From NCBI GenBank assembly GCA_024642775.1, contig JAHEAL010000005.1, forward strand, positions 33,472 to 72,430: DNA of 38,959 nt. The letters are read 5' to 3'. Shown piece after piece: positions 1 through 38,959 of this stretch. Source of the DNA: Nitrosomonadales bacterium. Its GTDB lineage: Bacteria > Pseudomonadota > Gammaproteobacteria > Burkholderiales > Methylophilaceae. The position numbers and the translations under genes are program-made. Positions within the stretch are counted from its first letter, which is position 1. Each line of letters begins with the position of its first letter. The notes beneath the pieces are model-generated. The model saw only the letters and a program-made list of their open reading frames with translations. It was not told where the DNA came from and ran no database searches.

Positions 1-261
1 CTTCAGGGGCTAGCCAATGAAGATATTCAACTAGTGATTCCAGGTCATGGAAAACCTGCATCTAAAAAATTATCATTTGACCCCATCTTGAAATACTTAG
101 TTGTCCTGAGAGACGATATTAGAAAATTGATCGATGAGGGCCATACTTTAGAGTATGCCATTGAAAATGCAGCAGCCTCCGAGAGAGGAAAGTGGTTATT
201 GTTTGATATTCAAAACAAAAGAAACGTTAATATGATTTACCCGATGATGGAGTGGGAGTAA
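1..261 (+). CDS. MBL-fold zinc metallohydrolase, quinoprotein-relay type (3' end only)
   Basis: Only the last 86 codons are present; the frame is open from base 1, so the gene starts outside the window. The fragment contains the metallo-beta-lactamase-fold motif IPGHGKPAS (residues about 12-20 of the fragment), followed by a helical region and a C-terminus with SERGKWLLFD and NVNMIYPMMEWE. From memory, the SER..W.LFD...RNV...EWE ending is typical of the 'quinoprotein relay system zinc metallohydrolase' families that occur beside PQQ-dependent dehydrogenases in methylotrophs. This would fit the pqqA gene at 17.0 kb. The MBL fold is well supported; the relay-family assignment is recognition of the tail only, and the zinc ligands of the N-terminal half cannot be seen. 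Confidence 0.7.
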   Translation, partial: LQGLANEDIQLVIPGHGKPASKKLSFDPILKYLVVLRDDIRKLIDEGHTLEYAIENAAASERGKWLLFDIQNKRNVNMIYPMMEWE

Positions 262-289
262 AACAACCCCCACTGAAATTGCAAATCAC

Positions 290-694
290 TTATTTTGATT
301 TTTTGTTATCTATGCCACAGCCTGTAATTTGAGGATTGCTTCCAACAAGCATTAGACCTCCGGTGATAGCAACATAAAGCAGTGACATGATCAATACTGG
401 CTGCCCTTGCATCGCATTAAAAAAATAAACGATCGCCCAAATAAATGAGTATGCAGCTAACACATAAGCAGCAATCTTTGTCTTGTAGCCCAGTATGAGT
501 GCTAAGCCCCCTAAAAATTGAACTAAGATGCTAAGAGGCGCCATTATTCCAGGCAACCCTCTTGATCCAAGCATGTCTTGATACATTCCATATCCACCCG
601 GAGTGCTGATAATATTGTTTAAAATGAAAAGAATAGACACAAAGAAAATTTGCGCTAAAAAGACACGAGAAATAAGTCCGATATGTTTTGTCAT
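290..694 (-). CDS. DoxX family membrane protein
   Basis: A 134-residue integral membrane protein with four predicted hydrophobic segments (about residues 8-28, 50-70, 73-93, 97-117) and the DoxX-type pattern of a first helix followed by a Gly/Pro-rich loop and then PLSILVQFLGGLALILGYKT. DoxX/DoxD relatives are small quinone- or redox-associated membrane proteins, often of unknown role. It converges on the upstream metallohydrolase with 28 bases between stops and is divergent from the GNAT gene, with a 51-base AT-rich gap for both promoters. The C-terminal tail is short and carries one Cys (TGCGIDNKK). The family is clear; no substrate can be assigned. Confidence 0.8.
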   Translation of the reverse strand: MTKHIGLISRVFLAQIFFVSILFILNNIISTPGGYGMYQDMLGSRGLPGIMAPLSILVQFLGGLALILGYKTKIAAYVLAAYSFIWAIVYFFNAMQGQPVLIMSLLYVAITGGLMLVGSNPQITGCGIDNKKSK

Positions 695-745
695 AATGAT
701 TCCTAATAATTTAATTTTATAAATAATGCCCTTAAAATACTAACT

Positions 746-1186
746 ATGCAAGAAACTAACATTAATTTTCAAAAGATATGTTGGAAAAAGAATCAAAGCT
801 TTATAAAAGAAATTCGCACAAAAGTTTTTATAGAAGAGCAAAATATTCCTATTGATTTAGAGTGGGATACATATGACATAACGGCAAACCATTTTGCAGT
901 TTTTAAAAACGGACAACCAATTGCCTACGCAAGAGTAGTTCAAAAAGAGGGTGCTCTATGGATAGGGCGAATGGCTGTAGACAAGTCACAAAGGTCAAAA
1001 GGAATAGGTAGTTTTTTGATTCAGCAAGCAATTAAAGCAACGAGATCGTTAAATCCGAACCAAGCAATATATGTTTCAGCGCAATTAGCGGCAATAGATT
1101 TTTATAAAAAAAATAAATTTGAGACAGTCGGTGAACAATATCTCGATGCGGGAATTTTTCATAAGGATATGAAATTAGTTAGATAA
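746..1186 (+). CDS. GNAT family N-acetyltransferase (ElaA-like)
   Basis: A 146-residue protein with the GNAT fold: an N-terminal section with VFIEEQNIPIDLEWD (residues about 27-41), the acetyl-CoA binding segment RMAVDKSQRSKGIGSFLIQQA (about 74-94) carrying the Q/R-x-x-G-x-G/A signature as RSKGIG, and a C-terminal YVSAQLAAIDFYKKNKFETVGEQYLDAGIFHKDM that is typical of the ElaA/PA-like subgroup. The acceptor is unknown. It is monocistronic, with its 3' end overlapping the convergent mutY by 12 bases. ATG start at 746. Confidence 0.85.
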   Translation: MQETNINFQKICWKKNQSFIKEIRTKVFIEEQNIPIDLEWDTYDITANHFAVFKNGQPIAYARVVQKEGALWIGRMAVDKSQRSKGIGSFLIQQAIKATRSLNPNQAIYVSAQLAAIDFYKKNKFETVGEQYLDAGIFHKDMKLVR

Positions 1187-2194
1187 TTCGGTAAGAAGTT
1201 TTTTAATTGGCGCTGGAAGACCAACCTCAGTTAGATCGATAAAATCAAACCACAATCCAAAACTATTATCATTTGGCTCTTTGCAAAGATGGATATGAGT
1301 ATATTTATAAGAAAGCTTAAAATGAGAAAATGTACAACTTCTTTCCCCTGTCTTTAAGATTTTTAAATCATCTCTATTAAGTTTTTCTTGAAAAATTGGC
1401 TCTGTTGGAGGCAGCCATAGTTGACTCCAAATCTTAGTCTTGGTGTTCTTAATCAGAAAGAATCGTTTGTTGTATTCATAAATATAAAATTGGGAGTACT
1501 TAACTGGTTTATCTTTTGACTTATTTTTAACAGGGATTCTGCTTGATGCATTGTTTTTTCTAGCTAGGCAACCATCGTTTAATGGACAATCAACACATTT
1601 AGGATTTGATCTTTTACAGACAGTTGCTCCTAAGTCCATAATGGCTTGAGTATAAGTCGAAATATTTTGATTGGGCAAAATGGAATCACTTATTGACCAA
1701 AGCCTTTTGATAGTTTTTGTTTTATTGACAGGTTCTTCAATGGCAAAGAATCGTAACAATACTCTTTTTACATTTGCATCGAGGATGGCGTATTTTTTAT
1801 TAAAAGAAAAAGCCAAGATAGCACCTGCGGTTGATCTCCCTATCCCTGGTAAATTAACAATGTCATCGTAATCCTCAGGAAATTTTCCATTATGTAAATT
1901 TTTAATAGACTGAGCAGCAGCATATATGTTTCGCGCTCTGCTGTAATAGCCGAGGCCGCTCCAGTAAGAAAGTATTTGATCCTCATCAGTATTTGCTAAA
2001 GCAGCAATGTTAGGAAATTGTTTTATGAATTTTTCAAAATAAGGTATGACGGTATTCACCTGTGTTTGTTGAAGCATAATTTCAGATATCCACACATGAT
2101 AAGGATTTTTATTTTTTTGCCATGGGAGATCATGACGTCCAAAAGACGAATGCCACTTAATCAATCTTTCACTGATGTCAATTTTTGAAGTCAC
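1175..2194 (-). CDS. mutY: A/G-specific adenine DNA glycosylase
   Basis: MutY removes adenine mispaired with 8-oxoguanine. The 339-residue protein has the usual length and order: the HhH-GPD domain with catalytic Glu38 in SEIMLQQTQV, the helix-hairpin-helix LPGIGRSTAGAI (about 115-126), catalytic Asp139 in AILDANVKR, a [4Fe-4S] cluster motif Cys193-x6-Cys200-x2-Cys203-x5-Cys209, and a C-terminal Nudix-like 8-oxoG recognition domain (about 230-339) with TFSHFKLSYKYTHIHL. Six bases separate it from uppP upstream on the same strand, so uppP and mutY are probably co-transcribed. Confidence 0.97.
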   Translation of the reverse strand: MTSKIDISERLIKWHSSFGRHDLPWQKNKNPYHVWISEIMLQQTQVNTVIPYFEKFIKQFPNIAALANTDEDQILSYWSGLGYYSRARNIYAAAQSIKNLHNGKFPEDYDDIVNLPGIGRSTAGAILAFSFNKKYAILDANVKRVLLRFFAIEEPVNKTKTIKRLWSISDSILPNQNISTYTQAIMDLGATVCKRSNPKCVDCPLNDGCLARKNNASSRIPVKNKSKDKPVKYSQFYIYEYNKRFFLIKNTKTKIWSQLWLPPTEPIFQEKLNRDDLKILKTGERSCTFSHFKLSYKYTHIHLCKEPNDNSFGLWFDFIDLTEVGLPAPIKKLLTELSN

Positions 2195-2200
2195 AATGAT

Positions 2201-2995
2201 TTATATAAAAACGACTAGGAAAAACAACCCAAAAATAATTCGATAGTAAGCAAAAATTTTGAAATCATTATTTGAAACAAATTTAATTAAAAATCTGATG
2301 ATAACAAGCGCGGTAAAAAAGGATACAACAAATCCTATTAGAAAAAATAGAGTATCTTCTTGACTCAAGCTAGAGTAATTTTTATATAAGTCATAGAAAG
2401 TGGCGGCAAACATAATTGGGATAGCTAAAAAAAATGAAAACTCGGTTGCTGTTTTCCGGTCAAGTTTTAGAATTAATCCTCCCATAATGGTTGCTCCTGA
2501 GCGAGAGGTTCCAGGTATTAGTGCTAAGCACTGAAAAAGCCCTATACCCAATGCATTAGTTTTTGATAGTTGCTCAAGATTTTTAAGCTGTTTATATTTA
2601 ATTTGTTTTTCGATGAATAAAATCAGAACCCCACCAATGATTAAAGCAATGCTAACTGGGACGGGGTTAAATAAATACATTTTTATGTGATCGTGAAATA
2701 ATAATCCTATTACAGCAGCTGGTATGGATGCAATGAGAATATTTATAAAAAAATGCTGAGAAGATTTTGTTTGGATCAATAATACTTTTTCAATGAGCAT
2801 TGAACGATACTCGTACACGATAGCTAAAATGGCGCCTAGTTGGATAAAGATCTCAAAAACATTTATATTAGCATGATCTACTTTTAGCAAATGAGCGCCA
2901 ATGATTAAATGGCCGGTTGAGCTGACAGGAATAAATTCCGTCAGCCCTTCAAGAATTCCAAGCAATATGGCTTGTAGATAAATTATGATGGCCAT
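2201..2995 (-). CDS. uppP: undecaprenyl-diphosphate phosphatase
   Basis: UppP (BacA) dephosphorylates undecaprenyl diphosphate to recycle the lipid carrier of peptidoglycan and other envelope polymers. The 264-residue polytopic protein shows both family signatures: EGLTEFIPVSSTGHL near residues 16-30 and PGTSRSGATIMGGL about residues 161-174, with seven to eight hydrophobic segments. It starts 10 bases after the thiC stop, so it may be carried by transcripts from the TPP-regulated thiC promoter or have its own promoter inside thiC. Confidence 0.97.
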   Translation of the reverse strand: MAIIIYLQAILLGILEGLTEFIPVSSTGHLIIGAHLLKVDHANINVFEIFIQLGAILAIVYEYRSMLIEKVLLIQTKSSQHFFINILIASIPAAVIGLLFHDHIKMYLFNPVPVSIALIIGGVLILFIEKQIKYKQLKNLEQLSKTNALGIGLFQCLALIPGTSRSGATIMGGLILKLDRKTATEFSFFLAIPIMFAATFYDLYKNYSSLSQEDTLFFLIGFVVSFFTALVIIRFLIKFVSNNDFKIFAYYRIIFGLFFLVVFI

Positions 2996-3005
2996 GACCT
3001 AAAGG

Positions 3006-5014
<2,009 letters not shown>

Positions 5015-5021
5015 TAAATCT

Positions 5022-5027
5022 ATTCTA
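5022..5027 (-). promoter_or_regulatory. candidate -10 box of the thiC promoter
   Basis: TAGAAT on the minus strand would place the transcription start around 5014-5016, exactly at the first base of riboswitch stem P1. No good -35 box is seen at the right distance, so this rests on the -10 and its position. Confidence 0.45.
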
Positions 5028-5084
5028 CCTAATTTTGATTGAAATGCGTAGACTAAAGCTACAAAATGGAATAGCAATTTAAGA

Positions 5085-5090
5085 TATAAT
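5085..5090 (+). promoter_or_regulatory. candidate -10 box of the pcm-tolC transcript
   Basis: A perfect TATAAT lies 32 bases before the ATG of the PCMT-like gene, in the divergent gap with thiC. The -35 position (about 5062-5067, CAAAAT) is poor. Confidence 0.45.
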
Positions 5091-5121
5091 TTATTTTCTA
5101 ATAAATACAATTAATTTTTCA

Positions 5122-5778
5122 ATGAATCAAATAGAAAAAAATAGGTTTAATATGATTGAACAACAGATCAGGACTTGGAATGTTCTGGATAAAGCTGTTT
5201 TAGATCTTTTAAAAAATATCCCAAGAGAGGATTATGTTCCAAAAGAATTCTTACCTTTAGCATTTTCGGATGTTGAAATTCCAATAGAAAAAAATATAAC
5301 CATGTTAAGTCCAGTCATCGAGGCCAAAATATTAAATTGTCTTGATCTTAATAAGCAAATTTACGCATTGCATGTGGGCACGGGTTCTGGTTATTTTGCA
5401 GCACTGCTGGCAAGTCAAGTAAAGAAGTTGTTAACTATTGATATAAGTGAAAGTGCTTTAAATAGGGCAAAAGTTATTCATCGAAAAAACAAAATAAGCA
5501 ATATTGAATATTTATGTTGTAATGGATTTAATGGATTATTTGAGAATTTTCCATATGACTTAATTGTTTTTACAGCTTCACATTTGATTGAACCGCCCGG
5601 GCTTCGTGATCAACTTGCGATAAATGGGTCACTATTATTTTTTGAAGGTAACTCACAGTTACAGAATGTTAAACTAGTAAAGAGAGTTTCTGAAACTGAA
5701 TACGATGAAAAAATTCTATTTGAGGCATCGATACCCTCTTTATTAAAGTCTTGGGAGCCAAATAAATTTCTATTTTAA
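5122..5778 (+). CDS. protein-L-isoaspartate O-methyltransferase family protein
   Basis: A 218-residue SAM-dependent methyltransferase of the PCMT family. Seen: N-terminal MIEQQIRTWNVLD (residues about 11-23), PREDYVP (33-39), the pre-catalytic loop TMLSPVIEAKIL and the SAM motif I HVGTGSGYFAALLA (about 84-97). It is similar to the PCMT homologues that sit directly upstream of tolC in many betaproteobacteria. The TMLSP loop replaces the (I/T)SQP(Y/F) active-site signature of true isoaspartyl methyltransferases only partly, so repair of isoaspartate is likely but not proven. The tolC frame opens 11 bases after its stop, which suggests translational coupling. Confidence 0.85.
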   Translation: MNQIEKNRFNMIEQQIRTWNVLDKAVLDLLKNIPREDYVPKEFLPLAFSDVEIPIEKNITMLSPVIEAKILNCLDLNKQIYALHVGTGSGYFAALLASQVKKLLTIDISESALNRAKVIHRKNKISNIEYLCCNGFNGLFENFPYDLIVFTASHLIEPPGLRDQLAINGSLLFFEGNSQLQNVKLVKRVSETEYDEKILFEASIPSLLKSWEPNKFLF

Positions 5779-5789
5779 GATTTAAAATT

Positions 5790-7136
5790 TTGATAAGTTT
5801 ATTTGCTCTTTTTGTAAATTTATACGCCTTTTCTGATGATAAAGATCTATTCCAGCTTTATCAAGAAGCACTAGCAAATGACCCAATGCTTTCTTCTGAG
5901 AGATACCAAAATGAAGCCGTTAAAGAATTAGTAAATCAAGGCCGAGCACTTTTTTTACCAACGGTTTCAGCAACAATGAATTATGATGATCGAAACCAAG
6001 CACGAAAATTTTTAAATACGGATGCTTCCTTGGGCAGTAGTTTGTTTACCAGAGGAACCAAGGCGGATTATGATGCATATGGTTACTCGGTAATAATTAG
6101 ACAACCATTGTTTAATTACTCAGCTTTTTCTACGTATAAAAAAATCTTATCCCAAACAAGCTTAGCGGATAAGAAATATCATTTGGTGCAACAAGATTTG
6201 ATGATGAAGTTATCTGAATTGTATTTTGATGCTTTATTAGCAAAGGATAAGGTTGAATTAATTCAAGCACAAAGATTGGCTATTAATGAGCAACTTAAAG
6301 AAGCGGAAGTTAAGTTTGATGCAGGACTAATTTCTATAACTGATATTAATGAAGCAAAAACGAAGAATGACTTAATGGAAATTGATTTGTTAAATGCTGT
6401 TAAGGATTTAAAAATAAAGAAAAGACAAATTCAGGCAATTACTGGAAGTTTGCCGGGGCGTTTAAAGCCATTGATGAGCTCAATAGCTTTTGAAAAAATG
6501 GACAACCTTCCAGAAGAATGGGTAGATATTGCTATGCAAAATAGCACAGCTATTTTGATTAAAGATTCAGAAATTGATGTGGCACAAAAAGAAATTGATG
6601 TAAGAAGAGGTGAATACTTTCCAACAGTTGATGCTTTGGCTTCGAGACGAAGAACATGGGATAAGGGAGGCTATGCTTTTGGTTTGAGGAATTATTCGGA
6701 TACTTTTGGGGTAGAGGTTAGCATTCCAATTTTTGAGGGGGGATTAACAAGCTCAAAAGTCAGAGAAGCAGAGTTACTTAAAAATAAGACCATACAAGAA
6801 TCAGAAGGATTGAAAAGACAGGTTGAGCTTCAGGTCAGGGAGTCTTACTTGAAACTTCAAACCAATTTATCTGAAATAGAAGCTTATCAACAGGCATTAC
6901 GCTCATCTGAATTACAATTACAGTCGACGCAACTTGGTTTTCAAGAAGGGTTGCGAAACAGCGTGGAGGTCTTAAATGCTCAGCAAATGTTATTTTCGGC
7001 TACTTATGATCTTTTGGCGTCAAGATATCATTATTTATTAAATCTGTTAGACTTGAAACACAAGGTGGGCACTTTGTCTGTCCAAGACATAGAAGATATA
7101 AATAAATTTTTAATGGTTGATGCAAATGAAAGCTGA
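5790..7136 (+). CDS. TolC family outer membrane efflux/secretion protein
   Basis: A protein of about 448 residues with the two OEP repeats of TolC: N-terminal LYQEALANDPMLSSERY, the strand-helix region QARKFLNTDASLG, YDAYGYSVIIRQPLFNYSAFSTYK, the second repeat ADKKYHL...ELYFDALLAKDKVELIQAQ, then YSDTFGVEVSIPIFEGGLTSSKVREAE and QLGFQEGLRNSVEVLNAQ. It forms the outer-membrane channel of type I secretion or RND efflux systems. The start is uncertain: the frame has no ATG or GTG. TTG 5790 is the usual choice but gives a signal peptide without a positive n-region; reading from ATT 5766 or ATT 5772 would add Arg-Phe-Lys ahead of the hydrophobic ILISLFALFVNLYAFS. It overlaps the next gene by 17 bases. 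Confidence 0.93.
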   Translation: MISLFALFVNLYAFSDDKDLFQLYQEALANDPMLSSERYQNEAVKELVNQGRALFLPTVSATMNYDDRNQARKFLNTDASLGSSLFTRGTKADYDAYGYSVIIRQPLFNYSAFSTYKKILSQTSLADKKYHLVQQDLMMKLSELYFDALLAKDKVELIQAQRLAINEQLKEAEVKFDAGLISITDINEAKTKNDLMEIDLLNAVKDLKIKKRQIQAITGSLPGRLKPLMSSIAFEKMDNLPEEWVDIAMQNSTAILIKDSEIDVAQKEIDVRRGEYFPTVDALASRRRTWDKGGYAFGLRNYSDTFGVEVSIPIFEGGLTSSKVREAELLKNKTIQESEGLKRQVELQVRESYLKLQTNLSEIEAYQQALRSSELQLQSTQLGFQEGLRNSVEVLNAQQMLFSATYDLLASRYHYLLNLLDLKHKVGTLSVQDIEDINKFLMVDANES

Positions 7137-7680
7137 AATTCAAAGAAGTCAATTGGTTATTGTAGACATGCAAGAAAAACTTGCTGGCGCAATGCCAAAA
7201 GAAGTGATCAATAAAATTATTCGACGAATAGAACTTATTGCAACTCTGGCAAAAATTGAAGAGATTCCTGTTGTTGTAACTGAGCAGTATCCTGTCGGCC
7301 TTGGCAAGACGATCTCAAGCATGATTCCATTTTTGACTCATGCTCAATTTATCGAGAAGACGACATTTTCGTGCGTTGATGATCCAAAATTTAATACAAA
7401 GTTAATTGAGACTAGAGATCAGATAATTCTGGCTGGAACCGAGTCACATATTTGTATTCTTCAAACAGCGTTAGATTTAGTAGACCAAGGAAAGAAAGTT
7501 TATATTCTTGAGGATGCTATTGTTTCACGCAATATATTAAATAAACAAAATGCTATTTTTAGATTAAGAGATGCGGGTTGTATTTTGACGAATGTTGAGT
7601 CTATTGTTTTTGAATGGCTAGGAGATTCGAATAATCCAAATTTTAAGAAGATTGCTCCACTAATTAAAGATATTTGCTAA
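7120..7680 (+). CDS. isochorismatase-fold cysteine hydrolase
   Basis: A 186-residue cysteine hydrolase of the isochorismatase superfamily. The catalytic triad is visible as Asp16 (IVDMQEKL), Lys80 (FIEKTTFSC) and Cys112 (AGTESHICILQTALDL). The start at ATG 7120 (or 7126) lies inside the tolC 3' end, so the genes are translationally coupled. The protein resembles the YcaC/hydrolase subgroup rather than nicotinamidase or true isochorismatase; its substrate is unknown. Its stop overlaps the convergent waaA by 17 bases. Confidence 0.85.
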   Translation: MQMKAEIQRSQLVIVDMQEKLAGAMPKEVINKIIRRIELIATLAKIEEIPVVVTEQYPVGLGKTISSMIPFLTHAQFIEKTTFSCVDDPKFNTKLIETRDQIILAGTESHICILQTALDLVDQGKKVYILEDAIVSRNILNKQNAIFRLRDAGCILTNVESIVFEWLGDSNNPNFKKIAPLIKDIC

Positions 7681-8914
7681 TCAAGGAAATAATTTTTTCC
7701 TCTCCTTTTTTGTTTTTATCTAAAAAAGTTTTAATATTTTTTTGATAGTTTAAATCATCACCAGATTCAGAAAATTTTTCAATAAAAAAACTTAAATTTG
7801 CTATTTCAATTTGATAAATTATTTTTGCCAATATGGCTTCTTTAATGATGGAAAAGAAATTATAGGTTGATTGACCTACTACCGTAGGTTTGCCCATTAA
7901 CAATGGTTCAATTGGATTTTGTGACCCATAGTCCCCGATGCTTCCACCGACAAAAACTAAATCAGACAAGGCAATGTAATTATTTATTTCCCCCATGGTA
8001 TTCCCAAGAATTAGATATGGGGATGATTTTTTTTCTACTTTTAATTGCGCCATTTTTATATAGCTGAATTTCATTTTTATAAAGATCTTTTCAACCTCTG
8101 AAAACCGATCTGGGTGCCTAGGAACAATAATAAAAGAATATCTGGAAGGATCTAGGTTCTTTATTGAATCCAAAAATATTTTTTCTTCTCCTTTTCTTGA
8201 GCTTATTAGAGAAACGATAAATTTGTTATTCAAGGAAAATTTATTTTTAATGGCAACAATATGTTTGCTATTTACTGCCTCTATGGTCTGATTAAATTTT
8301 AGATTAGACGAGAGTGCTATTTTTTGTTTGGTAATTTTATGAAAATGATCTTTATCAATTTTAGATTGAGCAACAATATGGTTAAATTTAGCAAAAGTTT
8401 CTCTGCTAAAATTTTCAAATTTAAGATACTTATCTAAGGATCGCTTGGAAAGCCTTGCATTAATAAGAATACTGGGTATTTTCCTCTGAGATAATTCATT
8501 TAATAATGATGGCCAAATTTCAGTCTCTAAAAAAATTGCGATACGTGGTTTAAAGTGCCTTAAAAATCGTTTGTTCAAAATAAAGCTGTCAAACGGCAAG
8601 TAAGCTCGATGAACTCTTTTTGACTCAGTTAAGACAACGTTTCTGCCCGTTGGGGTTCCATGCGTAATGAGAAAATCGTAACTGATGTGCTTTTCTAATA
8701 AAAGCTGTAATAAAGTTTTGATCGCTCTGGTTTCTCCTACCGATACGCAATGAAACCAAATTAATTTTTTATTAAAAATTTGAGTCCTGAATATTCCATA
8801 TCTCTCAAAAATGAAATTAAGATAGGCCGGTTGTTTGATGGCTCTGAATAAAAACTTAATCGGTGAGAGAAGAATTAGAAAATGAACAGCAATTTGATAA
8901 ATAAAAAGTCTCAT
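7664..8914 (-). CDS. waaA: 3-deoxy-D-manno-octulosonic acid (Kdo) transferase
   Basis: WaaA transfers Kdo from CMP-Kdo to lipid A precursor at the inner membrane. The 416-residue protein shows an N-terminal membrane anchor (MRLFIYQIAVHFLILLSP), FIFERYGIF, the GT-B N-domain with HCVSVGETRA that contains the proposed catalytic Glu, FLITHGTPTGR, AIFLETEIWPSLL, and the C-domain with SSRKGEE, VPRHPDRF, VFVGGSIGDYGSQNPIEP (nucleotide-sugar binding). I chose ATG 8914 because the family begins with the membrane helix; ATG 8923 in the same frame would add three residues. No kinase is fused, but a WaaP-like domain occurs at 17.2 kb. Confidence 0.95.
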   Translation of the reverse strand: MRLFIYQIAVHFLILLSPIKFLFRAIKQPAYLNFIFERYGIFRTQIFNKKLIWFHCVSVGETRAIKTLLQLLLEKHISYDFLITHGTPTGRNVVLTESKRVHRAYLPFDSFILNKRFLRHFKPRIAIFLETEIWPSLLNELSQRKIPSILINARLSKRSLDKYLKFENFSRETFAKFNHIVAQSKIDKDHFHKITKQKIALSSNLKFNQTIEAVNSKHIVAIKNKFSLNNKFIVSLISSRKGEEKIFLDSIKNLDPSRYSFIIVPRHPDRFSEVEKIFIKMKFSYIKMAQLKVEKKSSPYLILGNTMGEINNYIALSDLVFVGGSIGDYGSQNPIEPLLMGKPTVVGQSTYNFFSIIKEAILAKIIYQIEIANLSFFIEKFSESGDDLNYQKNIKTFLDKNKKGEEKIISLISKYL

Positions 8915-9012
8915 ACAGATCATATTCTACATCTAAAACTATTTTTAATAACGAAGTCATTGTTTTATATGAACAAAATGATTTTTGCACCAAATAGTTA
9001 CAAAAAAATGAA

Positions 9013-9040
9013 TTGACGAACCACAATTAGATGATAATAT
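9013..9040 (+). promoter_or_regulatory. candidate nrdJ promoter (-35 TTGACG, -10 TAATAT)
   Basis: TTGACG (9013-9018) and TAATAT (9035-9040) are spaced by 16 bases. The first NrdR-like box fills the spacer and the second lies just downstream of the predicted start (about 9047). An alternative -10 is TACAAT at 9106-9111, without a good -35. Confidence 0.5.
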
Positions 9041-9070
9041 TATGAATGCAAACCACTACATATTGTGGTT
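9019..9070 (+). promoter_or_regulatory. pair of NrdR-box-like elements upstream of nrdJa
   Basis: Box 2 (9051-9070) is an inverted repeat, AACCAC-TACATATT-GTGGTT, close to the NrdR consensus ACACwATATATwGTGT. Box 1 (9019-9038) starts with the same AACCACA half-site but has a weak second half. The two begin 32 bases apart, about three helical turns, as is usual for NrdR box pairs. NrdR is the ATP/dATP-sensing repressor of ribonucleotide reductase genes. The repeat is seen; the regulator is inferred. Confidence 0.6.
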
Positions 9071-9142
9071 TTAATAAAAAGATAATTTTGGTATATTTAG
9101 TTAAGTACAATCAAATTAATTTAAGTTTTTCAGGGGAAATAA

Positions 9143-11299
9143 ATGTTAGAAGCCGTCAAATCTAATAAAAATGAAGATGAAGCTCAGTCAAAAATTGAAA
9201 TGCAGTCAGTTTCATTAGATATTTGGGATAAAAAGTATCGATTAAAAACTAAAGAAGGAAAGTTTGTTGATGATTCAATAGATGATACATTTTATAGGGT
9301 GGCTGAGGCTTTGGCGGATGTTGAAGTAGAGAACAAGGAAACATGGAAGAAAAATTTTTTATGGGCCTTAAAGCATGGCGCTATTCCTGCAGGAAGAATT
9401 ACGTCTAACGCAGGAGCAAAAGAACATAAGCCTGCAACAAGCACAATTAATTGTACCGTTTCTGGAATCGTTCAAGACAGCATGACTGATATCCTAGATA
9501 AAGTTCATGAAGCAGGACTGACACTAAAAGCGGGTTGTGGTATTGGATATGAATTTTCAACATTAAGACCTAAGGGTGCTTTTGTTGCTGGTGCAGGAGC
9601 TTATACTAGCGGTCCACTTTCGTTTATGGATATTTATGATCGAATGTGTTTTACGGTCTCAAGTGCAGGCGGAAGAAGGGGTGCTCAAATGGCAACCTTT
9701 GATATTTCACACCCTGATGTGACGGATTTCATAAAAGCAAAAAGAGAAGATGGGCGCTTAAGGCAATTTAATTTATCCTGCTTAATTACAAAGGATTTTA
9801 TGGAAGCGGTTAAAGCTGATTCTGATTGGAAGCTTGCCTTCCCGGTAACTGAAAAAGAAGCTGTCCAAGATGGTCTGGATTTGGAAGATTCAGAAAAGAC
9901 AGTTTGGAGAGATTGGCCAGTCAAAGAGAAATATTTAGTAAAAGAAAGTGGAAAAAATGCTGGGAAAGTGGCTTGTAAAGTTTATTCGGTTATAAAAGCA
10001 AAACGCCTATGGGATATTATTATGTCATCCACCTATGATTATGCAGAACCTGGCTTTATTTTAATCGACCGAGTAAATGAGATGAACAATAATTGGTTTT
10101 GTGAAAATATTAGAGCAACAAATCCATGTGGCGAACAACCTCTACCTCAGTATGGCGCGTGTCTCTTAGGCTCTGTAAATTTAACCATGTTTGTTAAAAA
10201 ACCCTTCACTGATGAAGCATTTTTTGATTGGGATGAGTACAGAAAAGTAGTCTCAATTTTTACAAGAATGTTGGATAACGTTGTTGAAATTAATGGCCTT
10301 CCGTTAGGTAAGCAACGAGATGAAATCGAAAGAAAAAGAAGACATGGCATGGGTTACTTAGGTCTTGGTTCGGCTTTAACCATGATGAAAATTACTTACG
10401 GTGATAAAGATTCCATTAAGTTCACTGAAGAAGTAACTCGTGTGCTTGCTGAGGAAGGATGGAAAGTAGGTATTGAGCTTGCTAAAGAAAAAGGCCCCGC
10501 TCCAATTATGGAAGAATTTTTTGAAATTAGTGAAGAAATGTTGCAAATGCGTCCAGAAATGAAAGCAGATGGGATTAAAGTCGGGGATAAAGTGAGTGGT
10601 AAGATTCTGATGGGTAAGTACAGTAAATATATGCAGCAATTCCCAGAAGATTTAAGAAATGATATTGCAAAATTTGGTTCAAGGTTTAGTCACCATAGCT
10701 CCATAGCTCCAACAGGAACAATTTCTTTGTCTTTAGCAAATAATTCAAGCAATGGCATTGAGCCTTCATTTGCTCATCATTACAGTCGTAACGTGATCAG
10801 AGAAGGAAAAAAGACTAAAGAAAAAGTTGATGTTTTTTCTTATGAGCTTCTCGCATACAGAACGTTGGTGAATGAAAAAGCTATGCCTTTTTCAGATAAA
10901 GAAGATGAAAAATTACCAGAATATTTTATTGATTCATCAACTATCAAGACAAAAAACCATGTAGACATTCAAGCTGCAGCTCAAAAATGGATTGATAGCT
11001 CTATTTCGAAAACAATTAATGTACCTACTGATTATGATTTCGAGGAATTCAAAGATATTTATTTATACGCCTATGAAAAAGGTTTGAAAGGTTGCACAAC
11101 TTTTAGATTTAATCCAGAAGCATTTCAAGGTGTTTTGGTTACAGAAAAAGATTTAGAAAATACAACCTATCAATTTAAATTAGATGATGGTGCAACGATC
11201 GAACTAAAAGGAAATGAAGAGGTTGAATATGATGGAGAGACTCATACAGCAGCAAATTTATATGATGCTCTTAAAGAAGGATATTACGGTAAATTCTAG
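9143..11299 (+). CDS. nrdJa: adenosylcobalamin-dependent (class II) ribonucleotide reductase, large part
   Basis: Class II ribonucleotide reductase converts ribonucleotides to deoxyribonucleotides with a radical generated from adenosylcobalamin. The 718-residue product carries the catalytic barrel: SKIEMQSVSLDIWDKKYRLK near the N-terminus, the first redox Cys in INCTVSG, LKAGCGIGYEFS, the radical-site loop NPCGEQPLPQYGACLLGSVNL with the Asn-Cys-Glu active-site residues, and SIAPTGTISL for phosphate binding. It stops before the C-terminal redox Cys/zinc region, which is encoded by the next gene 8 bases away, the same split as Pseudomonas nrdJa/nrdJb. A good ribosome site (AGGGGA) precedes the ATG. 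NrdR-like boxes lie upstream. No class I nrdA/nrdB is visible here. Confidence 0.95.
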   Translation: MLEAVKSNKNEDEAQSKIEMQSVSLDIWDKKYRLKTKEGKFVDDSIDDTFYRVAEALADVEVENKETWKKNFLWALKHGAIPAGRITSNAGAKEHKPATSTINCTVSGIVQDSMTDILDKVHEAGLTLKAGCGIGYEFSTLRPKGAFVAGAGAYTSGPLSFMDIYDRMCFTVSSAGGRRGAQMATFDISHPDVTDFIKAKREDGRLRQFNLSCLITKDFMEAVKADSDWKLAFPVTEKEAVQDGLDLEDSEKTVWRDWPVKEKYLVKESGKNAGKVACKVYSVIKAKRLWDIIMSSTYDYAEPGFILIDRVNEMNNNWFCENIRATNPCGEQPLPQYGACLLGSVNLTMFVKKPFTDEAFFDWDEYRKVVSIFTRMLDNVVEINGLPLGKQRDEIERKRRHGMGYLGLGSALTMMKITYGDKDSIKFTEEVTRVLAEEGWKVGIELAKEKGPAPIMEEFFEISEEMLQMRPEMKADGIKVGDKVSGKILMGKYSKYMQQFPEDLRNDIAKFGSRFSHHSSIAPTGTISLSLANNSSNGIEPSFAHHYSRNVIREGKKTKEKVDVFSYELLAYRTLVNEKAMPFSDKEDEKLPEYFIDSSTIKTKNHVDIQAAAQKWIDSSISKTINVPTDYDFEEFKDIYLYAYEKGLKGCTTFRFNPEAFQGVLVTEKDLENTTYQFKLDDGATIELKGNEEVEYDGETHTAANLYDALKEGYYGKF

Positions 11300-11307
11300 A
11301 GGATATT

Positions 11308-11976
11308 ATGGTTAAGAAAATTGAAAAGAAAATTGTTGGATATTCGGTACTTAATAAAGAAAACCAGACAAAAGAAGTTAGTGCAGAAGTTGTCCAACTT
11401 GGCGAACCTCTTGAGCGTCCAGAGCATATCAGAGGGTCAACTTATAAAGTAAAAACTCCAGTAACCGAACATGCTTTATACATCACAATAAATGATGTGG
11501 TTATGAATGAAGGTACTGATCAAGAACATTCACGTCCATTTGAGATATTCATTAATTCAAAAAATATGGACCATTTTCAGTGGATTGTTGGCCTCACGCG
11601 TGTGATGTCGGCTGTATTCCGAAAAGGTGGCGATGTTACTTTTCTTCTGGAAGAGCTTCAAAGTGTATTTGATCCGAATGGTGGATATTACAAGCGTGGA
11701 GGAAAGTATGTTCCAAGCTTAGTGGCTGAAATTGGTGAAGTGCTTGAAAAACATCTTATAAGTATTGGGATGTTGAAAAATAAAGAGCTCGACGAACATC
11801 AGAAAAAATTGATTGATGACAAGAAAAAAGAATATCTTGAAAAGCACGAGGGTACTCTTGAAGACACAGGCTTTCCTAAAGACAGTCAGCTATGTAATAA
11901 ATGTCAAACCAAGGCAGCTATTCTAATGGATGGATGTTTAACTTGTTTGAATTGCGGTGAAAGTAAATGTGGGTAA
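11308..11976 (+). CDS. nrdJb: class II ribonucleotide reductase, C-terminal part
   Basis: A 222-residue partner of NrdJa. It contains the TSCPD-like domain (ITINDVVMNEGTDQEHSRPFEIFINSKNMDHFQWIVGLTRVMSAVFRKG, about residues 69-120) and a Cys-rich end CNKCQTKAAILMDGCLTCLNCGESKCG, which supplies the thiol pair that re-reduces the active site and a zinc ribbon. In most bacteria this region is fused to NrdJ; a separate nrdJb is known from Pseudomonas and relatives. Its ribosome site (AGAGGA) lies at the nrdJa stop. It is followed by 58 AT-rich bases without a convincing terminator. Confidence 0.92.
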   Translation: MVKKIEKKIVGYSVLNKENQTKEVSAEVVQLGEPLERPEHIRGSTYKVKTPVTEHALYITINDVVMNEGTDQEHSRPFEIFINSKNMDHFQWIVGLTRVMSAVFRKGGDVTFLLEELQSVFDPNGGYYKRGGKYVPSLVAEIGEVLEKHLISIGMLKNKELDEHQKKLIDDKKKEYLEKHEGTLEDTGFPKDSQLCNKCQTKAAILMDGCLTCLNCGESKCG

Positions 11977-12034
11977 TCTTGAACTAAGTTATACAATTTA
12001 AATCAGATAATTTTAATATTTAAATCTGAATTTA

Positions 12035-13015
12035 ATGAAATACCTTTTAATAGCATTAATAATTTTCCCCTACTCGATTTATGCTGATATCCCCAAAGAA
12101 ATCGTTTTTTCACTTAATAAATCTATTGTTAAGATCCATGCGGTAAATGAATCGGGCAACCATGGTGTTGGCTCTGGGGTTGTAGTCTCTAAAGATCATG
12201 TTGTGACAAATTGCCATGTGATTGCAAATGCCAAGGGTGTCCACGTAACTAAATATGGGGTTAGTTATTCACCCGAACAATTAATTGCTGACTGGCATAA
12301 TGATATTTGTATTTTAACTTTCAAATATTTAGAACTTCCCCCTGTCGAATTAGGCTCTACAAAAAACATGACTCGTGGAGATGATGTTATGGCCAAAAGC
12401 TTTGGAGGAAATGCATTAAGGCCAGTAACTGCCACTGGAAAAATTAGGGAAATCTTTGATTACGATGGCAAAAATATAATTCAATCTTCGACTTGGTTTT
12501 CTCTCGGAGCAAGCGGTGGTGGTTTATTTGATGACAAGGGCGCAATGATTGGCGTTACTACCTTTAAAACTCCTGGCAGAAGAGCACTATACTTCTCAGT
12601 TCCGATTGAGGTAGTAAAAAAGTTATTAGATAGTGGCGAAAGAATAACAGTCACCTCTCAAGCGATGCTCCCTTTTTGGGATGAACCCCCAGAAAAGCTT
12701 CCTTATTTTATGAGAATAGTGAAACCTTTATTTGATGAGAATTGGGAAGATTTAAAAGCAATTTCTCAAGAGTGGCAAAATAAAGAAAAAAAAATAGAAG
12801 CAGATTATTATATCGCCTTAAGTATGTATCATCTAGGGAATGTTGATGAATCCAAAAAAATGCTAGAGAACCTTCTCATAAACATTCCTGAACATGCACT
12901 AGCACATAATTTAATCTCAAAAATATACCGTCAAGAAGGAAATAATGTAAAATCTGCCTATCATACAAAGGTAAGCACGGAGCTTGATAGTGAGATTCAG
13001 GAAACACACAATTAA
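12035..13015 (+). CDS. secreted trypsin-like serine protease with TPR-like tail
   Basis: A 326-residue protein with a signal peptide (residues 1-17, MKYLLIALIIFPYSIYA) and a chymotrypsin-fold protease domain. The triad is visible as His61 (VVTNCHVI), Asp90 (WHNDICIL) and Ser160 (LGASGGGLFD), as in HtrA/DegP-like proteases. There is no PDZ domain; instead residues about 230-320 form helices of TPR type (EADYYIALSMYHLGNVDESKKMLENLL, followed by a HALAHNLISKIYRQEGN repeat). It probably acts in the periplasm. It overlaps the following lipoprotein gene by 26 bases. The substrate is unknown. Confidence 0.85.
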   Translation: MKYLLIALIIFPYSIYADIPKEIVFSLNKSIVKIHAVNESGNHGVGSGVVVSKDHVVTNCHVIANAKGVHVTKYGVSYSPEQLIADWHNDICILTFKYLELPPVELGSTKNMTRGDDVMAKSFGGNALRPVTATGKIREIFDYDGKNIIQSSTWFSLGASGGGLFDDKGAMIGVTTFKTPGRRALYFSVPIEVVKKLLDSGERITVTSQAMLPFWDEPPEKLPYFMRIVKPLFDENWEDLKAISQEWQNKEKKIEADYYIALSMYHLGNVDESKKMLENLLINIPEHALAHNLISKIYRQEGNNVKSAYHTKVSTELDSEIQETHN

Positions 13016-13373
13016 AATTATTTTAATCTTGGTATTTTTGCTTCAGGGTTGTTCTTACATAGATTCGGATAAAATTGGAAGAGTTCTTTCAACAGATTAT
13101 TATGAGTTGGATAATAGCCCAAAAGATGCTGAATTTTATGAGTGTGAGGATGGCAAATCATTTTATATTCAAAAATTAACAGCAGATGAAAAAAAGGACT
13201 TATGGATCATATTCAAAAATAGTGAATATCGATTAAATTACGTTGATGACCTTCATTACGAAAATACTATCTTAGATCTAAAAATACAGAATGACTCATT
13301 TAACGTGATACCAAAAAAAGATAACCTAGAAAAATTCTTATACTCTGATTGTAAAAGACAAAACCAAAATTAA
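12990..13373 (+). CDS. small lipoprotein, MliC-like
   Basis: I choose GTG 12990 because GGAG (12979-12982) stands 7 bases before it and the resulting N-terminus MRFRKHTIKIILILVFLLQGC is a textbook lipoprotein signal with lipobox LLQGC (Cys at residue 21). The mature part contains AEFYECEDGKSFYIQKL, a Tyr/Leu-rich beta-strand middle and a C-terminal Cys (LYSDCKRQ). The Y-x-C-x-D/E-G-K-x-F opening and the distal Cys resemble MliC/PliC lysozyme inhibitors (a disulfide-linked small barrel). That assignment is from pattern recognition, so moderate. The gene is translationally coupled to the protease. Confidence 0.7.
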   Translation: MRFRKHTIKIILILVFLLQGCSYIDSDKIGRVLSTDYYELDNSPKDAEFYECEDGKSFYIQKLTADEKKDLWIIFKNSEYRLNYVDDLHYENTILDLKIQNDSFNVIPKKDNLEKFLYSDCKRQNQN

Positions 13374-13443
13374 CCCCTATTGATAATGTATCAAAGTTAG
13401 AGTAATTTAATATTATTACTTTAGAAAACAAGAGGTATTCAAT

Positions 13444-13644
13444 GTGGATAATAAATATGGTCTTGGAAGTTCAAAAGTAGCAACTGAAATTCATAAAAGA
13501 AGTTCGGGTTCCAATTGTCAGTTTTGTAAAAATAAAGAGTTGAGATATTGTCCAACGATGGAAGATCATCAATGTTTAAAATGTGACCGTTGGCAAAATG
13601 ATTTACCAAATAATTATGCAACTGGCAGAAGTCCAGATTATTAA
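13444..13644 (+). CDS. small zinc-ribbon protein of unknown function
   Basis: A 66-residue protein starting at GTG 13444, with AGAGG 10 bases upstream. An ATG at 13442, two bases earlier, is in another frame and hits a stop after 12 codons. The centre has the cysteine pattern C-x2-C-x7-C-x7-C-x2-C (CQFC ... RYC ... QCLKC), which fits a zinc ribbon. I recognise no named family. It is followed 9 bases later by the dienelactone hydrolase gene and probably heads the plus-strand operon to mltA. Confidence 0.75.
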   Translation: MDNKYGLGSSKVATEIHKRSSGSNCQFCKNKELRYCPTMEDHQCLKCDRWQNDLPNNYATGRSPDY

Positions 13645-13653
13645 GGAAAAGAA

Positions 13654-14391
13654 ATGTTAATAAAGTCTAGTCATGAAGATATTCAAACACCAACAGGATT
13701 AATGCGAACGTATATTCATCAACCAATTTTAGATAAAAAATTTCCAACCATTTTATTTTATTCAGAAATTTTTCAACAAACTGGACCAATTGAAAGAGCG
13801 GCAAAGATAGTTGCAAGTCATGGTTATAATGTTCTTGTCCCTGAAGTTTTTCATGAGTTAAATCCGATAGGCACTGTTCTTGGATACGATGATGCAGGAA
13901 GAGACAAAGGCAATGCTGATAAATCACAAAAAGATATCGAGTCATACGACTCTGACAATCAATCACTAATTGATTGGGTGGAAAAACAATCTTGGCACAA
14001 TGGAAATATTGGTGCTATGGGATTTTGTATTGGCGGACACCTTGCTTTTAGAGCGGCTTTAAATTCAAAAGTAAAGGCAACGGCATGCTTCTATGCCACT
14101 GATCTTCACACAAAAACTATACCAAATAAACCAGGTCAGCACAGCATGGAAAGACTAGACGATATCAAAGGTCAGTTATTGATGATCTGGGGTAAGCAAG
14201 ATAACCATGTTCCAACAGAATCCTTATCAAACATTAGGGAGCAGTTACTAAATACAGATATAATTTTTGATTGGCATGAATTTAATGCTCAGCATGCTTT
14301 TATGCGAGATGAGGGTGAGCGGTATGATGCCGAGCTTGCATCATTATGTTATCAGTTATCGTTTCGTTTTTTTTCAAGAAATTTTATCTAA
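13654..14391 (+). CDS. dienelactone hydrolase family protein
   Basis: A 245-residue alpha/beta hydrolase of the DLH family. The catalytic triad is visible: Cys125 in MGFCIGGHLAF (nucleophile), Asp183 in IWGKQDNHVP and His214 in NAQHAFMRDEG. The N-terminal strands (PTILFYSEIF) and the segment VASHGYNVLVPEVFHE fit the fold. DLH proteins cleave cyclic lactones, but many homologues have unknown substrates, and no aromatic-degradation genes lie nearby. GGAAAAGAA precedes the ATG. thiS follows 14 bases after the stop. Confidence 0.9.
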   Translation: MLIKSSHEDIQTPTGLMRTYIHQPILDKKFPTILFYSEIFQQTGPIERAAKIVASHGYNVLVPEVFHELNPIGTVLGYDDAGRDKGNADKSQKDIESYDSDNQSLIDWVEKQSWHNGNIGAMGFCIGGHLAFRAALNSKVKATACFYATDLHTKTIPNKPGQHSMERLDDIKGQLLMIWGKQDNHVPTESLSNIREQLLNTDIIFDWHEFNAQHAFMRDEGERYDAELASLCYQLSFRFFSRNFI

Positions 14392-14405
14392 TCTAAACAT
14401 ATATT

Positions 14406-14606
14406 ATGAAGATAATGATTAATGGGTCAGAAAAATTAATTGATAGAAATATATTAGTTTATGACTTAATTTTACAATTGGGGATAGAGAATAAAAGATA
14501 CGCCATAGAATGTAACGGTGAAATAATCCCAAAAAGCGAAATAAAAAATAGAACTATAAATGAAGGAGATAAGTTTGAAATTGTCGGAGCAGTTGGGGGT
14601 GGGTGA
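14406..14606 (+). CDS. thiS: sulfur carrier protein ThiS
   Basis: A 66-residue ubiquitin-like protein ending in Gly-Gly-Gly (VGAVGGG). ThiS is activated as a C-terminal thiocarboxylate and donates sulfur to ThiG for thiamine thiazole synthesis. The fold signature [11 protein letters not shown] and [10 protein letters not shown] is seen. It ends in an 8-base overlap with thiG, so the two are translationally coupled. No riboswitch lies in the 14-base gap before it, unlike thiC. Confidence 0.95.
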
Positions 14607-15390
14607 AGAAAATGATATTTTTAAGATCGGCACAAGAGTATTTAATTCTCGTTTGCTTGTAGGGACAGGAAAATATAAAAATTTCGTTGAAACGAAAGAG
14701 GCTATACAAAATAGTGGTGCAGAAATAGTAACCGTGGCAATTCGTCGAACTAATATCGGACAAAATCAAGATGAACCGAACTTATTGGAATACCTGCCTG
14801 CTTCAGAATTTACTTACTTGCCGAATACAGCCGGCTGTTTTAATAGTGAAGATGCGATAAGAACATTACGATTGGCTAGAGAGCTTCTGGATGGTCATAA
14901 TTTAGTAAAATTGGAAGTTTTGGGTGATAAGGATACTTTATATCCAAATGTTATTGAGACTGTTGAAGCTGCAAAAATATTAGTGAAAGAAGGTTTTGAA
15001 GTTATGGTCTATACATCAGATGATCCAATAATTGCGAGAATGCTAGAAGATATCGGTTGTGTTGCTATTATGCCTTTAGCTTCACTAATTGGTTCAGGAA
15101 TGGGTATTTTAAATCCTTGGAATTTAGATATTATCATTAAAAATGCAAATGTCCCTGTGATTGTAGATGCAGGGGTAGGAACTGCATCTGATGCAGCAAT
15201 TGCAATGGAGCTCGGTTGTGATGGTGTGCTCATGAATACCGCAATAGCTGAAGCACAAAATCCAATTAAGATGGCCAGAGCGATGAAAAAAGCGATTGAG
15301 GCAGGAAGAGAGGCTTTTTTGTCGGGAAGGATGAATAAAAAGCTTTACAAAGGATCACCCAGTTCGCCAACATCAGGCCTTATTAAATAA
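14599..15390 (+). CDS. thiG: thiazole synthase ThiG
   Basis: ThiG builds the thiazole phosphate from deoxyxylulose phosphate, dehydroglycine and ThiS thiocarboxylate. Landmarks: [26 protein letters not shown] (with the Schiff-base-side Lys in [14 protein letters not shown]), [41 protein letters not shown] and [15 protein letters not shown] place the start at GTG 14599 (263 codons), with GGAG at 14586-14589 nine bases upstream; a longer frame from ATG 14560 exists but would overlap thiS by 47 bases and exceeds the family's usual length. apaG follows after 3 bases. Confidence 0.95.
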
Positions 15391-15393
15391 TCA

Positions 15394-15774
15394 ATGAATG
15401 ATTTTGGGAAAAAAATAAATATCGAGGTACTCACGGAATTTGTACCATCTCATTCATCCGATGAAGAGAATAAATATTTTTTTGCTTATTCAGTCACAAT
15501 CCAAAATAACTCTGAATTAAATGTCCAATTGGTTTCTCGGCATTGGAAAATTATTAATTCTAATGGGAAAATAAAAGATGTTAGTGGCTTAGGAGTGGTT
15601 GGTGAGCAACCAATCATTTATCCAGGAGAAATTTATAGCTATACCAGTGCCACCGAACTTGATACTCCAGTAGGTGAAATGTATGGAAAATATTCAATGG
15701 AAACGGAATATGGGGATCTATTTGAAACAGATATTCCAAAATTCAATTTGATAATGCCAAGGAGCCTTCATTGA
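15394..15774 (+). CDS. apaG: ApaG domain protein
   Basis: A 126-residue protein of the ApaG/DUF525 fibronectin-type-III-like fold: FAYSVTIQNNSELNVQLVSRHWKI, GLGVVGEQPIIYPGEIYSYTSAT and a GxMxGxY strand (VGEMYGKYSMET) near the C-terminus. ApaG was linked to cobalt/magnesium resistance in Salmonella; its biochemical role is unclear. It is co-transcribed with mltA in many betaproteobacteria, and here it overlaps mltA by 4 bases (TTGA). Confidence 0.95.
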   Translation: MNDFGKKINIEVLTEFVPSHSSDEENKYFFAYSVTIQNNSELNVQLVSRHWKIINSNGKIKDVSGLGVVGEQPIIYPGEIYSYTSATELDTPVGEMYGKYSMETEYGDLFETDIPKFNLIMPRSLH

Positions 15775-16997
15775 AAAGATTGATTTTTATTGGATTGCTG
15801 TTTTCATTAATGGGCTGTGCTCCAAAAAAGATTGAGCAGGAATGTAATTGCCCCGATAATCAGGTTCAAAAAAAAATTGAAGAGTGCAATATTGAAGAAA
15901 AAAAAGTTGAGGTAGAAAAAGAGATTGTTCCTTTCAGTCAACTAGAGGAAGCAGGTTGGTATGAAGTTGATTTTATTTTGAATAAAGATGATTTGACATC
16001 AGCATGGGCGGCTTGGAAAAATAGTTGTAGCGCACTAAATAAGAAAAGTGAATGGAAACAAGTCTGCGATTCAGCCGATCAAATATCTGATGTAAGCAAT
16101 GCAAATCTAGTTTCTTACTTTAAAGAAAATTTTCATATTTATAAGTCTTGGCAAGAAGATAGATCAGACCACGGATTAATTACCGGTTATTACCAGCCTG
16201 TACTTAACGGAAGTAGAGAGCAGTCAAAAAAATATTCCACACCGATTTATCAAACGCCAAAAGATTTAATTACCGTTGATTTGAGTGAGTTATTTCCCGA
16301 AATGAAATATAAGAGGTTGAGAGGAAAGATTGAGGGTAATAAGGTCGTTCCATACTTCTCCAGAGAAGAAATATCTTCGACAAACAATATTTTGTTAGGT
16401 AATGAATTGTTCTGGGTCGATGATCCCGTGGAAGCATTTTTTCTGGAAATACAAGGTTCGGGAATTATTCAATTAGAGGATGGACAAAAAATACCGATTG
16501 GATATGCTGATCAGAATGGACACCCTTATCGGTCAATGGGAAGAGCATTAATAAATGCAGGTGAGATAACAAAAGATAAAGCATCAATGCAGTCTATTAA
16601 AACATGGGCTCAAAAAAATAAAAAAAAACTAAAGAAATTTTTGAATAAAAATCCTAGTTTTGTATTCTTTAGGGAATTAGAACCTGATCTTCCAGGGCCA
16701 ATAGGGGCACAGGGTGTTCCGATACTAGCAGAGAGATCCATTGCGATTGATAGAAGGTATATACCAATTGGGGCACCAGTTCTTCTTGCCACAACATATC
16801 CAAATTCAAACGAGTCTTTAAACCGACTGGTCATCGCACAGGATACAGGGGGAGCAATTAGAGGGCCAGTTCGAGCAGACTATTTCTGGGGCGCAGGAGC
16901 AGAAGCGGGTAAAAAGGCTGGGGCAATGAAGCAACAGGGAAATTTATGGGTGCTGTTACCGAAATCTTATAAAGTTAATAAAAAAAAGGAGCGATAA
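15771..16997 (+). CDS. mltA: membrane-bound lytic murein transglycosylase A
   Basis: MltA cleaves peptidoglycan glycan strands to 1,6-anhydro products at the outer membrane. The 408-residue protein starts at TTG 15771, with AGGAG about 8 bases upstream, and begins with a lipoprotein signal (MKRLIFIGLLFSLMGC, lipid-modified Cys16). The MltA double-psi barrel is seen as GLITGYYQPVLNGS, FFLEIQGSGIIQL, and the 3D domain near the C-terminus with RLVIAQDTGGAIRGPVRADYFWGAG, which holds the catalytic Asp. Its stop codon lies inside the loop of a terminator hairpin. Confidence 0.95.
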   Translation: MKRLIFIGLLFSLMGCAPKKIEQECNCPDNQVQKKIEECNIEEKKVEVEKEIVPFSQLEEAGWYEVDFILNKDDLTSAWAAWKNSCSALNKKSEWKQVCDSADQISDVSNANLVSYFKENFHIYKSWQEDRSDHGLITGYYQPVLNGSREQSKKYSTPIYQTPKDLITVDLSELFPEMKYKRLRGKIEGNKVVPYFSREEISSTNNILLGNELFWVDDPVEAFFLEIQGSGIIQLEDGQKIPIGYADQNGHPYRSMGRALINAGEITKDKASMQSIKTWAQKNKKKLKKFLNKNPSFVFFRELEPDLPGPIGAQGVPILAERSIAIDRRYIPIGAPVLLATTYPNSNESLNRLVIAQDTGGAIRGPVRADYFWGAGAEAGKKAGAMKQQGNLWVLLPKSYKVNKKKER

Positions 16998-17008
16998 GCT
17001 CCTTTTTT
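16981..17008. terminator. bidirectional intrinsic terminator of mltA and pqqA
   Basis: GGAGC (16988-16992), loop GATAA, GCTCC (16998-17002), extended by A6-T6 pairing. It has a T-run on both strands (six T after 17002; seven on the other strand). It overlaps the end of mltA and lies 14 bases beyond the pqqA stop on the minus strand, so it can serve both. Confidence 0.85.
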
Positions 17009-17022
17009 AAAGTAAACAATAA

Positions 17023-17094
17023 TTACTTATTGCATACGTACATTGTTACTTCAAAACCGAAACGCATTTCAGTTGCTGATGGTGTTGTCCACAT
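17023..17094 (-). CDS. pqqA: PQQ precursor peptide PqqA
   Basis: A 23-codon gene, below most gene-caller limits. The peptide begins MWTTPSATEMR, continues FGFEVTMYV and ends CNK; the Glu-x-x-x-Tyr core (residues 15-19, E-V-T-M-Y) is the one whose Glu and Tyr side chains are cross-linked by the radical-SAM enzyme PqqE to make pyrroloquinoline quinone. AAAGGAG (17102-17108) stands 7 bases before the ATG. The other pqq genes are not next to it, as in several Methylophilaceae where pqqA stands apart. It implies PQQ-dependent methanol dehydrogenase in the organism. Confidence 0.95.
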   Translation of the reverse strand: MWTTPSATEMRFGFEVTMYVCNK

Positions 17095-17206
17095 AATGAA
17101 TCTCCTTTCGTTTTAAATTCTGCGTTAAGCAGTAGTATCAATATAAACACATTACTAAACTAAGGTACGATAAAAATCGATGATTTGATACTAATGAAAA
17201 TCATGA

Positions 17207-19393
17207 TTATTTTTTATAAAGAGTTTTCCTAAATCGTTTAAATGAAACATGCAGATCATATTTTAAAAATGTGAATTTATTAAATATAGATAACTTCCTA
17301 TTATTTAACTGAAAGTACTTCTTTAAGAATATATTTCTTACCTCCCAATCAAATTTATTAAGAAGCCTAACCATGTCTGCAAACCTTAATGTTTTTTTAG
17401 CTTGAAAGCTGAGTCGGTTATTAAAATCTTTTATTCGACCAGTATCAATCAGAGAAAAATCAAAGGAGCGATTGGAGATAATAATAATTATATTTCCAGC
17501 AGACAGATCTCTAAAGTAAATTCCACGGGAATGCATCTTATTTATAAACGTGGCACATTGTTCAAAAATCTCTCTTTTAGAGAATCCATGAAATATATTT
17601 TGATTAAAGAAATGCTGCGCTAGATCATTAAAAGTAAAACCCTCAACATAACGAGAAATATAATAATTTTCTAATTGAGACTTATCATTTTTTAAACTGA
17701 ATAGTGCTATAGGATCTGCCGTATTTAAACCCTTATTCAATAGTGACATTGCGCCATTCCATGAACGCATGGACTTATTCGGTTTATTTCGATTTAAAAA
17801 TATTTTGTGCGCATAAATTTTTAAAGGTTTTTTTATAACAACTTTACCGTAGCCTGGAATATTTTTTACCCAAACAGCATTTCTGGATTTTCTTAAAGAG
17901 CTCACTTGATCAGGAACGGATAATATAGATGGGTGACAATGGTTTATGATTAGATCAGAAGTATTCTTATCGTCAGCCTGAATAATTCCGGTCCATTGGG
18001 GGTCGTGTAAATGGAAGTAATTCAACTTAGGATCGACAACAAGATCACTGATCACTTTACCTTTTTGAATTATCGTTGGTCTATCCTGAACATGCCAAAT
18101 TAAGAAATAAGGATTTTCAGTAATAGACTGAATACTTTCAATGTTATTACCTAAATAGTTTTTGATTTCCGCTCTATCAATACTTGTGGGCAAATAAAAA
18201 TCAAAGATATCAGAAATATGACTGTTCATCGTCCATATAACATGAATAACCCGATCATTTTTTTCAAACTCAAGGATTTGAATTTCAGGAATTGATGAAT
18301 AATTTTTAATAAATGTAGAACCCGGAATTAGGCTATTAAAAAATTTACAGGCATAAAAAGATGGTCTATGGGAATAACTCGAAAGATAACCTTTTGCTTG
18401 ATTGTAAAAGGTGACTTGTTCTAGTTCTGGATATTCAGATTCATCGGTGTTATCGTTGATGAGTCCTTCTCTTTGACAAATTAAAGGCCCCCAAAAGATT
18501 TGATCAAAATCTCCCTTAGCGGCGAGCATTGTAAAATAACGAGTCAAATATTTTGCTTGATAGTCCTGTGGATTGTCACGTAATCGACCAATTCTTTTTA
18601 TAGACCAAAACGCATTAGATGAAATGATTTTTTTTATTTCATATTTATTCGATATGAATTTATATATCGAAGATTTTTTATATAAATCAATCTTAAGTAT
18701 CTTAGAAAAAAAACGAGAAAGTACCCGGTGATCGAAAGGTTCTGGCTCAATTGTTCTTTCAGCAAATAAGTTATTTGATTGAGCATCTGTTAATTGATGT
18801 TTATTTTTTAATTGAGCAAGAATCCCAAAGTTAACATGCGGTTCAAAATCAGTAATATTTGGGCCGATGATTCTTCTGTTATTTAACTTAACGATATGGT
18901 ACGCGACACTCCATATTCTAAAAAAACTCTTGTAGGGCAAGTTGGTCCATGATTTTCTATTTATAGTACTTCCAATTTCAATATCAAAAGGAATATGTCT
19001 GAATTCGTTAAAAAATTTTGTAATAAAATTTTTCCAAACCAATAAACCACTCTCGGTTGAAATTAAATGTGCTTCTTCAGGAGGTACGCTGAGATTAACA
19101 ATCAGTTTGCCATTAAAGTTTTTGCATTTGTTAATGATTCTCTGTTTGTGGGTATTAAAATCTTTATAGGAAAAATAAATTCTCAGATTTTTTATGCTTA
19201 ATTCTTGAATTTTATTAAAAATATATTCATCAGTTTCTTCATTATCATTACTTGCAATATTAATGCCAACAAAATCAGAGGGAACAAGATGAGGGCGATT
19301 GGGTAATTCTTTATTGCTAATTGAAGAAAAAAAGTAAAAGTATAAAAATTTACTTAAGTAGATAAGATTTTTACTAATTTCTCGATTCTTCAT
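17207..19393 (-). CDS. fusion of glycosidase-like TIM-barrel region and WaaP/Kdo-kinase-like domain
   Basis: A 728-residue protein without a clear signal peptide (a hydrophobic patch at about 12-24). Residues about 38-400 resemble clan-A glycoside hydrolases of the GH39/cellulase type (DFVGINIASNDNEETDEYIF, KNLRIYFSYKD, FDIEIGSTINRKSW, DFDQIFWGPLICQREG). At the place where an active enzyme would carry a W-N-E acid/base motif, residues 139-146 read EIGSTINR, so activity is doubtful. Residues about 500-700 are a kinase fold of the WaaP/Kdo-kinase/InaA group: VVIKKP (Lys521/522), YFRDLSAGN (Asp629) and LIDTGR (Asp650, DFG position). It overlaps the LTA-synthase-like gene as ATGA. The kinase fold is clear; the barrel is moderate; the joint function is unknown. 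Confidence 0.8.
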   Translation of the reverse strand: MKNREISKNLIYLSKFLYFYFFSSISNKELPNRPHLVPSDFVGINIASNDNEETDEYIFNKIQELSIKNLRIYFSYKDFNTHKQRIINKCKNFNGKLIVNLSVPPEEAHLISTESGLLVWKNFITKFFNEFRHIPFDIEIGSTINRKSWTNLPYKSFFRIWSVAYHIVKLNNRRIIGPNITDFEPHVNFGILAQLKNKHQLTDAQSNNLFAERTIEPEPFDHRVLSRFFSKILKIDLYKKSSIYKFISNKYEIKKIISSNAFWSIKRIGRLRDNPQDYQAKYLTRYFTMLAAKGDFDQIFWGPLICQREGLINDNTDESEYPELEQVTFYNQAKGYLSSYSHRPSFYACKFFNSLIPGSTFIKNYSSIPEIQILEFEKNDRVIHVIWTMNSHISDIFDFYLPTSIDRAEIKNYLGNNIESIQSITENPYFLIWHVQDRPTIIQKGKVISDLVVDPKLNYFHLHDPQWTGIIQADDKNTSDLIINHCHPSILSVPDQVSSLRKSRNAVWVKNIPGYGKVVIKKPLKIYAHKIFLNRNKPNKSMRSWNGAMSLLNKGLNTADPIALFSLKNDKSQLENYYISRYVEGFTFNDLAQHFFNQNIFHGFSKREIFEQCATFINKMHSRGIYFRDLSAGNIIIIISNRSFDFSLIDTGRIKDFNNRLSFQAKKTLRFADMVRLLNKFDWEVRNIFLKKYFQLNNRKLSIFNKFTFLKYDLHVSFKRFRKTLYKK

Positions 19394-21300
19394 TGAGGCG
19401 GTAGTTTGTATAATTTTTCACTATAGAGGATGCTTGGTAAAAGTGCATAAGCTAATTGCTTATCATAGTTTATCTCAGCCAATTCGCTTGGCCTAATTTC
19501 TGAATTCTTAAAGTCATACGATCCGAAAAAAACTTCCTTATTCGGCTTTAGAACAACTAACTTATCTTTTTCAAGCCAAGCAAAATTATCATAGTATTGC
19601 ATGAGCGCTCGCCCTTTATATTCTCTGTTAATACTACTCATGTCAGTTCCAATCAATGGGTGGTAAGCTTTTATGCCAGCCAAAGAAAGCAACGTTACTG
19701 GCAGATCGATTTGACTTGTCAACGCATCAATATTTTTTGGCTTTATGCCTCCACCTATGATCAGACCAGGAATATGAAAATTCTTAATTGGTATTAGGTG
19801 ATCACCTCTAACGCGGATGTCATGATCTGCTACGATCAAAAAGATCGTGTTATCCCAATAAGAGCTATTTTTAGCTTTTTTAATAAACTCACCCAACGCA
19901 TAATCAGAATATTTGACGGCATTTTTTTCAGTATTATGCGGTTGTTCATAAAGCTCTATTGTATTCTCAGGAAATTCAAATGGTGCATGGTTTGAGGAAG
20001 TAAAAACCAGACTAAAAAAAGATTTATTACGGTTTGATAAATCTAAAAAATGTTGATGAGCTTTGTCATATAAGTCTTCATCTGATGCGCCCCAACTCCC
20101 TTTAAACTTTGGATTTTCATAATTTTTTTCTTCGATGATTGTTTTAAAGCCATTCCCTGTGAAAAAGTTACGCATATTATCAAAATGAGCTTCTCCACCA
20201 TAGATAAAGCTTGTTTCGAAATCTTTCGACCCTAATAATGAAGCTAAGGTGAAAAAATTGGATTGAGATAGAGGCAGCTTTACCGCACTTTGTGCAGGGG
20301 TTGGGGGAAATCCAGAAACAACTGCTTCAATTCCTCTAACCGATCTTGTACCTGTTGCATATAATTGAGTGAACCATATTCCCTCGTTTTTAAGTTCCTC
20401 TAGGTTAGGTGTCACAGCCACGCCACCAAGTGAACCAACAAATGTGGCACCAAGACTTTCTTGAAGCAGGATGACAATATTTTTGGGACTTCCTTTGTAG
20501 GTTGGTTCAAGTAATTTTTTTGTTGGAAATTCAGAAGGGCCATTTTGTCCGGTTAACTCATAAACCTTTGATGAATCTAATTTTCCATAAACTTCAGCAG
20601 CATTTGATTCGTGAGTTGTGCTGTAAGCTGCATAGAAGACGGAGTAGCTTGAATTAAGTACTAATGAATTGACCATAGCATTATCTGTAATAGCAAACAT
20701 TGCTGGATTGGCTGGTCTGTGTCCAAAGCTGGAGCGAATAGAAAGTATCATTAATACAATCATGAATGGCCAGAGGATTAAATGTTTAAAATTAAATGTG
20801 GAGTCAATGCTGTATTGAAATTTTTTGTAAACAAATCTTCCAAGAACCCCAATCGAAAAAAAGACGAAAATAATATCCAGGAAAAAGCCTTTAAATAACA
20901 TTGAAAATACTTCTTGCGGATACTTTAAATATTCAATAAATAAAATATTCGGCCTGGTGTTGTATTCCATGACAAAAGTCGGTGTGCAAGCTTCAATAAT
21001 TATTAAAATCATCAAGCTAACTAGAATCCAAAATCGTAAAATTAGTTGGTAAACTTTTTGGGATTTTTTGCCTATACAGTTAATGGGGAGGAGTAGCATG
21101 GGAATTATGAACATAAGCCCTAGCTGAATAAAATCTACCCTAATGCCATTGAAGATAATTTCTAAAATTTGACCGGTTTCATTTACTGGCTGAAATTGCC
21201 AAACTAATAACCCAATTCTGGAAAGAGTCAAAAAAGATAAGCCAAATAAATAGGCTTTAACAAATAAAAAATATGGATTATTTCTTGTGAGAATTTTCAT
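19390..21300 (-). CDS. LTA synthase family (phosphoglycerol/phosphoethanolamine transferase-like) protein
   Basis: A 636-residue inner-membrane enzyme with five predicted membrane helices in residues 10-190 and a periplasmic sulfatase-fold domain (about 265-630). The active site is visible: metal ligand Glu281 in ILLQESLGA, the nucleophile Thr (316 or 318) in YATGTRSVRGIEA, and the metal site VADHDIR. Such enzymes transfer phosphoglycerol or related groups from a lipid donor to a glycan or lipid. In Gram-negative bacteria they include OpgB-like and similar transferases. It overlaps the next gene by 4 bases (ATGA), so the fusion kinase is its probable partner. Confidence 0.9.
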   Translation of the reverse strand: MKILTRNNPYFLFVKAYLFGLSFLTLSRIGLLVWQFQPVNETGQILEIIFNGIRVDFIQLGLMFIIPMLLLPINCIGKKSQKVYQLILRFWILVSLMILIIIEACTPTFVMEYNTRPNILFIEYLKYPQEVFSMLFKGFFLDIIFVFFSIGVLGRFVYKKFQYSIDSTFNFKHLILWPFMIVLMILSIRSSFGHRPANPAMFAITDNAMVNSLVLNSSYSVFYAAYSTTHESNAAEVYGKLDSSKVYELTGQNGPSEFPTKKLLEPTYKGSPKNIVILLQESLGATFVGSLGGVAVTPNLEELKNEGIWFTQLYATGTRSVRGIEAVVSGFPPTPAQSAVKLPLSQSNFFTLASLLGSKDFETSFIYGGEAHFDNMRNFFTGNGFKTIIEEKNYENPKFKGSWGASDEDLYDKAHQHFLDLSNRNKSFFSLVFTSSNHAPFEFPENTIELYEQPHNTEKNAVKYSDYALGEFIKKAKNSSYWDNTIFLIVADHDIRVRGDHLIPIKNFHIPGLIIGGGIKPKNIDALTSQIDLPVTLLSLAGIKAYHPLIGTDMSSINREYKGRALMQYYDNFAWLEKDKLVVLKPNKEVFFGSYDFKNSEIRPSELAEINYDKQLAYALLPSILYSEKLYKLPPQ

Positions 21301-21355
21301 ATAAAAAAAATTAATAAATCATCAAAGAATTATACGTAATTTTTTTTATAAGTAT

Positions 21356-21386
21356 AAAAAAAGGGTGTATTTTCATACACCCTTTT
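21356..21386 (-). terminator. intrinsic terminator of the glnK-amtB operon
   Basis: On the minus strand: GGGTGTAT, loop GAAA, ATACACCC, then a run of seven T, with four further A-T pairs outside. It lies 38 bases after the amtB stop. The loop is a GNRA-type tetraloop. Confidence 0.92.
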
Positions 21387-21423
21387 AGGATCACTAAGAT
21401 TACTTTTAGAGAGGAGAAGTATC

Positions 21424-22827
21424 TTAGTTGCGGTAAGCCGTTTCACCATGCGATGAAGTATCAAGTCCTGTCACTTCATCTTCTTCAGCTACTCTTAAAC
21501 CGATCAGGCCGTCAACCAGTTTAAATAAGATGTAACTGATGACACCACACCAAACAATAGTGAATAAAACTGATTTAGTTTGCACCCACAATTGAGACAT
21601 CATGTCGAAACCTTCATCATATCCAACGCCACCAAATTGAGGCGCCATTAGAACAGCAAGACCAATAGCACCAACAATGCCTGCGACACCATGAATCCCA
21701 AATACATCTAAGGAGTCATCGTAACCAAACGCATTTTTTAAAGAGCTACATGCCCAGAAGCTGACAATACTTGCAATAAATCCAAGTACGATTGCTCCGA
21801 CAGGACCCAGAACCGCACAAGCAGGCGTTATGGCAACAAGTCCAGCAATTGCTCCAGAAGCACCGCCTAACATTGAAGGTTTCCCTTTTAGTGCCCACTC
21901 TATTGCTAACCATCCGAGAACAGCTGCTGCGGTTGCAGCCTGCGTATTAATCATTACCAGACCAGCGGTTCCATCGGCAGCAAGTTCACTCCCTACGTTA
22001 AAACCAAACCATCCTGCCCAAAGCAGTGAAGCTCCAATCATTGTCATGGGTAGATTGTGAGGAGCCATCGCAGTTTTACCAAGCCCTATTCTCTTGCCTA
22101 CCAAGATGGCACCAATCAGAGCAGCGATACCAGCATTGATATGAACTACTGTACCTCCAGCAAAGTCAACCGCACCCCAATCACCGATCATTCCTCCACC
22201 CCAAACCATATGGCAGATTGGCAAATAAACTAAGGTGAACCATAACGGCATAAACAACAAAAGAGCAGAGAACTTAATACGTTCTGCAAAGGCGCCAACA
22301 ATTAAAGCCGGTGTTAAGGCAGCAAATGTTAATTGGAAGGTAACAAAAACAAATTCTGGAATGGTATCTGAAACCGAGTCTGCAGAAATACCACTTAGGA
22401 ACGCTGATCCAAGACCACCAATATATCCATTCCATGAACCACCATCGCTGAAAGCTAGGCTGTAACCATAAAATACCCAAAGAACTGACATCAGTGAGAA
22501 AATCACAAAGACTTGCATCAGAACAGATAACATATTTTTTGCCCTAACAAGCCCACCGTAGAATAGGGCTAATCCAGGAATAGCCATAACAATAACGAGA
22601 ATAGTAGCTACAATCATCCACGCAGTATCACCGGTGTCGATTGATGCGGCCTCTTCTTCAGCTGCGGCAGGCTCTTCAGTAGCCGGCATCTCAGCTTCCA
22701 TTTCAGCTACAAAAGTAGTGCCTTGGTCAAAAACAGACAATTCATCAGCCATGCTTACATTAGTAAAACTAATTAAAAATAAACTGAGAAGACTGATTAA
22801 ACTTAATTTTGAAAATATTTTTTTCAT
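21424..22827 (-). CDS. amtB: ammonium transporter AmtB
   Basis: AmtB conducts ammonium across the inner membrane as a trimer. The protein has 467 residues from ATG 22827, which is preceded by TAAGGAGATC. It begins with a cleavable signal peptide (MKKIFSKLSLISLLSLFLISFTNVSMA), then a short acidic Glu/Ala-rich linker, then 11 membrane helices. Visible family motifs: GLALFYGGLVRAKN, CHMVWGGGMIGDWGAVDFAGGTVVHINAG and GIHGVAGIVGAIG, with the two pore histidines in VVHINA and GIHG. The start overlaps the tail of glnK's ribosome-site region with 10 bases between genes. It is regulated with glnK by the sigma-54 promoter at 24.1 kb. Confidence 0.97.
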   Translation of the reverse strand: MKKIFSKLSLISLLSLFLISFTNVSMADELSVFDQGTTFVAEMEAEMPATEEPAAAEEEAASIDTGDTAWMIVATILVIVMAIPGLALFYGGLVRAKNMLSVLMQVFVIFSLMSVLWVFYGYSLAFSDGGSWNGYIGGLGSAFLSGISADSVSDTIPEFVFVTFQLTFAALTPALIVGAFAERIKFSALLLFMPLWFTLVYLPICHMVWGGGMIGDWGAVDFAGGTVVHINAGIAALIGAILVGKRIGLGKTAMAPHNLPMTMIGASLLWAGWFGFNVGSELAADGTAGLVMINTQAATAAAVLGWLAIEWALKGKPSMLGGASGAIAGLVAITPACAVLGPVGAIVLGFIASIVSFWACSSLKNAFGYDDSLDVFGIHGVAGIVGAIGLAVLMAPQFGGVGYDEGFDMMSQLWVQTKSVLFTIVWCGVISYILFKLVDGLIGLRVAEEDEVTGLDTSSHGETAYRN

Positions 22828-22837
22828 GCCGATCTCC

Positions 22838-23200
<363 letters not shown>

Positions 23201-23205
23201 TTAAA

Positions 23206-24015
23206 TTAAAAGCTTTTGGTGATGTATAGGGTGTGGCTGCTATCACCAAGATATTTGCCATCACGTTTAACCCACCAGCCATTACCATCTCTAACATCTG
23301 TGCCAGTGTAGTAGTAGCCAACATCGATATCGTTAGCAAACGACTTCGTAGCTCCAATCAACCAATCTGCATAAGAGTCTTGATTATTTGATGCCCCAGC
23401 AAAATGTTGGTATCCCATATGAAATTGAGCTGATACACCACTCAATAGTTTATGATCAACTAAATCCCCAACTGGGACTTCGGCATTAATTTCGTAGTAA
23501 GTAGTTCCTTTTGCACTATCGGCGCCAGCAGCATCACCCCATGTCCAAGCATCATTGGAAGTCACAACATGAACCGCTGTATCGAACCAGCCATAACCCA
23601 AGCCGGCATGAACCTCAGTAGTATTAGCATTGGCAATTCCGGCACTTACCTCGCCTGGATAGAGATATTGAAGAACGCCCACATCATAAGAAACCCCAGT
23701 ATCGCCGATTTCAGATGCGTAACCCGCATATAAATCGATTTCAAGAGATCCACCATTGTCGTATGCATCAGAATCATCAAGCCATGATACGTTTGAGGCC
23801 CATGCGCCGGCATAAAGTCCAGAGCTATGTTCTACGTCAACCCCGCCCTGAAGTGCTGGATCGCCATGAGTCTGTGTATATCCCCTGAAAATGTATTGGG
23901 AAAATAGTCCAATGTTGTAACTCACTGCAAAATCAGATGATTTCTCTTCTTCCGCCATCACGTTTAGTGAAGGAATTGTTAATGCGGCAACTATTGCCAT
24001 TTTTAATTTACTCAT
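23206..24015 (-). CDS. TorF family putative outer membrane porin
   Basis: A 269-residue protein with a signal peptide (MSKLKMAIVAALTIPSLNVMA) and an outer-membrane barrel: alternating strands, aromatic girdles, and the C-terminal Phe (YITKSF). It fits the conserved TorF/TIGR02001 group with the opening FAVSYNIGLFSQYIFRGYTQTHGDPALQGG. Members of this family commonly precede glnK-amtB in betaproteobacteria, which suggests passage of a nitrogen source through the outer membrane. It is the first gene behind the sigma-54 promoter. A good ribosome site (TTAAGGAG) precedes the ATG. Confidence 0.88.
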   Translation of the reverse strand: MSKLKMAIVAALTIPSLNVMAEEEKSSDFAVSYNIGLFSQYIFRGYTQTHGDPALQGGVDVEHSSGLYAGAWASNVSWLDDSDAYDNGGSLEIDLYAGYASEIGDTGVSYDVGVLQYLYPGEVSAGIANANTTEVHAGLGYGWFDTAVHVVTSNDAWTWGDAAGADSAKGTTYYEINAEVPVGDLVDHKLLSGVSAQFHMGYQHFAGASNNQDSYADWLIGATKSFANDIDVGYYYTGTDVRDGNGWWVKRDGKYLGDSSHTLYITKSF

Positions 24016-24090
24016 AAAATATTCTCCTTAATATTTTTATGTAATTTTGTAAGTGATCCTTTTAAAAAACCCCACCTGCATAGTTAATAA

Positions 24091-24106
24091 TGCAATTAGC
24101 GTGCCA
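24091..24106 (-). promoter_or_regulatory. sigma-54 (RpoN) promoter of torF-like-glnK-amtB
   Basis: On the minus strand TGGCACG-CTAA-TTGCA matches the -24/-12 consensus (TGGCACR-N4-TTGCW) at every conserved position. Predicted transcription start is near 24079, about 64 bases before the porin ATG. It fits nitrogen control by NtrC. Confidence 0.93.
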
Positions 24107-24218
24107 ACATGTTAAAAAAGAACATTTTTTTTAAATTTAGGGAAAACAACGATGTTGATTACTGTCTTATGTAAAAGTAAAAAAACTGGTAGAATCAATG
24201 CTTTAGACGATATTTCAG

Positions 24219-24452
24219 ATGAATAAAGACACCTTACAAAATATTTCCGATAAAATTCGTGAGTTAATTAAACATTCACCGATTCAGGATATAGAAACCA
24301 CAATAAATGCACTAATAAAGAGCAAGTGCACTGAATTGGGGCTTGTTTCTCGTGAAGAATTTGATGTTCAGGCTGAGGTATTGAGGCGGACTCGTGAAAA
24401 ACTTGAAGCGCTTGAAAAAGAATTGGCCAAATACGAAACTAAAAAAAAATAA
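24219..24452 (+). CDS. ubiK: ubiquinone biosynthesis accessory factor UbiK (BMFP/YqiC family)
   Basis: A 77-residue protein with an N-terminal helix (DTLQNISDKIRELIKHSP), the VSREEFDVQAEVLRRTREKLEALEKELA coiled coil at residues about 43-70 and a basic tail KKK. UbiK assists the Ubi complex in ubiquinone synthesis and trimerises through the coiled coil. It is the divergent neighbour of the porin gene and lies 42 bases before metH, probably on the same transcript. A TAGAAT (24190-24195) could be its -10 box. Confidence 0.92.
   Translation: MNKDTLQNISDKIRELIKHSPIQDIETTINALIKSKCTELGLVSREEFDVQAEVLRRTREKLEALEKELAKYETKKK
24308..24343 (-). promoter_or_regulatory. two candidate NtrC sites inside ubiK
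   Basis: TGCACTAATAAAGAGCA (24308-24324) and TGCACTGAATTGGGGCT (24327-24343) both follow the NtrC pattern TGCACC-N5-GGTGC, with the left half-site well conserved. They lie 19 bases apart and about 200-240 bases upstream of the sigma-54 promoter. Being inside a coding region, they may be chance. Confidence 0.35.
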
Positions 24453-24494
24453 ACAGCTCAATATTCATACCAAACAAATAATTTTTAAAATTAA

Positions 24495-27400
24495 ATGACG
24501 AACCCTTTTGATAACATCGAATTATATTTAAAAGACGCCTTGTCCAAAAGAATCATGATCATGGATGGCGCTATGGGAACTATGATTCAGCAACATAAAT
24601 TTTCTGAATCCGATTATCGTGGAGAGCGTTTTAAAGCATTTAAAGCTCCTGAAGGACAGAGGGAATTATTTTTAAAAGGTAATAACGAACTGCTGTCGAT
24701 TACACAGCCAAATGTTATTCAAAAAATTCATGAAGACTATTTAGCGGCAGGTTCAGATATTATTGAGACCAATACTTTTGGTGCCAACAGCGTAGCCCAA
24801 GAAGATTATTTTATGGCTGACTTGGTCAAGGAGATGAATACAGAGTCGGTGAGGCTTGCAAAAGAGGCAGCTCAGAAATTTTCTACTCCTGATAAGCCAA
24901 GATTTGTTGCCGGGGCCATTGGACCAACCCCAAAAACAGCTTCAATATCACCCGATGTAAATGACCCAGGCGCAAGAAATATTAATTTTGATCAGCTCGT
25001 CGCTTCTTATTCTGAGCAAACGGAAGTATTGATTGATGCAGGTGCGGACATCATTTTAATAGAAACCGTATTTGACACACTTAATTGTAAAGCGGCAATT
25101 TTTGCAGTTCAGTCTGTTTTTGAAGCAAAGAATAAAAAATTACCCATCATGATCTCTGGTACCGTAACCGACGCATCGGGCAGAATTTTGTCAGGTCAAA
25201 CCGTTACCGCTTTTTGGAATTCAATCCGACATGCAAAACCGCTAACCATAGGTCTTAATTGCGCTCTTGGTGCAGCGCTGATGAGACCTTATGCGGAAGA
25301 GTTGTCCAATATCGCTGACACAAACGTTTGTATTTATCCTAATGCGGGTCTTCCTAATCCAATGTCAGATACCGGTTTTGATGAAAAGCCTCATGACACA
25401 TCTGAGCTGTTGAAAGAATTTGCTGAGAGTGGGTTTGTGAATGTCGCGGGTGGCTGTTGTGGAACCACGCCTGAACATATTAAAGCTATTGCAAATTCAT
25501 TAAAAGAGATTGAACCAAGAAAGATTCCAGTTGTTGAAAAGAAGATGTACCTTTCTGGTCTTGAACCTATGGTAATTGGCGATAAAGAATTATTTATTAA
25601 CGTAGGCGAGAGGACGAACGTGACCGGATCGCGCGTTTTTGCCAAATTGATAATCGATGAAAAATATGAGGAAGCAGTAAGTGTTGCTCGCCAACAGGTA
25701 GAAAATGGTGCTCAAATTATTGATATAAATATGGATGAGGGGATGTTGGACGCGGAAAAAGCCATGACCACATTCTTAAATCTGATTGCATCTGAGCCAG
25801 ACATATCTCGGGTCCCTATCATGGTTGATTCATCAAAATGGAGTGTTATTGAGTGTGCCCTTAAGTGTATTCAAGGCAAGCCAATAGTGAATTCAATTTC
25901 ACTTAAAGAAGGCGAACAAGAGTTTATCCGACAGGCAAAGGCCTGTTTAAAGTATGGCGCAGCCGTTATCGTGATGGCATTTGATGAAAGTGGTCAAGCT
26001 GATACTTATCAAAGAAAAATCGAAATTTGTGAGAGAGCTTATTTAGTCTTGAGAGACAAGGTCAATTTCCCTGTGGAAGATATTATTTTTGATCCGAATA
26101 TATTCGCAATAGCAACTGGCATTCCTGAACATAATAATTATGCGGTTGACTTTATCGAGGCAACCAAATGGATTAAAGATAATTTACCTCATGCAAAAGT
26201 TTCCGGCGGAGTTTCAAACGTTAGTTTTAGTTTTCGGGGTAATGAGGCGGCAAGGGAAGCAATTCACACTGTTTTTTTGAACCATGCGATAAAAAATGGC
26301 ATGACTATGGGGATTGTGAATGCCGGAATGATCGGGGTAATAGATGACTTATCCGATGATTTAAAAAGAATTGTGGAAGATGTTGTTCTGAACCGAACCG
26401 AAGATGCTACGGATCAAATGATTGAAATTGCTGGTTCTTTGCAGGGAAAGAAAAAAGAAAAGGATACGAACGAATGGAGAGGAAATGAACAAAATCCTAT
26501 TTCAGTTGAGAAAAAAATCGAATATGCATTGATCCATGGCATCACTAATTTCATTGAAGAGGATACAGAGTTAGCACGAATAAAAATTTGCTCAAGTGGT
26601 GGCCGTCCAATCAATGTGATTGAGGGGCCCTTAATGGATGGAATGAATGTGGTGGGTGACTTGTTTGCTGAAGGAAAAATGTTCCTGCCCCAGGTTGTTA
26701 AATCTGCCCGTGTAATGAAACAAGCAGTGGCACACTTAATTCCTTTTATAGAGGAAGAAAAAGAAGCCGAGGAAGCACGAACCGGTAAAAAGTCAAAACC
26801 AAAAGGAAAAATGCTTATTGCAACGGTAAAAGGGGATGTTCACGATATCGGTAAAAATATTGTTTCGGTTGTTTTGCAATGTAACAATTTTGAAGTCGTT
26901 AATATGGGCGTCATGGTTCCTTGTGCTGAGATTCTAACCAAGGCGAAAGAAGAGAATGTAGACATCATTGGATTGTCAGGATTAATAACGCCATCCTTAG
27001 AAGAGATGGCTCATGTTGCTAGCGAGATGCAAAGAGACCCATACTTTAGGTCAGTGAAAATGCCATTACTGATTGGTGGAGCGACTACATCAAGAGCCCA
27101 TACAGCAGTAAAAATAGCACCCAACTATGAAGGCCCGGTAGTACATGTTACCGATGCCTCTAGGTCGGTTTCGGTTATGCAGTCGTTGATGTCATCGGAA
27201 AGCAAGAAGCAATATATTGATAACCTTAACGAAGATTATGAAAAAGTTCGTGACTTGCATAGTAAAAAACGAGGCCCAAAATATCTTTCTCTAGATGTAG
27301 CAAGACAAAATAAATTTAAGCTTGATTTCAAGCCCAATAAACCAAAATTTATTGGTAAAAGAGTATTTAAAAATATCAACTTAGAAGAGTTAAGAGATTT

Positions 27401-28247
27401 CATTGATTGGACGCCTTTTTTTAAAACTTGGGATTTGGCTGGACGATACCCTGATATATTAAAAGATGATGTTGTGGGAGAAACAGCGACCCAATTATTT
27501 AATGACGCTAATCAAATGCTTACAAAAGTTATTAATGATCGAAGATTAAAAGTACATGCTGTAGTAGGTTTTTGTAGAGCAAATACAGTTGGGGATGATA
27601 TAAACATCATGAATGAAAAATATGAAAATATTTTTACCTTTCATACATTAAGACAGCAGACTGAAAAGCCGGTAATAAATAATAAACCCAAGCCTAATAT
27701 CTCACTGAGTGACTTTATTGCTCCCAAAGAAAAAAATATAGATGATTACATTGGTATGTTTGCCGTTACCGCCGGAGATGGAGGGAGCTATTATTTAGAA
27801 AAATTTGAAAAAGATAAAGATGATTATAGCTCCATTATGATGAAAGCGATCATGGATAGATTGGCTGAAGCTTGTGCTGAGTACATGCACTTACGGGTAA
27901 GGAAAGATCTTTGGGGTTACGATTCAGATGAAAAGTTAAGTAATGAAGAGTTAATTAAAGAAGGTTATAAAGGCATAAGGCCAGCACCTGGATACCCTGC
28001 TTGCCCAGAGCATTCGATTAAAACCAATATTTTTAAGTATTTGGCCACTGATGAAATTGGTATGAGTCTTACTGAAAGCTTTGCAATGATTCCTGCTTCA
28101 TCAGTCTCAGGCTTTTATTTCTCACATCCTGAGTCGACATATTTTAGTGTAGATAAAATAGATGAGGATCAGGTAGAAGATTTTGCAAAACGGTCCAAAA
28201 TTGAAATGGATTTAGCTCGACGTTTACTTTCAAGTAATATAAGGTAA
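24495..28247 (+). CDS. metH: cobalamin-dependent methionine synthase
   Basis: MetH transfers the methyl group of 5-methyltetrahydrofolate through cobalamin to homocysteine. The 1250-residue protein has all four modules: homocysteine-binding ([14 protein letters not shown] near residue 20; zinc ligands in GLNCALGA and [10 protein letters not shown]), folate-binding ([18 protein letters not shown]), B12-binding (DVHDIGKNI, with the axial His motif DxHxxG at about residues 783-788) and the C-terminal AdoMet reactivation domain ([15 protein letters not shown]). Start ATG 24495; the ribosome site is weak. The gap before it (42 bases) has no room for a cobalamin riboswitch. mpl follows 5 bases after the stop. 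Confidence 0.98.
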
Positions 28248-28252
28248 AGCTT

Positions 28253-29608
28253 ATGCATATCCATGTATTAGGCATCTGCGGAACATTTATGGCAGGAATT
28301 GCTTCTATCGCAAAAGAACTTGGCCATAAAGTAACGGGTTGCGATCAGAATGTATACCCACCCATGTCAATTTTTTTAGATTCACTTGAGGTGGAGGTTA
28401 CCGAGGGTTATAAAAAAGATCAAATTTCAAAAAAACCTGATTTGTTTATCATTGGGAATGTGATAAGTCGCGGTAATGAGTTAATGGAAGAGATTCTTGA
28501 TCAAAATCTAGCATACCAATCAGGGCCGGAGTGGCTGTATTCCAATGTACTTAGAAACAAATGGGTTATTGCTGTTTCAGGTACTCATGGTAAAACAACA
28601 ACATCTTCAATGATTAATTGGATTTTGTCAGATCAAAATTATGACCCAGGATTTTTAATTGGTGGAATACCCGGAAATTTTAAGACAAGTAGTCAACTAT
28701 CAAAATCCGATTCCCCATTTTTTGTTATTGAAGCAGATGAATATGACACGGCTTTTTTTGATAAGCGATCTAAATTTGTTCATTATCATCCAAAAACATT
28801 AGTCATTAATAATATTGAATTTGATCATGCGGATATCTTTGAAAATATAGACCAAATAAAAAAACACTTCCATCAATTGATAAGAACAATTCCAAGCATT
28901 GGAAAAGTAATTGCTAATAAACAAGATAAAAATATAGAAACTTTATTAACTCAGGGAGTATGGTCTGAATTGGATTTTTTTAACACGATTGAATCATGGC
29001 ACCATAAAAAAGAAGATAATAAAAACCATATCTATAAACAAGATAAATTGTTGGGAGAGTTGAAATGGGATTTAATGGGTGAATACAATGTCCATAATGC
29101 ATTAGCAGCTATAGCTGCAGTAAGTCATGTTGGGGTATCTCCAAATGATGCTATCAATTCATTAAAAAGTTTCAAGAATACAACCAGAAGGATGCAATTA
29201 ATATTTCAGTCTGAAGAGATCAGAATTTATGATGATTTTGCCCATCACCCAACAGCAATAAAATCTGTTATTGAAGCCTTTAAGCAAAAATATCCAGAAG
29301 AAAAATCATTAATCGTTTTAGATCCTAGATCAAATACGATGAAAAGAGGGGATCTAAAAGAAGATTTAAAAAGGACATTAGAAATGGCCGATGCGGTAAC
29401 CATATTTTCAAAAAACTTGATGTGGGATATTACCTCGGTGAAAACTGATAAGAATAATATTTCATTAATTTCTGATCAAGTGGAAAACATATTTGAATTC
29501 ATTAAAAATAATCAATCAAAATTTAATAATATTATTATGCTCAGTAATGGAAGCTTTGATGGTTTAACCAAAAAGATTACAGATTATTTTGAAAATGAAA
29601 AAAAATAA
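28253..29608 (+). CDS. mpl: UDP-N-acetylmuramate:L-alanyl-gamma-D-glutamyl-meso-DAP ligase
   Basis: Mpl recycles peptidoglycan by joining the murein tripeptide to UDP-MurNAc. The 451-residue protein opens with HIHVLGICGTFMAGIA, which marks Mpl within the Mur ligase family, has the P-loop SGTHGKTTTSSM (residues about 109-120), the carbamoylated-Lys region FVIEADEYDTAFFDKRSKF, and the C-terminal domain with IYDDFAHHPTAIK and DPRSNTMKRG. It follows metH by 5 bases and overlaps the tonB-like gene by 14 bases. Confidence 0.96.
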   Translation: MHIHVLGICGTFMAGIASIAKELGHKVTGCDQNVYPPMSIFLDSLEVEVTEGYKKDQISKKPDLFIIGNVISRGNELMEEILDQNLAYQSGPEWLYSNVLRNKWVIAVSGTHGKTTTSSMINWILSDQNYDPGFLIGGIPGNFKTSSQLSKSDSPFFVIEADEYDTAFFDKRSKFVHYHPKTLVINNIEFDHADIFENIDQIKKHFHQLIRTIPSIGKVIANKQDKNIETLLTQGVWSELDFFNTIESWHHKKEDNKNHIYKQDKLLGELKWDLMGEYNVHNALAAIAAVSHVGVSPNDAINSLKSFKNTTRRMQLIFQSEEIRIYDDFAHHPTAIKSVIEAFKQKYPEEKSLIVLDPRSNTMKRGDLKEDLKRTLEMADAVTIFSKNLMWDITSVKTDKNNISLISDQVENIFEFIKNNQSKFNNIIMLSNGSFDGLTKKITDYFENEKK

Positions 29609-30323
29609 TATAACTTACCTTACTTTTTTCGTTATTTTATCGTTTTTGATACACGCAGTTATTATTACGTCCTTTAATTTTAAGACAGTAAGAATAAAAC
29701 AAAATGAATTAACGGTAGATATTATCAGTATAGAAAAAAAAATTGATACCAGTGAGGCAATAATTCCTGAAACAAAAGATCAAATTAAGGAAGTTAGAGC
29801 AGCGAAAGTAATTGAAAAAAATATAAAAACTAAGGTAACTCCAGAAAGAAAACTGACCACCGAGACTAAAGAGAAAGAGCTGTCACCGCCGATAAAAGTC
29901 GAGCCAAAAAGAATCATAGTAGATCAAGAATTTATACAGTCACAAATTTCTAAGCAACTCAATAAAAAACAAAAGAAAAACAGATCAAAATTAATAACCA
30001 ATAAAACAACGGAACGAGATTATGCCTCCTACTATCAAGTTTGGAAAAGTAAAGTTGAGAAAATTGGAGCGCTCAATTATCCGAAAGCGGCAAGGAATGG
30101 ATTATCAGAATCTCTGATAATGACTGTCACTTTATCGCAAGATGGAAATATCATTGACATATCGATTAATAAAACTTCTGGGGTAAAAGATTTGGATGAG
30201 GCCGCAATAAATATTGTAAAATTAGGAGCGCCTTATGCCTCATTCCCAGAAAAAATTAAAGATGAGGTGGACACTCTTGAAATCAGAAGAGTATGGCGAT
30301 TTACAAATAATTTAGGTCAATAG
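29595..30323 (+). CDS. TonB family energy-transducing protein
   Basis: A 242-residue protein: N-terminal membrane anchor (ITYLTFFVILSFLIHAVIITSF, about residues 5-26), a Lys/Glu-rich periplasmic spacer with EVRAAKVIEKN and PPIKVEPKR segments, and a C-terminal TonB_C domain (about 160-240) with YPKAARNGLSESLIMTVTLSQDG, SGVKDLDEAAINIVKLG and LEIRRVWRF. TonB couples the proton motive force to outer-membrane receptors. The start at ATG 29595 is inside the mpl end; TTG 29589 would add two residues. No exbB/exbD or receptor is next to it, so its partner is outside the window, or it is a TonB-like envelope protein. Confidence 0.9.
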   Translation: MKKNNITYLTFFVILSFLIHAVIITSFNFKTVRIKQNELTVDIISIEKKIDTSEAIIPETKDQIKEVRAAKVIEKNIKTKVTPERKLTTETKEKELSPPIKVEPKRIIVDQEFIQSQISKQLNKKQKKNRSKLITNKTTERDYASYYQVWKSKVEKIGALNYPKAARNGLSESLIMTVTLSQDGNIIDISINKTSGVKDLDEAAINIVKLGAPYASFPEKIKDEVDTLEIRRVWRFTNNLGQ

Positions 30324-30324
30324 G

Positions 30325-30639
30325 ATGACAGATCAATATTATCAATATCATGTATTTATTTGTTTAAATGAGAGAGAAGATGGCGCGCAATGCTGTAGTC
30401 AATTTGGCGCTAATAAAATTTTTGATTATATGAAACAAAAAATTAAACAATTAAACCTTCGTGGAAAAGGTTTAGTTAGAATTAATCGGTCTGGATGTTT
30501 TGATCGCTGCGAATCAGGTCCATTATTGGTAATATACCCAGACGCAGTTTGGTATCAATTTATCGATGAGTCAGATATTGATGAGATAGTCGATTCACAT
30601 ATACTAAATAAAAAAGTTGTAAAACGTCTGCTAGTCTAA
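30325..30639 (+). CDS. thioredoxin-like [2Fe-2S] ferredoxin
   Basis: A 104-residue protein with the cysteine arrangement of thioredoxin-like [2Fe-2S] ferredoxins: Cys13 (FICLNERED), Cys23/24 (AQCCSQF), Cys58 and Cys62 (SGCFDRCESGP). The pattern is C-x~9-C-x~34-C-x3-C. The cluster likely has an electron-transfer or sensing role that is not known; the family is often adjacent to unrelated housekeeping genes. It starts one base after the tonB-like stop and overlaps the convergent HIT gene by 9 bases. Confidence 0.88.
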   Translation: MTDQYYQYHVFICLNEREDGAQCCSQFGANKIFDYMKQKIKQLNLRGKGLVRINRSGCFDRCESGPLLVIYPDAVWYQFIDESDIDEIVDSHILNKKVVKRLLV

Positions 30640-31044
30640 TACTTCAGCAAGTTGCTTTTTGATCGCCAAGATTTCATCATATGAATTATTAAAAATATTA
30701 TTTCTTTTTTTGCTATCCCATATTGAATTTGGATAAAAATTATCATCTTTGAACCTCGATATAATGTGCCAATGGATATGAGGGGTAATATTACCTAATG
30801 AAGCCAAATTGATTTTGTGAGGATCAAAAACGTCTATTAATATTTTCTCAGTCGTATTAATTATGGAATACATCATTTCCCTTAAAGTATCATCCAGTTG
30901 GCTCATTTCTTTAACATGATCGATTATGTCTAATCGAACATAACCACGAATATTTTGATCATCAATCAAACATAGCCTAAAAGTTTTATCTGACCAAAGT
31001 ATGGGGTATTTATTTTCGAAACAGATGGAGCAGTCTTTAAACAA
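30631..31044 (-). CDS. HIT family protein
   Basis: A 137-residue histidine-triad protein with the signature HIHWHIISRF (His89, His91, His93), here the H-x-H-x-H form, within a fold that begins CSICFENKYPILWSD. HIT proteins hydrolyse or transfer nucleotide phosphoesters such as adenosine phosphoramidates. It overlaps nadA upstream by 8 bases and is probably its operon partner. Its substrate is not apparent. Confidence 0.9.
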   Translation of the reverse strand: MFKDCSICFENKYPILWSDKTFRLCLIDDQNIRGYVRLDIIDHVKEMSQLDDTLREMMYSIINTTEKILIDVFDPHKINLASLGNITPHIHWHIISRFKDDNFYPNSIWDSKKRNNIFNNSYDEILAIKKQLAEVLD

Positions 31045-32134
31045 CTTGCATCATCCGGTCGAGAGCAATTTTTGCTGATTTAGCTATAGCTTCAGGAACA
31101 ATAATCTCATTAACAATATTATTATTTTCAAGATTTTCTAGAACCCAAGCTAAATGTTGTGGATCAATTCTAGCCATAGTAGAACATTCACAGATAACAT
31201 GTGACATGAATTTAACCATCTTATCTTCTTTAATCATTTCATTGGCAAGACGATTAACTAAATTTAGCTCTGTCCCAACGAGCCACTTTGTTCCAGAGTC
31301 TGAGTTTTTAATTGTATTTAAAATAAACTCTGTAGAGCCGACAAAATCGGAATTACTGCAAACTTCAAAAGGAGATTCGGGGTGGGATATAACAATGCCA
31401 TCAGGGTGATCCGACCTAAATTTTTTAATATGATCTAGGCGAAACATTTGGTGAACAGCACAATGCCCCTTCCATAGTAGAATCTTAGCTTTGGTGATTT
31501 GTTCTTTAGTTAAGCCACCAAGGGGCAGGTCTGGATCCCAAACAACCATTTCATCAAGATTAATTCCCATTTTAAAGCCAGTCCAACGTCCTAAGTTTTG
31601 ATCAGGAAAAAATAGTACCTTTTCCTTACTTTTAAAAGCCCATTCTAAAATTTTTGGGGCATTAGTAGAGGTGCAAACAATCCCATCATGATCGCCACAA
31701 AAGGCTTTAAGATCAGCAGCTGAATTAATATAGGTAATTGGCGTAATGGTTTGGTCAAAATTAAGGACTTTATTTAATTCTCGATAGGATCTTTCAACTT
31801 TCTGGAGATCGGCCATGTCAGCCATTTGGCAACCGGCAGACAAATCAGGAAGAATAGTAACCTGGTCGGATCTCGATAGAATATTAGAAACCTCAGCCAT
31901 AAAGTGAACGCCTAAGAAAATAATATATTTTGCGTCAAGTGCTTGAGTATATTGAGCAAGCTTAAGGGAGTCTCCAGTATAGTCGGCATGTCTATAGACA
32001 GATTCATTTTGATAGTGATGACCCAGTATTATTAAGCTATCTTTTAAATTTCTTTTAGAATTTAATATTCTTTCTTGACACTTTTCGTCGGTGTTATGTT
32101 GATGGCGATCAAATTGAATTACAGTTTCATTCAT
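31037..32134 (-). CDS. nadA: quinolinate synthase A
   Basis: NadA condenses iminoaspartate and dihydroxyacetone phosphate to quinolinate, the first pyridine intermediate of de novo NAD synthesis. The 365-residue protein shows LGHHYQNE (about 38-45), PDLSAGCQMADMAD with Cys102, FCGDHDGIVCTSTNAP, FFPDQNLGRWTG and ICECSTMARIDP near the C-terminus; three of these cysteines hold a [4Fe-4S] cluster. It overlaps both neighbours by 8 bases (nudB-like upstream, HIT downstream). No nadB or nadC is in the window. Confidence 0.97.
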   Translation of the reverse strand: MNETVIQFDRHQHNTDEKCQERILNSKRNLKDSLIILGHHYQNESVYRHADYTGDSLKLAQYTQALDAKYIIFLGVHFMAEVSNILSRSDQVTILPDLSAGCQMADMADLQKVERSYRELNKVLNFDQTITPITYINSAADLKAFCGDHDGIVCTSTNAPKILEWAFKSKEKVLFFPDQNLGRWTGFKMGINLDEMVVWDPDLPLGGLTKEQITKAKILLWKGHCAVHQMFRLDHIKKFRSDHPDGIVISHPESPFEVCSNSDFVGSTEFILNTIKNSDSGTKWLVGTELNLVNRLANEMIKEDKMVKFMSHVICECSTMARIDPQHLAWVLENLENNNIVNEIIVPEAIAKSAKIALDRMMQVV

Positions 32135-32564
32135 ATATATTTTTAAAATTAATTAATGCATTACGATTAGTCCATGAGAAAACTTTTTTGATAGCCTCTT
32201 CAATGCTAACCCATTGATATTTCAGATGTTCATCTTTATTTAAAACAATATTTTCTTCTTTTTTTAATTGTAAGGCAAACAAGTGTTCGATATTGGTGAA
32301 TACGTTATCAGAATATCTTGGCCGCCATTCAGGAAAGATTTGATATTGACTTGTATCTAATAATGAAAAAAAATGATGTTTGTTGGCATCAAGGCCAGTT
32401 TCTTCCATTATTTCTCGGATTGCACATTCCCTAGGATTTTCATTTACCTCAATACTTCCAGTGATAGATTGCCAATATAATGGATTATCCTTTCGTTGCA
32501 ATAAGAGAATTCCTCCACCTTTTACATAGATAATTGATTGTGTTGAGATAGGTATTTTTTTCAA
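32127..32564 (-). CDS. nudB: dihydroneopterin triphosphate diphosphatase (Nudix)
   Basis: A 145-residue Nudix hydrolase. The Nudix box is complete: G-x5-E-x7-REIMEETGL (GSIEVNE at about residues 36-42 onward, REIMEETGL at 50-58). N-terminal GGILLLQRKDNPLYWQSITGS and the C-terminal KYQWVSIEEAIKKVFSWTNRNAL are typical of NudB, which removes pyrophosphate from dihydroneopterin triphosphate in folate synthesis. It is 5 bases from ispH upstream and overlaps nadA. The Nudix fold is certain; the NudB substrate follows from similarity to E. coli NudB and is moderately sure. Confidence 0.85.
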   Translation of the reverse strand: MKKIPISTQSIIYVKGGGILLLQRKDNPLYWQSITGSIEVNENPRECAIREIMEETGLDANKHHFFSLLDTSQYQIFPEWRPRYSDNVFTNIEHLFALQLKKEENIVLNKDEHLKYQWVSIEEAIKKVFSWTNRNALINFKNIYE

Positions 32565-32568
32565 ATTT

Positions 32569-33504
32569 TTAAATTTTGGGTAGTTTGAATATTATATTTT
32601 CTTTTACGCCATTAAATTCATTAATCTTTATGTTTGTTAAAGATGCGATTCTTTCAATGATTGATTTTATTAGCTCTTCAGGAGCTGACGCACCCCCTGT
32701 TAAAAGCACCTCTTTTTTATTATTAAACCATTCAGATTTGATGGACTTAGGACTGTCAACAAGATAGCTTTCAATATTTTTTTTATCTCCAAGCTCCTTG
32801 AGTCTATTTGAGTTTGAACTGTTATTCGATCCAACAACAATTAGTAATTCTGCCTTATCTAATTGATTATTGACTGCGTCTTGTCTATTTTGAGTTGCAT
32901 AACAAATATCATCAGCTTTTGGTCCTTTTATATTAGGAAAAACAGTGATTAATTTTGAGATGATATTTCTTGTTTCATCTAAAGAAAGTGTTGTTTGCGT
33001 TACGTAAGCGAGTTTATCTTTATTTTTTACTTTAATTTTTTTAATATCACTTTCATTTTCAACTAAAAACATTTTTGCTGACTCAGCCTCTTGACCAAGC
33101 GTTCCCTCAACTTCAGGATGCCCTTTATGCCCAATCATGATTATTTCATAATCATTATTTAAATAATGATTAACTTCATTATGAACTTTAGTTACTAGTG
33201 GACAAGTGGCATCAATAGGTTTAAGTTGATACTGTTTACTTTCTTCACGTATTTTTTTTGAAACACCGTGGGCACTGAAAATAACATGTGAGTTCATTGG
33301 AATTTCATCAATATTATCAGTAAAAATAGCTCCCTTCTTTTTAAGATTTTCAATAACGAATTTGTTGTGGACAACTTCATGTCTCACATATATGGGGGGG
33401 CCATATTTCTCGATAGATTTTTCAACAATTTCAATTGCCCTAACAACACCCGCACAAAACCCTCTTGGATTTGCTAAATTTATATTAATTATTTTTTTGG
33501 TCAT
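32569..33504 (-). CDS. ispH: 4-hydroxy-3-methylbut-2-enyl diphosphate reductase
   Basis: IspH (LytB) performs the last step of the MEP isoprenoid pathway, giving IPP and DMAPP. The 311-residue protein has all cluster cysteines: Cys17 (PRGFCAGV), a Cys in DATCPLVTKVHNEV and a Cys in DDICYATQNRQ. Supporting motifs are RHEVVHNKFV, SAHGVS, GHKGHPEVEGT, VVGSNNSSNSNRL and TGGASAPEELI. It starts 14 bases after lysA on the same strand. Confidence 0.97.
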   Translation of the reverse strand: MTKKIININLANPRGFCAGVVRAIEIVEKSIEKYGPPIYVRHEVVHNKFVIENLKKKGAIFTDNIDEIPMNSHVIFSAHGVSKKIREESKQYQLKPIDATCPLVTKVHNEVNHYLNNDYEIIMIGHKGHPEVEGTLGQEAESAKMFLVENESDIKKIKVKNKDKLAYVTQTTLSLDETRNIISKLITVFPNIKGPKADDICYATQNRQDAVNNQLDKAELLIVVGSNNSSNSNRLKELGDKKNIESYLVDSPKSIKSEWFNNKKEVLLTGGASAPEELIKSIIERIASLTNIKINEFNGVKENIIFKLPKI

Positions 33505-33518
33505 TAGTGAATATAAAA

Positions 33519-34775
33519 CTATGTATTTAAATGTTTTATTTCGTGCTTAATTAAATCTTCAAAAGATTCTCTATCTCTGATTAAGGTAAATTGATCGTTA
33601 TTTACCATTACCTCAGATATTCTAGGCCTGCTGTTGTAATTTGAACTCATTGAAAAACCATAAGCTCCGGCATCTAGGATAGCTATTAGATCATTTTCAT
33701 CAGCTGTTAATAATCTATCCTCTGCCAGGAAGTCTCCAGTTTCGCAAATTGGCCCAACAATATCAAATTTATTATTCGGTTCGTTTTGATTGGTTAGATT
33801 TATAACATCGTGGTGGGCATTATACAATGCAGGTCTCATGAGGTCATTCATGGCAGCATCCACAATAATAAAGTTTTTATGGTTAGATTTTTTAATATAC
33901 TCAACTTTAGTTAGAAGAAGTCCTGACTTTCCGACTAAAAGTCTGCCGGGCTCAAGAATAATTTTTTTATTATGTTTTTTAAGGTGCTTTGTGATCATGT
34001 CAGCATAATATTTTAGTGGGGAAATAACTTCGTTGTTATAGTCAATTCCAATGCCACCACCAATATCAATATGATCAATTTTTATATTATCTTTTTCAAG
34101 CGCATCTACAAGGGAAGAAATTTTTTTAAAAGCATCCTCAAAAGGAGAGAGGTCGGTTATTTGTGATCCAATATGACAATCAATTCCTGTAATTTTTATA
34201 TTGTTCAGCTTATTTGCATGTTGGTATAGAGCTAAGGCATTTTCTTCATTGATACCAAACTTATTATCTTTTAAGCCAGTAGAAATATAGGGGTGAGTTT
34301 TAGCATCTACATTAGGATTTACCCGAATGGATATTTTTGCAATAACTCCCATTTCTTTTGCAATTTTATTAATTCTAACTAGTTCATCTTCAGATTCAAC
34401 ATTGAATGCCAATATATTGCTTGATAACGCAAGTTGAATTTCCTCAAAGCTTTTTCCAACACCTGAGAAAACAACCTTCTCTGTATTATTATTTATTTGT
34501 TGTACCCTTTTTAGCTCGCCAGCAGAAACAATATCAAATCCACATCCCAAGTCATTAAAGATTTTCAAAATGGATAGGTTTGAGTTCGATTTGACGGCAA
34601 AGCAAATGAGGTGATTAATGTCTTTTAGCGCAGATTGCAATTCAGTGAGTTGCTTAATGATGTTGGATTTAGAATAAATATAACAAGGAGTTCCAAATTT
34701 ATCGGAAATCTCTTTTATGTTTACGTTTTCAATATAATAATTTGAATTCTTAGAATAGACTAAATCATTACTCAT
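33519..34775 (-). CDS. lysA: diaminopimelate decarboxylase
   Basis: LysA is the PLP enzyme that makes lysine from meso-diaminopimelate. The 418-residue protein from ATG 34775 begins MSNDLVYSKN. Visible: the PLP lysine in FAVKSNSN, the glycine loop CGFDIVSAGEL, DCHIGSQI, DIGGGIG, EPGRLLVG, GPICETGDFLAEDR and DAGAYGFSMSSNYNSRPR. I reject the upstream in-frame ATG at 34805 because it would lie inside lptM, and the LptM stop gives an 8-base overlap with this start. Confidence 0.96.
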   Translation of the reverse strand: MSNDLVYSKNSNYYIENVNIKEISDKFGTPCYIYSKSNIIKQLTELQSALKDINHLICFAVKSNSNLSILKIFNDLGCGFDIVSAGELKRVQQINNNTEKVVFSGVGKSFEEIQLALSSNILAFNVESEDELVRINKIAKEMGVIAKISIRVNPNVDAKTHPYISTGLKDNKFGINEENALALYQHANKLNNIKITGIDCHIGSQITDLSPFEDAFKKISSLVDALEKDNIKIDHIDIGGGIGIDYNNEVISPLKYYADMITKHLKKHNKKIILEPGRLLVGKSGLLLTKVEYIKKSNHKNFIIVDAAMNDLMRPALYNAHHDVINLTNQNEPNNKFDIVGPICETGDFLAEDRLLTADENDLIAILDAGAYGFSMSSNYNSRPRISEVMVNNDQFTLIRDRESFEDLIKHEIKHLNT

Positions 34776-34935
34776 CAACAGTTCCCGATGATTCATAGTC
34801 CTCATCTTGTGGCCTGGATTGATCAGCAGGCGTATTGTTTTCTAAAGGGTATTTTTCTTCAGGAATATACAAAGAGCCCTTCGTGCCGCAAGACTGGATA
34901 ATCAGGAGAAGTAGAATAAAGACTAATTTTTTCAT
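34768..34935 (-). CDS. lptM: LPS translocon maturation chaperone LptM (YifL-like) lipoprotein
   Basis: A 55-residue lipoprotein not noticed by a length cut-off: MKKLVFILLLLIIQSC is the signal with lipobox IIQSC (Cys16), followed by the family motif GTKGSLYIPEE and a short acidic, Pro-poor tail ending in Glu-Ser-Ser-Gly-Thr-Val-Asp-Glu. The Cys-Gly-x-Lys-Gly-x-Leu-Tyr-x-Pro pattern is that of YifL/LptM, which assists disulfide formation in LptD. LptM homologues commonly stand directly upstream of lysA in betaproteobacteria, as here (8-base overlap). It is 27 bases after the Gx gene. Confidence 0.9.
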   Translation of the reverse strand: MKKLVFILLLLIIQSCGTKGSLYIPEEKYPLENNTPADQSRPQDEDYESSGTVDE

Positions 34936-34962
34936 AATTAAATTTTACCACTTTTTTTTAAA

Positions 34963-35460
34963 TTAATTTGAAGATGTAATTACTTTGGTTAATACGTACG
35001 CATTGATTAGTGAAAAAATAAATCCGAAGAGTAAAAAGATAGGTAAAAGATAAAAAATACCATTATCAGGAATAATAAAAATTCTTACGATAATGAATTG
35101 ACCAATAATATGGCCTAAGGCTGAAAGAATACTAAATGAAAATAATGAAAAAAGATTCTTTGATAAAAATTTACAGAAATAGAGAAACAGAAGACTTATT
35201 AATGCCCCGAATAGACTTAAAAAAAACGAAGGGGTTAGGAATGTACCAAGAAGTAAGCTGGAAACAAAAACGCGAATAAGTGAAATATATACTGCAGATT
35301 GAAAGTTAAATTTAACAAAGGCGAAAAGAATAATAATGTTTGCTATTCCAGGTTTTACACCATAAATAGGGGAAGGTAAAAAAAATTCAAACATATTTAA
35401 AACAATGGCCAGTGCCGTTAATTTTGCAATTTGATGAATATTAATACGCTGTGGAGTCAT
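34963..35460 (-). CDS. Gx transporter family membrane protein (Hpre_diP_synt_I type)
   Basis: A 165-residue protein with about five membrane helices and the family signature GVKPGIANIIILFAFV (about residues 34-49) followed by LLGTFLTPSFFLSLFGALIS. It was once misnamed 'heptaprenyl diphosphate synthase component I'. It overlaps the NusG-II gene by 20 bases, and a pair of this kind beside apbE is reminiscent of the EetA/EetB components of flavin-based systems. Actual transport or scaffold function is not known. Confidence 0.85.
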   Translation of the reverse strand: MTPQRINIHQIAKLTALAIVLNMFEFFLPSPIYGVKPGIANIIILFAFVKFNFQSAVYISLIRVFVSSLLLGTFLTPSFFLSLFGALISLLFLYFCKFLSKNLFSLFSFSILSALGHIIGQFIIVRIFIIPDNGIFYLLPIFLLFGFIFSLINAYVLTKVITSSN

Positions 35461-35800
35461 GGGTTATATTGTTATCGTTTGATTTAATCGAAATTTTAGT
35501 TAAATTGGGCAAACAAAGAATAGACTGGTTTAGTTTCGAAATCCAACCTTGCATTATGCAGTATTGATTTTTGCATGATGATTTAACTACTCTCACTCGT
35601 CCGCTGTTGATTTCAATAGTAATTCCTTCAAGCTCAATTACTGACTTTGAAGAAAGTGAGTATTCTTTAGTTTGATTATTATTTTCAATACTTATAAAGC
35701 TTCCTGAAGGAACCCTATAAAAGTTTATGAAAATAAGAATAATAGAAAAAAAACAAATTATGAATATAACAAGATCTCCAGGTTTAAAAAGTTTGAACAT
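35441..35800 (-). CDS. membrane-anchored NusG domain II protein
   Basis: A 119-residue protein starting at ATG 35800 with AAGGA 8 bases upstream (an ATG at 35809 sits on the ribosome site itself). It has one N-terminal membrane helix (GDLVIFIICFFSIILIFINFY) and a small beta domain of NusG-II type outside: EYSLSSKSVIELEGITIEINSGRVRVVKSSCKNQYCIMQGWISKLNQSILCLPN. Three Cys (KSSCKNQYCIMQGW...LCLPN) are conserved features of this family. It overlaps apbE by 17 bases and Gx by 20, so all three are co-translated. Confidence 0.85.
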   Translation of the reverse strand: MFKLFKPGDLVIFIICFFSIILIFINFYRVPSGSFISIENNNQTKEYSLSSKSVIELEGITIEINSGRVRVVKSSCKNQYCIMQGWISKLNQSILCLPNLTKISIKSNDNNITHDSTAY

Positions 35801-36830
35801 CAAATTCATCCTTTTCGAATAACCATTCAACTTTTTTTAAAAAAGACTCAGATATCAATATTTTTTTCTCTCTAGTTGTTACAAAAAAATAATCTAGATT
35901 GAGATCATCTCGAGTTTTATTAAGATCGTTTGAAAAAATGACAGGCTTAGATAAAACGTCAGATTTTATACCCGCATCTTCTTGCGGTGTAATTAATACA
36001 GTTGCCGATGAGTATTTTTTTATCGGATAACCGTTAATGGGATTTATTAAATGAGAAAATCTCGATCCATTTTTTAGAAAATATTTTTCATAATCTCCTG
36101 ATGTTCCAATTGCCATTCCTGGTTCCAGTTTTAATTTTGCCAATAATAATTTATTGTCCAATGGATTTTGAATGGCTATTTCCCAATAACGATTATTAGG
36201 TTTACCACGGGCTAATATGTTTCCGCCAAAATTTGTAAGCACATTATCAATACCAAGCTCTTCATAAATTTCATTGGCAATGTCTAAGCTCAAGCCTTTT
36301 ATCATACCGCCTAGATCAATCTCAAGCTCTTTGTTTTTTGTGGTAATGGTATTTTTTGTGATAAGAAGTTGATTAAGGCTTGGTTTGCTATTTAAAATTA
36401 TATTAACTTTATTCTCAGAAGGAATATTCCCAATAATGGTATCAGCATGAAAGCCCCAGAGATTAATTAACTTTCCAATTGAAGGATTAAATAACGAATG
36501 GGTAAAGTTTTCATAGTATTTAGCTTTTGAAAGGATTTTTATAAAACTATCATCTGTATACTTCAGCTGATGATTCTTATTAAATTCGCTTATTTCGGAT
36601 TCTTTCCACGGGTGAAATTGTTTATTAATTGTATTTAGTCTATTAATTACTTGTTTGATCGCTTTGTTTGAAAGCTCGGCATCAGTTTTGTAAAATTTAA
36701 ATTCAAGAACGGTTCCATAAACTAGGGCTTTATGTTCATAGAAATCAGATTTTGCACATGAATTAACTAGAAAAATTAATAAGATAACAAGGATACTAGA
36801 ATAATTTTTTAACAATTTCTTCGGAAACAT
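35784..36830 (-). CDS. apbE: FAD:protein FMN transferase
   Basis: ApbE covalently attaches FMN to Thr/Ser of target proteins in the periplasm. The 348-residue protein starts at ATG 36830 with a lipoprotein signal (LVILLIFLVNSC, Cys24). Family motifs: YGTVLEFKFY, INKQFHPWKESEISEFN, the flavin-binding GGMIKGLSLDIANE (about residues 180-193, with Lys and Asp), NVLTNFGGNILARG, and AIGTSGDYEKYF...SHLINPINGYPI. It overlaps gshB by 35 bases. The flavinylated partner is not visible in the window; the two following small genes are candidates or associates. Confidence 0.95.
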   Translation of the reverse strand: MFPKKLLKNYSSILVILLIFLVNSCAKSDFYEHKALVYGTVLEFKFYKTDAELSNKAIKQVINRLNTINKQFHPWKESEISEFNKNHQLKYTDDSFIKILSKAKYYENFTHSLFNPSIGKLINLWGFHADTIIGNIPSENKVNIILNSKPSLNQLLITKNTITTKNKELEIDLGGMIKGLSLDIANEIYEELGIDNVLTNFGGNILARGKPNNRYWEIAIQNPLDNKLLLAKLKLEPGMAIGTSGDYEKYFLKNGSRFSHLINPINGYPIKKYSSATVLITPQEDAGIKSDVLSKPVIFSNDLNKTRDDLNLDYFFVTTREKKILISESFLKKVEWLFEKDEFDVQTF

Positions 36831-37716
36831 TTTTTTTTGTTAATTTCTCAATTTCAATCAACCCTGTCGGGCTTGTTACGTTAATTTCAGTAAGATAATT
36901 ACCAATGATATCGATTCCAACAAATCTTAAATCTTTTTTAATCAGATAATTTTTAATATCTTTAATAATTTTATGATCATTGGTGGTGAGTTTTTGAATT
37001 TTTGCATTACCACCTTTGGCAAGATTGCCTCTAAAGTCATCTTTCCTTGGAACTCTAACCAAGGCATATGGTATCGGCTCTCCGTTTACAATAATTATTC
37101 TTTTGTCTCCTTTTTTAATTTCAGGAATAAACTTTTGAACTATAATTTGCGTTTCACCATAGTTAGTAAGAACCTCAAGAACAACGTTAAGATTTTTATC
37201 ACCAGGCTTTATAAAAAAAATCTTGTTTCCGGCCATCTCATCAATCGGTTTAGCGACTGCTTCTTTACTCTCAAATATGAATTTTTTAATTTGATCAGAA
37301 TTAGCGCTAACTAGAGTTTTTGTAATTAAATGAGGAAAATTTAATATAGATAGCTTTTCATTATGGGATTGTAGGCTTAAAGGGTTATTGATTATTTTTG
37401 CATCATTAACAAGATCTAAAATCAAAGTAAGGAATAAATAATTTTTGTCAAAAGGTGGATCCTTACGAATGAAAATAAAATCAAAACTATTAAGGTTACA
37501 TTTATTTTGCTTAACCTGATCCAAACAATTTGTGAATGAAGTTATAGTCTTCGTATTTCCATGAGGCTGATTATTAATGACAAATAAATCATTATGTCGA
37601 GCATATGAAACCTTATAGTTTAATTTCAAAGCAGCCTTAATCAATAACAAGCTTGTATCTTTGAGCGTATTAAGAGTTTTTGGCTCATCGATAATGAAGA
37701 GAATTTTTTTATTCAT
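36796..37716 (-). CDS. gshB: glutathione synthetase
   Basis: GshB adds glycine to gamma-glutamylcysteine to form glutathione. The 306-residue ATP-grasp protein has FIIDEPKTLNTLKDTSLLL, FIRKDPPFDKNYL, the lysine-bearing EAVAKPIDEMAGNKIFFI, IVQKFIPEIKKGDKRIIIVNGEPI, RGNLAKGGN and FVGIDIIGNYLTEINVTSPTGLIEIEKL, in the order of E. coli GshB. It begins in a TAATG arrangement with the gshA stop, so the pair is translationally coupled. Confidence 0.96.
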   Translation of the reverse strand: MNKKILFIIDEPKTLNTLKDTSLLLIKAALKLNYKVSYARHNDLFVINNQPHGNTKTITSFTNCLDQVKQNKCNLNSFDFIFIRKDPPFDKNYLFLTLILDLVNDAKIINNPLSLQSHNEKLSILNFPHLITKTLVSANSDQIKKFIFESKEAVAKPIDEMAGNKIFFIKPGDKNLNVVLEVLTNYGETQIIVQKFIPEIKKGDKRIIIVNGEPIPYALVRVPRKDDFRGNLAKGGNAKIQKLTTNDHKIIKDIKNYLIKKDLRFVGIDIIGNYLTEINVTSPTGLIEIEKLTKKNVSEEIVKKLF

Positions 37717-38959
37717 TAGCTTAACTCTCCGGCTGCAGCCAGTAATGCAAGTCTAGCAATAACCCCATAAACATAGAATCGGTTTGGGGGGTCGTTGCAA
37801 TCTCTTCCTTGGTCTGGCATGAGACAAGATAATTCAAAAGGGGTTGGAATAAATTCCATGCCTGGGGAGTTTAAGTTTTCATCCTTACCTTTATTCGTAT
37901 GAATTCGATAGAATCCCCCGATAACATAATGATCAATTGTGTAAACAACAGGCTCGCTTACTGCATCTTTAAGAATTTCTTCACTATGAATTCCTTCTTG
38001 AATAATTACATCAGAAACTTTTTGCCCATCTTTGATGGTAGTCATTTTATTTCTTTTTTTTCGGTTAAGCTCGAGAAGTTCGGATGGATTTTTAATGGTA
38101 ATTATTCCCATACCATAAGTCCCTGAATCAGCTTTAATTACAATATAGGGATCATGGTCGATATGGTATTGCTTATATTTGACTCGAATTTTTTCTAATA
38201 TACTTTCAGCTTTATGTGCAATGATTTTTATATCATCAGGGTTATTAATGTCCATATTTTTTTGAACATCAAAATAGGGATTAATTAGCCAGTCATCAAT
38301 GTTTAGAAAATCTGCAAAATCTGCTGCAACTTGGTTATAAATTTTAAAGTGTTGCGACTTCCGACGATTAAACCAGCCTGCATTTAAATTTGGGAGAATT
38401 GTTTGAGAGATACCTTTAAGCAAATCTGGCTCACCAGAAGATAAGTCATTATTAAGAAGTACTGAGCAAGGAATAAACTTACTGTTATTTTTTTCAATAT
38501 AAATTTTATGATTGTCTTTTTTTACTGGATATATTACTAATTCATTTATTTCATCAAATTTTATTGTTGTTTCTTTAAAAGACTCATCAATACTTCCAAT
38601 TTCTACTTCTAATCCTGCATTACGAAGAATATTGATAAGGGTATAAAGATTTTTAAAATAAAATATATTCCGAGAATGATTTTCTGGGATGAGTATTATC
38701 TTAGAGGCTTCAGGACAAACCTTTTCAATAGCTACCGTAACAGCCTGAATGGCAAGTGGTTCAAACTGTGGGTTAAGATTATTGAATCCAGCTGGAAAAA
38801 GATTAGTATCAACAGGAGAAATCTTAAAGCCTGAATTTCTAAGGTCAATCGAGCCATAAAATGGAGCATCAAAGTCTTGCCACTTGGTTCGGAACCATTG
38901 CTCTATTTCACAAGAGTTTCTGATGATGTGGTTTTCAAGTTTTAAAAATTCAGAATTTA
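37716..38959 (-). CDS. gshA: glutamate-cysteine ligase (5' end beyond window)
   Basis: The frame is open from base 38957 on the minus strand down to the stop, giving about 414 codons of the C-terminal part; a TTG at 38423 in the same frame is internal. Visible segments: KWQDFDAPFYGSIDLRNSG, VDTNLFPAGFNNLNPQFEPLA, NAGWFNRRKSQHFKIYN, VIKADSGTYGMGIITI and YTIDHYVIGGFYRIHTNKGKDENLNSPGMEFIP. These match the proteobacterial gshA type found in Nitrosomonas/Acidithiobacillus relatives (TIGR02049-like) rather than E. coli GshA. It precedes gshB as TAATG. Confidence 0.93.
   Translation of the reverse strand, partial: NSEFLKLENHIIRNSCEIEQWFRTKWQDFDAPFYGSIDLRNSGFKISPVDTNLFPAGFNNLNPQFEPLAIQAVTVAIEKVCPEASKIILIPENHSRNIFYFKNLYTLINILRNAGLEVEIGSIDESFKETTIKFDEINELVIYPVKKDNHKIYIEKNNSKFIPCSVLLNNDLSSGEPDLLKGISQTILPNLNAGWFNRRKSQHFKIYNQVAADFADFLNIDDWLINPYFDVQKNMDINNPDDIKIIAHKAESILEKIRVKYKQYHIDHDPYIVIKADSGTYGMGIITIKNPSELLELNRKKRNKMTTIKDGQKVSDVIIQEGIHSEEILKDAVSEPVVYTIDHYVIGGFYRIHTNKGKDENLNSPGMEFIPTPFELSCLMPDQGRDCNDPPNRFYVYGVIARLALLAAAGELS

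Follow-up and report, generated by a model that had tools for sequence, protein, structure and literature searches.

A candidate pseudo-glycosidase–kinase fusion of Methylophilaceae, possibly acting on the lipopolysaccharide core

The fusion gene and its upstream neighbor

The window, i.e., the whole stretch of 38,959 nucleotides of a Methylophilaceae genome analyzed here, carries on its reverse strand a gene at 17207..19393 encoding 728 aa, with an ATG start and zero internal stops. An AlphaFold2 model of the protein had a mean pLDDT of 91.8 and a pTM of 0.92. Its input was a 49-row alignment, A2, drawn from 80 homologous loci (see below): ORFs >770 or <700 aa, or >78% identical to one already kept, were excluded, leaving 49, after which L094, possibly truncated by the end of its contig, was removed and the window protein added.

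From the N- to the C-terminus, the model contains a weakly conserved helix (residues 1–34, 19292..19393; DSSP and hydropathy), a GH39/PslG-like beta/alpha barrel (residues 35–358, 18320..19291; DSSP, Foldseek and hhalign), a beta-sandwich placed after the barrel as in PslG (residues 359–470, 17984..18319; DSSP and Foldseek), a linker with a helix (residues 471–500, 17894..17983; DSSP), a WaaP/Kdo-kinase-like domain (residues 501–700, 17294..17893; PF06293 and WaaP 6dfl) and a last helix (residues 701–728, 17210..17293; DSSP), all on the reverse strand. The domain limits are approximate, being set from the DSSP string of the model. By a simple hydropathy test, neither a signal peptide nor a transmembrane segment was found in residues 1–34: none of the 49 rows had a 19-residue window of ≥1.6 before residue 37 (maximum 1.34), and only one had such a window anywhere in the protein. 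Because it lacks a hydrophobic N-terminus, the protein is probably cytosolic, where ATP is.

Directly upstream, on the same strand, lies a gene for an LtaS/VP1736-like sulfatase-fold transferase (19390..21300, 636 aa; PF00884 with E 3.8e-48), whose stop overlaps the start of the fusion by 4 bases (ATGA); the initial annotation of the fusion made no mention of it. Its closest solved relative was VP1736 (PDB 3lxq, E 3.8e-153), which the depositors call uncharacterized, and its best NCBIfam matches were phosphoglycerol transferases, far under the cut-off (81 vs 572 bits). Judging by its family, this partner is likely membrane-anchored and periplasmic. Between amtB and the partner gene there was a terminator-like hairpin (21359..21386, reverse strand), a consensus match only, one of four such sites found against 2.5 expected from shuffles. 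The hairpin would make the partner and the fusion their own transcription unit.

A barrel without its catalytic glutamates and a possibly atypical kinase

No Pfam or NCBIfam family matched the N-terminal part of the fusion at E ≤ 1, and at E ≤ 0.01 none of the 49 rows matched a glycosidase family of Pfam. The initial annotation had suspected a glycosidase-like barrel ahead of a WaaP-type kinase, and structure prediction and search recovered both; a structure lacking a TIM barrel, named at the outset as a refuting result, was thus not obtained. The model has a (beta/alpha)8 barrel of the clan GH-A type, and the first Foldseek match in the PDB was PslG 5bx9, with E 6.2e-15 over 459 alignment columns and a TM-score of 0.68 by target length; the matches ranked next were GH30 and GH39 enzymes. 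PslG, a GH39 endoglucanase of Pseudomonas aeruginosa (5bx9, 4zn2 and 9g17), shares with the fusion both the barrel and the beta-sandwich. According to passages of PMC7237758, PslG keeps its catalytic E165 and E276 and a predicted signal peptide, whereas the fusion has lost both glutamates, shows no export signal and has a kinase attached.

The loss of the acid/base glutamate had been proposed from the motif EIGSTINR at residues 139–146, and this was borne out. The motif (18956..18979, reverse strand) lies at the end of strand beta4, and its E139, N145 and R146 were invariant in all 49 rows. When three proteins matched by PF01229 (two of them over the cut-off) were aligned with the barrel profile by hhalign, the GH39 motif FEIWNEPN fell on FDIEIGSTIN, placing the acid/base glutamate at T143; the match was weak overall (probability 51%, E 1.6e-4), as was the alignment outside such motifs. 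Position 143 holds T in 47 rows, A in one and V in one.

Beyond what had been noted initially, the nucleophile glutamate is also lost. Its position could be located through five stand-alone barrels from genomes of the class (L146–L150, 348–394 aa), the closest barrel relatives found, which aligned with the fusion barrel at E 1.9e-21 (hhalign) and share with it the motifs NR-x-x-W and DFEP. Their motif WITEFNW aligned with WNTESGW of GH39 and with IISSNAFW of the fusion, which puts the nucleophile at N260, at the end of strand beta7 (18614..18616, reverse strand). There the 49 rows have V (19), A (17), S (5), N (3), C (3) and G (1), the remaining row not being Glu either; within 255–265, Glu occurred only at 255, in six rows. 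In contrast to the fusion, the stand-alone barrels come without a kinase and keep the beta7 glutamate, with Ala at the acid/base position. The glutamate losses therefore look stepwise. Searched by sequence against solved structures, the stand-alone barrels gave no match at E ≤ 10.

The pocket itself was strongly conserved. The loops of the catalytic face, at the C-terminal strand ends, had the highest mean Jensen–Shannon conservation of the barrel (0.653, 117 positions), compared with 0.524 for the other face (38), 0.543 for the helices (144) and 0.569 for the strands (21). None of 20000 shuffles reached the difference between these loops and the other face plus helices, a certainty that is overstated, as neighboring positions are non-independent. 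Five acidic residues at or just after strand ends (E139, E184, E212, E218 and E309) were invariant in 49/49, which would allow an unusual catalytic use. Overall, the barrel has probably ceased to work as a glycosidase, and the loss of the glycosidase residues together with a strongly conserved pocket fits the idea that it binds rather than cuts a glycan.

In the C-terminal part, PF06293 (Kdo/WaaP) scored 29.1 bits against a gathering cut-off of 21.3 and was the sole family above cut-off in the fusion protein; it matched all 49 aligned homologs at E ≤ 0.01. The best PDB sequence match of the profile was WaaP (E 2.1e-5), and in Foldseek WaaP 6dfl was the first kinase listed (rank 18, E 8.5e-8). 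The NCBIfam equivalog for the heptose(I) kinase WaaP, NF011703, reached 13.2 bits, below its cut-off of 170 bits.

Of the kinase residues pointed out initially, Asp629 and Asp650 were both invariant, and from the pair Lys521/522 only K521 was (49/49), K522 being replaced by Q in 36 rows and kept in 13. The ATP-binding K521 (17831..17833), the catalytic loop DLSAGN (residues 629–634, 17492..17509) and the metal-binding loop DTGR (residues 650–653, 17435..17446), all read from the 49-row alignment and on the reverse strand, contribute K521, D629, G633, N634, D650 and R653 to the set of invariant residues, which also includes D673. By motif and hhalign, K521, D629, D650 and R653 correspond to K51, D163, D188 and R191 of WaaP (RfaP), the LPS core heptose(I) kinase, with which the domain thus has the lysine, the catalytic-loop Asp and the metal-binding D-x-x-R in common (DTGR matching D188-L-H-R191), besides fold and profile. 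As described in PMC6147952, WaaP variants K51A, D163A, D188N and R191A gave no growth.

Unlike WaaP, the fusion has some 480 residues, forming the barrel and the sandwich, ahead of its kinase, the His of the HRD motif is replaced by an invariant Phe (F627), and Asn stands at the position of WaaP H168 (PMC6147952). The alphaC glutamate of WaaP, E78, aligned with S544 (hhalign, six WaaP sequences), a position with Ser in 46 rows and Ala in three. The kinase may therefore be atypical, and another residue could replace the alphaC glutamate; position 550 is Glu in 42/49 rows and Ser in the window protein. In WaaP, E78A was crippled rather than dead, again according to PMC6147952. We class the fusion as a variant of the WaaP/Kdo-kinase kind that lacks the alphaC feature, not as a glycosidase.

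Distribution, partner gene and LPS-core neighborhoods

A profile scan of genome contigs recovered 225 relatives, unlike a scan with the single protein, which recovered zero. The best 80 of the 225 were kept as loci L054–L133 and include Methylophilaceae, Methylophaga, Porticoccus, Microbulbifer, Halopseudomonas, and Rhodocyclaceae and kin. One MAG labeled Lentisphaerae was also among these 80. Near-full-length alignments were obtained with 18 homologs, at 33–58% identity, so the observation is not due to chance; identity to the window protein was 55–58% inside its genus and 33–38% outside.

A search for homologs with the same domain order in other Methylophilaceae had been suggested as a check, and the fused architecture was found in 84 of 187 genomes of the family, from ten genera. 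Any match at E ≤ 0.001 was found in 100/187; of the other 16, 13 belong to genus g43 and have proteins consisting of the barrel alone, and three have short kinase matches. Within the window’s genus, the fusion was absent from 22 of 31 genomes. In an even sample of the class, 34/370 genomes matched at E ≤ 1e-5, five of them at full length, own genome included, and in a phylum-wide sample 3/397 matched at E ≤ 1e-30, two being Methylophilaceae, which shows that the fusion family is restricted. Two genes joined by a sequencing error, raised at the outset as a possible refutation, could be ruled out: in all 80 kept loci a single ORF covered the match, reaching to 400 bases or less from either end, and 83 of the 84 fusion-bearing Methylophilaceae genomes had more than a fragment in one open frame, the exception (G145) being a fragment at a contig end. 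A phage or plasmid origin was likewise rejected, as there was no PHROGs match at E ≤ 0.01 and, among 72,556 plasmid records, no match at E ≤ 1e-20.

In a tree of 84 rows, made by a quick method and with L133 and L115 trimmed to their last 745 residues as their ORFs began too early, most rows clustered by taxon. The placement of Methylobacillus flagellatus beside Methylophaga and Porticoccus (99%) hints at a degree of transfer. The deep forks are unsure, because the window’s genus forms a long branch with skewed composition. As dS was saturated for most fusion pairs, selection on the fusion was judged from two independent close pairs, with dN/dS of 0.11 and 0.10 (L037 and L054 are the same genome and were counted once). 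The barrel-only versions of genus g43 persist under purifying selection.

With the orthology line for the partner set at 500 bits, in the gap between 551.7 and 265.3 bits, the partner was found in 80/187 Methylophilaceae genomes, and all 80 also had the fusion. The four with the fusion and without the partner were G067, G072, G206 and G209, of 76, 48, 78 and 99% completeness. The two genes were adjacent on the same strand in 70 genomes (gap 0–180) and apart in 10, and their co-occurrence in the family gave 1.2e-48 in Fisher’s test, which ignores shared ancestry. Neither the 22 fusion-less genomes of the window’s genus nor the g43 genomes were among the partner matches. In Methylophilaceae the transferase thus never occurred without the kinase and the kinase sometimes without the transferase, a pattern that fits the kinase acting first.

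Outside the family, the link between fusion and transferase is loose. The partner was present in 6 of 11 fusion genomes beyond Methylophilaceae (8/13 tested, two being Methylophilaceae), and in the class sample in 13/276 genomes, own genome and one fusion genome included; of the 12 other than our own, 11 had no full-length fusion. In those outside Methylophilaceae, the transferase would need another acceptor. For an LTA-synthase-family protein of Stutzerimonas, a passage of PMC12125118 describes that disruption raised a c-di-GMP sensor.

We searched the neighborhoods of the 80 loci by tblastn (E ≤ 1e-15) with ten reference proteins, over up to ~7 kb per side and less at contig ends. Reference names followed NCBIfam: heptosyltransferase II (530.8 bits), heptosyltransferase I (363.2), RfaP (447) and MsbA (795.2). 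An LtaS-like ORF lay directly upstream of the fusion in 44/80 loci; around these there was no core gene and one ABC-transporter match (L116). Among the 36 loci without an LtaS-like gene, 11 had LPS-core or msbA genes (L068, L107, L112, L115, L119, L124, L125, L128, L129, L132 and L133), and 23 had no reference gene nearby. We did not count L118, with a 203-aa kinase alone, and L062, with a weak ABC-transporter match.

In Halopseudomonas pertucinogena the order was waaF, waaC, a WaaP-like kinase, the fusion, a GT4 gene, WaaP and two kinases; the GT4 gene is presumably waaG, by its position, and the locus encodes a true WaaP (447 bits) besides the fusion. GT4, WaaP, kinases and msbA were found near the fusion in four Rhodocyclaceae-type loci (L107, L115, L125 and L128). 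In Methylobacillus flagellatus, waaC (5877–6917) overlaps the fusion (6914–9136) by 4 bases, and the fusion sits between core genes and a grpE-like gene. In the window’s genome, a grpE-like gene adjoins waaC, with the fusion not between them. Two further class genomes (L153 and L154) had GT4 and WaaP near the fusion, and one of them also waaC. Around the fusions of Methylophaga, Porticoccus, Microbulbifer and most Methylophilaceae, no reference LPS-core gene was found within the ≤ ~7 kb per side. In the part of the family that has such genes nearby, the genomic context points to the LPS inner core. The window’s genome has heptosyltransferase I and two further PF06293 proteins over the cut-off, one of them WaaP-like and beside waaC; the substrate of the fusion is therefore not necessarily heptose I.

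Proposed function and alternatives

The initial annotation read the protein as recognizing a glycan or glycolipid and phosphorylating it, or directing the kinase to it. This reading is partly supported: the pseudo-barrel with its kept pocket agrees with binding, and both the type of the kinase, that of WaaP, and the LPS-core loci agree with phosphorylation of a glycan or glycolipid, but the missing alphaC glutamate speaks against it. We lean, with modest confidence, toward an LPS-core kinase of the cytosol that reads its substrate through the pseudo-glycosidase half, and whose phosphate is possibly capped by the partner in Methylophilaceae.

In this mechanism we infer that the barrel binds a glycan, that the kinase is active and uses the LPS core, that the steps follow the order given here and that capping takes place. 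The WaaP/Kdo-type kinase would act on a lipid-linked glycan that is still being assembled on the cytosolic side of the inner membrane, with the heptose-containing inner core of LPS as the most likely acceptor. The catalytically dead barrel and beta-sandwich would grip the glycan and present the acceptor sugar to the kinase, so that no phosphate would be added unless the right glycan is there. Once exported, this phosphate would, in Methylophilaceae, probably serve the LtaS/VP1736-like transferase as its acceptor and be capped with phosphoglycerol or phosphoethanolamine.

EptC of E. coli is a periplasmic member of the alkaline-phosphatase superfamily. A passage of PMC6358824 describes that the HepI phosphate made by WaaP accepts phosphoethanolamine, for which EptC is needed; this decoration of a kinase-made phosphate by a transferase is the precedent for our phosphorylate-then-cap proposal, although that system includes no pseudo-glycosidase. 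Tentatively, and at clearly lower probability, a two-compartment decoration of the LPS core can be specified, in which the pseudo-glycosidase would read the core glycan and license the cytosolic kinase and the partner would cap with phosphoglycerol in the periplasm, giving a teichoic-like charge.

If the preferred reading of an LPS-core kinase with a glycan reader is true, a dead glycosidase has been put to new use in recognizing the substrate of a sugar kinase. A role would then also be suggested for a family that has no glycosidase annotation (225 relatives, the best 80 examined) and for the VP1736-type LTA-synthase-like proteins of Gram-negative bacteria. Among the matches listed in open-access PMC text, we found no description of a pseudo-glycosidase–kinase fusion protein.

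A doubtful but serious alternative is that the same machine phosphorylates a glycolipid or glucan other than LPS, such as an osmoregulated-glucan or teichoic-like precursor, with the LtaS/VP1736-like partner modifying the product. In Methylophilaceae the fusion is most tightly associated with the LtaS-like gene, not with LPS genes, and the partner’s best NCBIfam matches, sub-cut-off as they are, were phosphoglycerol transferases. Against this stand the LPS-core neighborhoods in Halopseudomonas, the Rhodocyclaceae-type loci, Methylobacillus flagellatus and the two further class genomes, and the fact that the nearest solved kinase is WaaP.

That the barrel is still an enzyme, hydrolyzing or transferring sugars through its other pocket acids while the kinase marks the product, we consider improbable. 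The positions of the clan GH-A glutamates hold Thr (47/49) and mostly V/A, never Glu, and the acid/base glutamate is lost in the five stand-alone relatives too, although the five acidic residues are invariant, conservation within the barrel peaks in the pocket loops, and PslG is a glycosidase of a polysaccharide synthesis cluster (PMC9075953).

Slightly less probable still is a pseudokinase joined to a pseudo-glycosidase, which would transfer no phosphate and serve LPS assembly as a scaffold, either structural or regulatory. The missing alphaC equivalent and the purifying selection on barrel-only versions in genus g43 would agree with it. Pseudokinases often lose one of the lysine, catalytic-loop or metal-binding residues, whereas here the lysine, the catalytic-loop Asp and Asn, the metal-binding Asp and the following Arg are all invariant. 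An anti-phage or protein kinase unrelated to glycans is very unlikely: PADLOC PD-T4-6 models (best E 1.5e-5, weak matches only, for which a defense kinase was set aside) and eukaryotic-type kinases in phmmer (best E 0.0044) did match, but no family other than PF06293 was above cut-off, the gene is common in whole genera and absent from the plasmid records, and the kinase is fused to a glycosidase-type fold. The fusion occurs in named isolates (Methylobacillus and Methylophilus), which makes the proposed role directly testable.

Barrel proteins without the kinase

In the Methylophilaceae genus g43, the barrel-plus-sandwich protein was 399 aa long and had no kinase. Its gene was found on the forward strand of three loci (L048:5992-7191, L049:5686-6885 and L050:5700-6899). 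In L048 it was flanked by amtB-like and mltA-like genes (by reading), occupying the place held in the window by the pair of fusion and LtaS-like transferase genes. Only 16–17 of the 40 barrel and sandwich invariants were retained in the g43 proteins, and despite this their genes had a dN/dS of 0.05–0.14, for which reason the protein seems to have kept a role without the kinase.

Five stand-alone barrels without annotation came from genomes of the window's class (L146:6697-7743, L147:1156-2232, L148:6752-7846, L149:1723-2826 and L150:6600-7784). All retained the nucleophile-type Glu and had Ala at the acid/base position. A trmB-like gene adjoined four of the five, and in three of these four it neighboured a thiG-like gene (names by reading).

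Other kinase-like proteins

Immediately upstream of the fusion in another genome, and adjoining msbA, a 203-aa kinase-like protein was encoded (L119:2272-2883). It had no match in Pfam (E ≤ 0.1) or NCBIfam (E ≤ 1e-5). The window's genome encoded a relative with 28% identity (L166:7182-7898), as well as a 563-aa ORF (L164:5858-7549) with a start resembling a GT2 glycosyltransferase (by reading) and WaaP-like sequence in its C-terminal part.

WaaP followed by more kinase-like domains formed single proteins of 741–745 aa at L153:11351-13588, by profile searches, and at L154:11402-13627, by tblastn, both genes belonging to LPS-core clusters.
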